Shown: positions 1 to 64,000 of the stretch, piece after piece
How the letters are laid out: every line of letters begins with the position of its first letter
How positions within the stretch are numbered: position 1 is the stretch's first letter
NCBI GenBank assembly: GCA_030386875.1
Contig: CM059558.1
Location: 9,867,501-9,931,500, forward strand
Source: Morinoia aosen
Taxonomy: Eukaryota > Arthropoda > Malacostraca > Amphipoda > Talitridae
Length of the DNA: 64,000 nt
Direction of reading: 5' to 3'
Position numbers and translations under genes: made by a program
The notes under the pieces: generated by a model
The model's input: only the letters and a program-made list of their open reading frames with translations
Told to the model about the DNA's origin: nothing
The model's database searches: none

Positions 1-1370
1 TGAAATATTGTTCCATTCTTCTGTGGCGATGCGTTTCAATTCATGAAGATTCTTTGAAGCTCTCTTGTTGATGTTGACTTTTAATTCCTGCCAAAAAATT
101 TCAATGGGATTGAGATCAGGACTAATCGAAGGCCATGACAGCACATTTATATTGTTTCATTGGAGCCAGGTAGTTGTTGACTTGGCCGTGTGCTATACGT
201 CATTGTCTTGTTGAAATACCCATCGCCTTCCGAGTCCCAAGCTATTTGCCGATACACTCAGGTTATCGTCCAAAATAGAAATATAGTCATCAGAGATAAT
301 CTTCCTTACAGTTGCAACCAATTTTCCAGTACCCGATGTAGCAAAACAACCCCAAAACATCAGTGAACCACGTCCGTGTTTAACTGTTGGCACAGTGTTC
401 TTGGGCAGGAAAGCTTCACCATTCTTACGCCAAACCTTCACGTCATTGTGCCCAAAGAGCTCGATTTTGATTTCGTCACTCCATAATACTTTCTCTCAAG
501 AGCATCTGTCGTTATCCAAGTGTGACTTTGCAAAGTTCAAGCGAGAAGCAACATGACATGGTTTGTGGAGTGGAGTCCTTCAAGGTCAGCGTCCGTGTAG
601 GCCTTCCTTGTTCAGACAGCACTGGATTGTGCGATGCAAGGAGGTTTAAGAATGGAGGCGGCATCAGCGCTCTAAAGTGAAGCCAATTTTTGGTAGCTGT
701 AGGGTATACGGGCACACACACGGAGATGGGGCTCAGTGCGTGTCAGACACTCAGCGTGGTAGGGCGCCGCTTATCCAAGCTGCGGTCAAGTACGAGTTTT
801 CCAATATGACGCGTTTCAAAGACGCAATTGAAATATATGCCTAAGAAAAAAACCCATAGCACAGAGTAGCGCAAGTCTGCCATTTAACAGCGCGGTATCA
901 GTCTCTGATGATGGAGGTGGTGCTACCCCTCCACTGCAACACCACCTCCACACTGGGACCCAATGCCGGGTGGGCGGGGCTTGGGTCGGCAAAAGTGGCT
1001 TCACGCGCTTGACTGGCAAAAGATAGCGATGCCGGTTCCATGTATCCAACTTCCTTGGTGCGATGTCTCACGCTAGTTCCCTGAGCGTTCAATCTCTCGG
1101 CAATGTCATCTAGCTTCACTCGTGAATTAGCGTTGATCTCACGACACAATTTTCGAGAAGTTTTCACCGAGAGCTTTTGTTTGCGATCACGCCGAAGCCA
1201 CGTTTCTACAGTACTAAACTTAGCAAACTTTTTCAAAACAGATTGTACTGTAGATCTTGGGATGCTTAAACGCTTAGAAATGTCCCAATAACTATCTCCA
1301 GCTTTGTTGCAGTCAATTATTTTCTGTCTGAGGTCCACACCGGTTTCCTTAGTTTTTCCAATCGTGGCGC
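1..1370 (-). pseudogene. Tc1-like transposase, decayed, runs off the left edge
   Basis: Read on the minus strand, the protein starts near 1358 with a Tc1-type N-terminus (GKTKETGVDLRQKI, the expected initiator Met read as Ile) followed by a paired-like helix-turn-helix (DISKRLSIPRSTVQSVLKKF). The DDE domain follows: the first Asp in VLWSDEIKIELFGHND near 440-500, the second in WVFQQDND near 195, and the third acidic pair in SPDLNPIEIFW near 85-125. This is the order of a DD34E Tc1 transposase, which cuts and pastes its own element at TA sites. Lesions seen: an in-frame TGA where SWEKVLW is expected, further stops after the QDND motif, and a roughly 450-bp insertion between the HTH and DDE domains. 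No intact terminal repeat is visible and the 3' end lies outside the window. Confidence 0.93.
550..998. other. GC-rich insertion inside the Tc1 transposase
   Basis: Removing this stretch restores a continuous Tc1 frame on the minus strand (AREA joined directly to SRLNFAKSHLD). The insert is visibly richer in G and C than its surroundings. It contains a short inverted pair (GGAGGTGGTG near 910 and CACCACCTCC near 945). No terminal inverted repeats or clear target duplication beyond GC were found, so its class is unknown. Confidence 0.55.
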
Positions 1371-1399
1371 TAGTGTACGAATGACAAAGCTCAACTCCT

Positions 1400-4300
1400 C
1401 TGGCTTCCCGTTAGCTCTCACAATTTTTTAGAATGATCTCACTTTTAGAATGTTCATGAAAATTTTAAACACAATTTTTTTCAATAAAACAAGTATAACG
1501 GTAAAAACTTCTCAATAAATGTAATGTTCTCAATTGTGTGAATGTTTTTGTTATTTCGTGATTCTGAAGTTCAGCTTGTTAATTCTTTCAAAGATAATAT
1601 TTTGTTCTAGAAACTTCGTATTATTGTCACTAATATGTGCTTCAAACACTGAAAATCTTATGCCTGTGGCAACAATAGTTTTTGGGTAATTCTGGAAAGG
1701 TATGAGAGACGTGGATGTACGAATAATTTCGTCGCTAACTGCCTTTATCATTTGTGTAGTGTCTATCTGTTGACTCAAACTGGCAGTTAGATTTCACTGG
1801 CAGCGAGTGGCACTCAGTATGACAGTATGTTCTATTTAGGCACACTCGTGGTAAAAAGGCAAATTTGATAACACCGGGATACACAGAAATTAACTCTCGT
1901 TCTTTGATAAACGATCATCAGTCTATCAGAAATCTTTTTCGAAAAATTCCGTAAATACAGTGTGGGACATCTAGGTGGAAAGTTTATTTATGTGTCTCGA
2001 AATTCCCTGGGTTTCGGAATGAACCTGCGTTGACTTCTGTTACTTCGTGGTTCTGTATGACGAACATGACCGAATGTAACAAATAAATATTTTCACGCCA
2101 CAGCGACTTATATTTCCGTTCCGACTTTGATGTATTCATTTTTTATCGTTGATGAAACTTTGATACGGATGTGTGAATTTTTATTTCCTAATAGATTTTA
2201 ATTAGACCCAAATATTTTGTACTTAGTAAGTCAGTAATGGAGTCCTTGCCGACTCACGTTGGTTACTACATTTCGGAATCTGTGTTTTATTCGCCTATGC
2301 ACTACACTGGAATTACTAGCTTTGGTTGATTAGATGACTTCGTATATTACTCCTATGCTTTATATTGCTCCTGCCTGCTGGTACGCGCAATCTTAAGGCT
2401 ACAAATGATTCCACCAACAATCCAAGAAGATTTAGTAGATGAATATCGAGGCTAACTTTCAGATGTCGAAATGGCTAAACAGGATACACTTCTAGGTATT
2501 TTTTCGACACATATTATCACAGAAAGCGGACCGAAAATTTATTCCGGCTGTTACCATCATCATTAACGTTCTTTATTACAGACACAGAAAGGAGGGGAGG
2601 TTGCGCCGAAAGAAAATTAACGTTTGGTCAAATTTACGTGACTCAGAAGTAAAATAAAGAACATATATACGCAGTAAAGCGAAATTGTTACGAGATATGA
2701 TTCCGTAATTAGTTTTCAACTATCATGAGCTAGAACTAAATTAGCTCATACACGAGCATGATAAGCGTGACTTTTAAATATTTTGAATATTAACGTTGAT
2801 GGAGTCCTCTGACTGAAACTTTTACTCCTGTACGTGGGCTAAACCATAGTTCTCCAGATTGCAATTTGAACAGAGATCAGTGTTACCGAAGACATTTCAG
2901 ATGATTCAAAATATACTTTATGAGCACTACAAGTAGTGAGCAACAGAAAAGTTAGTGTTAGGCTACGTGAAATGGCAAGAAAAATAATACGGTTAGTGTT
3001 CAATTAGTATATTGATTTTTTCCATTTCATATTCCTAACAGGCCGCAGATTTATTAATTGCAGATAGCATAAACGCAACCAGCACAATAACCTTCATTGA
3101 TTGTTATAGAGCAAGAACCACTATTTTTTCTGGATGAAACGTTTCTTATAAATGAAATACTCCCCAACTGTAAAATGAGCAGCACAAATCATATGATATG
3201 GTGAAAATGAATCAGTTGATAAAGAGAAAATTTTTAACAACATGTCTAGAGAGAATATCCACCTACTAAATTTACCTCAACCAATAGTATCAGATCCAGA
3301 AATGAGCGTTAAAATGAAATGGGAAATTAGAAGCACGGACACACACAGCTAGAAGAATATCGTGTGTCATAAAACACGAATAAACGTGTGTTTAAATTAA
3401 AATCCTCAATCATATGCGCATAATTTTTATTACTTTAACAAGCGTAGAATGCTAAAATAAAGAATATTACTATTGCTGAAAATGAAACACTCCAGTAAAA
3501 TAATCAATTTGGAACTGAAAACAAAGATAAGACGATGAAAAATGGGAGGAGCTTAGTGTACTTGATGAACCAATAGCAAAGCTGCTTTCAAAACGTCGTA
3601 AGGAGAGCTTCACTGGCGTTTAGTCTAGTAAAAAAGATCTCGAATGCACCTCGCTTTGAACCAATGAAGTCGACCAGAACCGAGAAGTCTACTAATGCAT
3701 CCTCTCAATGACTTTCTCAGCGAACCGAGGTACTCTACTAGAGTCCACTAGTCTAGTACATTTTTTCCGGAGGAAAAAATGCAAATAGCCCACTAACGCT
3801 TTCCACCCTTCAATTCATCTCACGCTAACAAAATAAGGCTGCACAAGTCGAAGACTAATAGGTTGTTCATTAGCTGTCATTGGGAGTTTAATCAACACCA
3901 CATACAGAGCTGGGAGCGAGTAGTGCGCAGGTATATTAGAACAGATTTAGGTTGTAGTTTTAGTTTGGCATACATCTGAGTAGTCGAGTGAGTAACATAA
4001 AGACTAAAATTAAGCTTTGTTATATTTAAATCGGAATGTATGAAGTGCTGCTGTATATACAACAACGTGAAAGTTATTTACAGGAGGAAACAGTAACTCC
4101 CTCATAATTGTTTTTAATGAAGTACCGGAACTATAGGCATAAATTTATTATGCACAGAAAAGTGCATTCAAACAGCTGCTCTTCAACATATCTGCCCAAT
4201 ATGTCCGTAACACCATTGCCAGCAGCGTACACCTATGTAATTATATTCCAGAAACCATATAAAATAAAATAAATATTTTATACAACAAAATTGATCATAT

Positions 4301-4700
4301 TTCACTCGAGAACAACATGAGAACAAGGACTCAGGAGCAAAGTGCATCACTTTCTCATGTTGATCCACAGATTGAATATTGAGTCCGGATGTTGTGGCGC
4401 TAGGACGTGGTGGGTTATCAGACGGAACTTCTTTAAAAATTTACCTACTATTGGCGAGTGATTCAGTTAAAATCTGTTTATAAGTCGGAAATCGATTCAA
4501 ATCAAATTATTTTGACTTATTTCTTGGTAAACTGCTGCTGGGGCTTTGGGCCCGCCGGAAAATCCTAAATTACCATTTTTGTTTTGCCGGATCTTGGATA
4601 ACACTGATATATAAAAGGATGTTGTTCTACAAATAACATAAAACAACAAAAATCTGATTATTTCTTTTGATAAAGGTAGTACAAAGGAATAAATCATTAT
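1400..4700. other. AT-rich stretch without recognisable genes
   Basis: Only short open frames without recognisable motifs occur here. No RNA gene, tandem array or paired terminal repeats were recognised. The last few hundred bases may be the 5' untranslated part of LINE A, but there is no sequence marker for its 5' end. Confidence 0.5.
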
Positions 4701-4760
4701 CAAGCAATAGATACCATCAAGGATAAACTCTTGAAAGTTATCAACAGACTTGATAATACA

Positions 4761-5296
4761 ATGTCTCCCAAAATCAAACTTCTTGATGAACCCGGAGGAG
4801 GTAGAAGCAGTGTCAAGGGACAAGTTACCCACGCCTACACTCAACCTATCTCAGAGTCAGAGAAATCTGAATTCAATAATGCTAGGAAACCTAACAAAAA
4901 TTACCTCGTGACAACCTCTACTCCTACGAGTAAATCACAGCCAGCTCCAAGACGAGAAGCCCCAAGGGCAAACCCTAACAATGGGAGCCCAAAGCAAAAG
5001 AAAAAAGGACCTTATAACAATACTTCTAAGGGATCATTAGAGAGTAGTCAAGAGTTTTTGAACTTCCAGTGTAAAAAGAAGAAGGAAACACAATGTCTCT
5101 GACTCAGAAATGTCTCAGCACAATGTGTCATTGCTCAGTGAGTCACATCCCTCAGGAGTTCTTTCTAGCAAAGATTCTCTTTCTGAATTAACTATGGTAA
5201 TTCTAAACAATCAAGAATAGCTAAAACAAAACCTTCAATACTCTGAAGGAATAAAATCTGCTAAAATATACCTCAACTTGTCAGAAAATGAAGATA
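4761..5296 (+). pseudogene. LINE A ORF1, N-terminal part
   Basis: An open frame from an ATG at 4761 (MSPKIKLLDEPGGG; an in-frame ATG also lies at 4731) encodes a Ser/Pro/Lys-rich, low-complexity N-terminus typical of the gag-like ORF1 of I/Jockey-type LINEs. The frame slips once near 5090 and then continues as HNVSDSEMSQHNVSLLS, with one in-frame TAG near 5216. It runs into the 13-bp target duplication of LINE B at 5284-5296 and resumes after 8708. The assignment rests on continuity with the zinc-knuckle part downstream; this portion alone would not be recognisable. Confidence 0.75.
5284..5296. repeat. Target-site duplication of LINE B, left copy
   Basis: GAAAATGAAGATA here is repeated exactly at 8696-8708, directly flanking LINE B. 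A 13-bp duplication is the size expected for target-primed reverse transcription. Confidence 0.93.
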
Positions 5297-8200
5297 CATA
5301 CATACATATACCGGGCTTATCCTCCCCATGGGAGGGTAGCCGACAGCAGGCCACAATCACCACACTTAGTCACTAGGAGGCGAGAGAGGCAGCACTGGCC
5401 GCACCTGAACTGGCAGGATCAGCAGCAGCCCAGCACAACCACCTTCCACAGTCAGGCCCGACAGCAACAGCTGGTTTACCCCGACCGCTTCATTGAGTGC
5501 ACCCCTCCCCCGCACGTGACAGGTCAACCCCATCACACGCGGGCAGCTTCCAGTAACGCGTCAAAAATAAAATTACCTCCTTATACACTGCCCCCACTCA
5601 CTTCTGTCCGCAGCCATCCCTCTCGCCACGTCCACAGTCAGACCCCTCTCATACAAAGCACGTCGCATCCCATCCATCCAACTCATCCGTGGTCTACCTC
5701 GCGCTCGAAGACCACTCACTTCCGACATATATATCTTTTTCACCAGCCGATCAACATTCATTCTTTCTACATGCCCAAACCATCCAAGCACTCTCATCCA
5801 CTCGCCTGCTCAACTTTTTGATAACACCCGTCTGCTCCCTAACCAACTCATTCCTGATCCTATCTCTTCTAGTTACTCCATACATGCTCCTCAAACACTT
5901 CATCTCAAACACATCCAACTTCCTCCTCTCAGCTGCTCTCAACCCCCAGGACTCTGCTCCATACAACAAAACTGGCACAATCAAACTTTCATACAGTCCC
6001 CTCTTAGCATTCATACTCAAACTCCTGCATTCAAAAACTTTCCTCATTGCACCCAATGTCTTACAACCTTCACTCACTCGATGCTTCACTTCTACTTCCA
6101 TACTATCCTTAACAGTCACATCCGACCCGAGGTACCTAAAATGCTCTACCTCCTCTAAAACTTCCCCATTCAACCTCACATCCAAAGTTCCAAACACTCC
6201 ACCTCTTGAACATCTCATATCACCTTACTTTTATTCACATTTACCCTCAATTTCCGCCTTTCGCACACTCTACCAAACTCTGTAACCAGTCTCCTCAGTT
6301 TTTCCTCTGAATCAGCCACAAGCGCTGTATCATCTGCAAACAACAGCTGACACACTTCCCAATACATACCATTTCGTCCCACCAACTGCGCACCTTTTCC
6401 CAACACTCTGGCATTCACTTCTCTCACCACACCATCCATAAACAAATTAAACAACCACGGCGACATCACACATCCCTGTCTCACACCTGTCACAACTGGG
6501 AACCATTCACTCACCTCATTCCCTACTCTCACACATGCTCTGCTATCAATGTAGAAACTCCTGATCGCATTCAACAGTCTCCCACCCACTCCATACAAAC
6601 TTACCACTTGCCATAAAGCCTCGCGATCCACTCTGTCATACGCCTTCTCTAGATCCATAAATGCCCAATATACATCCTTTCCCTTTAATAAGTATTTTTC
6701 ATTCACCTGCCTCACAGCAAACATTTGATCCACACAACCTCTACCACACCTAAAACCACACTGTTCTTCAGCAAGCACACGATCCGTCAACACTCTCACT
6801 CTTCCAATTAACACTCTTCCATACAGCTTCCCAATGACACTCAGTAGACTTATACCCCTAGAATTACTGCACTCATACCTGTCACCTTTCCCCTTGTACA
6901 ACGGAACTACGCACGCGCTACTCCAATCAACCGGCACTTTACTAGCCTCGAAACACACATTTAATAAACGAACCAACCATTCTATAACCAAATTTCCTCC
7001 TTTCTTTAGACATTCAACCGTGCAGCCATCCAAACCTGGAGCTTTCCCATTTTTCATTTCATCCAACGCACATCTCACCTCTGCACTTCTTATTCGATTT
7101 CTATTCACTTCACCAAACACAGGCATTCTAACATCACTTCCAACAGCTACTACTCTCGCAATCCTATCATCCCTCACGTTCAGCAGTTCCTCAAAATACT
7201 CCGCCCATCTCTTTCTCACATCACAACTCTCCACTAGCAGCCTACCATTTGTATCCTTCACTCGTGCCTCATTCTCCACCTGACCCTTCCTAATTCTCTT
7301 CACTTCCTTCCAGAAAACCTTCCTTCTCTCCATGAAATCCCCTCCCAACTTCCTCCCCCATTCCTCATCCGCCGCCCTCTTCGCTCTCCTTACCATTCTT
7401 TGTACCTCTTTCTTCCTCTCCTTATACTCTTCAAAATTTTGCTGGTTGCCTCGTTGCAACCACCTTTCGAACGCCCCCCGTTTTCTTTTCACAGCCGCTC
7501 CTACTTCTCCGTTCCACCATTCACTCCCCTTTCTAATCCCCCCTCCAACCTTCCTTACCCCACACACTTCCCTTGCATATTTTTCCACCGCATCTTTAAA
7601 CAACTTCCATTCCCCTTCCACTCCACCCACCTCACTTTCCTTCACCCTCCCATACTCCACTTTCATCTTCTCCTGATACTCACACTCACGCTCAGAATCA
7701 TGTAACTTGCTTACATTTAACACCTCCCTTCCACTCCTCCTTTTTACACCTCCCCATATTCCACTAACTCTCAGCTTTCCTTCCACCAAATAATGATCCG
7801 AAATCCCATTCATCTCACCACGGAACACATGCACATCGAGCAAACGACCCATCACTCCCCTGCTAACCAAAATATAATCCATCAATGCTCTCTCCTCTAT
7901 CACACCTCCATTCGTCCTCACATATGTATACTTGTTAATACTTTTTTTCTGAAACAAACTATTCCCAACCACTAACTCACTCTCCACACATAACCCCACC
8001 AAGAAATCCCCACTCTCATTCACCCCAGCTACTCCGTACTTACCAACAACACCATCCACCACCTCATCACCCACTCTTGCATTCAGGTCCCCCATCACCA
8101 CAACTCTACAACCACTCCCCACTCTAGCCACACACTCGGACAATTTCTCCCAAAACTCCTCTCTCTCTTCCCCACTCCTCTCCGATCCCGGTCCGTACGC

Positions 8201-8695
8201 GCTCACAAACACCCAAGACTCTTCCCCCCATTTCACTCGCACCCACATTATTCTTGATCACACCTCACCCCATTCAACTACTTTCTCTCTTATTCTTACA
8301 CTCAATAATATAGCCACACCCTCTCTTGCATGTCCCCCACGTACTCCAGACACTCTCCCTCCCACACTCCCAAACATCAACTCACCACTACCCTTCAATT
8401 TCGTCTCACTCAAGGCCAATACATCCATCTTCCGGTTTAACATCATTCTTCCGATCTCCTCCTTCTTACTCTCAGTTGCTCTACTTCCACACCCCCTTAC
8501 ATTCAAAGATCCTAGTACTAGGGTTTGAGTGGTCTTTCGACCTCTCTCACCCCCTTCATTGGCCTGCTGCCTCTCGGGATAATTATTACAGAGAAGGGGA
8601 TCCCCAGTCCCCTCGCTCCGTCCACTATAGTCGCCTCTTACGACACGCAGCGGACCACGGTGGGAGAATTCTAACCCCCCCCCCCCCCACAGGGG
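5297..8695 (-). mobile_element. LINE B, young APE-type non-LTR retrotransposon (RTE-like)
   Basis: A 3.4-kb minus-strand insertion lies in ORF1 of LINE A, bounded by a perfect 13-bp target duplication. Its 5' end (8695 side) begins with a G run (a C run on the plus strand, 8675-8688), and its 3' end (5297 side) finishes in a short TATG-type repeat tail rather than poly(A). It encodes endonuclease plus reverse transcriptase in one frame. The protein resembles the family that databases often label craniofacial development protein 2-like, which is why I place it near RTE; the clade call is from memory of the family and is not firm. It is almost undamaged, so it is among the youngest insertions in the window. 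Confidence 0.93.
5573..8545 (-). pseudogene. LINE B endonuclease-reverse transcriptase ORF
   Basis: Reading right to left: apurinic-type endonuclease (LGSLNVRGCGSR, LALSETKLKGSGE, VVVMGDLNARVGDE, ALMDYILVSRG, GISDHYLVEGKLRV), a linker, then reverse transcriptase (GKAPGLDGCTVECLK, FMDLEKAYDRVDRE, VRQGCVMSPWLFNLF, catalytic LLFADDTALVADSEEK) and a C-terminal region (KYLGS-like FRYLGSDV, LYGAESWGLR, GWFGHVERMN, RGRPRMSWMDG). It nicks DNA and copies its own RNA at the target. Only three lesions are visible: an in-frame TGA near 8257 (EWGEV stop SRIMWV), a one-base frame slip near 6215 (NKSKV then MRCSRG), and a second slip near 5800 just before the GHVERM motif. No clear ATG start is visible; the frame is open upstream to about 8560. 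Confidence 0.93.
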
Positions 8696-8708
8696 GAAAA
8701 TGAAGATA

Positions 8709-9892
8709 AAATCCCAAAAACAGTTAGGAATGTACTAATAAATGCACAAGATGATAACCAAAATTTGACAAAACTAAGTCCTTTCAAAGTTCAAGCTACA
8801 ATAAACCAAATATGTGGTGAAGTTGAGAAAGTGTAGTACAAAAGATCAGGCAATCTCATTATTAAAGTTAAAACAGAAAACCAAGTAAAAAACTTGATGA
8901 ACTATGGAACGGTTTATGTTCCAGAATTTCTGTCAGATTCATTAGAAGATTTACAGCAACAACTCGCCTCCTCTGGTGTTGTGGGTATACGTAAAATGTA
9001 CATGAACCCAAAGCGTGCCAATTCACCCTTGTTTGTACTTACTTTCCTTGGGACTTGCCCTACAGAGTTGAAAGCAGGCTATTCAAATTACCAAGTGAAC
9101 CCTTTCTACAACAACCTTATTTGATGTACCAAATGCTGGCGGTTGGGACATACTACCTCACTCTGCCGAAACCGAAAAGTCTGTAAGAAATGCTCATCTC
9201 GAGAACACGATGAAAACAGTTGCACTGCTGGAAATCTAGTATGTGCAAACTGCAAGGGAAACCATACAGCTGTCTCAAAAGAGTGACCCATTTATATTCA
9301 AGAACATAATGTCAGTAAACTCCAAGCAAGACAAAATGTCTCATTTGCAGATGCAAGGAAAATAATTCAAAACCAAGCCTAAGTCCACCAGCAGCAAGAC
9401 ACCCTTACAGAATTAGAATCAAGACGCTCCTTTCCCCCACGTGTACTATCAAGAACCCAAACAGAATCTCAAAATTTGACACAAAAAACATACGCTAATG
9501 CAATCAATTCAGAGAGCTTACATCATAGCCGTGGCATACGAACACAGAATCTTGGCAACCCTATGCATGCTCTCAAAAGGCTAGATCTGCAGAAGCAACC
9601 TACTCAAAACAAAGTAATGGAAAATAAAGCTATGGAACACAGTCAACGTATGAACAATAATACACCAATATTACTGAACACAGAAGTAAATTACATATTA
9701 ATGACTACTAATTACAACACAGCAAATACTCAGTTGAAAGAAAGGAACCCTCCTACCTCTAAAAACCAGCAAAGCAATAAAAGAATTTTAGAAAAGGAAA
9801 TTAAAATATCACTCAAGACCATCATATTTAAACTTCTCCCAACGATTGTCAAAATGCAAATCTCCAATTCAATCACTGAGCGTATTGAACTA
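8709..9892 (+). pseudogene. LINE A ORF1, nucleic-acid-binding part with zinc knuckles
   Basis: This continues the ORF1 frame directly after LINE B (NLSENED joined to KIPKTVRNVLINAQ). It carries an RRM-like stretch (SGNLIIKVKTENQVKNLM) and then zinc knuckles at 9124-9285: CTKCWRLGHTTSLC, CKKCSSREHDENSC (both C-X2-C-X4-H-X4-C) and a third CANCKGNHTAVSKE whose final Cys position is a TGA. A post-knuckle segment (QARQNVSFADARKI) is typical of I/Jockey ORF1 proteins. The protein would coat LINE RNA. In-frame stops lie near 8836, 9121, 9285 and 9380. The frame then runs to 9892, where the TA-flanked element begins, and resumes at 11511. Confidence 0.85.
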
Positions 9893-10162
9893 CCCTATTA
9901 AAAATTATAGGAGTGGCATCGGTGATTCTTGGGAGCGCTCCCAAATATGCATGGTTGTTTCATCCATGCGTCTCCTATGAGGCAACTTCGAAGTGTCCAC
10001 TTTATAGGCGCGCCTGCGCCTCTGTCCCAACCGGTGGCCACGCATGGCTCAGCATGGAGCACTACCGTCGCGCTCCCAAGGCGCGACCAGTTTCTCCTAT
10101 TTACCATCGGAGAATCATGAGAGGCCCAGGATGGCCACCTCTTAATTAGATTTTAAAAAAAC

Positions 10163-10538
10163 GGCTGCGCACAGCTGATTTCCCATTAGTCACTCTTTCC
10201 AACCGTCACACTGCTCAAACCGATTATAACCAGTTTGCCCTTGAATTACCTTGGTTCTTGCGCGATTAATCAATTCACCATAAGCAAACACGGTTTATAG
10301 CACAATAAAAATGTACCAGAGTATGTAAATTAGATACATTCTTAATAATGTGCAGAAAATTTCATGGTTGCGTGTTCATTATTAAGCTGACATTATAGGG
10401 ACATGTTTGTGACGTATAACTTATGCTTGAAGTTTTCGCAACGCAATAACTAAGGTAATTAATGGGCAACTGGCTATATTTGGTTGAGAAGCGTCAACGG
10501 TTGAATGTGCAATGGTGGGAAATCAGCTGTACGCAGCC
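10163..10538. mobile_element. 376-bp MITE nested in the TA-flanked element
   Basis: Terminal inverted repeats of about 40 bp: GGCTGCGCACAGCTGATTTC at the left against GGCTGCGTACAGCTGATTTC read inward from the right, with similarity continuing to CAACCGT. No coding capacity. A target duplication was not resolved, so the superfamily is open (PIF/Harbinger or hAT would fit the size). Confidence 0.75.
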
Positions 10539-10744
10539 TTGGAGGCGAAAGCCTGCAGGGAACAATATAAATGTACCTTGAAAAGAATATAGCAACAATA
10601 CTCTAGGGTCGTTGAAAGAATATACTCTTAGCTATATATATAACAAAAACAATTATCGTCCAGCAGATTTTTCATCTTTCATTCCTAAAATTAGAAAGGA
10701 AAATAAAATGACTTTACCTTGCCCGAGCTTAATTACACCGGCTA

Positions 10745-10855
10745 TTCATATACACACACTCCCCCACCTATCCCCACGCACAAACCCTCCCCCCACCCCC
10801 CTCCCACACACCTACCCCCATACCCACACACAACCCCCCCCCTACACACACAAAT
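10745..10855. repeat. CA/C-rich simple repeat
   Basis: Irregular run of CACA, CCCC and ACACA motifs, with almost no G on the plus strand. It overlaps a spurious Pro/Thr/His-rich open frame. Confidence 0.85.
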
Positions 10856-11129
10856 ATGTATCTGTACACATAGTTGATCACCTTCAAGAACGTCCTTCAA
10901 TTCAAAGGTTGCTGAAGACTGACGAGGGAAAATTCAGGTTTGGTTTCCACATTTTGTGGTTTTTACATTGCTCACAGTGAGGTTTTGCCTTCACTACCAG
11001 CCCCACCACAACGATGAATCGTCTAAAATATCAATTGACCGAGGTGGTGAAGCTAGCAGTGGGGTCCTTGCTCCGTTCATGCCCTTGAAATAATGCCTCT
11101 ATAGACCAGCATTATACGTCTCTTCCATC

Positions 11130-11290
11130 TCTTGTTTCTTCTGACACCCTCACGTACTATACTCCCTCACGTAATACACACTCGCACTGATATACACTCT
11201 AACACTACTGGAAACGTTTTAAATAATAGAGACACGATCCAGACATCTGTCACGCACAACACCAACTTCAAAACTGAGGCGAAAGATGGC
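11130..11290. repeat. Dispersed repeat shared with 24680-24845
   Basis: Aligned words include ACACTCGCACTGATATACA here against ACACTTGCACTGAAATACA in the other copy, then ACGCACAAC and similar words over about 160 bp in the same order and orientation. Class unknown. Confidence 0.65.
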
Positions 11291-11510
11291 AACCGTCATT
11301 TCTCTCGAGAAAGATGGCAGGCGTTTCACCAAGAGGCCATCTGCACAAGTAGCCTCTGGTAGCAACATGGGAGAACTTGCTCGCATCGCGCTTATGAGTC
11401 GCGCCCTGGAAGTGTCAGAAGGGAAGAGGCCTCGGTTCGCTTAATACTCCTTCAATTCTCCGCTGTCTCCTTTAATCAACCATGCTACTCCCTTAATTTT
11501 TAATAGGGTA

Positions 11511-11600
11511 CTAACAGAACTTGGTAACATCCTGAATGCAGAAGATCTTATAACAGAAGTGCTAACAAAACTAAATGTTACCTCTTTAATAAGCCAATAA
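11511..11600 (+). pseudogene. LINE A ORF1, C-terminal end
   Basis: LTELGNILNAEDLITEVL and the following LNVTSLISQ end at TAA (11598-11600). The last A of the stop is also the A of the ORF2 ATG. This short tail is recognised because it joins in frame to 9892 once the 9893-11508 insertion and one TA are removed. Confidence 0.8.
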
Positions 11601-12580
11601 TGAACCTATCAATATTGCAATGGAATATGAAAGGATATTTCTCTAAGCTCCTCTTCCTGCAACTGCTCATTTATCAATATGAACCTAACAGTTTTTGCCT
11701 ACAAGAAACCCACTTACAAAATCACAATCAAATTAAGCTAAATAACTATGTTTCATCCTACAGAAAAGATAGAGATAATAGAGGAGGTGGGGTAATGACT
11801 TGTGTCTATAATACCATACCTTGTATACCTTTTGAAATCAACACTCCTATTGAAGCAGTTTGTAGAGTATTCATTAACAAGAAACCTCTCAATATTATCA
11901 ATATGTATCTGCAACCAACACTTGATAATGATCTAGTAGGTCACAACCTACTAGAAATTAGCAATATGAATAGGGGATCCAGCATCATTGTGATGGATTC
12001 AAATGCCCTCAGCTATTCATGGGGCTCTGACTTTATAGATAGAAGAGGCAGAATTATACAGAAATGGGTAACAGACAAAAATCTCATCTTGTTAAACAAC
12101 ACAGCCCCTACTTTTTTACCATCAAATGGAAACTATACTCATATTGACCTGGCACTAGTGACAGAAGATTTGCACTCTCTTCTAACATGGAAAACCCACC
12201 CAGACACCTTGATACCAGACCAATTCCCAGTGTACATGGACTCAAAACATAGAAATATTGCAAGTTATTTTCGGGATAGGTGGCTTCTTAAATCAGCTAA
12301 CTGGCCAAAGTTTAGAGAAACCATGATCTTCCCCATTCTTAGTAACCTAACATGTGATGAAGCTTGCCGAGCAGTGACACAGACAATTATTAGTGCAACT
12401 GAAGGCAGTGTTAAGAAGAGTAGCATGGGCCCAGCTAGACAAAAAGTGAATTGTTGTGGGAATGAAAAATGTAAGGAAAGTCACAGGGAATATCATAGGG
12501 CATACAATCAATATAAAAATCACAGTGGAAACGTGCAAAAATGGATTGCGTTCAAAAAGGCTCGAAAGTCTGGCTTGTGA
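11600..12580 (+). pseudogene. LINE A ORF2, endonuclease domain
   Basis: Starts at the ATG of a TAATG overlap with ORF1. Motifs of an APE-type endonuclease appear in order: ILQWNMKG (N-terminal), FCLQETHL with the catalytic Glu, RGGGVMTCVYN, IVMDSNALSYSWGS (usual GDFNAH replaced by MDSNAL), DRRGRIIQKW, NGNYTHIDLALV and LIPDQFPVYM (usual SDHFPI). It would nick target DNA for reverse transcription. The pattern WGSDxxDRRGR with LNNxxPTF is typical of the I/Jockey group. The frame is open for 326 codons, then slips near 12575. Departures at GDFNAH and SDH suggest an inactive enzyme. Confidence 0.88.
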
Positions 12581-13150
12581 AGACAGTGCTTGAAGCAAAA
12601 ACAGCAAGCTGGCGAAGTTATGCAGCCAGTCTAGATGATAAAAGCTTGTCAGCAAAGGTGTGGAGAAAAATCAGAGCAATAAATGGAAAATGAAACAGAA
12701 GTCAAATAACATTGAAAATCCCTAACGAGGTGCTCACATGTCCTAAAGATGTGGCTGACATTCTAGTAGAACAATATAAATCCTATACCACTGGTGAGAC
12801 TCAGCATCCTTTATTTTTGAACATAAGGTTACCAGTAAACATTCACCGATACATTTCACTCCTGCTCCTAATCATCAGTATAACCGTCCAATTACCTATG
12901 CTGAACTTGAAAGAGCACTGAAAAGCTCCAAGTCCAAAACACCAGGCCCTGAAACAATCCTAATAGATTTCATAAAACATATGGATGAAAGCCAAAAAAA
13001 AAGTTTTACTGCTATTCAATATAGTCTGGAACTCAAATTTCCATGCCTTGGAAAGAAGCAGAGGTGAGAAGTTTAGGGCAGTTATTATGAATTAATTCAC
13101 AAACATTTTTCCTGAAGCCAGGTAAGTGACTAATTTGATTCAACAGAAAC
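12575..13150 (+). pseudogene. LINE A ORF2, linker and start of reverse transcriptase, truncated
   Basis: After a frame slip the linker continues (KTVLEAKTASWRSYAASL, KVWRKIRAINGK), then RPITYAELERALKSSKSKTP followed by GPETI, which is the conserved KSPGPD region of the reverse transcriptase, and WKEAEV with a FFLKPGK-like motif near 13110. The catalytic FADD box and the rest of the domain are missing, so the copy is 3' truncated or deleted here. Several stops and slips are present. Confidence 0.8.
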
Positions 13151-14180
13151 TGCAAGACCCTGTCATAACAAACAATAGTACAAAAGATTTACTGTAAAAT
13201 TCAAGTCCCTTGGGCGGATCAACGACACAAACAGATGGAAACAGAAATCTTGCACACTAAAAATGGAACAGCTTATAGTGCAGTGAGTCGAAGAAGTTTT
13301 CAGCTGCTGGTGATACATGTCTGTTTTCATGGCGAGGTAACCGGAGATATAGTGGCAGCATCTTCCATTGCCACGAAGGCAAAAATTCCTCCAATGTTGG
13401 TGGTTCAGTTGGATACCACAGCAGCCTTTAGCTCCTCTTCATCCACCTTGATGTTGAAATTATTTCACTGTCATCTGGTCCCTGAAAGGCCAAAAAAAAA
13501 TTAGTGAACTTCTCAAGCTTACAGTTTTTGAATTAGTTTTTGGCACAATAAGCACACATTTCAGTCGTGATAGCGAGGGTACAGATTAAAATCTGTCGGT
13601 GCAAATATGATAAATTGAGATGCAGGTGAGATTTTTTAATAAAAGGGGTCAGTTGTAAAAAGAGATGATACTGAATATGAAGCAGTATTGAGATATAAGG
13701 TGTCCTTAGGGAGAAAGAGATGGGGGAAAAACAAAAAGAAGCTGTGATAAATATTAGAGAAAAAAAGAATAATGAAGTTAAAAATGATAGGCAGAGAAGT
13801 ACTGTACGCAGCTTTAAAGTACAACCAAATAAGGCAGAGAAGTACTGCACGTAGCTTCAAGTACAACCAAATGAGTTAGCACACTCAAGCTCGTTCTCAC
13901 AATTTTTGTTCAACTGTTGCTGGGTGATATAAGTCAATTTATCTGTGGTGTTTAACAATAAGCCTTATTTAAACTAAACTAAACTATGAAAGAAAAAGTC
14001 TCACAAATAGAAAAACCAATATAGCAAGACTCATAAAAATTGACAAGTGAAGAAAATCAGCCCCTACCAGAATGTTCAAAATTTCAGTTTTGCTTGAATA
14101 TATTCCTTAGTGGATTACCAGACTCATTTTACTTCTATGTATTAAGAAACATAAAAGGAGAGCAAAATCAAAATACAATC
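13151..14180. other. Unassigned stretch with a short tandem duplication
   Basis: No gene was recognised. A 42-43 bp unit beginning GGCAGAGAAGTACTG is tandemly duplicated at about 13792-13875. A minus-strand string near 13400-13460 (DEEELKAAVVSN) recalls mariner transposases but is too short and broken to call. Confidence 0.5.
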
Positions 14181-14194
14181 ATTGACATAAACAT
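14181..14194. repeat. Target duplication of the PLE composite, left copy
   Basis: ATTGACATAAACAT is repeated exactly at 16490-16503 on the other side of the Penelope-like composite. Confidence 0.85.
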
Positions 14195-14304
14195 CTAAAA
14201 AATTTACCACTTTGCTTGAATCGCAATGCTAATAGAAATTTAAAACCGAAGAAAATGCTAATAAAACTAGTCATATTCACTCAAATTGAGAAAAAACCAA
14301 ATCG

Positions 14305-14345
14305 AAAACATTTCGGAGTCCAGCTCCATCTTCAGTTCAGTAAAA
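14305..14345 (-). ncRNA. Hammerhead-like ribozyme core in PLTR (minus strand)
   Basis: On the minus strand: CTGAAGA, one base, a GGAG/CTCC stem closed by CTGGA, then GAAA. CUGANGA plus a stem plus GAAA is the hammerhead core, and hammerheads are known in PLE terminal repeats. The extra base before the stem is not canonical and stems I and III were not verified. Confidence 0.4.
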
Positions 14346-14489
14346 TACAAGAATTCAAAAAAGTGCAAAAGGTACAAACATTACGAAGTATACAAGCAAT
14401 ACAAAAAAGTTAAAAATACAATTGCATCAACAAAAAGATAAATTAATGTCAAATTATGCCTAAAAACTAGCAAAAACGTAACGAAAAAA

Positions 14490-14905
14490 TACACACTATG
14501 AATTTACTATTTGAAAGGGATAGGAACTAAGCATATTATTTAGGGAAGGTTTTCCTTTAAAAATATGAAGGGATTCTAAAATTCGTAGGTCGAACTCATT
14601 GGGAACGCTATCAATGCCTTTAATTCTTCCTCACGGACTACTATATTGCACTGTTCAGCATGGTTGCGTACGACTGAATAAGGAGGATGTGCAAGTAAGT
14701 TCCCGGTACGGTGGCTCCCCACGCGGTGTTCTGCTATTCTTGTATAAATACGGCGTGACGTCATCCCGACGTACGCTGATGTGCACTGCACACAACTAGA
14801 TTTATAAATGACACAAGAACGCATTAGACCAGGGATGGATTCCTTGTGCCGAAAAAATTTAGCAATACAAAAAAAAATTTTTGCTTTGCTTGTATTCTTC
14901 GTAAT
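14490..14905 (-). pseudogene. PLE GIY-YIG endonuclease, C-terminal fragment
   Basis: Minus-strand frame with SCVIYKSSCVQCTSAYVGMT, matching the IYxxxCxxCxxxYVGxT core of PLE GIY-YIG nucleases, followed by RIYTRIAEHR and SHRTGNLL, then VVRNHAEQC and the C-terminal ILESLHIFKGKPSLNNMLSS. The nuclease makes the nick that primes reverse transcription. It is read from inside the inverted PLTR at 15031, so the upstream reverse transcriptase is absent from this piece. Confidence 0.87.
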
Positions 14906-14944
14906 GTGTGTACTTTTTGCACTAATTTGAATTCTTTGTATTTT

Positions 14945-14985
14945 ACACAACTGAAGATGGAGCTGGACCCCGAAACGTTTTCGAT
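14945..14985 (+). ncRNA. Hammerhead-like ribozyme core in PLTR (plus strand)
   Basis: The inverted partner of the 14305-14345 motif reads CTGAAGA, GGAG, loop, CCCC, GAAAC on the plus strand just upstream of the reverse transcriptase frame. One stem pair is weakened (A opposite C) compared with the other copy. Confidence 0.38.
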
Positions 14986-15060
14986 TTTGTTTTTTCTCAA
15001 TTTGAGTAAATATCACTAGTTTTATATGCATTTTCTTCGCTTTTTACATTTTTAGTTGCA

Positions 15061-16412
15061 TTGCGATTCAAGCAAAGTGATAAATTTTTTAGACATATTG
15101 GGCAAGAATACGGTGAAGAAGGAACTCGTTTACTCAGAAGATATAGTGACCTTATGCGAAAAGTTTCCAAGACAGTCTTAGATATTGATTTTCTCACCAA
15201 GTGCAAAGTTTACAACGTATTTCCTAAATTCTTGAGATTCCGGCTCTACAAACGCTGCTTGCATACAACCTCCTTTTACAAGTCTTGGCAGAGCAAGCTC
15301 CTGTCTCGTGAGCTTGGGTGCAAGAAGAAAACACTTGCAAACCTAACTTCAAAGGTGTCGGACGTGGAACGCAGTGTTGGATGCCTGTTTTCGGGGCTTG
15401 ATGCCTTTGCGGTTCAGCGGCACGTGAGGATCACTACAAAGCAGTTCGAAGATACTACACGCAGAACCCATACGAAGAGACTTGGTAATCTGGGCATTCA
15501 TAATGATATTCGTCCATGTGATCCGGAAAAAGTTGTATTCAATTATAGTTCTTTTAGCCTAGCACCTCGTACGAATTTACTTTTAGCTTTCGGATTAGAG
15601 TTCTGCATCCCGGTGTTTAAAATCAACTTTTATAAATATTATTTACCTTTTGAGAAGCTTGCGTTTATTTCAAAAAAGAATAATTCCTCTAATTATGGAG
15701 AGTTCCTAAGTAGGTTGAAGTCACTGGCTTACAAGCATTTTTACGGTTTCAAAGCCAACAAAGTTTTTTCGGCTGTTTTTAGGAAAGGTGATTTTTCGCT
15801 TCTGAAGTCCCTTGCTAACAATGATGAGCTGATCGTTTGTAAACCACACAATGGTAGGGGGATGGTAATAGTAGATAAAAAGCAATATCATAAAAGTCTT
15901 TTTGAAATACTATCTGAATTTTCTAAATTTACTGAAGTTTTTGACCCTATTAATAAATCCATCCTAAAGCTAGAAGATCGTATTAACAATTTCCTACGTA
16001 AACTAAAAGACAATTCTCTACTATCAGCTGAAACCTATTCTAAACTTCACGTTTCGGGATCGAGTCCAGGTGTCCTTTTTGGCTTACCCAAAATTCACAA
16101 GCCAGACTTTGCTACAGTGTTTCAATTCCGACCCATTTTTTTCAGCTGTCAATTCTCCTAATTATAAACTAGCTAAATTTCTGGTGCCTGTTTTAAACAT
16201 TTGACAACTAACGAATTCACTGTTGAGAAACCTTTCGAGTTTAGCAAGAAATTAAAAACTATCGAAAATGCCCAAAATTTAACAATGGTATCTTTTGACG
16301 TTGAGAACTTTTTCACAAATATTCTTTTTCTTGAAACTATAGAAATATGTTTAAACTCTGTGTTTCGTACATCTGAAGATACAATCATAGGCCTTAATCG
16401 GAAATTTGTCTA
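15061..16412 (+). pseudogene. PLE reverse transcriptase, N-terminal half
   Basis: A 366-codon frame (15061-16161) with a Lys-rich N-terminus, then LIVCKPHNGRGMVIVDKKQY (the KxDKGNxxV region of PLE reverse transcriptases), LLSAETYSKLHVSGSSPGVL, LFGLPKIHKP (the hallmark YGLPKIHK box) and a frame continuing to VSFDVENFFTNI, the first catalytic Asp region. The downstream YADD half is absent; the sequence passes into a partial PLTR at 16412. The family replicates by target-primed reverse transcription using the GIY-YIG nuclease. Confidence 0.9.
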
Positions 16413-16784
16413 GTTTTTCGATTTTGTTTTTTCTCAATTTTAGTAAATATGACTTGTTTTATTAGCCTTTTCTTCGCTTTTAAATTTCTATTGACATAAA
16501 CATTAGATATGTTTTTTTCAAACATGGCTTTGTTGCTTCAGAATAGATTTTTGGAGCACTCACAATAAATTCATGATAAGCAGCATAAATTTGCACCTTA
16601 TATCTAAAAGATATTGATAACAGCAAATAGAACACCATAAATGGTAAATATAGGAAAGTTCGGTATCTTCAAAAATGCATTTCCAAGAATGCTTGGAACT
16701 GTACCATTAGCAAAAAAAATAACCACCATGAAAAGTAGCACTTTCTTATAGAAAATCATAGACAAGATTTTGCATCTCTTCTGT

Positions 16785-17455
16785 AAACAGAAAGATGCTT
16801 TATTCCAATCAATCAAGCAAGCCTGATACATATCATCTAGTACAATAGTTTGGTTAATGATAAGCAGATGCAACTAATCGAATTTCGAAATTTTGTTGCC
16901 TGTATCATTGTAATTACATCGAAATAAACAACTTTTTTTCCTGCACTTTTTAGGGTAAATGAGTATTTAACGAGTTATAGCAGTAAATCACTAACCGCAA
17001 CTCCAGTGTTTGAAGCGGGAAGAAATTGTTCCGAAAGAAAGACTACAATGGACTCTCCCTTCCGACGCGCTCGAATGATCCAGCGCATTCCAGGCATCAT
17101 AGACAGAAATTAACATACCGCTATAACTCGTTTAATACTCATTTGTCCCAAAAAGTGCATAGAAGAAAAGTGGTTTATTTCTATGTAAGTACCATGATTC
17201 AAGCAACAAAAATTCGTCATTCGATTAGTAGCTGTTTATTCAAGCGCTTTCCAGCCATCAATGATGAAAATTACCATACCGCTATAACTCGTTAAATACT
17301 CATTTACCCCAAAAAGTGTATGAACGAAAAGTTGTTTATTTTGATGTAAGCACCATGATACAGGAAACAAAATTTTGAAAATCGATTAGTTGCATCTCCT
17401 TAACATTGACCAATAGTTTTTTAAATGCCTTATAGCTAAAATCAAGACGCCATGA
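16785..17455. repeat. SINE-tail-like segment, split by foldback element A
   Basis: GATGCTTTATTCC, AAGCCTGATACATATCA, AAATGCCTTATA and GACGCCAT occur here in the same order as in the SINE at 46168-46455. Element A (16852-17411) interrupts the segment at AATAGTTT, which is duplicated on both sides. This shows the segment was already present before A inserted. Confidence 0.7.
16852..17411. mobile_element. Foldback element A (GGTWAATG family)
   Basis: A 560-bp inverted-repeat element: GGTTAATGATAAGCAGATGC at the left and, read inward from the right, GGTCAATGTTAAGGAGATGC. Flanked by a perfect 8-bp duplication AATAGTTT (16844-16851 and 17412-17419). The arms share an inner block with B and C (AATAAAC, the CACTTT motif, GAGTTATAGC and a block around CAACTCCAGTGTTTGAAGC). 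No coding capacity. 8-bp duplications fit hAT, P or Merlin elements; the termini match none that I recognise. Confidence 0.88.
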
Positions 17456-17724
17456 AGGTTTAAATTTCAGGTTTGACGGTTTGAAACACTTGAATTTTAG
17501 CTACAAGGGAGGAAGTTATTAGGAATTAATCTAATAACTTCAGATAAGATAGGCTTCTCAACAAAAACAAGAGCTATTGTGAAGATGCATCTAAAATATT
17601 GAACACAAGTTTTACAGTCTGGCAGTCCAAACTAGCTTTCATGCTGGGAACTGTAGATTCTAAGCTTACTACTTGCTAATTTCAACATTATGCAGAGATC
17701 AAATTTATATCAATGCCAGTGAAG
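17420..17724. other. Unassigned spacer between foldback elements A and B
   Basis: After the SINE-like tail (to about 17455) nothing recognisable is present. Confidence 0.4.
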
Positions 17725-17731
17725 TTTTTTA

Positions 17732-18278
17732 GGTAAATCTGAAGGATATGACAGTAATCGATTTTCCACTTCTCAGTGCCTAAACCTAATTAATTGAATC
17801 AAAATAAACAAGTTTTTTCTATGCACTTTCCGTCTGAAATGATTATTTTACGAGTTATAGCGGTAGGTTTAGTTTCGTCTTTGATGACAAATGCGCTCGA
17901 ATAAACCGCTACTCATTGATTTTCGAATTTTTGTTGCTGGAATCATGGTTATAACACCGAAATAAACTATTTTTCTTCCATACACTTTTTTCGTCAAATG
18001 TGTGTATAACGTGGTATAGCGGTAGGTTTGGTTTCGTCTTTGATGACGAGAGAGCCGGAAGCGAAACTCTATTGCAGTGTTGCCATTCCACGGGATCGAT
18101 GAATTTCTTTCCGCTTCAAACACTGGAGTTGCGGTAAGTAATTTACCGCTATGACCAATAAAATAGTGATTTCAGACGGAAAGTGCATAGAAGAAAACTT
18201 GTTTATTTCGATTAAATTAACTATGTTTAGGCATTGAAATTTACGAAATCGATTACTGTCATATCCTTCAGATTTACC
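17732..18278. mobile_element. Foldback element B
   Basis: A 547-bp member of the same family: GGTAAATCTGAAGGATATGA at the left matches the inward-read right end exactly over the first 20 bases and beyond. Flanked by TTTTTTA on both sides (7 bp; 8 with one mismatch). The interior holds a second inverted region with GATGACAAATGCGCTCG and GATGACGAGAGAGCCG segments and the shared CTTCAAACACTGGAGTTGC block. Confidence 0.85.
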
Positions 18279-18435
18279 TTTTTTATAGTAAACGTGGTAA
18301 AATTTGATATTACATCCTACTTCCAGATTAATTTACACACAGAAACTTAGATAAAAATTAAAGCTGATAGCACCCTACCACAAGATTTAGGATACCTTTT
18401 AGGAATGAAAAGCTCCAAGTTATTCAAAAAAATTC

Positions 18436-18970
18436 GGTAAATGTTGAGGACTTGACCATAATTGATTTTCGAATTTTCGATGCCGAAATATGGTTAATGA
18501 GATCAAAAGAAACAAGTTTTCTTCAATGCACTTTCCGGTGGAAACGAGTATTTTAAAAGTTATGGCGTTAAATGAGTTACCGGAACTCCAGTGTGCATCA
18601 CCCTATTACAAACGTAAAGAGGTTGGGTCGTGAGGGGTAGCCACAGTTCTTTTAGTTTTATAGTTTTCACTAAAAGAACTGTTGCTACCCCTCACGACCC
18701 AACCTCTTTACGTTTGTAATAGGGGGTTTGCTCTTCGTCGGCTTGGTTGGCGCGCGGGAACGTCTGTTTACTTTCACGTCGGACCGCGCGGTGTATTTTT
18801 CCCCGCCTCAAACACTGGATTTACGTTAACTCATTTAATGCCATAACTTTTAAAATACTTATTTCCACCGGAAAGTGCATTGAAGAAAACTTGTTTATTT
18901 TCGTCTCTTCAACAATCTTTATTGATCAAAGAGTGGAAAATCGATTATGGTCAAGTCCTCAACATTTACC
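18436..18970. mobile_element. Foldback element C, with a nested hairpin
   Basis: A 535-bp member of the family: GGTAAATGTTGAGGACTTGA at the left is repeated inverted at the right end. Flanked by a perfect 8-bp duplication AAAAATTC (18428-18435 and 18971-18978). The centre carries the hairpin at 18601-18724 and a GC-rich stretch (about 18730-18800) not seen in A or B. Confidence 0.9.
18601..18724. repeat. Near-perfect 55-bp-arm hairpin
   Basis: Arms 18601-18655 and 18670-18724 are reverse complements with a single mismatch and a 14-nt AT-rich loop. The arm begins CCCTATTACAAACGTAAAG and contains GGTTGGGTCGTGAGGGG. The near-identity of the arms implies recent origin or continued correction. 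Probably a hairpin MITE nested in C, but no target duplication was seen. Confidence 0.9.
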
Positions 18971-19313
18971 AAAAATTCAAAAAGAAGCAGTATGTCATTA
19001 ATCAGCATTTAATTGTAGCACAACATATTCCTATTTTTTTATTTCCTTTATATTTTAAATTTCAGGCAAGTCAACAGCATTTTCCATGGAACTAGGGTAA
19101 CAAATTTGAACTGTTCTAACTGTATCAACTGTATTTGAAATGTTCTAACTAGTTTCAAAGCTTTGATAGAGAGATGCAACTTCATCAAGTGAAAAAATCG
19201 TATTTTATCATAAAAATGAAGGTCATAAATCATGAAAGTAAAAGTATGATCAAATAAAGAACCTATTCATACCTAGTAAATTAGTTAGCTAACTGTTGAA
19301 TTACAGTGTTTAA

Positions 19314-20801
19314 GGGGACCATGTCGGTAAGTCGGCCAAAATTTTATTTTCCATCCGTAGATTTTTGTCTATCGGACTTACGTCTATGAAAATTTGCAGA
19401 CTACTAGATCTTTAGATTCCCAACAACTTTTCACGTATAAATTTTTTTGCATTAGGGCATAGAAAATGAGTTATTCATGAAAAATAATAAAATATATGTA
19501 TAGAACATTTGTTATTTAGGGGCCGAAATTTACAAAGTTAGAGCAATGCGGTTTGTTGCATGTAAAACTACAATGTATGCTCCAAAAATGCTGTTGACCG
19601 GTTTTTGAATTTGAATTCATTTTGAATTTATAGAATTTTTTCGAAAAAGCCATAATTAGTTTAAAATTTAGGGTAAAAAGTCGACGGATAAATTTTCACG
19701 TAAAATTTTTTGAAAATCAACTCAACAACAATTGTAAATTACCCATGTGACTTCCAAATGCAGCAAACCACATTGCTCCAGCTTTGTAAATTTCGGCCCC
19801 AAAATTACAAATGTCTTGACAACTTCTTGACAACCTACTTGTTTCATAAAACCTATTTTAAAGTAAAAAAATGCTTCTCCTCCTACAATTTTTGAGCTAC
19901 AGTAATGATTTTGGTATCATTGGATGCAAAAAAACAAGGGCTTTACAATGTATTAGGAAGTTTTTCAAAATTCTTTCTTACTTCAAAGTTATCACGTCAT
20001 AAATTTGATTTTTCTTGGGAATATTTTGATTTTTTCCTTTTCTTATTTTTTACTTTTATATTGGAAATTTGAGGAAAAGCATTCAAGTTTTTGGAATTTC
20101 CACGTTATTTTGCATCCAATGATACCAAAATCATTACTGTAGCTCAAAAACTATCAGAGAAAAAGCATGTTGAACCCCCCACCACAAAAAATGTCGTTTT
20201 CTAGGATTTCTCATTTTCTTTTTAAGAAATTCGCATTTTGTCATGAATGATAAATGATTCTAAATTGCATTTCCTATCAGTACACCAAATTTCATTGCTC
20301 CAAATTCAATAATAAAAAAATATTTGAAAGGGGGATGCTTACCTTGAGGAATATGAATGACGAAATATATAAAAAGAATAAAAAAATTTAAATTTGAGAA
20401 TTTTTTTTTGAATGTCCACATTATTCTGCACCCAATGATACCAAAATCATTACTGTAGCTCAAAAATTGTAGGAGGAGAAGCATTTAGAAAACCACCCCA
20501 AAAATGTCGTTTTCTATTATTTCCCGTTTTCTTTTCAAGAAAATCGCATTTTGTCATAAATGATAAATGATTCTAAATTGCATTTTCTATCAGTGTACCA
20601 AATTTCATTGCTCTAAGTTCAAAAATGAAAAAAAGGTCCGTAAGGGGGATGCTCTCCCCCTCCCGGGAGGGGACGTTAGCTCTGGGGTACGTTCCTGATA
20701 TTTTTACAGACATTCGGGGACATATCTCAAACTCATTTAAAGTAATAAAAAAAATCGGGAGAATCGACCATTGGACTGCAGATGCCCCCAGCATGGTCCT
20801 C
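19314..20801. mobile_element. TTAA-flanked non-autonomous DNA transposon in the left arm
   Basis: GGGGACCATG at the left end and CATGGTCCTC at the right end form 10-bp inverted termini with one mismatch, each flanked by TTAA. Comparing with the uninterrupted right arm of the host element confirms that exactly this stretch is extra. Inside are an inverted pair (about 19505-19560 against 19755-19812, containing GGGGCCGAAATTTACAAAG) and a tandem direct duplication (about 20110-20340 and 20420-20650). TTAA targets fit piggyBac or Kolobok groups; no transposase is present. Confidence 0.85.
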
Positions 20802-21330
20802 TTAATAAGGCCCGCTAACTGAATTTACTTCTTCGACTTCCCGATGAGGCACGTACGGTCAGTAAGTGAAAGCTATGTAACATGAATAGTGGAAAACAGA
20901 AGCGACATACAATTATCACACTTAAACAACAAAACAGGCGAACCAAAATCAAACCAATTATGTAAATAAAGTTAAGGTGTATTTTAAAGTTTTCGAAATT
21001 TATTGCAGAAAAAGCTGAAAATTCGATTTTTATTTATCTTGTAAATCGTCAAATACTACAAAGCGAATAATTTTATTTTAATTTAGCATATGAATCCCCG
21101 TACAGTAGGAATCTAGCATTTTTCTTCAATTTACGATGTTTGAAAAAAAATTCACATACAATCTTATAGTTAGTTGCGCGTGTTTGGATCTTTTTGGTTT
21201 CGGGGCCTATTGAATATTAATGTTTTTTTTCGCCGAAGTATGTATTTTGGTGTGGAAAACACAAACATGCTAACTATTATGTGGATAAATTATTGTTTTG
21301 GTTCACTTTTTTAACTACACCTTTTTCATT

Positions 21331-22632
21331 TCAAATTAATCTAAGTCAAGTTCAAATTAATCCGAGTAAAGTTCAAATTAATCCGAGTAAAGTTCAAATT
21401 AATCCGAGTCAAGTTCAAATTAATCCGAGTCAAGTTCAAATTAATCCGAGTCAAGTTCAAATTAATCCAAGTCAAGTTCAAATTAATCCAAGTCAAGTTC
21501 AAATTAATCCAAGTCAAGTTCAAATTAATCCAAGTCAAGTTCAATTTAATCCAATTCAAGTTCAAATTGATCCAAGTCAAGTTCAAATTGATCCAAGTCA
21601 AGTTCAAATTAATCCGAGTCAAGTTCAAATTAATCCAAGTCAAGTTCAAATTAATCCAAGTCAAGTTCAATTTAATCCAAGTCAAGTTCAATTTAATCCA
21701 AGTCAAGTTCAATTTAATCCAAGTCAAGTTCAATTTAATCCAAGTCAAGTTCAATTTAATCCAAGTCAAGTTCAAATTAATCCAAGTCAAGTTCAATTTA
21801 ATCCAAGTCAAGCTCAATTTAATCCAATTCAAGTTCAATTTAATCCAAGTCAAGTTCAATTTAATCCAATTCAAGTTCAAATTGATCCAAGTCAAGTTCA
21901 AATTAATCTGAGTCAAGTTCAATTTAATCCAAGTCAAGCTTAATTTAATCCAAGTCAAGTTCAATTTAATCCAAGTCAAGATCAATTTAATCCAATTCAA
22001 GTTCAAATTGGTCCAAGTCAAGTTCAAATTAAACCATGTCAAGTTCAAATTAATCCGAGTCAAGTTCAATTTAATCCAAGTCAAGTTCAATTTAATCCAA
22101 GTCAAGTTCAATTTAATCCAAGTCAAGTTCAATTTAATCCAAGTCAAGTTCAATTTAATCCAAGTCAAGTTCAATTTAATCCAATTCAAGTTCAAATTGA
22201 TCCAAGTCAAGTTCAAATTGATCCAAGTCAAGTTCAAATTGATCCAAGTCAAGATCAATTTAATCCAATTCAAGTTCAAATTGATCCAAGTTAAGTTCAA
22301 TTTAATCCAAGTCAAGATCAATTTAATCCAATTCAAGTTCAAATTGGTCCAAGTCAAGTTCAAATTAAACCATGTCAAGTTCAAATTAATCCGAGTCAAG
22401 TTCAATTTAATCCAAGTCAAGTTCAATTTAATCCAAGTCAAGTTCAATTTAATCCAAGTCAAGTTCAATTTAATCCAAGTCAAGTTCAATTTAATCCAAG
22501 TCAAGTTCAATTTAATCCAAGTCAAGTTCAATTTAATCCAATTCAAGTTCAAATTGATCCAAGTCAAGTTCAAATTGATCCAAGTCAAGTTCAAATTAAT
22601 CCATGTCAAGTTCAAATTAATCCAAGTCAAGT
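21331..22632. repeat. 21-bp minisatellite, 62 units, with 336-bp higher-order repeat
   Basis: Unit AAGTTCAAATTAATCCRAGTC and close variants (AATTTAATCC, AAATTGATCC, ATCCAATTC). The array is 1302 bp, exactly 62 x 21. A marked group of variants (ATCAATTTAATCCAATTC, then AAATTGGTCC and AAATTAAACCATG) at 21981 recurs at 22317, a shift of 336 bp or 16 units, so the array grew by block duplication. As 21 is a multiple of three and the unit lacks stops in several frames, long artificial open frames run on both strands (up to 429 codons on the minus strand, repeating TWINLNL; 220 on the plus, repeating INPSQVQ). Confidence 0.95.
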
Positions 22633-23515
22633 CACCGATACTTTTACAATTTTATTAAAATAAAATCATTATAAGCCCAACATGAGGAATGCAATAAAAT
22701 TATTAACTAATGTATCTAATAATATAACTATATTAACAACAAAGTTTTCGATTAGGAATAATAGGACTGCTCTAGCTTTGTTAACTATATTGTTGCAATA
22801 AAATAACAAAACGAAATCCTTGCAATAGATGTTTCTAACCGTATTGCAAAGTAATGTAGACCAGTTGTAATAGCAAATGTTTTCAAAAGTAGACCGAAAC
22901 AATAATTTATCCGTAATATGGTTATCATTTTCATGTTTTTCACACCAAAATACATACTTTGACGAAAAGAAAACATTAAAATTCGTTAGGATCCGAAACC
23001 GGAGAGATGCGCTAACATGCAACCAACTATAAGATTGTTCGTGATTTTATTCAAACATCTTAAAATAGAAGAAAAATGCAAGATTTGTGATGAACGGCGA
23101 TTTGCATGCTAAATTGAAATAAAATAATTAGCTTTGTAACATTTTACGACCTACAAGCTCAATTAAAATAGAATTTTAAGTTATTTTTATGTTTAATTTA
23201 TAAAAACTTTAAAATGCGCTTTCAACTATATATGATAGGTTTAATTTTGTTAGCTAAAAATGTTTCAGTTGTAAAAGTATTATAACTTTATGTCTCCACT
23301 GTGTTCAACTATTTATGCCACAAAGTTTTGACTTAATCCGTGACATCGGGAATTCAATGTCGTAAATTCACTTAGCGGGCCTGATTAAACGATGTAATTC
23401 AACATTTTGCTAATTTACTTGGTATGAATAGGCTCTTTAGTTGATTATACTTTTCTTTTAACGAATTATGACCTCATTTTCACGATAAAGTACGTATTAT
23501 TGGAAAGTATCGATG

Positions 23516-24640
23516 AAATATCGGCCAGATTTTGCCGCTACCGGTATATCTGTACATCACTAGCCTACGATCACGCAACGTTCGCTAGTAGGTAGCTCCT
23601 CAATTCAAAATATAATTCAACTCTAACTCATCAATAATGCTAATGTTCATCAGGTGATTAAGGAGTTTTATTCTGTTAGTATTTACTTTAATGCGTTCAC
23701 GGAAATCACGACCTCCGTTTTAAAGAATCACTAAAAGAGCTCATATAAGAACGCTTTACACGAATGACATTTTGCTCGCTGATACGTAATTTTCAAGCTA
23801 TAACATGAATTACGTTCAGGTTAAAGTAGCATTATATATTCGGCTGCATCGTACCTGCATTTTTGAAATACGCCTGGTATTTTGGCGGTAACCATCAGTG
23901 TCAGTATGGCTAAGTTAAGTTCTTTTAGGTTAGTTTATTCAGCTAATCTAACGTTACCTAACCTAATTTACCCAGCATCACGTCATGCTGTATTACGTCA
24001 TATATACGTGTCCGTTTTTCCGCTTTTTATATACAAAGTTCCTATAACTTCACAGGTTAATATCTTAAAAATTATGCATCTACAGTGAGCAAAATATCAT
24101 TCATTTAAAACGTTCTTAAATGTGTTCCTTTTCTGCGGCTCGAGAATTCTTAATTTCCGCGAACGAATTTAAGTAAATATTGATGTTTTCTTCTTTAAAC
24201 ATCGTTATTCCTTCATTTTATAACGCAGCTCGTCAGATATTTATTGAAGTTTAATTTTCTTTCTAATAAATTGAAAACTAGTGATGTACAGACAATAGAA
24301 TAAGGCCGATACCGAAACCATCAGTAGGTTTCGGTATACCGATACCGAAACCTACATCTAAATTGAAAATATTGCATATTGTTTCTTGTCAAAGGTTTCT
24401 CAAGTGGAATTATACTGCAACTTAGAAGTTTGAAGCTAAATTGTGTTAACACTTACTGTAAAATAAGAATGGAATTAATAGTGAATAAACATATCATTAC
24501 TATTCATTACAATTCATTCACACTAAAAAATTATTCAGACGACAAGGTTGAAGGCACTTGTTGTCTCAACCGTCACCTTCATCAGGCGCTTGACAACATG
24601 CCATACCGGCATAACGTCTTCAATGGAATAAGAAACTAAC
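23516..24640. other. Unassigned stretch with two facing element termini
   Basis: CTGTACATCACTAG at about 23560-23575 and CTAGTGATGTACAG at about 24281-24294 are reverse complements, each next to a segment built from CCGATACCG/CGGTAT words. They look like the ends of two related elements facing each other. No coding sequence was seen. GTCACCTTCATCAGGCGC near 24570, read on the minus strand, resembles a decayed PLE hammerhead region. Confidence 0.45.
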
Positions 24641-24679
24641 TTGAGAGCGTACACCTCATACCTTTTCAGAGCAAAAATT

Positions 24680-24845
24680 TTTTCAAAAATAAGATACACT
24701 CTAACGTACTACACACTTGCACTGAAATACAGTCTGACATTGCTTGAAACTTATTAAATGAGTCAGAAACCAGCACCACATCTGAGACGCACAACTGTCA
24801 CAACACAATTTAAATAACTGGCGCCGCCCGGCCCTTGACATCTTG
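24680..24845. repeat. Dispersed repeat, second copy of 11130-11290
   Basis: Same order of shared words as the copy inside the TA-flanked element. It ends shortly before GCAGTGTTGCCATC, which looks like a hAT terminus. Confidence 0.6.
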
Positions 24846-24859
24846 CCTACGTGGGCGAG

Positions 24860-26390
24860 CAGTGTTGCCATCTCTAACTCGAGTGCAGATAAAAATTATT
24901 GGCTTAGATGAATAACAGGATAGTATTATTTAATGAAAACTGTAATAAATGATTAAATTGGCATTTAAATACCTTAATACATTATAAATATCCGCAAGTT
25001 AAAGTTTTAGGTAAATTTAACAATTTTTTAGCTGACAGCTTTGACTAGCAAGTATTCCTCGGCAGCTACCAACTGTAATTTTCATGGCAAATGAATTTTG
25101 CTGTCTGAGAGTGCTCAAGAATGTTGGCATGTACGATTTTTCATAAGAATGTTTTTTATCTTTCATTTGAGAGTAATTTGAACTCGATAGGTGAATCATT
25201 TCAAAAGTTACGAGTGGTAGACTGAGATCTTAAGTTGCACTCAAGAAATTCTAAAGAAATTTCTGTAGTTTCCAGAAGACCGTTTCCTTACAGTCTCCGC
25301 TGCAGCCTGACAGCATTTTACGTACTATGAAAAGTTAAACTTTTAAGGCTATTAGTGTCTTAAAAATTTATAATTATCGGCTTATGCAATGTATTCATCG
25401 TATTTTGATTTTTATCGTAGGTATCTCTCACTATTTCGAGACGGTATCTAAATAATAAACCGATGAACAGTTATTCTCTTATTAAACTATTGCATTTCCT
25501 TTAATATTGTTATCATTGTCGCAATTTACTTCTGTTTGTAGGCTATTACGTGTAGTTTTTAATCCACGTATTCTTTAAGATTTTTGTCTATGATGGATCT
25601 GTCCAAATTGAGCGAGCATTGAATTAATTTTCGATTTATCTGCAAGCCTTTTTTAAAATGAGCCAAGAGCTTGAAACGTTCATATGAATTCGTTTTTAAA
25701 ATGGATCTTCTCTATCGCCTGCTTTACGGACTGTTTTTTCTTGTATGAGATTTGCACATATAATTGTTCTGACAATTATACATACTTTATTAGGCTTGGT
25801 TGGAATAAAGCATCCCCTCAGGGGGATACAGCTATTGTATATGTGGGAATTAGCGCTCCCAGGGGAAAAATGTGAGGGCCCGAGCTGAGAGTTAAGTAGG
25901 GCTTCTTTTTGTTGAAATAAAATGATTTTGTTGGGTTAAGGACCACCTTTTTTCGATTCACTACTGCACGGTTTTTCAGCAGCTCGGACTTTTTTTCTCA
26001 ACTTTTATCTTATTTTATGAACTTCTTTCTCATCTTACTCTCATATTCTGCTCAGATTCCTCAGTCTCTTATCACCATACTGAATGGTGCCTTCCTCCTT
26101 CCTCTCTTCGATACGCTCTATTTTTTTTAGCGGTTAGGGAGGCTTTAACAAACTCATAATCTAATCTGGAATAAAGCATCGTATTCATAGAGGCCTGAAT
26201 GTTTTAATTTTTATCTCAGTGTGAAAGGTTTTATAATTAGTAGAGCAAAAATGTAAAATTTCAGAATAACTTTTTATATATATTTCATTATTATTTTGTT
26301 CATTTCATTTCAAAATTAAGGGGTTATTTAACATAGATTAATTTTAGTTGCTTGAGGGCATGAGAAACAAGTGTCATAAAAACACGGTAT
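24860..26390. other. AT-rich stretch without recognisable genes
   Basis: Only short open frames. No paired termini or arrays were recognised. Confidence 0.45.
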
Positions 26391-26397
26391 CATCGAT

Positions 26398-26622
26398 TCT
26401 GAGCCAGATGGCCGTCCATGGCCAAGTCAACCTCGAATCGCTACTAGATGCCGCGAATTAAAGACGGTGTATGGACGGGAGGCCACGGATGGCAGTGCCG
26501 ATCATAACATGCTCGTCAATTGGGCGGTGTACCGTTGTTTTATCGGTCGGATGGCCGAATGACCAATAAATCGCGGATAATAAGCCCTGTCAACCATATT
26601 CCACCGGTGCACCGTCCTCGAT
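26398..26622. promoter_or_regulatory. GC-rich island in AT-rich DNA, candidate regulatory block
   Basis: About 225 bp with clearly higher GC and no repeats, between AT-rich flanks. It holds dense short words (GATGGCCGTCCATGGCC, GGACGGGAGGCC, CGGTCGGATGGCCG, CCAATAAATCGCGG, GGTGCACCGTCC) and no open frame of note. It directly precedes a TG-rich simple repeat. This is suggestion only; conservation was not tested. Confidence 0.3.
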
Positions 26623-26624
26623 TT

Positions 26625-26740
26625 TCAATAGGGGTGTATGTGTGCGTGTTGGGCGTATGTATATGCGTAGGTATGTATGTGCATGAATATGTGTAAATTT
26701 TTACATATACGTGTGCACATATGTGTGTAACACGCTGACA
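26625..26740. repeat. Degenerate TG/TATG simple repeat
   Basis: Alternating GTGTATGTGTGCGTG and GTATGTATGTGCATG words with an inverted segment near 26695-26725 (TTTTTACATATACGTGTG). Confidence 0.8.
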
Positions 26741-29700
26741 ACTGGCATTTTAACTAAAGATACTGGTTCTTTTTTTCTGTTTCACCCTCAACTTGTGACA
26801 ATACCTAACTCGTCATCTCATTATTGTAAATCATCCATGTAAAAAAACTATAAATTCGTTGTGTGATCAATGATCATCCGTTTATATTTAAATAAAATGC
26901 TTATCAACTAGTGACCGCTATGATAAAAATTTCTAATTAGAAATAAAAAACTTGTATATAATTTCTGTGGTCCCCATTCTTATATTTATATTTTTTCACG
27001 CTTCCTTGAAGTAACATTTTTAAACATCTGCGGACACAAGCAATTTCTAATATTACTTCCTGGCATCACGAATTTCAAAGTTTTATGTCATGTTCATGTA
27101 AACTGTCAAAGTGTTTCCACCCCACAATGAAAATGCATCGTCCATGAAATGGTGTTGTCTCTTATATTTATAATTACATGCATCATCAGATGTAGATTAA
27201 GCAACATTAGGAGTAGTATATTACCCTCAATAATTTTTTTTCGACTAGTGACATGGTATTACAATACTCGTGTGTGTGTGTATCATCGAAGTGTATTAGC
27301 TTTAAGATATTTTAAAAACTAATGATGGTACTTTTGTGCCATCTATATTGGAAATAAACTGTTTTACGTTTTTCTTTTCTATATGCAGCAGAACTTATGA
27401 AGTAACCGTTACTTTATTCATTTATTCATTTACATTATTTTCACTACCACAAGCACTTTAACATCTTCCCACCTAAAAATAAATAAAGTTACCGCCGTCT
27501 ATTTGAACGATTTTGCTTTCTGTGTAGTAGCAGCAGCAGCATCAACGATTTATCATTCGAAATATCATCCTGAACTAGGTTTTAATTTGTGTACCCTCGC
27601 TAAGCCGAAATTAGAATTGCAACACAAGCCCTGTTTTGACCTAAAAAACATGAGCAGCATCCGAAAGAACGCGCAGATAGTCCACGACGCAGTTAATTTG
27701 CGAATGCATTTTAGGTCGTCCACAGCCCGGTGCACCTAAACGGAAGTTATTTGACTGAAAATAGTGTCATGGCGGATATCCTAAAAAGAAGAAGCGCACA
27801 CAGTTGAAACGAAAAATTTTTCAAATAGAAAGTTTTATCGAAATATCTTGGTATAAAAATTAACAGATAACATAACGTGACCGAACACAACGGGAGCAGG
27901 ATTGGGACGCTGTGCACACTGACAAGTTATTTTAGATTCTCTGCCATTCATTTGTGTAGTACACATACCTGTGCGAGTGTTCGTGTATCACCAGGGCATT
28001 GTTACCGTGCGCACTTTAATATAGGTTAAACCTCAACCTATCTGTGGAGTACCTTGCTCGCGACGTGTCATTAATTTGGTGGCTACTTCAGACTTGTGAG
28101 GATGTGACGCTGGGACATCTGCTGTTGAACGTGTAATTAATCCTATTTTTTATTTTTTTCCAGTAATTTTACTTATTGTCTAAAGTAAACGTGAATTTAA
28201 TTGTCTAAAGTAAACGTGAATTGTCGAACCAAACTGAAGAACTCTCGGTATGTAGGAACTGTGGCTGAGGTAAGTGGATTATGTACATATGTGTGCTCAG
28301 CCAAGTTCCGTTTGTACAGTAGATATAGGATTCTGTTCTTTTGTACGTGACTTGCTTGGTTAGTTAGTAAATAAACTTTTGTGAAATTCTGCGAATAAAC
28401 TTCATTCATAGTTATTCAGTTGTTAAACTAAATTCTTATTTTCATTAATCTATTTGTATGTGCCTTGCCTTTGAAGTGGAAACATTCATAATATTGTTAG
28501 TTACTTGTTTATCAAAACCCGTGTGTATCGGTCAATATGCGAAATTTAACCAAATTATTTACTTCAATTATTTTACTTCCTATTTGAACATTATTTCTAT
28601 TATTCCATTTTCTATTTCGTTGTATACTTTGCCTTATCCGTCAATTGTTATTTCTGTTAATTAGTGTTCTTCTTGCGTTATTTCGGCTTTAGGAAGCAGA
28701 CTGTCATTATTTTTAGTTTACCTGGTTTATCTTTTGCTTTCAGCCGATGTGTAAACACCCCTGTGTTTCCCGCCCACGCTCCATTTCTGGGGCTCTCCTA
28801 ACTATTATCGTTTCATTGTTTCCTGATTTTTCCCTTATGTTCTTCACCACTGGTTTTCATTCCGTAATCCCTCCTGTGTAATTTACGCTGATTATGTTTC
28901 TGTTATAAATATACCTGAACGCTTTTGGTTATTCTCCTTCATTTTCTTAAAGTCCTCTGGTAATCGAGAGAGCATTATTCTTTTTCCTAATTCGGCACCC
29001 GCTAACAGCATAACGTAGGCATTCATCACGAATTCTGCATTTCATTTGAAACTAAAATTGGAGCATTGTTATAATCAAGGCTTGTAATGCATAGGTGTAA
29101 CTATTATTGGTCATTTTCAATAGTCTTTTTATCTTTAACAGGCATTAGATCCTGACCAATAATTATAATGCAACTATTAAAACATTCTGGTTTAACTCAA
29201 TCACAAGTCAATCAATACAGGAAAATTACAAAATTAATCTGCTTAAAATGCTTTTATCATTCACGACGTCATGAAAGAGCCTGTAGACACGCTTTCAGAA
29301 TCTTTAAATTCAAGCAAATTGACTTGTTAATAATGAATATTTCAAAATATAATTACATATTGGAAATTCTGGTAATTATCTACCCGGCAATATTTTCCCC
29401 ATTATTTCATAGCAACGTATTCAGAAAACTTATCACCGAAATTGCACTACCATCAATCCACAAAAGTTAAGGAACGCCTCCACAAATGTCCAACAAATTT
29501 ACACATACGATCTGAGAGTAAAAAAGTTTCAATTCTCACGTTCCACGCTCAAGTTCCTGTGATTAATTATAAGGTAATGGACACACACTAGTTTCTAGAT
29601 GTACTTAGATCTTGTTTTAATTCGAATCGCCTTTGTGGCTGATTCAAATGCCAACGAACTGGTGTTGTTGTCCAACTTGTCGTACAGCTTTGGATGTTGT

Positions 29701-30390
29701 CACCAGGTGGCGTATTGCTCTTTATCTTTGCTGCTATTTGTTCTTGGCTGGTCGTCATCACACCACCTGCTCGTTTATGAAATTACATAAATGGACTTAT
29801 CTTATTTTGCATACCGTGGTATTGGTAACTGTAGTGGGCCATAGTCTTAAGTCTGACGAAGTAGATTAAGTGAATATTAGAAACCTAGTTCAAACCCACG
29901 GTAGCATTCCCTTGTAACTTGTCCTCCCGTGTCACGTCGGAACGCCCTTCAGAGGTGTGTATGATTGTTTAAACTTGAACGCGTGTAGGTCATGTAATAG
30001 GAAAATGGCATGTCATTTATTCTTATTTTGCAGCAACTTGGTCTTATTTGTGTTTTTTCTGTTTGTTGTACTCGTAGATTACGTGAGGGGACTGTTGCTG
30101 ACGTTCTCTCTCCCTCTCTCTCTAGTACCTTTATGATTCATGATAGGATTACGCTGACAGTGTCGCACCCATTTCCTCGGATAAATTTGAAAGTTTAATA
30201 AATTAGTTGTTGGTGACCTTTCTTTTGGCCTTGGGAGATTGGTGGGGTGAAGGCGGCTTAAAACAAGATCAGATCTTGTTACAGTAACATTAGATCCAGC
30301 ATTTTATAAATGTAATCGCTGGTAATTATGTTTTCATGTCTCATGCTCTCACAATTTCTCCCTGAGTTCGTTTGTTCTACTTTAGTGAAT
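26741..30390. other. AT-rich stretch without recognisable genes
   Basis: Open frames up to 100 codons occur without recognisable motifs or clear codon bias. A 24-25 bp unit (TCTAAAGTAAACGTGAATT) is tandemly duplicated at about 28177-28223. Nothing else was recognised. Confidence 0.45.
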
Positions 30391-30394
30391 TATG

Positions 30395-32052
30395 TTTAAG
30401 AGCAATACGAAAATGTAAAATATCACGAGAAAAAAGATATTGCAAGAGTGTTTAACAAATTTTTTGTAAACATAGGGAAAAATATAGCCGATAGTCTCTT
30501 TAGTGAACCTGCAGACCACTTGCAATACATGGACCATGTCTGTCCGTGAACACAACTCTTTTTTTTCACGCCAAATAATCACTCCGATGTAAGTACGTGC
30601 ATAAACAACTTGAAAAATGAATCAAGTGGATTAAACACATTCTCGGCTAAAGTTCTTAAGACTATAGCTGATATAATAGCACCGTGCATTTCTAATATTG
30701 TCAACCAAACACTTTTTCAAGGTATCTTCCCAACTCTCCTAAAATTGCCAGAGTGACCCCTAATTTAAAAAATAGTGATGAAATGCATTATTAATTATAG
30801 ACCTATCTCTGTACCATCAATTATTAGCAGAATATTCGAAAAAATTGTGTATAAAAAAGTGTATTCTTATTTTGAGCAAAAATGTTTTCTCTACGACAAA
30901 CGATGCGGTTTTCGTTCTAAAAAATCGGCGACACAAGCTATATTAAACCATTTACAATACCTTTATCTTAATATAGATGACGGAAAGCTTGTTTTCTCCG
31001 TATTTTTGATTTTCGGAAAGCATTCGATTGTGTGGACCTTAAAATATTACTCTCGAAACTACATTGTTATGGCATTCGGTTGGTTGCCATGATTGGTTCA
31101 GATCATACCTAACAAATCGGAAGCAATACGTTGTCATTGACGACGTAAAATCAAACCCACAGACAATTAGCCATGGAGTTCCACAAGGATCTGTCCTTGG
31201 GCGTCTCCTATTTCTGATTTTTATCAATGATATTATCAAATCTACATCATTTTTCAAATTCATACTTTTGCCGATGACAGCACGCTTTCTGCGGTCCTTC
31301 CGAACCAAAATCCCGCAATGATTGCGGAGAGTATAAATAATGAACTCCAAAAGGTTTCATCGTGGCTTAAAGCTAATAAAATCTGCCTTAATATCGAAAA
31401 AATAAATATATTACATTCTCATACAAGAAAAATATATCTCTCCCACGCATAAAAATTGGCAAAGGTGAAATCGAAGAAACCAACTCATGTACCTAAGTTT
31501 CTGGGCATCATACTAGATTAACATCTGATCTTCAAACAGCACATCGCTCATATTAGTTCTAAATTATCAAAATCCATCGTAATCCTAAATAAATTTAAAA
31601 ATTACATGCCAGAAACAGCTTTACAAATACTCTACCGAACGCTCATTTCACCATACTTGCAAAGCGGATTAGAAGCATGGCACGGAACTGATAAAAATAA
31701 AACCAATATAATATTCACTCTGCAAAAAAGAGCCATCAGAGCGGTAAAGAATCTAGAATATAATGCTCACACAAATGATTCATTCAAAAATTTACAAATA
31801 CTTAAACTTTTGGATCTCTACAAAATCTCCATTTGTAATTTCATTTACAAAACATTAACAAATGATGGCGATGATAGCCTAAAACAATTACTAACTGCGC
31901 CAACTGGTGATCACGACCGATTAACCCGAAATAGATGTAAATTCATGCTTCCTTATTATTCGAAGACCCGGTCTCAACATAGTATCCTCTCCGTTGGAAC
32001 TCATTCCCTGCGGGGATCCGTGAAAGTAATTCTTACAAGGTATTCAAAATAA
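30395..32052 (+). pseudogene. LINE C copy 1 reverse transcriptase
   Basis: Motifs in order: VFNKFFVNIGKNIADSL (linker), NESSGLNTFSAKVLKTIADI (region 1, usual KSSGxDxIxxKxLK), INYRPISVPSIISRIFEKIV, KSATQAILNHLQYLY, GVPQGSVLGRLLFLIFINDI, FADDSTLSAV (catalytic, near 31267), then SSKLSKSIVILNKFK and LYRTLISPYLQSGLEAWHGT with NIIFTLQKRAIRAVKNL. This C-terminal ISPYLxYGIEAWHG region is typical of CR1/L2/Rex-like elements; subclade not certain. Lesions include a stop after MDHVCP, a frame change near 30760, disruption around the LDFRKAFD box (31000-31080) and others. The frame from 31606 to 32052 is open. Confidence 0.88.
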
Positions 32053-32470
32053 ATCTTCAATCTCACTTCCTATCAGAATACTAGTCGAGTAAGATCACGA
32101 AGTCAAATCTTGTCTCCTACATGACTGGTCCTAATAATGTAATTTGCCATGGGTAATATCGCCGACCTTCAGTCTGCTATTAAATCGTTTATCGAATATA
32201 TTGTTAAATATAGTCCAAATGACCTATATTGTAAAATAAAACATCTAATATAGCGTTAATTATCTCATTGATCAGTCTAATGCGAAACTCAGTTAAGTGA
32301 ATTAGGTTAAACATTATTGTACACCTTAGAATAACGTTGATGGTAGGATGCTTCAGAAGTCGCTGAACTTATTCGGGCTCACAGGTAGCTATACTCAAAT
32401 TTAACCATTGACCTAGTCTTGAAACATTCTATCTCTGGATCACCTGTGGGAATCAAATTGTTAAACCCTT
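30395..32470 (+). mobile_element. LINE C copy 1, CR1/L2-like, 5' truncated
   Basis: Contains the reverse transcriptase and 3' untranslated region of a non-LTR element. Two further copies (38950-39570, 3' part only; 53845-60810, longer) allow the boundaries to be seen. The 3' untranslated region (about 32055-32470) ends near CACCTGTGG with an AAATTGT tail in the copies. Confidence 0.85.
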
Positions 32471-32479
32471 CACTTGTCA

Positions 32480-33300
32480 ACTGCTAAGCCCTTTAGGACT
32501 TCAAAATTTCTCATACAGTGGTAGCATTGCGGTTAGTTTCGCGACAGATCAAGAGAAATCCATCTTCAAATGACGTCTTCCATTTATTAGGCTTTATTAA
32601 TTTACACACATTGCAATGAAACATTATTGTTTTAACTTTAAAGTTTGACCCACCATCAATAAAAAAAATTAAACTGTAATTTGATTATTTTTCTATTTGA
32701 AGCAAACTTTTTCAACACAAAATGAAAAAATGTTTCAACGGTGACTCAAGTAATTCTGAGAAGCAAGTGATAATTTCCATTGGTGCTCTTTTTTAATGGA
32801 AAACGCTTTCACGTTGCCTTATGTGACCTGCTGTGAGCACCATCGCTGTATTGAGTGTTTCGCTGCTGTTGCCTCTATCGTTACTTCGGTGTGTGATCTG
32901 ACGCAGGGTTATAGTTCTTATTGTCATTACTTGTTCCATCGTTGTTCGTAACGATTTTAAGATTACTTCATAATTATTGCGGTGCTAAAAAAAGTAAAAC
33001 GGAAATAATAAGTATAATCCAATCATCGGTTAGGCTTCCATCTCAATTTTCCATTTTATCAAAAGCCGCTCAACGATTTCGCACACTGCCGACATCACAG
33101 AACGCTACGCTTCCTAACCTAAACTTGCCCACCCAAACTTAGCCAGGCCGTTACCGGTCCCATTTAAAGGATGCTCAATGACCCTATTTGTGATACGAGT
33201 TTCTTCAAGGAAAATATCTAGTCCCATCATCTATGACAGGTCGTGTCCATAAATATTTCACGTATCTTACCGACGTATCAACTAGTACTGATACATTCGT
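32480..33300 (+). repeat. Repeat R, copy 1
   Basis: Shared words with 39600-40290 (ATTTATTAGGCTTTATTAAT, GCAAACTTT, CTGCTGTGAGCACCATCGCT) and, inverted, with 38460-38940 (CTAACCTAAACTTGCCCACC, GCCAGGCCGTTACC, GGATGCTCAATGACC, GATACGAGTTTC, CATCTATGACAGGTCGTGTCC). It is the terminal-repeat region of the S element without its middle. Confidence 0.8.
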
Positions 33301-34990
33301 AATACTGATAACATTCGTAGACAGCATCCAACGGATGGGTTTATGGATAACTAATGTAAAATTATTAATTTATGTACAATAGGTAACGTTTCGAAATTAG
33401 TTGAAACTCCCAATTGTACAGCAGAAATATGGCGTTGTGGGCAAAATAAAGGCAAGTAGTGACTTTAACATATGTATTGGGAAGCGTCGGTCGGAGATGC
33501 TGCACGGCGCGGGGTCAAGCAAGACAGAGCGAGACGAAGATCAGAGGCAGCGGGACGGGCGCAGGAGCGGCCTTGGCTTCCGGTAGTGAAGTTCACTCGG
33601 AACCTCAAATGCAAATTTGCACCTCACAATTTAACGAGGGTATTGACTCAATACTTGAGAAACTGATTTGTTGAGTGTCCTGTGTGTGTCACGTGTCCTG
33701 TTTGAATTAATCACTTAAAAAAATGTATTGTAAGCAATTATACAGGTATTTTATGCACATAATATGAAGAGTTAGCTAGTCACATAGTGATTTACATCTT
33801 GAGTATCAACATTACAAAATTCAAGATTCATATTAACACTTTTTTTTAACATGAACAGAATAGGTTCGCTTATCACTAATACCTGCAGAATCAAAGTTAT
33901 GTTAATATTTGGCATAAGTGAGCAACTACATCAATATAATCGTGATTTTATGATCAGAAATGATGACAGCATCATTATTTGTTACACAGACAGAAATATT
34001 ACGAGCACATGATCAATACTATGAAGACACATAGTATTGATCAACTACACCAGCAGCCCACCAAACTGACGCTCCTATTGCAATGTTTATTGAATATAAA
34101 TGACAAATGACGGCTGGAGAATTCATCCGGTAATTCAGAAATGACGATCAATTATTGACAAATTCCTTGACGACGTGGAAATCAGTTTGAAATTTTGAGA
34201 CCAAAATCTGAAATATCCATCATGAAAAGTGAGAAACTTTTCCTAAATGAATGCAATTATTAAGACAACATTCAAATACTAACCAATTGGTAATATTTTG
34301 TTCATAAAACATAGACTTTTTCAAATTCAAATTGACAGATATCCACCAAAAAATAAACTACTGCTTTATTTCAAACATCGAAACGCATAAATGAAACTAA
34401 AAGGAAAAAACCAACGGGTTTATTTACTCCAGGGGAGCATTCAAGACATGTATTTGTAATGTTTCTAAATCGCTGATATCTGTCACATGAGGCGTAAACC
34501 TTTTCTCCATTCCATGAGAACACATTTGGATAGAGCAAACACTTTTTAGAAATACTTGAGTCACCGATTAAATTCTGTTCAGTTTCTTTCCGTAAAATTT
34601 GTTTCAATACGAATTAAAAATAATAGGTTAGGTATTTAAGTTAAATTATTGAGCATTGAGCTGATATTCATGTTTAAAATTCAATACCTTACTAAAAAAT
34701 TTGTAAATTAATCATTTCTTGTGCATCATACACGATGTTTGAAAACGAAATTTTCACGACGCCTGGAAAGAAGTTTAATTTTTAATAATTTTTGAACTTT
34801 TTGCAGCCTGAAGAGCTTACCAATTGGTGGTGTGTGAGGATATGTATGTATGTATATATGATGGTGACCGTATTGGTTAATTTGTCGTAGTGGTATATTT
34901 AGGTCGAGCATTGTATGAAAGTTGTAATTTCCCAAGTGACTGCCTCTTTGCAGACTTGGGCACTTTGCTCGTATTTGCGTGCCACTGCCA
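33301..34990. other. Unassigned stretch; GC-rich patch 33465-33590
   Basis: A GC-rich patch near 33490-33590 (CGGCGCGGGGTCAAGC, GGGACGGGCGCAGGAGCGG) is open in three frames at once, which argues against coding and is more like a small CpG-rich patch. The rest is AT-rich without recognised content. Confidence 0.4.
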
Positions 34991-35021
34991 GTCTCTGCGG
35001 CCCTCCTGACGCTGAGGGAGG

Positions 35022-35222
35022 ATGGTTGTCGTCGCTCTTCCGCATCAAATGATCTTTTCCTGGTCTCGAGAAGCGACGGCTTCGTTTATTAGCTATATAC
35101 GAAAGCAGCCTACTATGTGGAAACTGCGAAGCAACGAATACATGAGAAGAGATATAAGAAGGAAGTCTCTCAAATATGTTATTGAAGCAATGAAGCAACA
35201 CAATATAAGTTTAAATGAGAAT
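35022..35222 (+). CDS. MADF-domain exon-like fragment
   Basis: The frame reads WSREATASFISYIRKQPTMW then KLRSNEYMRRDIRRKSLKYV and IEAMKQHNISLNENGLK. This fits the first half of a MADF domain (Phe-Ile x3 Tyr x4 Pro x2 Leu/Met-Trp, then Tyr about ten residues on, then basic residues and an amphipathic helix), a Myb/SANT-like DNA-binding fold. The domain would continue with a KIKxIRxxY helix, but the frame stops at once. A GTAAAA just before the stop could be a splice donor, making this a first coding exon starting at ATG 35022 or 35049. MADF proteins are both host regulators and accessory proteins of PIF/Harbinger transposons, so its origin is open. No second exon was identified. Confidence 0.5.
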
Positions 35223-35239
35223 GGTTTGAAGTAAAAAAT

Positions 35240-36240
35240 TCATGCGCTTCGATGTCAGTTTAATGAATCTATCATTTTATAAGGAATAGCACCTGATCTA
35301 TATGGATAGCATATGACTTAGTGGTGCGTATTTTTTTTCAGTATTCATAACGTTGTGGGGAGAAATAGTTTATTTTGTTACAAGCATATCACAATGCACT
35401 CGTCCTGTTGTAGTATCAGCGCCATTTACAAAGGATTTCCATTTTCATTTATTATTCATACAAGAAATACTGCAAAGCTGCATTATTTTTGTATATTAGA
35501 ATGCAAACAGTTCAATATTCAGCCATAAGTACGACTTCAATTATTTATCCGGTATTTAAACAATAATTTCAAAAACTTTGTATATGAATTCTCCTTAATG
35601 TTTAATTTCGACCGAAAAATGTTTTACGAAATAAATCTAAACGTTTATTAGTTTACCCGCATCGATGTCACATTCACATACAGTGTTAGGTCCTGCCACG
35701 CTGTAATTGAAGAGGTTTATTATATTCTATACTTGCGCACCGATTTACACGTACATTTTACCACGTAGTTCTAACAAATGTGCGTAAGATTTCAATCGCT
35801 ATTTGTATTATCCTAGTCACTGCGATACTAGGTTAGATCGCAGCAGTAGTCAACGACAGTCACATGGGCGATGACAATTAATTTCCATGCAATGCTCGCC
35901 CAAAACACTACTACGACAGGTGACATACGATCACCATCAAATATACACACATAACCTCACACCAACAATAGCTAAGCCCTACGGGCTTCAAAAGTTAGAA
36001 CATTTTTTGGGAAATAAACTCCCAACCAGACATCGTAAAAATTTAATTTTCAAAGAAGGTCTATGATTCACAAGGAATGATTAAGTTTCTAAAATTGTAT
36101 TAGAGCATCAAATTTCAATCCTCAAAATCTGTGCAATGGACAATAATGAAAATTTAGTGTAATACCTATTTTTTGATTTCGATTTAAAACAAATTTCATG
36201 AAATATTGAATTGAAAACGAATAATCGGTGACTCAAGTAT
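35240..36240. other. AT-rich stretch leading into repeat S
   Basis: From about 35960 the sequence resembles the R/S repeat start (GCTAAGCCCTACGGGCTTC against CTAAGCCCTTTAGGACTTC at 32490). Earlier bases hold nothing recognised. Confidence 0.45.
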
Positions 36241-36632
36241 TTTTAAAAAGTGTTGAATATTTTCACGGGAAGGAAGGAAGCTTCCACGTTGCCTTATTTG
36301 ACATGCTGTGAGCACCATCGCTGTCTGTATTGAGTGTTTTTCTTAGTGTTTGCCTCTATCATTACTTAGGTGTGTGATCTAACGCAGGGCTATTGTTCCT
36401 ATTGTTATTACATGTTTCATCTCTGTTGGTAACGGTTTTACGGAAACTTCTATAATTATTGTAACACTAAAAACAGCAAAATTCAATATTTATTATAATA
36501 CAAACATCAGTTAGACTTCCATCTCAATTTTCACATTTTATCAAGAGCCGTTCAAGGATTTTGCACACTGTCGACACCACAGAACGCCGCGCTTCCTAAC
36601 CTAAACCTGCCCACCCAAACTTAGCCAGGCCG

Positions 36633-36899
36633 TTACCTGTCCCCTTCACTCCAACCTCTAACTTGCTCTGTATGGACGTGTTGTCTGCCACTACTTACTG
36701 CGTCTGCAGGTGTTGTTGCATATTTATCGAGTATATCTAGAAATTGAACTGACGGATGTAGACCTGTTCCATGACCAGAATGGCATAAGAATTTTTTGAG
36801 ATATTTAAGAGAATTTCTTGTAAAATAAGTAGTTTTTCCTGATGTACAGCCGACAAATGATGTTTTCAAAAAACTGAAGTTTTCATTGAAGTTTTTCAT
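36633..36899 (-). pseudogene. Unrecognised 88-codon frame in element S
   Basis: Minus-strand frame with FVGCTSGKTTYFTRNSLKYL and FLCHSGHGTGLHPSVQFLDI. The same frame is present in copy 2 (about 40280-40540), where CTSGKTT reads CTS stop KTT. It may be a remnant of the element's own protein. I do not recognise the family. The ATG at 36899 is the only start seen. Confidence 0.35.
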
Positions 36900-37826
36900 T
36901 TAAATTTTCATTACACATAGAAACACTGAATGAAAACTCCAACTTCACCCAAATATCTCAAGGTACTCACCGCGCTGACTGCGGTGGTCGCGCTCAAGTT
37001 CTCCCTGCTGTGATACAGCCCATCGATGGGTCGCTTGAAGATGTTATGAAAATCTTATAAAATTTATAGACTCAGTTGACGTTCATAATTATAATGCTGC
37101 TAACAACTTTAGATTATAAATTAGAGTTGAGTACTGGACTTTAATTCAACCCATCGCAGTCATCGCGTTAAAAAAAAACGCATAGGCCTATTGATCAACC
37201 GACGGCAGAACAGGATTTTAACCCAATCCTATGTGGGATCCACGTCCTACAAAAATAGGTTTAACTTCGTTGATTAAACCTAACAAGTGCTGCTGACACG
37301 TTACACCCAAGTCCGACAAAATTTACCTGGTATTTTGTCGAGAAATGTAATCATTTGTAAGGAAACTCGATTATTCGCTCGGAATATATATTTATTCTGG
37401 TAAAATTTCGAAAATTATAAACGTTTTAGCTTCAAGATATTCCAAGTCTTATATTAAATTTGATATTCAGCAATATTCGAATCAACGATTTCTGGAAACA
37501 AAAAGGTATCTAAATCATTTTAGAAATGAATATTGTTTTATTGCCTCAGTTGAAATGTTGACTTATATAAATAGTAGCGCGCAAAAACGATAAATTTAAA
37601 ATACAGGCATGTTAACAGTGGTAATTTTGTATACCAAACAACGCTCAACATTAAATGACTTAGAGATTATCAGGAAATTTTATGTTAAAAGAGTCCGTCC
37701 AATAAAAAAAATACACATTTTCTGTTTATAAAAAATAGTTGCTATGGTAACTAATTTATAAACACATTGATTGTTCAGCTCCCTCATTGCCTTCGGTAAA
37801 CACAGATTGATCTTAAAGACTGAAAC

Positions 37827-38004
37827 GGCCCATAGACGATCAATTTTATTGATAATATAATTGTCAATAATGAACATTGACAATTCAATTGATCGTCTGT
37901 GGGCGTGATTGACGACTGTCAATTAATTGACTTTGTGGGCAACAAGAATCTCATCAATACAGTGAGTCAATGATATTGACAATTAAATTGATCGTCTATG
38001 GGCC
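37827..38004. mobile_element. 178-bp MITE in S copy 1
   Basis: Ends GGCCCATAGACGATCAATTT and its inverse (AAATTGATCGTCTATGGGCC), with a further internal inverted copy near 37890-37905 (ATTGATCGTCTGTGGGC). Built largely of TTGTCAAT/ATTGACAA words. The same MITE sits at the same place in copy 2 (41460-41694), so it was present before the two S copies separated. Confidence 0.8.
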
Positions 38005-38949
38005 TCTTGAGAGTTGGCTTATGCGCCTCTTGCATGCAACAGTCTCTCGAAGCTTGTTATTGCTTCTGTTGGTATTGTTGCTGTTGCTGGGGTACTTGAT
38101 CCCTCAACATTATGACAGAACGTATGAGTACATGATTCGTCATATAAATAAATATAACTTTATAGAACACTGCTGTTTCATTTCCTAATTTCTGTACTAA
38201 AATGTTCTTGTTAGTTGAGTGTGGAAATTTTTGCTTTCGTACGCTGGTGAGTACATTATGACAACTCTTATTTTGGTAGCTAACTTTTCATACTGTTCAA
38301 GCTGTGTTGCAAATGCATTATACAACAATCCAAATTATGGCTTTGACTCCGGTGAACTCTTTTGTGCCAGTATTATTAGCATATGAAATATCACAAATTT
38401 GTATAAGGTTTAAGTTTTTTATTCTCTCCGAGCTCATTTTTGGGCATACTAGTTGATACGTCGGTAAGATACGTGTATGTTTATGGACACGACCTGTCAT
38501 AGATGATGGGACTCTATATTTTCCTTGAACAAATCCTCCAGTCATGGACGACGAACAAATATTTCCATCTTAGTACTCGTGATTTAAATATTCTATAATT
38601 GTGCACTGGTGAAACTCGTATCACATATACGGTCATTGAGCACCCTTTAAATGTGACCGGTAACGGCCTGGTTAAGTTTGGGTGGGCAGGTTTAGGTTAG
38701 GAAGCGCAGCATTCTGTGATGTCGACAGTGTGCGAAATCGTTGAACGGCTTTTGATAAAATGGCAAATTGAGATGAAAGCCTAACTGATGATTCTATTAT
38801 ACCTAATATTTCCGTTTTACTTTTTTTAGCACCCCAATAATAATGAAGTAATCGTAAAATCGTTACGAACAACGATGAAACAAGTAATGACAATAGGAAC
38901 TATAACCCTGCGTCAGATCACGCACCGAAGTAACGATAGAGTTACATGA

Positions 38950-39570
38950 ACATAAACAAATGATGGCGACAATATCCTAAAACAATTTCCAACTGCGCAA
39001 ACTGGTCATCACGACTAATTAACCCGAAATAGATGTAAATTCATGCTTCCTTATTATTCAAAGGCCCGGTCTCAACATAGTATCCTCTTCGTTGGACCTA
39101 AAGCTTGGAACTCATTCCCTACGGGATCCGTGAAAGGAATTCTTACAAGGTATTCAAAATAAATCTTCAATCTCACTTCCTATCAGAATACTAGTCGTGT
39201 AAGGTCACGAAGTCAAATCATGTCTCCTACAATACTAGTCCTAGTAATATAATTTGCCGTGGGTAATATCGCCGATCTTCAGTCTGCTATTAAACCGTTT
39301 ATCGAATATACTGTTAAATATGGCCCAAATGACCTATACTGTAAAATAAAACATCTAATATAGAGTTAATTACCTCATTGATCAGTCTAATGCGAAACTA
39401 AGTTAAGTGAATTAGGTTAAACATCATTAAACACCTTAGAATAACGTTGATGGTAGGATGCCCCAGAAGTCCCTGAACTTATTCGGGCCCACAGATAGCT
39501 ATACACTAATTTAACCACGCTAGTAGATTTTAGAAACATCCTCCGTCTGTTTCACCTGTGGTATACAAAT
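38950..39570 (+). mobile_element. LINE C copy 2, 3' fragment
   Basis: Matches 31860-32470 in order and orientation (ACAAATGATGGCGA, CATGCTTCCTTATTATTC, ATCTTCAATCTCACTTCCTA, AATATCGCCGATCTTCAGTC). It is followed by repeat R exactly as in copy 1, so the LINE-R junction itself was duplicated. Confidence 0.88.
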
Positions 39571-41459
39571 TGTATAATACTTGGCGTTTCAATGGCAGCG
39601 CCCTACAGGGCTTCAAAATTTATTATACAGTGTTAAACAGCGGTGCTGGATTAAACTGTCGTAAGATCTAGCGAACTCCATCATTAAATGACGTATGCCA
39701 TTTATTAGGCTTTATTAATTTACACACATTGCATTGAAGCATCAATATTTTAGCTCTAAAGTTCATCCCACTATCAATAAGAAAGGAAATTGAACGGAAA
39801 TTTAATTATTTTTCTGTTTGAAGCAAACTTTACCATCACAAAATGAAGAAAGGGTTTAAGGGTAACTCAAGAAATTCTGAGAAACATGTGACAATTTCCA
39901 TAGGTGCTCTCTTTTAATGGAAAACGCTTTCACGTTGCCTTATGTGACCTGCTGTGAGCACCATCGCTGTATTGATTGTTTTGCTGCTGTTGCCTCTATC
40001 GTTACTTCGGTGTGTGATCTAACGCAGGGCTATTGTTCCTATTGTTATTACATGTTTCATCTTTGTTGGTAACGGTTTTACGGAAACTTCTATAATTATT
40101 GTAACACTAAAAACAGCAAAATTCAATATTTATTATAATACAAACATCAGTTAGACTTCCATCTCAATTTTCACATTTATCAAGAGCCGTTCAAGGATTT
40201 TGCACACTGTCGACACCACAGAACGCTGCGCTTCCCAACCTAAACCTGCCCAACTAAACTTAGCCAGGCCGTTACCTGTCCCTTCACTCCAACCTCTAAC
40301 TTGCTCTGTATGGACGTGTTGTCTGCCACTACTTACTGCGTCTGCAGGTGTTGTTGCATATTTATCGAGTATATCCAGAAATTAAACTGACGGATGTAGA
40401 CCTGTTCCATGACCAGAATGGCATAAGAATTTTTTGAGATATTTAAGAGAATTTCTGGTAAAATAAGTAGTTTTTCATGATGTACAGCCGACAAATGATG
40501 TTTTCAAAAAACTGAAGTTTTCATTGAAGTTTTTCATTGAAATTTTTATTACACATGGAAACACTGAATGAAAACTCCAACTTCACCCGAATATCTCAAG
40601 GTACTCACCGCGCTGACTGCGGTGGTCGCGCTCAAGTTCTCCCTGCTGTGATACAGCCCATCGATGGGTCGCTTGAAGATGTTATGAAAATCTTATAAAA
40701 TACATAGACTTAGTTGATGTTCATAATTATAATGCTGCTAGCAGCTTTAGATTATAAATTAGACGTGAATACTGGACTTTAATTCAACTTATCGCAGTCA
40801 TCGCGTTAAAAAAACGCATATTGACATACCGATGGCAGAACAGGAATTCAACTCAATCCTATGTGGAGCCCGGCACGTCCTACAAAAATAGGTTTATCTT
40901 CGTTGATTAAAACTCTCAAGTGCTGCTGACATATTACACCTTAGTTCCTACAAAATTTACCTGGTATTTGTCGAGAAATGTAATCATTTGTAAGGAAACT
41001 AGATTATTCGCTCGAAATATATACTTATTCTGGTAAAATTTCGAAAATATAAACGTTTTAGCTTTAATATATTCCAAGTTTTATATTAAATTTTATATTC
41101 AGCAATATTTGAATCAACGATTTCTAGAAACAAGAAAGGTATCTAAATCATTTTAGAAATGAATACTGTGTAATTGCTTTAGTTGAAATGTTGTCTTATA
41201 TAAATAGTAGCGCGCAAAAACGATAAATTTAAAATACAGGCATGTTAACAGTGGTAATTTTGTATGCCAAACAACACTCAACATTAGATGACTGAGGAAT
41301 GATCAGGAAGATTTCTGTTAATTAAGTCCGTCCAACAAAAAAATTACACATTTTCTGTGAATAGAAAATAGTTACTACGGTAACTAATTTATAAACGCAA
41401 TGACTGTTCAGTTCCCTCATTGCCTTCGGTAAACACAAATTGATCTTAAAGACTGAAGC

Positions 41460-41694
41460 GACCCATAGACGATCAATTTTATTGTCAATATTGTCAATAA
41501 TTTATTGTCAATATATGTCAATATTATTTTATAATATTGTCAATTTTATTGTCAATATAATGAACATTGACAATTTAATTGATCGTCTGTGGGCTTGATT
41601 GACGACCGTCAATTATTTGACTTTGTGGGCAACAAAAATCTCATCAATACAGTGACTCAATGATATTGACAATTAAATTGATCGCCAATGGGCC
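41460..41694. mobile_element. MITE in S copy 2, internally expanded
   Basis: The orthologous insertion of the MITE at 37827-38004. It is 235 bp because an internal TATTGTCAA-type repeat has expanded (about 41480-41560). Confidence 0.75.
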
Positions 41695-42698
41695 TCTTGA
41701 GAGTTGACTTGAGCCCTGTTTACACTGGTATCCATTTTGCTGCAGTCTCGCGTGTAGACGCCTCGTGTGGAGCTTCACATGAGCCATGTGAGTTTAGACT
41801 AGAAATGGAGCGTGCCACGGAGCGCGCCGCTGCGCGCGCGGCTCAAAATCAGTCAGTGTCAGGGCTGCCAATGCTTGGGTTTTTGCGATGTACCTTGGGT
41901 TCTTGGGTTTTATTTACGAATAGCTTGATAATCTTGGGTTTTGAGCCACATACTTCAATCATAGTACACAGGAATTCTTCAAAGTCATATTATTGCGTAC
42001 AAATGACTATATTTTATTTTGCCTGAAGGTTTCGCTACACGTTTGAAATACGTTGCATGCCCGTCACAGCCTGTAAACGCTGCCTGCTCATTTTAGCGTA
42101 TGAACGCGTTGCATACCCGTCACAAATCACGATCTGTCAAGCGCGCGCCTCTCAAAGTCTGCTTCTTAAAGCATTCAGTGAATTTCAGTCTTTTAGAGAG
42201 TGTGAAGTGTGATAGTCGCATTAATTCCATATACTATGCGATTTTCGTCGGGAGTTCGATACAAAAAACTGTCCAGATTTTTTGATTGAATTCATTTTTT
42301 AAGGTGAATGTATTTCTCTGAACTCTGCTCATTTGAATGAAAAAAAAGGGCTGACGAAATAGCGCCAGTAAAGGAGAGAAAATGGAATGTTCAGTTCTTC
42401 AAGGAAGAATGGCTCAGTGAAACGAAAAGATGGCTTGAGCGGATGGCGTGAGCAGGACAGCAGTTACTGTAAGGCATATAAAGTGATACTTAAATAATGC
42501 AAATAAATCTATGTTGTCGAAGCATGAGGATTCCGTTAAACATAATTTTTTTGTAGTTTCTAGAGGAAGCACAAGCATTACTTAATTTCTTAAAAAGGGG
42601 ACAACTGAAAGCCACCAAATAGCATAGAGTGAGCCAAGGCTTGCATCATTTTTTAACATAATCTACCCTATAGTACCAACGTTGACCGCCTTTTAGAG

Positions 42699-42928
42699 CA
42701 GGAGTCTGCAAACTATGGCCCGCGGGCCACATCCGGCCCGCCACATAATTTCATCCGATGATCCGGCCCGCCAAACAAATCCCTGTGTGGTGTCATTGAA
42801 AAAATAATTATCGCACGGCTGATTATCGAAGGCACTGATTTGTTTGATTTCATTTTTTATACTTTCGGCCCGAATGAATGTGGAAAATAAATAACGTGGC
42901 CCTTACATTGAAAACTTTGAAGACCCAG
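42699..42928. mobile_element. Charlie-like hAT MITE nested in E2
   Basis: Begins CAGGAGTCTGCAAACTATGG followed by CCCGCGGGCC and CCGGCCCGCC, the well-known start of hAT-Charlie-type MITEs, and ends with the inverse (AAACTTTGAAGACCCAG). Flanked by TTTTAGAG and GCTTAGAG, an imperfect 8-bp duplication. 230 bp, no coding sequence. Confidence 0.85.
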
Positions 42929-43177
42929 GCTTAGAGGTCTGTAAGCTTGCATTTTCTGAAAGTAAAATAGCCGAAAAACTGTCGATGAAGCGAACAAAGC
43001 TTTCCTATGTAATGCAAGATGGTATCGCTGTCGAAGAATTTTGCAAACAAAACGTGAGTACTTGTATTATTGTACTATATATGATATATTTTTTTCAAAT
43101 CTTGGGTTTTATTTCCTGATCTTGGGTTTTTTAGAACCATGATCTTGGGTTTTGATGAAAAGCTCATTGGCAGGCTC

Positions 43178-44909
43178 CAGTGTTGCCAATCTAGCGGTTT
43201 TCCCGCTAGATCTAGCGGTTTTATGACGGATCTAGCGGTATGAAAGTGGCATCTAGCGGCTAGCGGGAAATCTAGCGTATTTTTATAGTTCCTAGCTTTT
43301 TTCTAGCGGTATTTCTATTGCAGATTGTATTTGTTACATATAATGTATTTGTGCTATAAACCACGTAAAGCTTTCACATTCAGTTTGGCTGAGCAAGCTC
43401 GTTAAATCAATATTTTTTCTCGTTTGGTATGCGTTCTATGTCGAGCAGCTGCTCGCTGCTGGCTAGTGCTAGCCGGCACCGTATTAGTCTGATTTAGTCA
43501 CGCTACCACGCCGCTACGCCGGCCACGGGCAACTGCTCGAGTGTCGAACTGTCGATACGGTGTGTTGCCTGTTCGTAATAAAGACGCGTTCAAACATGCT
43601 AAATAAGTGAATAGTGATATGTCAAAGGCGCACTGTAGCCTATGCAAAATAAATTTAAATAAAAAATATAGTGACCCAATTAGCCACAGTAAAACTAAGA
43701 AACATGTTAGTAAGAGTGGTGCTGCAGCGGCAAATATAATTCGGTTTATAAACCAGAAATGTAATGGAACAACATTACTGGAAGCCAATTTTGCATTTTA
43801 TTCAACTTGCCATTTCGCTATTGTAAATTGTGATTATCGGATAGATATGTTGAAGCCCACAATCGATGGCAGTAAGGTAACGTCCCAATTAAAGATGCAC
43901 AAAATAAGATGCTCAGAGATCATAAAAAAAAGTTCAAAGTCCTCATTTTCATAATGATCTGCGGGCTGATGTTGGTGAGGGCAAGAACAGTTTACTCCTA
44001 GAAGAGTCAAATGACATAAAAATTTATGAAATGCTTTTATTATTCAGTTCTTTCAACTTATGTAAATCTTGTTAAATTGGAAACTTGTTATGCCCTGTCA
44101 AACGTAGATGCACTAAAATGTGAGTTGAAAAGTAAAATACTTGATATTGGTAAAATTGTAGCAATAGACACTGACAATGCCAGTGTCACGGTTGTTGTAA
44201 CCAATGGAACATATCAAAAGCTGAAGAAAGAAGCTCCTTCTCTAATAGAATTTAAATGTGTGTGTCATTCATTGCAGCTTGTATCTCATGCAGCATCTGA
44301 ATTTCTACCTCGAAATTTGGAATTCCTTTCGTCTGACACACACGAGTGGTTTTCTGTGTCACCAACAAGACAAATATCCTGCAAAAAACTTCTTGAAAAT
44401 TAATGATAGAAAATCTCTTATCAAAATACCAGCAAAGGGTCAGACAAGGAAGCTCTCAATCGAATGTGCAGTTCGTAAAATTTTAGCACAATGGATTGAG
44501 TTGAAATCGCATTTCTAAATAATCGAATTGAAAAAAATACTCCGGGATTTATTTATCTTCTTGTCAAATGAGTAGCTCTATTCATCAAATACCAAGAAGT
44601 GGTCTTCAAAAAATTGGAACTTCAAAACCATATTCAAGTTCTTCAACGGACCAAACCCCGAGTTTCAGTACAGATTTGGAACCTGAACCTGATGAATGAA
44701 AACTACAAGTTTAGGGGCCATAAATCATTAAATATATTATACCAATGATATGCTAACGTAAAAAAATGTGTATTAACTTCGTTCTTCTTAAAAAATGTCC
44801 AAAATGGGTTAGCGGGAATTTTAGCGGAATGTAACTAATATCTAGCGGTTTCTAGCGTTTTTTGAAGAAGTATCTGGCGGTTTTTGGTCCAGTGGAGTTG
44901 GCAACACTG
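43178..44909. mobile_element. Element E3, hAT superfamily, nested in E2
   Basis: Termini CAGTGTTGCCAA and GTTGGCAACACTG. TCTAGCGGT-type repeats are dense next to both ends (43192-43320 and 44815-44885). The flanks TTGGCAGG and TTGGCAGC form an imperfect 8-bp duplication, with three extra bases on the left. It carries a decayed hAT transposase. Confidence 0.85.
43618..44517 (+). pseudogene. hAT transposase remnant in E3
   Basis: The N-terminal frame (43618-43952) has a zinc-finger-like segment HCSLCKINLNKKYSDPISHS then KTKKHVSK, as in hAT transposases with a Cys2-His2-like finger. The second frame (44026-44403) has IDTDNASVTVVVTNGTYQKL and CVCHSLQLVSHAASEFLP, the conserved DNAxxM and CxxHxLxL blocks of the hAT catalytic core, then RNLEFLSSDTHEWFSVSPTR. 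A third frame continues to 44517 with WIELKSHF. Large internal portions and the C-terminal dimerisation region are missing, and at least two frame changes are present, so it cannot be active. Confidence 0.88.
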
Positions 44910-46167
44910 TTGGCAGCCCTGGTCAGTGTGTGGCCAGCTGCTATGAAAGATGGGGTGCAGTCGACGAGGTTGTCTGAATATTGCTGCTGCATCATAAACT
45001 ACGTAATCTCTTTTTTATTTGCATGAGTGAAATGATACTATATTTGTACATTTTCATTCAAATATAATGGAAAGCAGCCTCCTTGTATTCGCAGCTTTTG
45101 GTCTGCCAAATGCATTGCTGGGCTTAGTAAATTTCATTTAAAAGCAATGTAGTTTCTCGTGGCAGCGTTATGTCAGCCATAATCGATGAACAAAGGGCAA
45201 CATCTCACCTGATGACTGCTAACTACACACTGACCGGGGACTGAGCTGCGAGGCTCACGTGCGGCGCGCTTCACGAATTCGATCAGAACGAATAGGGAAC
45301 TTCGGACACACACACACAAATATGAGCCTCAGTGGTGAGCCTCGTCTACACGAGTCGCGCCTCACGGCCGAAATGTCCACTAGTGTAAACACCCCTTAAT
45401 GATTCTGTTGCATGCAACAGTCTCTCGAAGCTTGTTATTGCTTCTGTTGGTATTGTTGTTGTTGCAGGGGTACTTGATCCATCAACATTATGACAGAACC
45501 TATGAGTACATGATTCGTCATATAAATATTACTTTATAGAACACTGCTGTTTCATTTCCCAATTCCTGTACTAAAATGTTCTTGTTAGTTATGTGTGGAA
45601 ATTTTTGTTTTCGTACGCTGGTGGGTACATTATGACAACTCTTATTTTGGTAGCTAAATTTTCCTACTGTTCCAGCTATGTTGCAAATGCATTCTACATA
45701 CAACAATCCAACTCATGGCTTTGACTCCGGTGAACTCTTTTGTGCCAGTATTATTAGCGTATGAAATATCACAAATTTGTATAAGGGGTAAATTGTTTAC
45801 TCTCTCCGAGGTCATTTTTTGACATACTAGTTGATACGTCGGTAAGATACGTATATGTTTACGGACACGACCTGTCATAGATGATGGGACTCGATATTTT
45901 CCTTGAACAAATCCTCCAGGCATTGATGACACAAAAATATTTCCATCTTAGTGCTCGCGATTTAAATAGTCATGTAATTGTGCACTGATGAACATACACG
46001 TATCTTACCGACGTATCAACTAGTATGCCCTAAAATGAGCTCGGAGAGAATAAAAAACTTAAACCTTATTCTAATTTGTGATATTTCATACGCTAATAAT
46101 ACTGGCACAAAAAAGTTCACCGGAGTCAAAGCCACGATTTGGATTGTTGTATAATGCATTTGCAACA

Positions 46168-46455
46168 TAATAATAATAATGAAGGCATCTACAGATGCTT
46201 TATTTCCAATTTCAAGCCTGATACATATCACCTTGTACATTGGATTTTCAAATGCCTTATAACTAACGCCAGGACGCCATTACGCTTTCCCCCGGTCAAG
46301 ACCGGTACCCATTTCAGACACCTGGGTAGAGTGGGGTATTGTGCTGGGAATTTTTCTCCTATACCCAACAGAGAAAATCGCCACCAGCGCCGGGACTCGA
46401 ACCAGGGTCTGCCTGGACGGAGGCAAGTTCGGTGGTCGCACGGCTACGACGAGCA
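46168..46455 (-). mobile_element. tRNA-derived SINE
   Basis: Read on the minus strand from 46455: a degenerate tRNA-like head with the B-box word GGTTCGAGTCC (about 46395-46405) and a GGCGCTGG acceptor-like part, then a tRNA-unrelated body, ending in a TTA-type tail (TAATAATAATAAT on the plus strand at 46168-46180). Flanked by CAACA on both sides. The uninterrupted sister sequence at 38290-38330 reads straight across, confirming the boundaries. RNA polymerase III would transcribe the head; copying depends on a partner LINE. Confidence 0.78.
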
Positions 46456-46735
46456 CAACACAGCTTGAACAGTATGAAAAGTTAGCTACCAAAATAAGAG
46501 TTGTCATAATGTACTCACCAGCGTACGAAAGCAAAAATTTCCACACTCAACTAACAAGAACATTTTAGTACAGAAATTAGGAAATGAAACAGCAGTGTTC
46601 TATAAAGTTATATTTATATGACGAATCATGTACTCATACGTTCTGACATAATGTCGACGGATCAAGTACCCCAGCAACAGCAACAATACCAACAGAATCA
46701 ATAACAAGCTTCGAGAGACTGTTGCATGCAAGAGG

Positions 46736-47340
46736 AGCTAAAAGCGCTCGTAGTGTCTGAGCAATCGCATTTTGACAGCACCGACCGTCTGTAGTACCTG
46801 GCTAGCGAGCTCCGATCCCCAGTAAAACTGAGCGAAACGTGTCAGCCTTTCCTTCCCTACTTGACGACAACAGTAGCTCCAGCTCCACCTCGGGGCCTAC
46901 AAGTTGCAGTGTTGCACAACTTTGCAAGTTATAGTGTTACACAGCACTGCAAGTTGCAGAGTTGCACAGCCCTAACCGGTCAGAGTGTGTCATCTTACAA
47001 TAACGGTGGATGTCGACAGCACGGGTCGATTCTATATAGATTGGGGGGACGGAGCAATTTCTATGTCGGGCTTTACTTCTCACACATACACCCAGGAAGG
47101 CCGTTTAACATTTTCAGGTGAGTGAACTGACTCACGGAATGAATCGTATTCACTCTGCATCACACCCACGGAGGCCAATGCAACATCTCAGTTGAGTGAA
47201 CTGACTCAGTGACTGAATTGGTTTCATCCTTCACTCTACGTAAAGGACCACCACTCCGTCGTAGGAAACTGAATTTTGAGTCACGCACCAGTGACCCAGG
47301 AGGCTGTTTTAACGTTTCAGGTTCATGAATTCAAGGACAC
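46736..47340. repeat. Cluster of short irregular repeats
   Basis: A 25-bp unit (CAAGTTGCAGTGTTGCACA) occurs three times at about 46908-46982. Downstream, a looser unit with CCAGGAAGGCCGTTT, a TTCAGG word and GAGTGAACTGACTCA recurs near 47088, 47160 and 47290. No gene was recognised. Confidence 0.6.
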
Positions 47341-47351
47341 TGAAAAGTTTA

Positions 47352-47500
47352 ACTTCAAACTTATTCCCTCGCCTGACAAGCTTATCCCCTCACCAGACAA
47401 GCATATTCTCTCGTCCGTCAAATTTACTCTCTAGTCCGTCAGGCTTATTCCATCGTCCTCGTCTTTCAAGCTTACTCCCTCGTCCGGCAAAGTGGGGATC
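47352..47500. repeat. 21-bp minisatellite, about six units
   Basis: Unit AAGCTTATTCCCTCGTCCGTC with variants; one unit is slightly longer. Unrelated in sequence to the large 21-bp array at 21.3 kb. Confidence 0.8.
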
Positions 47501-47519
47501 ACCCGTCTTCACGTAATTT

Positions 47520-48115
47520 GTTCTTTTTACAGAATATAACGCGTCATTTCATCTGTAACATATATGAAAAATACCAAAACCAAAAAATGTGAGACGTGTG
47601 AACTCTGTAGTATAGTTTTATGAGTAGTACTGTGTTCTGAGACCTATCATTTCAAATAACCATTCATAAAATACCAGAAGAATAAAATTGTGGAGAAGAT
47701 GTGTTATAGTTACATAACTACACTGTTCTGTTTATTGTTATTGATGATTTTAAAAATTTGAGATAAAATAATTATAAAAAGGTAAAATAAATGTGCAATT
47801 CAGTTTGTGTATAATAATAAAATTTGATAAAATGAAATTGAAAACAAGGTTTTTCGGTTTTGCTAGAAATGTTATCTTCAGTAAAAATAGAATTAAATAA
47901 TATTAGAAATCGATGAAAATAAATTTCTCAGGAGGCTGTAAAAATGCAAGGAAATAGAATTTGCCTCGAAATGGAACGTTTTCTCTGTAAAAAAGTGCCC
48001 GGAGAAAGGGTAAGGTTTATACAGGCTACGTCGAGTACAAAATGAGACAACTCAACCTAAACTACAAATCTGGAATCGCTCTAAACGTGCGCAATAATTA
48101 CACGTATTTTTACGT
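47520..48115. other. AT-rich stretch upstream of the candidate exon
   Basis: No repeats or motifs were recognised. Confidence 0.4.
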
Positions 48116-48117
48116 AG

Positions 48118-48328
48118 CAGTCCTTCAAGAAAGTGAAGCAATGTCCGCCTCCCCGTCGGTCACAATTGTGGAAGTCCTTGAGAACTTCAAATTGAACTGC
48201 CCAGCGGCGGTCGTGGTAAGGGTGCCTACCTTCTGCAACACCTCTGTATCGCAAAGCTTCAACTTCTCCTTAGCAGTGCACATTGGAAGCGAAGTCCAAA
48301 ATCTCACTTTCCTAGTCAACCTTTCAGG
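48118..48328 (+). CDS. Candidate host exon of an unrecognised gene
   Basis: The frame QSFNFSLAVHIGSEVQNLTF with upstream VTIVEVLENFKLNCPAAVVV is open through 48335 and stands out by codon use: third positions are mostly G or C, in a region whose flanks are strongly AT-rich. A possible acceptor (TATTTTTACGTAG) precedes 48118 and a good donor (CAG then GTATGTGAG) follows 48328. The segment has two Cys, several N-glycosylation sequons (NTS, NFS, NLT) and alternating hydrophobic residues, which would suit an extracellular beta-rich domain. I do not recognise the family. Without neighbouring exons the gene and frame are tentative. Confidence 0.42.
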
Positions 48329-48335
48329 TATGTGA

Positions 48336-50260
48336 GTAAAGAAGATTTTCGAACGAAATACTTGGAATTTGTTATATGAAGTAGTCTTGATCGTTCCAAT
48401 TTTGTGTGACGCCAAATAGAACCACTCAATCTCCCACAGTGAAACTCGCGATATTGTCTTCTCTTTAAATAGCTGAATGAATGGTAAATTGATTGTTTAT
48501 ATCATACTCACACGCCGGGGTTTCGTTTTACTGACGCAAAAGAACTATGCCAATCGAGGTAAAGATGTGTCATTGTTTAAATGAAACTTCTATTTCACAG
48601 GTATTGCAATACGTTTAACACGAGAAGCAACCATCCTGATATTACTCCATGAACAGTTTTATAATAATTTTTGTAATTGTTTACCTACCGTTACCACTAA
48701 CAGTAAGCAAAATACAATTTCCGTGAACTAATTTCGATGTTGTATTTCCGAATGGACAAACTTCTAACTTAACTGCTTATCAATAACAATAACCAAGACA
48801 CACTTTCAAGACTTTCCTGCTAAGAGTAACAAGACACAATTTCCCTAAACTAGTTCCAGTGTTTTGTGTTCGCGAATACAAAGACTTCGAACTCAACTTC
48901 TTTGAGCACTCGCAGCGCCGTAATCCATTTCACAGGAAAACCCAACTCTACCGCAGACCTCGAAATCGACATCTATTTGTTTTCATTCAGTATTTTTTCA
49001 CATTGATTATAGAGTAGCATCTTCAAATAATTCTAAATTTATCTGTTGTAAGTTCACCGCCATTGTCTTCCAATAGTCCATTCTTTCCCTTATAAAAAAG
49101 GCACACGAGCAACTTCATTGGGTAAATATTAAAAATACTTTTATGAAAAATAAAAGGTATATAATTTTCTACGCAGGACTCGAATTAAAAAAAATCAATT
49201 GAGATAAAAAAATTTTCCATTATCAAAATGTTTTAAAATTTACAGACATAAGTATCTACACATTACTTTTCCTTTGTGTATTTTACTGTATAAGTAAACT
49301 TAGTTTGACAATCTTTTGTAAGCTTTTCAGAAGCAGTTGGAGATTTGAAAACAACTGTCGAAATAATAAAACATCAATTCATTCACACAATTCCAATGCG
49401 TTCCTGATCCTATTTTATTGTCTAAATTAAAGATTGTGCATTAAATTTTTACAGTATTTCAAGGTAACGTATCTCTCATGAAATACTTTGGACATTCTGT
49501 GCTTTTAATTTCTTCATATAAATGGTTCCTAATCCCGTCTAGAAAATGGTTTGATATGTATTTTCGTTTTGGCGGCTTAAAATAGAAATCATTTACGTAA
49601 TTTTTTTTAGCGAAGCTAATATCAGACCCGAACCTTTTTTGTTTCAATTGCTTTATTATTTCTTTTTGTTTCAGTCAAAAATTTGTCATTATCCATGCAT
49701 ATTCTAATTAACTGCAGATGCAATAGTTGAAGCTTCTCCGGCTGAAGAACCTACTGCCGCGAGTAACACAAGAATAGTAAGGAAGGAAGCTCCTTTTTAG
49801 CAGCTTCTTTAGGCAAAAACGAAGTTTCCATTTTTAGTTTCCCTACTTAATGAATTAACTGATAAACCGATTTTTTAAAAGTTGAGGATTTCTTTGTATC
49901 CAACGCTTGTTCTGATACAAGTGAAACATGCTGATTAAGTGTATGAAAATTATTTATCCCTGTCACCCAACGTTTATCATACATACGTTTTCAAGAATTG
50001 ATATTTCACTAAACTAATTTATTGTTATCTGATGTATAATGAACGAGGCAGTTGCAAAGAAAATAGTGAAATTAAGGTCCATGACATAAATAATAAATAG
50101 TAACACCTAGTTCAACGTATAATACCCCCTTAAAATTTGTACACTCTGAAAATTGAACATTTGATGTCACGCTGAAATGTTCAGCAGTAGTCAGCCAACA
50201 TTGCTGCACTCTATCGACCTTAATATTGTGAGCCCATCACCGAGACCTCCTGATGAAAAA
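48336..50260. other. AT-rich stretch without recognisable genes
   Basis: A 62-codon minus-strand frame at 49459-49647 has no recognisable motif. Nothing else was seen. Confidence 0.4.
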
Positions 50261-50660
50261 GTTCACCGTGTTCGTCACTAACTAAACCTAGTTGTTCGGG
50301 GAAGAAGTCAAGATGTACGCCGCGGATGTGAATTGTGAGGGACATGTTTGAGTGTACAACTGTAAGTACGCTCTGATGTAGTTCTTTACAGCAATAACGT
50401 GGTCTGTAGATTTATAAGTTGCAAGGAGATTGGCTACAACTGATTTGAATGTCACCCACGCATTTCTTCAGTATCAATCAATAAGTTATTGAAGTGTGCG
50501 TCAGCAATTACCTTACTTATTTGGGGATCCATAAAGACGCCTTTTATCACTTTTGCATAACTCAACTGCGGAAACTTGTTACACGGGCCCCGATAAGCAT
50601 TTGAGTGGTCTAGTGCCTTCACAAAATTTTTCATGAGCCCCAGTTTCATGTGAAGCGGGG
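50170..50660 (-). pseudogene. Fragment of an uncharacterised, repeat-associated arthropod protein
   Basis: On the minus strand PPLHMKLGLMKNFVKALDHS is followed by KFPQLSYAKVIKGVFMDPQI and, further on, HLDFFPEQLGLVSDEHGE and a MLADYC string. The pattern MKLGLMKNFVKA ... GVFxxPQI ... SHLDFFPxNLGxVSDExGExFHQD is one I recall from many multi-copy uncharacterised proteins of arthropods and cnidarians, probably carried by a mobile element. Its exact class is not known to me. The fragment is broken in several places. Confidence 0.6.
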
Positions 50661-52430
50661 GTATGAGAGCCGTTGATCAACCGTGATGAACACGGTTGAT
50701 CAACGGTACAGAAAACACAGTTATATTGTCATGGTGCATTCTGTTTCTAATTGGCTAACTCTTTTATGTTGAGTTGAATTTTATCTTTTATCTCCCAATC
50801 GTAGATTAAACAACATTACTTGGTGTACCCTGTCAACCGTCTCTTAACAATGGTGATAACTTTTAAATCCCCGCAGTTACATCATTTATACTCGCGGTAG
50901 CAGATTTTTTCAAAAAGTAGTGACAAAGTTTCAGACGTTTCTTCAAAGGAAGATAAAATATTCAACAGGAACTGAAGTATATTTGTTTTTAATGTACACC
51001 AATACTGCTACTATATTTGTTTTAGATGAGTCGATGAACAATCGCCATGCTTCTACGTTGTGTTCCACCTCTAAGCTTGACATTAGACTTCTACGATCGA
51101 ACAGTAGCATATAGAACCACATATCGCAAAGATTTTCACAACTTTCTTGTGTCTGTGGGGGAAATGTGGAGTAGTTGTATCAATGGTTGTATATGCTGTC
51201 GTATAAAGGAGGTTTTCAAAATCATTTTGTAAATTGTTCCAGATATCTTTCGTTGTCCAATTGAACGCATGCATTCGTTTCGTCACAGTAATTGAACAAT
51301 CCATTGTTTTCAAACTGAGAATTATTCTTTTTCGTCTTAACCCGTCTCCACATGGTCGACTTACCAAGAGGTTTGAAGAAAATGGGTCAACTGTGCAACT
51401 TACTGTACATTCATTAATCATGTTAGAAGTTTCATTGGGGGTTCATTGTAAAGAGAGAGAGTTGCTCTTTCTGTCAGTGGGGAAAAAAATACTGCCTCCC
51501 CAATGAAAATCTACGAAGTTCGAGTTTTTATTTCGGTAAAATACAAAAAACAAATCAGAAAATCACTGGCCATTTTTTATTTATTGAACTTTTAAGTTTT
51601 TTTATGATGCATTTTCATAGATTCTGAGTTGCTAAATGTTGTGGTATGTAAATTTTTTTTTCAGGTCCAATAGTTCCGGATTTATGTGCACTATATGTAA
51701 AACACAGTTTTTATTTTTTAGTTCATTTTGTGTATAGGCTGTTATCAAGCAGTTTCATTGCTTGTAAAGAGTTTGATATGCATAGAGCTTTTCCTCCCAA
51801 ATACAATGGTGGTATTATTTTTTGCGTAGGAGTAAATCTGTGGATTTGGACTCCCATTTTTGGAACAAAAAACATAAGAAAATAAAAATGATGGCGACCT
51901 TCTTAGAGGCAGAGTGTGTGCTGGTATGCCTCAGCTACACTGCTGGCCTTCTAAGAGGTTGTGCAGCGCCGGTAGCTACACCCCAGACTGAGCAGAAGAA
52001 TTCATACAGATTTGAGCTTGATACCTCTCCTTCCCTGTTCCTTCCACCTAATTTTACCTTACACCAATGAATAGCGCTCAACGAGACGCTTAAGACCATA
52101 TATGGCAACCCTAGGTTTGCTGATGTGAAACATGTGCTAGCTTTGCCGACCTTCTAAGAGTCCAGGACGTGGCGACGGGTTAAATGCAAAAATTATAAGA
52201 CTAGGGTTTTCAGTTCCTAAACTTGATGTTCATGTCCTATTTGTAAATTTTGACGTGTGTTTACTACGCATAATTTTTTTAATTTGGTTATCAAATCATG
52301 AATGACCAAAGTTATTATATCGTTTTTACTTCCTGATGAAGTTTTATTTTACACTCATCAGATAGTTTTTAGTTGATATTTTCTAAAGAAGTTTATTCAT
52401 GGTAATTTCTCCATCGCCAACTTCATCAGT
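50661..52430. other. Unassigned stretch
   Basis: A short inverted pair (CGTTGATCAACCGTGATG with ACACGGTTGATCAACG) lies at about 50672-50705. Open frames at 51083-51421 (minus) and 51822-52070 (plus) have no recognised motifs. The word GACCTTCTAAGAG recurs near 51897, 51945 and 52148. Confidence 0.4.
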
Positions 52431-52439
52431 ATTTGTAAC

Positions 52440-52750
52440 TTTTCCATTAATCATACATATAATATTGAAATTATCACCTGTTTTCAGAGTCGTATGTGTA
52501 AGGAAAGATTACCCCTGTAGAAAAAATTTATTTGATGTTGAACCTAGAGCAATGAAATTTGGTATACTGTTAGGAAATGAATTTGAAATCATATATTCTA
52601 TAAGAAAAATGCGACTTTCTTTTTAAGAAAACGAGATATTCATATAAAACCAAATTTTTAACGGGTTTTCAAAATGCATCTCCTCCAACAGTTTTTGAGT
52701 AAAACTGATGGAAGCTATTATATTTAATTTGTTCGTATCCAAATCAATAT
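52440..52750. repeat. Diverged copy of part of the TTAA element (inverted)
   Basis: AGAGCAATGAAATTTGGTA, AAAATGCGACTTTC, TTTTTAAGAAAACG and CTCCAACAGTTTTTGAG occur in the inverted order of the 20420-20650 block in the TTAA-flanked element. Confidence 0.7.
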
Positions 52751-53820
52751 CAAACTCGTAAAACAAATTCAGTCCTTGTTATTAATTAACTTTCTAGTCT
52801 TAAAGTTAAATTCACCTCCATCTTCTTTATTCGAAATTCCTTAAAAGCAAATGAAACTATTGAAAGGTAGTAAAAACTGATCTTGATTCTGAATAATAAT
52901 TTTGATTCAAATCATAATTATCTCCGTTCAAATCAGTTCATTTTTTGACTATTGATTTATCAATTATTATAACGACCTTCCATTGCAGAGTATCAATTTT
53001 TAAATTCAATTTTTTAGGGTATTTTTCTTTTAATTCTAGTGCACCCGAATATTTCTTTCTTCACCTTCATTTTATTTTATTTTCATTATCATTTTGAATA
53101 AAATGATACCTATCCATCCACATCAAATCAAGTTCGTGAAATTTGTTTATATCCCCCTTTATAGATGAGGTAAAATTGGTCACATCACTTCCTTTTCGGA
53201 TAAAGACTACACCTAGTGATTTCATTTTTCATTGATTATGCTATTAAATACATTAAGAAATTTTTTACTGCATAGATTTCATTCAAAAATTTTAAGCGTA
53301 AGAACTTGTTTTCATAAGTCTCCAGTATTTCCAGTGTTTGAAAAACTGAACGTTAATTTATTTTTTACAAGCCTAACTACTTCGATTCATTGAATTTGAG
53401 GTACATCATTTATCGACAACCATATTTGCTTAGTTTCTTCAGTTGTTTAGCTATAGGTTCAGTGAAGTGATTAACACTTTTTTCAACATCATGATGTAAA
53501 TCTTGATCTGCAATCTTTTCTTTCTTAAATTGATTTTCAAAGTTTTTTAATGTTCAATGAATCTACTTTGGTTTCCGAATCGATCAACGCAATGTTTGAA
53601 GAAAAAACTCTAATAACTTTCATCACATATGATTATGTTAAAATCACATTATGTTCAGTTTCCAAGATGCTCATAAGCTCATCAATAGCTTTCCACTTCA
53701 CAAAAGTTTTCCTTTCCTTTATAATTTTCTCAATTCCATTAACATCACTGCTCTATTTTCTTCTTGTTCTTGTTCATAAATAATTCCTATTCATTTATCA
53801 GAATTCATACGATCTGTGCT
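52751..53820. other. AT-rich stretch without recognisable genes
   Basis: Nothing recognised. Confidence 0.4.
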
Positions 53821-53844
53821 ATAAGAAGGAAGGATCAAAGAATG

Positions 53845-54290
53845 AACAGCGATCAGCGCTGAGATCTAGAAGACAGAAAATGTACTCTCGTCATTTCTGG
53901 GGGGGGGGGGGGGGGGGGAACTACTTCAATCACACAGCAACGAAAATTGCAAAGAAACAGTTTTTAAAATTCTGAAGGACATCAACATCGACATCAGTGA
54001 TGCTGACATCACGTCAGCTAACAGAATAGGAAGAAAACCAATAACTGGAAACGATGATCGAAGAAACAATGCTTTCGAACTATAACATTTTAACCAGAAA
54101 CGCGAAATTCTCACCGCCTGCCGAGCAAAAAAAAACAAAGTTCTTCATAAATGAATATTTAATACCTTCACGAGCCAAGATCATGTACACCTTGAGAGTA
54201 GCCAGAAAAAAATTCACGGAGAAAATTGGAATCCCGAGGACCCAGGACGGAAATATCTGTACAAACGGATTCAAGATGTCAGATTGACAC
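53845..54290 (+). pseudogene. LINE ORF1 RNA-binding protein fragment, with a long G tract
   Basis: The reading DLEDRKCTLVISG leads into a run of about 20 G, then NCKETVFKILKDINIDISDA-like sequence (in another frame: DINIDISDADITSANRIGRK), then FFINEYLIPSRAKIMYTLRV and ARKKFTEKIG with QDGNICTNG. This is the usual layout of the RRM-plus-C-terminal-domain ORF1 of CR1/L1-type LINEs (LIISGLPE ... ANRIGR ... INExLTPxRAKxxxxLRxxRK). Position and strand suggest it is ORF1 of LINE C copy 3, but a gap of 600 bp separates it from the endonuclease. Frame changes occur after the G tract and near 54110. Confidence 0.75.
53899..53920. repeat. Poly-G tract inside LINE ORF1
   Basis: About 20 uninterrupted G at the position where ORF1 should read SGxPE. 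Such runs can shift the frame and can form quadruplexes. A sequencing or assembly artefact at the homopolymer is possible. Confidence 0.9.
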
Positions 54291-54299
54291 GCCAGAAGA

Positions 54300-54890
54300 T
54301 CTCGATCAATATCTAATGCTACAACTGGATATATCAGCGAAACAGGTCTTGGGTGATCACCTCAATTAGGTATCAAAACATGTAACTGTGTCACATTATA
54401 TACATATACTCGTATGTCACTAACGCCTAAAATTCTATAACTTTACTCTAAAACTTCAAACTGTAAAACTTCATGTCATGAATCAGTTCCAACTTTCAAA
54501 AGATAAATACGTCAGTTTCAATTCAATTTTGACAATTGTATGACAGATATATGTGAGCATTTATCATTTATGACAGCTGTGTGTGAACTTTACAACAACA
54601 CCATCAGCAATTTGTACCTACCAATGTTATAATGGAATTTTGATTTCCACCTTTTTCGCTTTTCCACATAATTTGTGTGTAATTTTTATCAATAAAATTA
54701 TTATTACTTGTAAACCACATTAGCTGATTAGATATTTTTTGTCGCCAAAATTTTTAAACTCATTACGTGGTGCTTGTGAACTTTATAACGACGCCTTCAG
54801 CAATTTTTACGCACATATAGAATCACTATTCGTATAGAATAGTGATAGAATCACTATTCACTATTCGTATCATATAGAATCACTATTCGT
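54300..54890. other. Unassigned stretch between ORF1 and endonuclease of LINE C copy 3
   Basis: GTGAACTTTACAACAACACC near 54580 and GTGAACTTTATAACGACGCC near 54775 are direct repeats about 195 bp apart. Near 54815-54895 a short unit (ATAGAATCACTATTCGTA) is repeated and partly inverted. Confidence 0.5.
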
Positions 54891-54937
54891 AGAACTGTCT
54901 AGAGATGGCAAACGAATTGTGCTTGGAACTGTGTATA

Positions 54938-55874
54938 CGAGGCCTGTCGAAAAAGTATCCGACCTTTGGCCAGAAAAAATACTTCAACAACCTGACGGGG
55001 TTGGGACCCTAATCCCCTTCAAAGTAGGCTCCTTGTGCTTCCACACACTTAGCCCACCGATCCTTCCACTGCCGGAAACACCTCTGGAAGTCTTCTTTTG
55101 GAATGGTGTTCAGCTCTGTCGTCGCGTTCCGCATTATCTCTTCTCTACTCTCAAAACGGGATCCTTTCAGTGGTGTCTTCAATTTTGGAAACAACCAGAA
55201 GTCGCAAGGAGCCAGGTCTGGAGAGTAGGGAGGTTGGCGAACGGTCGTAATTCCATGTTTGGCCAAGAAATTGCGGATCAAATGGGATGAATGTGCGGGC
55301 GCGTTGTCGTGATGCAAGTGCCAGTTGTTCGCAGTCCACATGTCTGGTCAAAATGGCATGTGCAGAATCTTTACTCACTCCAACCTCTTGGGCAATCTCC
55401 CGCACGGTCAAACGACGATCTGCCATCACCAAATTTCGCACCCTCTCAACAACAGCTGCACTCCGAGAAGTTTTGGGCCTGCCACAACGCTGCTCACTCT
55501 CCGCTGATGTGCGGCCATCTTTGAATCGGTTGAACCACTCCTTAATTTGTGTTACACCCATAGCATCTTCCCCAAACACCTGCTGAATCTTACGAATTGT
55601 TTCAATTTGAGAATCACCAAGCTTTTGACAAAATTTGATGCAGTGTCTTTGCTCAATTCGTTCAGTCATCTTGCAAGAAAACTAAATCCGACAAACACTT
55701 AGAACAGCACCTTACTTGGCGACCCCCAGCTAGTGAGTGGCCCAAGTGAATGCGGTGAAAAAAGTCAAGCATGCGCATTAAGATTCCTCCTTCCACCGTG
55801 CACAGTGGCGCCGCCTTAGAATCACTACTTTGCGCGGGAAAAATTAAGGTCGGATACTTTTTCGACAGGCCTCG
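54938..55874 (-). mobile_element. Internally deleted mariner element
   Basis: Perfect-looking 29-bp inverted termini CGAGGCCTGTCGAAAAAGTA and on to CCGACCTT, flanked by TA at 54936-54937 and 55875-55876. At 937 bp it is about 350 bp shorter than a full mariner, and the missing part is inside the transposase. Confidence 0.95.
55009..55669 (-). pseudogene. mariner transposase, internally deleted
   Basis: N-terminal part (55669 downward): MTERIEQRHCIKFCQKLGDS, IKEWFNRFKDGRTSAESEQR, CGRPKTS and REIAQEVGVSKDSAHAILTR, the two helix-turn-helix units with the linking GRP motif. It then jumps directly to NNWHLHHDNAPAHSSHLI (second catalytic Asp) and PPYSPDLAPCDFWLFPKLK (third Asp, DD34D), with a frame change at the junction near 55340. 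The segment with the first catalytic Asp is deleted, so the protein is dead. The flanking inverted repeats look intact. Confidence 0.95.
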
Positions 55875-56204
55875 TAGGCCTACTAGAGCCTGTCCTAAAT
55901 CCTTCCTTAATAAACTCAATAGTATTATTTATCAGTTCAACAGGTGCTTCTACAATGACATAATAATATCCGGTGACTTCAACTATGATTTACTGAAACA
56001 TGAATGCTATGAACCAATCTCTAATTTCCAACATGCATTTCATTCTAAATCTTTCCTTCCGATCATCACAAAGCCAACACGAATAACCTCAGAATCTGCT
56101 ACGCTGCTTGACAATATGTTTATGACAGACCCAACTGATTTTATTGCTGGAATAATTTCTTCTGACTTATCAGATCACTTGCCAGTTTTTCTGTACAAAA
56201 TGCT

Positions 56205-57422
56205 GTAACAGGGTTGAAAAGGGTATAATAAATCTGCTCCAGCTTCCGTAATTAATTATGCTTATTAAAGGATTTTACACCAATTTAAAATTAAGTGCTC
56301 CAAATCTGCTGCCAGGTTGAAAGTCCGAGATAGGTCGGTGCAGAAGAGCGAGCGAACACCACGCAGGCACCAGATTCACCGCTACTTGCACAGACCCGAA
56401 CAACCTGTGTGACAACAAATTATACGCATGTAGTTGAAATTTGTAGGCGACTGGAATTTTTGGGATAAACTCACAGGTCAAGTTTTATAAAAGTCTTCGA
56501 GACTTTCAAGTTTTCAAGAGTTTTCAAGTATTCAAGAGTTTTTACGTATTCAAGAGTTTTCAAGTATTCAAAGAGTTTCGAGTATTCAAAGAGTTTTCAG
56601 GTATTCAAAGAGTTTTCAAGTATTCAAAGAGTTTTTAAGTTTTCAAAGAGTTTTTAATTATTCAAAAAGTTTTTAAAGTCAAGTTTTTATTTCATTTGCG
56701 GATAAAATATTATGAGAAGCAAAACACCCAAATATCACACTAGCCACCGAAAAAACCTTATTTCACTAAAAAAGGACGAACCTCCGAGGGCCTCGGGTGT
56801 CTTCCGTCCATGCGACGCCAGTAGCCTGTTGCCGTCTCCTCGCTGCTTTTGGTTTACGATCTCATCGTGCTGTAGTTTTCTTTACGTTAAAACTCCCCAA
56901 GAATTTCGGGGTCCAGGTTGAAGAATTGAAAAACGTAGAAGGTTTCAGCTTCGTTGAGCCGCCTGCCGCTGAGAAGGAAGAGTAGTATCTCGAAGCGAGT
57001 CGGAGTGCTGCTGAAGAGTACAGGAGCCAACTGACAACGTCCGGACCAAAAGGCAGCTTTGACGCTTGGCCGGACTGACGCTCAGTTTAATGTACAACAG
57101 TTGCGTTGATACCGTTGAACAGCAGCTCAATCGGTTCTGGTACGGGACTGGGTGGAAAATGAAAACTTCCAACGCCATCAGCTTTGGTGGCTTATAAAAG
57201 TTCGAAAGTAATTCGGTCTTAAGGGGGATGCAAAATTTGAATATGCTTTGTCTCGTCATTGATTGAATGTTTTATTTTTAAAAGCATTAATATTTACTGA
57301 TGAATTATTTATTTCCTATATTATGTACCATGTACATTTTAGATTTTATTTCAATTAAAATCAACTTAATCTAAGCTGCAGATATTCTGCATATTTAATC
57401 TTATTAAGAAAAATATCTATAT
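56205..57422. mobile_element. 1.2-kb unclassified insertion in LINE C copy 3, with a minisatellite
   Basis: The LINE sequence is interrupted between the endonuclease end and the linker. TGCT is present on both sides (56201-56204 and 57423-57426). It holds two TATAAAAG boxes (near 56485 and 57195), a 19-20 bp tandem repeat (56505-56680) and a GC-rich block (56770-57180). Size, 4-bp flanks and the TATA boxes would suit a fossil LTR, but no coding sequence supports this. Confidence 0.5.
56505..56680. repeat. 19-20 bp minisatellite, about nine units
   Basis: Unit AGAGTTTTCAAGTATTCAA with length and base variants. Confidence 0.85.
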
Positions 57423-57426
57423 TGCT

Positions 57427-58846
57427 TGCACCAAGACACGGGCTGAAACTTACTCATACCGTAAAATAAACGTACCAAATTTAGAAGAAATGCGCACCGT
57501 TCTAGAAGAATCAATGCCAACATTGCCCATCTTTCAACAAAACAATAATGCAAAGAGCATTGATGAAGCAGTAGTAAAGCTGACTGAAACTATAATGACC
57601 GCATACAATCATTGTTGCCCAATTGTAACTCGTACAGTTACCTCGAAAAATAAACAAAAGCCTTGGATTACTGGAGACATCGTGATAAATATGAAGAAAC
57701 GTCAAGCGTACCTAGCCCTCCTTTGCGAAGGGCGAATATCTTGAGAAACATATAACCGATTCAGAAACTATGTGACAAACCAGATAAGAACATCAAAAAA
57801 GAGCTACTTAACGCTCAAGTTTACTCAATTTAAAGCTGACGTTAAATACACTTGGCACCTGCCTCCTTAACTCCTGCTGTAAACCGAATAACGCTGATGA
57901 AAAGAAAATTGAATATGTTGTTCAAGATAATGTAAAATACCATGAGAAGAAAGAAATTGCTAATCTCTTTCACAATATTTTCGTAAACGTAGGGAAAACT
58001 ATAGCTGATGGTATTCCAAGTGAACCTACTGATCACCTGGAATACATGGATCATATTCGAAAACACAACTCCTTTTTCTTTACGCCTACCGACTCTTCCG
58101 ATGTAATTGCGTGCATAAACAGCCTGAAAAAAAAATCGAGTGGGTTACAAACGATTCCGACAAAAGTACTTAAAATTATTGCTGATATCGTAGCCCCGCT
58201 GATATCCAATATATCCAACCAGTCTTTTTTCCTAGGCACTTTCCCGAACTCCCTCAAAGTTTCTGGAGTAACCCCTAACTTCAAAAATAGTGAAAAAACC
58301 TGTATAAACAATTATCGACCTATCTCCGTGTTACCAATTATTAGAAAGGTATTCGAGAAAATTGTGTATAAAAAAGTGTGCTCTTATTTTGAACAAAAAT
58401 CATTTCTCTATGATAAACAATACGGCTTTCGCTGTAAAAAATCAACAACACAGGCAATATTAAATCATTTACAATTCCTTTATTCTAATATAGATAACGG
58501 AAACCTGTCTTCTCTGTATTTCTGGACTTGCGAAAAGCATTCGATTGTGTGGACCATAACATATTACTCTCGAAACTACACTGTTATGGCTTACGAGGGG
58601 TTGCCCATGATTGGTTCAGATCATACCTAACAAATCGGAAGCAATACGTTGTCATTCACGACGCAAAATCGGATTCATAGTCAATTAGACATGGAGTTCC
58701 AAAAAGATCTGTACTTGGGCCTCTCCTATTTCTGATTTTTATCAATGATATTAATAAATCTACATCATTTTTCAAATTCATACTTTTGCCGATGACAGTA
58801 CGCTTTCTGCGTTCCTTCCGAACCAAAATCCAGCTGTGATTGCGGA
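57427..58846 (+). pseudogene. LINE C copy 3 linker and reverse transcriptase, first part
   Basis: Linker: TKTRAETYSYRKINVPNLEE then KNKQKPWITGDIVINMKKRQ. Reverse transcriptase (58046-58849): NSLKKKSSGLQTIPTKVLKI, INNYRPISVLPIIRKVFEKI, FLYDKQYGFRCKKSTTQAIL, then a damaged FRKAFD box, RSVLGPLLFLIFINDI-like sequence and FADDSTLSAFLPNQNPAVI near 58790. Stops and slips are present between 57745 and 58045 and after 58540. It stops at the insertion of the 58847-59654 element. Confidence 0.88.
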
Positions 58847-59654
58847 TATAGTAGTGTGCTACTATTTTGAATCTTTATTATTGTTAGTTGCGTTTTTGTT
58901 TGTTGGTAGTTGCGTTTTGTATACTCTGGAAAGTGACATCCACGTGCGACCTGTTACGCGTAATAGCGAGAGCATGTGGAGGGTTGCCGAGGATAGGTTG
59001 AGAGAGTTAGTTTTTGGAGCCTGTAGAGGTCGGTTTGGCTATCTTTGTACTCCTCCGTGTATACTTTCGTCGGTGACTACGTTGTGCGTGATATGATGGG
59101 TCTGAGCAAGGACAAGTTAATAAAGGCTAACGTCCTGTGCTAGAAGACTCCGCCGTAAGATAGTCGCCAACGTATAGAGCAGGATCGTATGGTTGCATGT
59201 AATGTAGCCATGCCGACCGGTTTTATCGTAAGTGGTGGTATGTTTTAAACTGTAATATCCTGAATGTGGATACCAATATACGTAAGTTTCGCATTTTGTT
59301 GTTTTCCATGAAGGCCGGATTGAGAATAGCGCCACAAGTTTGGGTCTAGAAATTAACAGGAAGCTGGTGCAAATTCAAAAGAGAAGTTCGGTCGTAATTT
59401 GTGTTCAGGTGTGTTTTGGTAAACCCTTTTGTTGGCGACTGTACCGAAGCCTGGGACGGCTCTGGAGTTTGTTGTCTGAGTCGAGCCTTAGATGCTCTGG
59501 AGATAGGTTGAGAGATTCAGACGGATCCTGGAGTGCATTGAAGATAAGGTAGCAGCGCTACGACCCGTGCTTTACGTTGGCTAGGCTGGTGAAGTGGTGG
59601 TCGCGCAGCCCAGTGTATATAAATTCCGCGACCCCGGGAGCCAGAACTACCACA
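58847..59654. mobile_element. Probable solo LTR (fossil) in LINE C copy 3
   Basis: An 808-bp insert flanked by a 4-bp duplication CGGA (58843-58846 and 59655-59658). The ends are weakly inverted (TATAGTAGT and ACTACCACA), as in LTRs. LINE C copy 1 reads straight through this point, which fixes the boundaries. It has a TATATAAA box near 59620 and no coding sequence. The duplication length and short inverted ends fit an LTR-retrotransposon solo LTR; family unknown. Confidence 0.45.
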
Positions 59655-60236
59655 CGGAGAGTGTAAATAATGAACTCCAGAAGGTTTCATTGTGGCTTAA
59701 AAGCTAATAAAATAAGCCTTAATATCGATAAAACAAAATATATTACATTCTCATACAAGAAAAGTATATCTCTCCCACGCATTAAAATTGGCGAAGGTGG
59801 AATCGAAGAAACCAACTCATGTGAGCTTCTGGGCATCATAATAGATAAACATCTGACCTTCAAAGAGCACATCGCTCATATTAGTTCTAAATTATCAAAA
59901 TCCATCGGAATCCTAAATGTAGTTAAAAATATCCTACCTGAAAAAAAGCTTTGCAAAAGCTCTACCGAACACTCATTTCACCATATTTGGAATACGGAAT
60001 AGAAGCATGGCACGGAACTGATGAAAATAAAACCAATATAATTTTTACTCTGCAAAAAAGAGTTATCAGAACGGTAAAGAACCTTGAATATAATGTTCAC
60101 AAAAATGATTCATTCAAGAATTTAGAAATACTTAAACTTCCAGATCTCTATAAAATCTCCATTTGTAACTTCATTTACAAAACATCAACAAATGATGGCG
60201 ACAATCGCCTAAAACAATTCTTAACTGCGTAAACTG
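59655..60236 (+). pseudogene. LINE C copy 3 reverse transcriptase, C-terminal part
   Basis: Continues from the solo-LTR boundary: VNNELQKVSLWLKANKISLN, KYITFSYKKS, LLGIIIDKHLTFKEHIAHIS, then LYRTLISPYLEYGIEAWHGT and NIIFTLQKRVIRTVKNLEYN, closely parallel to copy 1. One slip separates the frames near 59950. The 3' untranslated region follows to about 60810. Confidence 0.9.
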
Positions 60237-60867
60237 GTCATCACGACCATTTAACCCGAAATAGAAGTAAATTCATGCTTCCTTATTATTCAAAGTCCCG
60301 GTTGCAACACGTTATCTTATTTTTTAGAACCAAAACTTGAAACTCAATACCTGCGGAGATCCGTGAAAGTAATCCTTACAAGATTTTCAAAAGAAATCTT
60401 AAGTCTTACTTCCTATCAAAAATTCTAATCGTGTAAGATCACCAAGTCACATCTTGCCTCCTACATGTCTGGTCCTAATAATGTAATATGTCATTCGTAA
60501 TATCGCCGATTTTCAGTCTGCTCTCAAATCGTTTATTGGATAGGCCTATGCTGTTAAATATATTCCATATGACCAATATTGTAAAAGGAAGATTCGAATA
60601 TCGAGTTCGTTATCTCATTTATCAGTCTAATGCGAAACTAGGTTAAGGGAATTAGGTTTAACACTATTGTACACCTTAGAATAACGTGATGGTAGGATGC
60701 CCTAGAAGTCGCTGAACTTGTTCGGGCCCACAGGTAGCTATACTCAAATTTGACCATAGTATTAGACTCAAGAATCATTCTACCTCTGTATCACCTTTTT
60801 TAAATAAATTGTTTAAAATGTTTAGAGAATAACTTTTGAATCATTTTAATGAAACGTTTCAAGCCTC

Positions 60868-60900
60868 AGCTCATCATCAGTCATATCTGCAAGTACAAAA
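60868..60900 (-). ncRNA. Hammerhead-like ribozyme core in the PLTR of PLE 2
   Basis: On the minus strand CTGATGA, one base, GAGC, loop TGAG, GCTT, GAAAC. This has the same arrangement, including the extra base, as the motifs at 14305 and 14945. Stems I and III were not checked. Confidence 0.4.
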
Positions 60901-60924
60901 TATACATACATTGAAAAAAACACT

Positions 60925-61300
60925 ATAAACCTGTTGATGCCTTTTATAAATCAATTAATACTTTTCTTTCAAATGTGTATAGCCCTCGAGAGCCTGAACA
61001 AATTTCATCTATATTATATTGCGTTCTGCCATATTTTGGCTATCGGTCCGAAAAGTTGGAAAATGAACTATCTAATATCGTTGACAAATTAATTCCTACG
61101 ACTCGCTTTCGCTAAATTTTATTGGATAAATCCACAATTGGATCCTTTTTTCGCTTTAAAGATGACCTTCCACAGGGCTTACGATCATCTCTCATTTATG
61201 AATTTAGTTGTGCGCATTGCGCATCGCGGTACTATCCGAGCACTATTTATGAGAGTCGCTGAGCATACTGGAAGGAGTCATCGCACGGACAAGACACCCG
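60925..61300 (+). pseudogene. PLE 2 connector and GIY-YIG, first part
   Basis: ILYCVLPYFGYRSEKLENEL is followed by TIGSFFRFKDDLPQGLRSSL and IYEFSCAHCASRY, matching the PLE layout LPYxGxxSExLxxxL ... NTIGSFFxxKDxxP ... IYxFxCxxCxxxYIGST, then AEHTGRSHRT. It is the part between reverse transcriptase and GIY-YIG nuclease plus the nuclease start. Confidence 0.85.
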
Positions 61301-61609
61301 TTAAGCCCAGTACAGACCTTGCGTAACCATATTGCTTGATGCCGCTTAGACGAACTGCAGATGGCTCTCCGACCGCTTGGGAAGACGATTTTTCAAGCTC
61401 ACCAAGTAGTTGAACGAACACGATTGCTCTAGTATGCGACAGCAGTCAGTAGCATTGAGGGAGGTTTTAGCGCTCCGCGATCTCTCCGCGGCTATAGTCT
61501 CCACGGCTTCGCACAGCGCATCGTTGTTATTAAATATCCTTCCCCTCTCAGAGCTCATAGGTAACTGACTGCTAATGCAGTCAGTCAGTCAAGCCAGTTT
61601 GGTCAGGAG

Positions 61610-62962
61610 CAGGGCTGCCAGTCAACATTTCCCAAAATCCCCAAACTGACCCCTGAAATTTCCCCAGATCGGGATAAAATTCTCCAGGTATTACCAAAAG
61701 TGATAAATATGATATTTATGTTTATCCTAATTACATTTTCAGGTTTATTCTCAATTTCTTTCATCAATGCCAGCACGAAAGTCATGAGGTCTTAATTTTT
61801 TCAATCTTTTCAGTCAATCTTGTTCTTTTTGATAGACAGCTCCCCTTAATTCTTAGGTCAGTGATTAAACTTTGTTGAGGACTCCACTTGGCATACTTGC
61901 ATTATTTCTTACCAATCAATGCTTAGCAAGAAGGAGGTGTTTGGCAGTTTATGGTCTTACGGAATTGTTAGTTTTATTTTTTATTCAGTTAAGAAAAGAA
62001 AATACTTTTTAACAAATGGAGACGAAAGCGCAAGCGAGACAAGTCATTAAATATGAAAGGATGCCAAATTAGGGTTACCCAAGCTATCTTTCATTTCCCC
62101 CTAGTGATTTCCAATACTGAGGAATTGGGCATTCCCTTGCTGATAGGTCAGCTGCAATTAGGCGAAAACCTCCACACGCTGTCTATCTTATTTATATGAG
62201 CTTCATCAACAAGCGAGGAAAGTGCCACTTGGTCATCATTACGCGTTTCCGGCTTAAAAGATTGTGCGATGTCAATTTTCGACCTCATAAGCCAAAGCTT
62301 TTATGTTTTATGTTTCTTGAACTTTTTATGTTTTTCGGATTCCTACTGTTTCAGTAGGGCAGACTTGTTAACACTTTTGAACATAATATTGCAGCACTTT
62401 CGCACGGTTTCCATCTTTACCTTTCTGTAGCTAATCTTTGAATTCGGAATCATTCAACCAATCATCTCTGAATATATAACTGTACCACATTTTTTAGTTA
62501 ATTCTGTGGTGTTTAACTACAAGCAGATGAAGTAATGGAGACAAAACATCGTTAATGGTAGCGATAGTACTACAGGCGTACACTATAAAAGACATTTAGC
62601 ACCTCAGCAGTAATAACGAATGACTGAGCCAGGGGCTGCATCAGGCGCTGTAATTGCGCCACTGCACGCTTCGTTCGAATCTCGTAAAAACTTGTATTGT
62701 TCAACTATGATGCGTTCAAGAAGCTTACTCAGGCTTCTTGTACTGATAATTTGATTAATTTCTAGATTGTATTTTAGTTATTATAGTTGTTACTTGTTAG
62801 AAGCAAATATTATTAAAGCAATTTTAGTTTTTGCATACAATATATTATGAAACACCCCAAATTCTCTAAATCCTTCCCGTTTTCTTTTCGAATTCCGTAA
62901 ATCCCCAGGCCATGACCGAATTCCCAAAATTTGGGGAAAATTCCCAAGGTGTGGCAGCCCTG
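61610..62962. mobile_element. Non-autonomous hAT nested in the TTA-flanked element
   Basis: Termini CAGGGCTGCCA and TGGCAGCCCTG, flanked by a perfect 8-bp duplication GTCAGGAG (61602-61609 and 62963-62970). AT-rich, without transposase. Subterminal TTCCCAAAAT-type words occur near both ends. The termini are the same type as E2 at 41860. Confidence 0.92.
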
Positions 62963-63026
62963 GTCAGGAGCGGTTCTTTTGCAATGCCACTGCGACGATC
63001 ACAGGCATTGTGGTCATGGAGCTAGG

Positions 63027-63592
63027 ATATATGGAGGGAGCATAGCGCACTCCGATCGGGCTCAATTTGGCTGCAAAAGTTGAAAGACTCGGGCACTCTC
63101 AATACCCGACACGTCACAATTCTGCGCCAACCACAGACGCTTGGCTGAAGTTGGCTCCACCCACCTTCCCTACAACCCCACGGTCCCCACGGTGCCCACC
63201 TCACTTTCCAAAGCAAGATTAGTACCTCACCACAAGTCAGAGGGTGAGGTGTGCGTGCAAGTCGCTCTAACTTGTTATAATCAAGGGCCTGTAATCTTCA
63301 TATTTTTAAACTCTTAATGTATCGTTGCTAGTAATTTTGATATTATTAAGTGTCCTTAAGTCAGGAAACACAATTTATTATCTTTTGGAGTCTTAGAATC
63401 CCAAATTAATGATTGACGCTGGAAAACAGCAGGAAGAGCATTCAGCGAGCGTGTGCACACTCTAGCGTAGCCAGTAGGTAACTGATGTCCGTGCTGACGT
63501 CACACTTGCGAGACGGCTATTGGTTACCACAAACATAGGAGAAATCTCAAAAACTGGTTCTCTTCACAGACGGCTATGCTCCCTCCATGTAT
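63027..63592. mobile_element. Small inverted-repeat element nested in the TTA-flanked element
   Basis: ATATATGGAGGGAGCATAGC at the left against ATACATGGAGGGAGCATAGC read inward from the right, about 566 bp. TA lies next to both ends, which would fit a Tc1/mariner-type MITE. A similar GGAGGGAGTATA word also occurs just outside the right end, so the boundary is not certain. Confidence 0.6.
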
Positions 63593-63637
63593 ACTCCCTC
63601 CACAATTGTGGTAACGCAAGGTCTGTACTAGGCTTTA

Positions 63638-63870
63638 GGGGGACCTTCCCATTCCAACATAAGGCAGCACTGTATGGATCCATGTGAACAAATTATCAGT
63701 AATGAGCGATTTAAAATTTTAGACTATGCTTCGAATTCTTGTGAGCAGCGCATGTTAGAGTCCCTGTATATACACAAATTGAAACCGGGCCTGAATGATA
63801 TGCTTAGTGCTTACTCCGTACAATTATCTTTTTTCCCTCTTTCTCTCTCTTTGGTTAGATTTTATTTTTG
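63638..63870 (+). pseudogene. PLE 2 GIY-YIG nuclease, C-terminal part
   Basis: HSNIRQHCMDPCEQIISNER and RMLESLYIHKLKPGLNDMLS correspond to the conserved end of PLE proteins (IREHxxxC ... ILESLxIxKxKPxLN), equal to ILESLHIFKGKPSLNNMLSS in PLE 1. It lies directly beyond the TTA duplication, completing the interrupted nuclease domain. Confidence 0.87.
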
Positions 63871-64000
63871 CTAGTAAGCCAACCTTATAACCGTTTCGCA
63901 TTTTAGTTGTACTCTTATACCCTTATTTTCCGTTTCAACTCACATTTACGACACTGGTTAGTAAAGTCTTGGTATATAGATTTAATCAGTTTTTATGTCA

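What the first reader, a model, noticed from the sequence alone, without database searches (positions are those of the whole stretch)
19175..23515. Long inverted-repeat element whose core is a 62-unit minisatellite
Two arms of about 620 bp in opposite orientation flank exactly 62 copies of a 21-bp unit. The combination of long inverted arms and an internal tandem array recalls Foldback elements, but the sequence is unfamiliar and no transposase is present. The array shows block growth (336 bp = 16 units). It could be a mobile cassette that spreads minisatellites or a fragile palindrome. This is my best candidate for an undescribed element.
Basis: partly seen in the sequence, partly recalled or inferred. 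Interest (0 to 1): 0.72.

Follow-up and report, generated by a model that had tools for sequence, protein, structure and literature searches.

The report
Truncated DNA transposon carrying a minisatellite
The inverted arms and the 21-base repeat array are the middle of a larger, recently spread "jumping gene" in which no enzyme gene was found and whose array length differs from copy to copy; it looks like an unusual member of a known kind of mobile DNA.

Summary
Two inverted arms (75% identical, E=5e-118) flank 62 copies of a 21-bp unit. The left arm is interrupted by a 1,488-bp insert flanked by TTAA; copy L049 keeps the uninterrupted site.

The arms are not the ends of the mobile unit. Twenty fetched copies plus a complete 6,019-bp copy (L049) show 39-bp terminal inverted repeats (CCCTATTG...CAATAGGG) and a 2-bp target duplication in 14 of the 14 copies with both ends in hand. 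Such ends occur 1,024 times, control 0. The window copy lacks its left ~1.2 kb and runs 19199-26633. No transposase was found.

The array holds 6 to 96 units among 22 copies: 40-96 in the 11 copies with the TTAA insert, 6-17 in the 11 without. The same array start occurs 2,308 times, far more than the ~512 elements that 1,024 ends can make; 15 of 17 close neighbours among the first 100 face each other.

Verdict: a new family of a known kind, non-autonomous DNA transposons that carry tandem repeats. Where the minisatellite came from is the open, more interesting question.

The parts
19199..26633 (+). left-truncated copy of a 6-8.5 kb non-autonomous DNA transposon with 39-bp terminal inverted repeats
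   Evidence: 20 of 20 fetched copies continue left of 19199; copies B and C end at 26633 with unrelated flanks
19199..19313 (+). left inverted arm, outer part (the arm goes on further left in other copies)
19314..20801 (+). nested 1,488-bp insert flanked by TTAA on both sides; a repeat family of its own
   Evidence: uninterrupted site in L049; 11 scored copies at 98-100%, 29 at 83-92%
20802..21310 (+). left inverted arm, inner part
21314..21329 (+). array-start motif ACTACACCTTTTTCA(C/T) shared with arrays outside this element
21330..22632 (+). 21-bp minisatellite, 62 units
22885..23512 (-). right inverted arm
26595..26633 (-). right 39-bp terminal inverted repeat
   Evidence: G000:C3:9894095-9894133
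26634..26635 (.). gt, the 2-bp target duplication on the right; the left partner is lost here but present in the near-identical copy L009

Best explanation
The feature is the central part of one copy of a non-autonomous cut-and-paste DNA transposon family. Complete copies have 39-bp terminal inverted repeats, are flanked by a 2-bp target duplication, and carry inside two ~640-bp diverged inverted arms around a 21-bp minisatellite. Shown: common ends, target duplications, copy number, array-length variation, a nested TTAA insertion that marks one sublineage, truncation of the window copy. Inferred: movement by a transposase supplied by another element that recognises the 39-bp ends; arms and array as passengers; array growth and loss by unequal exchange, slippage or gap repair, with each copy carrying its array along and then changing its length on its own.
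For: Of 40 full-length right-arm matches at 95-100%, 20 of the 39 outside the window were fetched; 20 of 20 reach the 39-bp left end (L027 differs at 2 of 39). 14 of 14 copies with both ends in hand have identical 2-bp flanks of varied sequence, about 8e-17 by chance at the window's base composition. 39-bp ends: 508 + 516 with up to 3 mismatches, reversed control 0 + 0. No open frame above 132 aa in L049; 5 of its frames scanned, one sub-threshold Pfam match at E=0.71. Arrays of 6-96 units in 22 copies. Window and L009 are 99.5% alike over 14.2 kb yet hold 62 and 52 units.
Against: No transposase or autonomous partner was found, and the superfamily is not settled. In 7 of the 20 fetched copies the right end was not in the fetched stretch, so their duplications were not seen. 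No empty target site was compared. Array lengths rest on one assembly. Only right-arm signatures at 215 places against about 512 possible elements: many copies with these ends differ inside and were not read.
Confidence: 0.9

Rival explanations
1. The array, with its fixed start motif, is (or comes from) a separate mobile family whose ends are two facing arrays; this transposon captured one such end, and the arms grew or were captured independently.
For: The array start occurs 2,308 times and in front of it three unrelated sequences are seen: this element, L056 forward, and the L053-L055 family. Of 17 neighbouring starts within 3 kb among the first 100 listed, 15 face each other, 0 face apart, 2 point the same way (p=7e-8); spacings 1,178 and 1,853 each occur twice.
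Against: No such pair was read whole. The one possible pair in hand, L056, has a diverged second start and its two outer flanks are not alike, so no shared outer ends were seen beyond the motif. After the array, this element and the other contexts share nothing. Bases CA in front of the motif are found in 159 sites against 1,578, which tells little about a fixed end.
Confidence: 0.35
2. It is a true Foldback-type element with long terminal repeats.
For: Long inverted arms, a tandem array, no coding capacity found.
Against: Arms are internal by 1.1 kb and 3.1 kb in L049, the array is outside the arms, the target duplication is 2 bp.
Confidence: 0.04
3. A local rearrangement or assembly artefact.
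For: The window copy is cut at 19199 and is a near-identical duplicate of a copy 2.26 Mb away on the same contig in opposite orientation.
Against: The same anatomy recurs on many contigs with different flanks and target duplications.
Confidence: 0.03

Closest known systems
Tetris (Foldback-like, Drosophila virilis; PMC4079207)
   Same: Non-autonomous, inverted repeats with a variable tandem array, array number differing between near-identical copies
   Different: In Tetris the repeats lie in the terminal arms, unit ~220 bp, target duplication 8-10 bp; here arms are internal, unit 21 bp, duplication 2 bp
Cg_HINE non-autonomous Helentrons (oyster; PMC7492417)
   Same: Mobile elements that spread central tandem repeats; repeat and flank modules combine in several ways (abstract)
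   Different: Helentrons have no 39-bp inverted ends with a target duplication (recalled); this family has both
Galileo (P-element superfamily, Foldback-like; PMC3688188, listing only)
   Same: Long inverted repeats with internal tandem repeats
   Different: In Galileo the repeats hold transposase sites; here the 21-bp unit does not resemble the 39-bp end beyond shuffles
CACTA/EnSpm or ISL2EU transposons (recalled)
   Same: Short 2-3 bp target duplications not fixed to TA
   Different: Ends begin CCCTATTG, not CACTA; no transposase to test

Membership tests
TIR (cut-and-paste) DNA transposons, superfamily open | terminal inverted repeats at fixed ends | tested here: met
   39-bp inverted ends; 20 of 20 left ends, 13 of 20 right ends in hand
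TIR (cut-and-paste) DNA transposons, superfamily open | target-site duplication of constant length | tested here: met
   2 bp in 14 of 14 copies with both ends
TIR (cut-and-paste) DNA transposons, superfamily open | transposase in the element or in a partner with the same ends | tested here: inconclusive
   no frame above 132 aa in L049; no partner found; most elements not read
Foldback | long inverted repeats are the ends of the element | tested here: not met
   arms 1.1 kb and 3.1 kb inside the ends
Foldback | tandem repeats lie within the inverted repeats | tested here: not met
   array lies between the arms
Foldback of the Mutator type (as Tetris) | 8-10 bp target duplication | tested here: not met
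   2 bp
Helitron/Helentron (HINE) | no inverted ends with target duplication (recalled) | tested here: not met
   both present
CACTA/EnSpm | CACTA-like ends | tested here: not met
   ends begin CCCTA
CACTA/EnSpm | Transposase_21 protein | tested here: inconclusive
   PF02992: 0 matches in the genome, but the 14 controls rang nowhere
Tc1/mariner | TA target duplication | tested here: not met
   gt, ct, tg, at, aa, tt, ta all occur

The most novel reading that the evidence does not exclude
The 21-bp minisatellite with its fixed start motif is itself a travelling module: it forms the two inward-facing ends of an abundant short element, was taken up by at least one unrelated older repeat family and by this 6-kb transposon, and then grew from about 10 to 40-96 units in one sublineage that has spread recently. 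The genome would then hold a minisatellite that moves between transposons and is amplified inside them.
Probability: 0.33. Interest if true: 0.55.

Novelty: new member of a known kind. Interest (0 to 1): 0.36.

Why it matters
It shows one minisatellite scattered through a genome as cargo of a transposon and then changing length at each site. The duplicate pair (62 and 52 units, flanks 99.5% alike) and the 11-copy sublineage with long arrays form a natural series for measuring how fast such arrays grow or shrink. If the array also has a mobile life of its own, it links minisatellite birth directly to exchange between transposons.

Tried and rejected
Arms as ends of the element: rejected. Array as a protein-coding repeat: frames over the array are open, as expected for a 21-bp unit without a stop; one search found variant bases unevenly spread over the three phases (114, 75, 205), but these are not independent counts and the commonest change alters the residue; not pursued. 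Array units as extra transposase sites derived from the 39-bp end: no better than shuffles (1,319 of 2,000 as good). Arm pair as a nested hAT-like insertion: the outer arm edge recalls a hAT end (recalled); by eye I saw no target duplication in the printed sequence; left open. Autonomous partner: three ends with another base after the 39-bp end were read for 1.5 kb each; one follows the family for about 590 bp, the other two for 280 bp and then differ, not followed up; one search used a letter code that did not exclude the common form and is uninformative for that aim; PF02992 uninformative. Rfam at gathering scores: 0 matches in the window; tRNA: 0. Paper search returned none; nothing is claimed about print beyond searches. 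One search split the arrays wrongly for the window, L016, L019 and L028; one search replaces it. Six-frame translations were printed but not searched.

Limits: of the 39 non-window matches I fetched 20, the 17 best and three further down, so the sample leans to young copies. One search uses the first 100 of 2,308 places (contigs C1 and part of C2), and its list of ends holds exact ends only, so '4 of 100 within 9 kb of an end' is a lower bound; a fifth start, at C2:26036048, lies beside a right-arm signature without a listed end.

Full report
What is there. The window holds 62 copies of a 21-bp unit at 21330-22632 between two inverted arms. The arms pair as 19199-19313 with 23385-23512 and 20802-21310 with 22885-23388, 75.4% identical over 634 aligned positions, E=5e-118. 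Between the two parts of the left arm sits a 1,488-bp insert, 19314-20801, flanked by TTAA on both sides; the complete copy L049 keeps the uninterrupted site, and the right arm has the matching TTAA. The insert is a repeat of its own: of 40 scored copies, 11 are 98-100% identical and are the window and L009-L018; the other 29 are 83-92% (3,388 candidates, so more exist). I did not check those 29 against every element of the family. Most of them match from base 18, so the insert's first bases differ among subfamilies.

The true element. The right arm has 40 full-length matches in the genome at 95-100%, the window included (only 40 of 2,958 candidates were scored). I fetched 20 of the other 39. 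In 20 of 20 the sequence continues left of the point that matches 19199, where the window copy stops, and reaches a common end CCCTATTGAAAATCGAGGACGGTGCACCGGTGGAATATG (L027 has 2 differences). On the right, homology to the window ends at 26633 in L011 and L014, whose flanks are unrelated, at the same 39 bp inverted. In 13 of the 20 both ends were in the fetched pieces, and 13 of 13 are flanked by an identical 2-bp duplication (gt, ct, tg, at, at, aa, tt, ta, tt, tt, tt, ta, ta); in the other 7 the right end was not in the piece. L049 shows at/at. At the window's base composition, 14 of 14 has a chance of about 8e-17. The 39-bp end occurs 508 + 516 times with up to 3 mismatches, against 0 for the reversed control. 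L049 is 6,019 bp: end, 1.1 kb, arm (1139-1779), array of 11 units, 250 bp, arm (2275-2915), 3.1 kb, end. Its longest frame between stops is 132 aa; 5 of its frames were scanned and gave one sub-threshold match at E=0.71. The right-arm signature is found at 215 places (up to 3 mismatches), fewer than half of the roughly 512 elements that 1,024 ends could make, so many elements with these ends are different or deleted inside; I did not read them.

The window copy. It lacks the left ~1.2 kb. Copy L009, 2.26 Mb away on the same contig and in the opposite orientation, is complete, shares the right flank beyond 26633 to at least 35719 (the end of what was fetched), and matches 99.5% over 14.2 kb. 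The gt after 26633 equals the duplication of L009. So both derive from one insertion followed by a large duplication (inference). What cut the window copy at 19199 is not known.

The array. Among 22 copies (window, 20 fetched, L049) the unit number runs from 6 to 96. The 11 with the nested insert have 40-96 units; the 11 without it have 6-17. In one search there is a gap between 98% and 92% identity, so these 11 are probably all the insert-bearing copies of the assembly. In the arm-and-spacer stretch these 11 are on average 99.1% alike, the other 11 95.3%, between groups 95.4%. Window and L009 hold 62 and 52 units, so arrays changed after the duplication if the assembly is right. The mechanism is inferred.

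The array elsewhere. A second repeat family (83-95% to the query; 40 of 1,240 candidates scored) carries the same unit with nearly the same start CTACCTTTTTCAC. The exact short start CTTTTTCA(C/T)TTCAAATTAATC is found 2,308 times. Even if each of about 512 elements held one, about three quarters would lie elsewhere (inference). Of the first 100 places, 4 lie within 9 kb of a listed end; this is a lower bound, since only exact ends were listed, and a fifth lies beside a right-arm signature. Of 17 neighbours within 3 kb, 15 face each other, 0 face apart and 2 point the same way (p=7e-8). The longer start CTACACCTTTTTCA(C/T)... is found 1,578 times, the second family's own start 48 times. CA in front of the C form is found 159 times. 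This suggests a separate element with inward-facing arrays, from which the transposon took its array.

Known relatives. Tandem repeats carried by non-autonomous DNA elements are known: Tetris in Drosophila virilis (PMC4079207; abstract and three sections read), Cg_HINE in oyster (PMC7492417; abstract read), and others tabled in a review (PMC9659126; passages read). The Tetris paper also reports near-identical copies that differ in array number, and cites the idea that internal repeats hold transposase sites in Galileo; here the unit does not resemble the 39-bp end beyond shuffles. The present family differs from Foldback elements in three tested features: internal arms, array outside the arms, 2-bp duplication. 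A 2-bp duplication not fixed to TA recalls CACTA/EnSpm or ISL2EU (recalled), but the ends start CCCTA and the one transposase search was uninformative, as its controls rang nowhere.

Verdict. Real feature, wrong boundaries, ordinary in kind and unusual in build.

Noticed in passing
window 18601-18724: Near-perfect hairpin with 56-nt arms (98%), ends CCCTATTAC...GTAATAGGG; folds at -68.3 kcal/mol as DNA, z -18.7. Looks like a short inverted-repeat element; its first bases resemble the 39-bp end.
   Followed up: partly
window 17727-18975: A cluster of several overlapping inverted repeats of 44-162 nt and a 161-bp tandem duplication at 17082-17390.
   Followed up: no
window 5001-9000: Strong GC skew (-0.37 to -0.72) over an antisense frame with a reverse transcriptase domain, 6215-8257 minus.
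   Followed up: no
window 56504-56673: A second minisatellite: 19-bp unit, 9.2 copies.
   Followed up: no
window 898-1410 and 55151-55681: Transposase fragments: Sleeping Beauty-type HTH (minus strand) and Mos1-type HTH (minus strand).
   Followed up: no
L051, L052 (G000:C10:34530700-34532200 and C10:39041590-39043090): Two copies with the family's right end that match only the first 280 bp and then differ, with the same 99-aa frame in both; a possible different member with these ends.
   Followed up: no
G000:C2:31596383-31603216: A 5,977-bp element followed within about 200 bp by a second array start and right-arm signature in the opposite orientation to its neighbour.
   Followed up: no
L055 364-1585 and L056 2051-2724: L055 has a 614-bp tandem duplication that includes the array (98%); L056 holds two large palindromes, 800-1296 and 2051-2724.
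   Followed up: no
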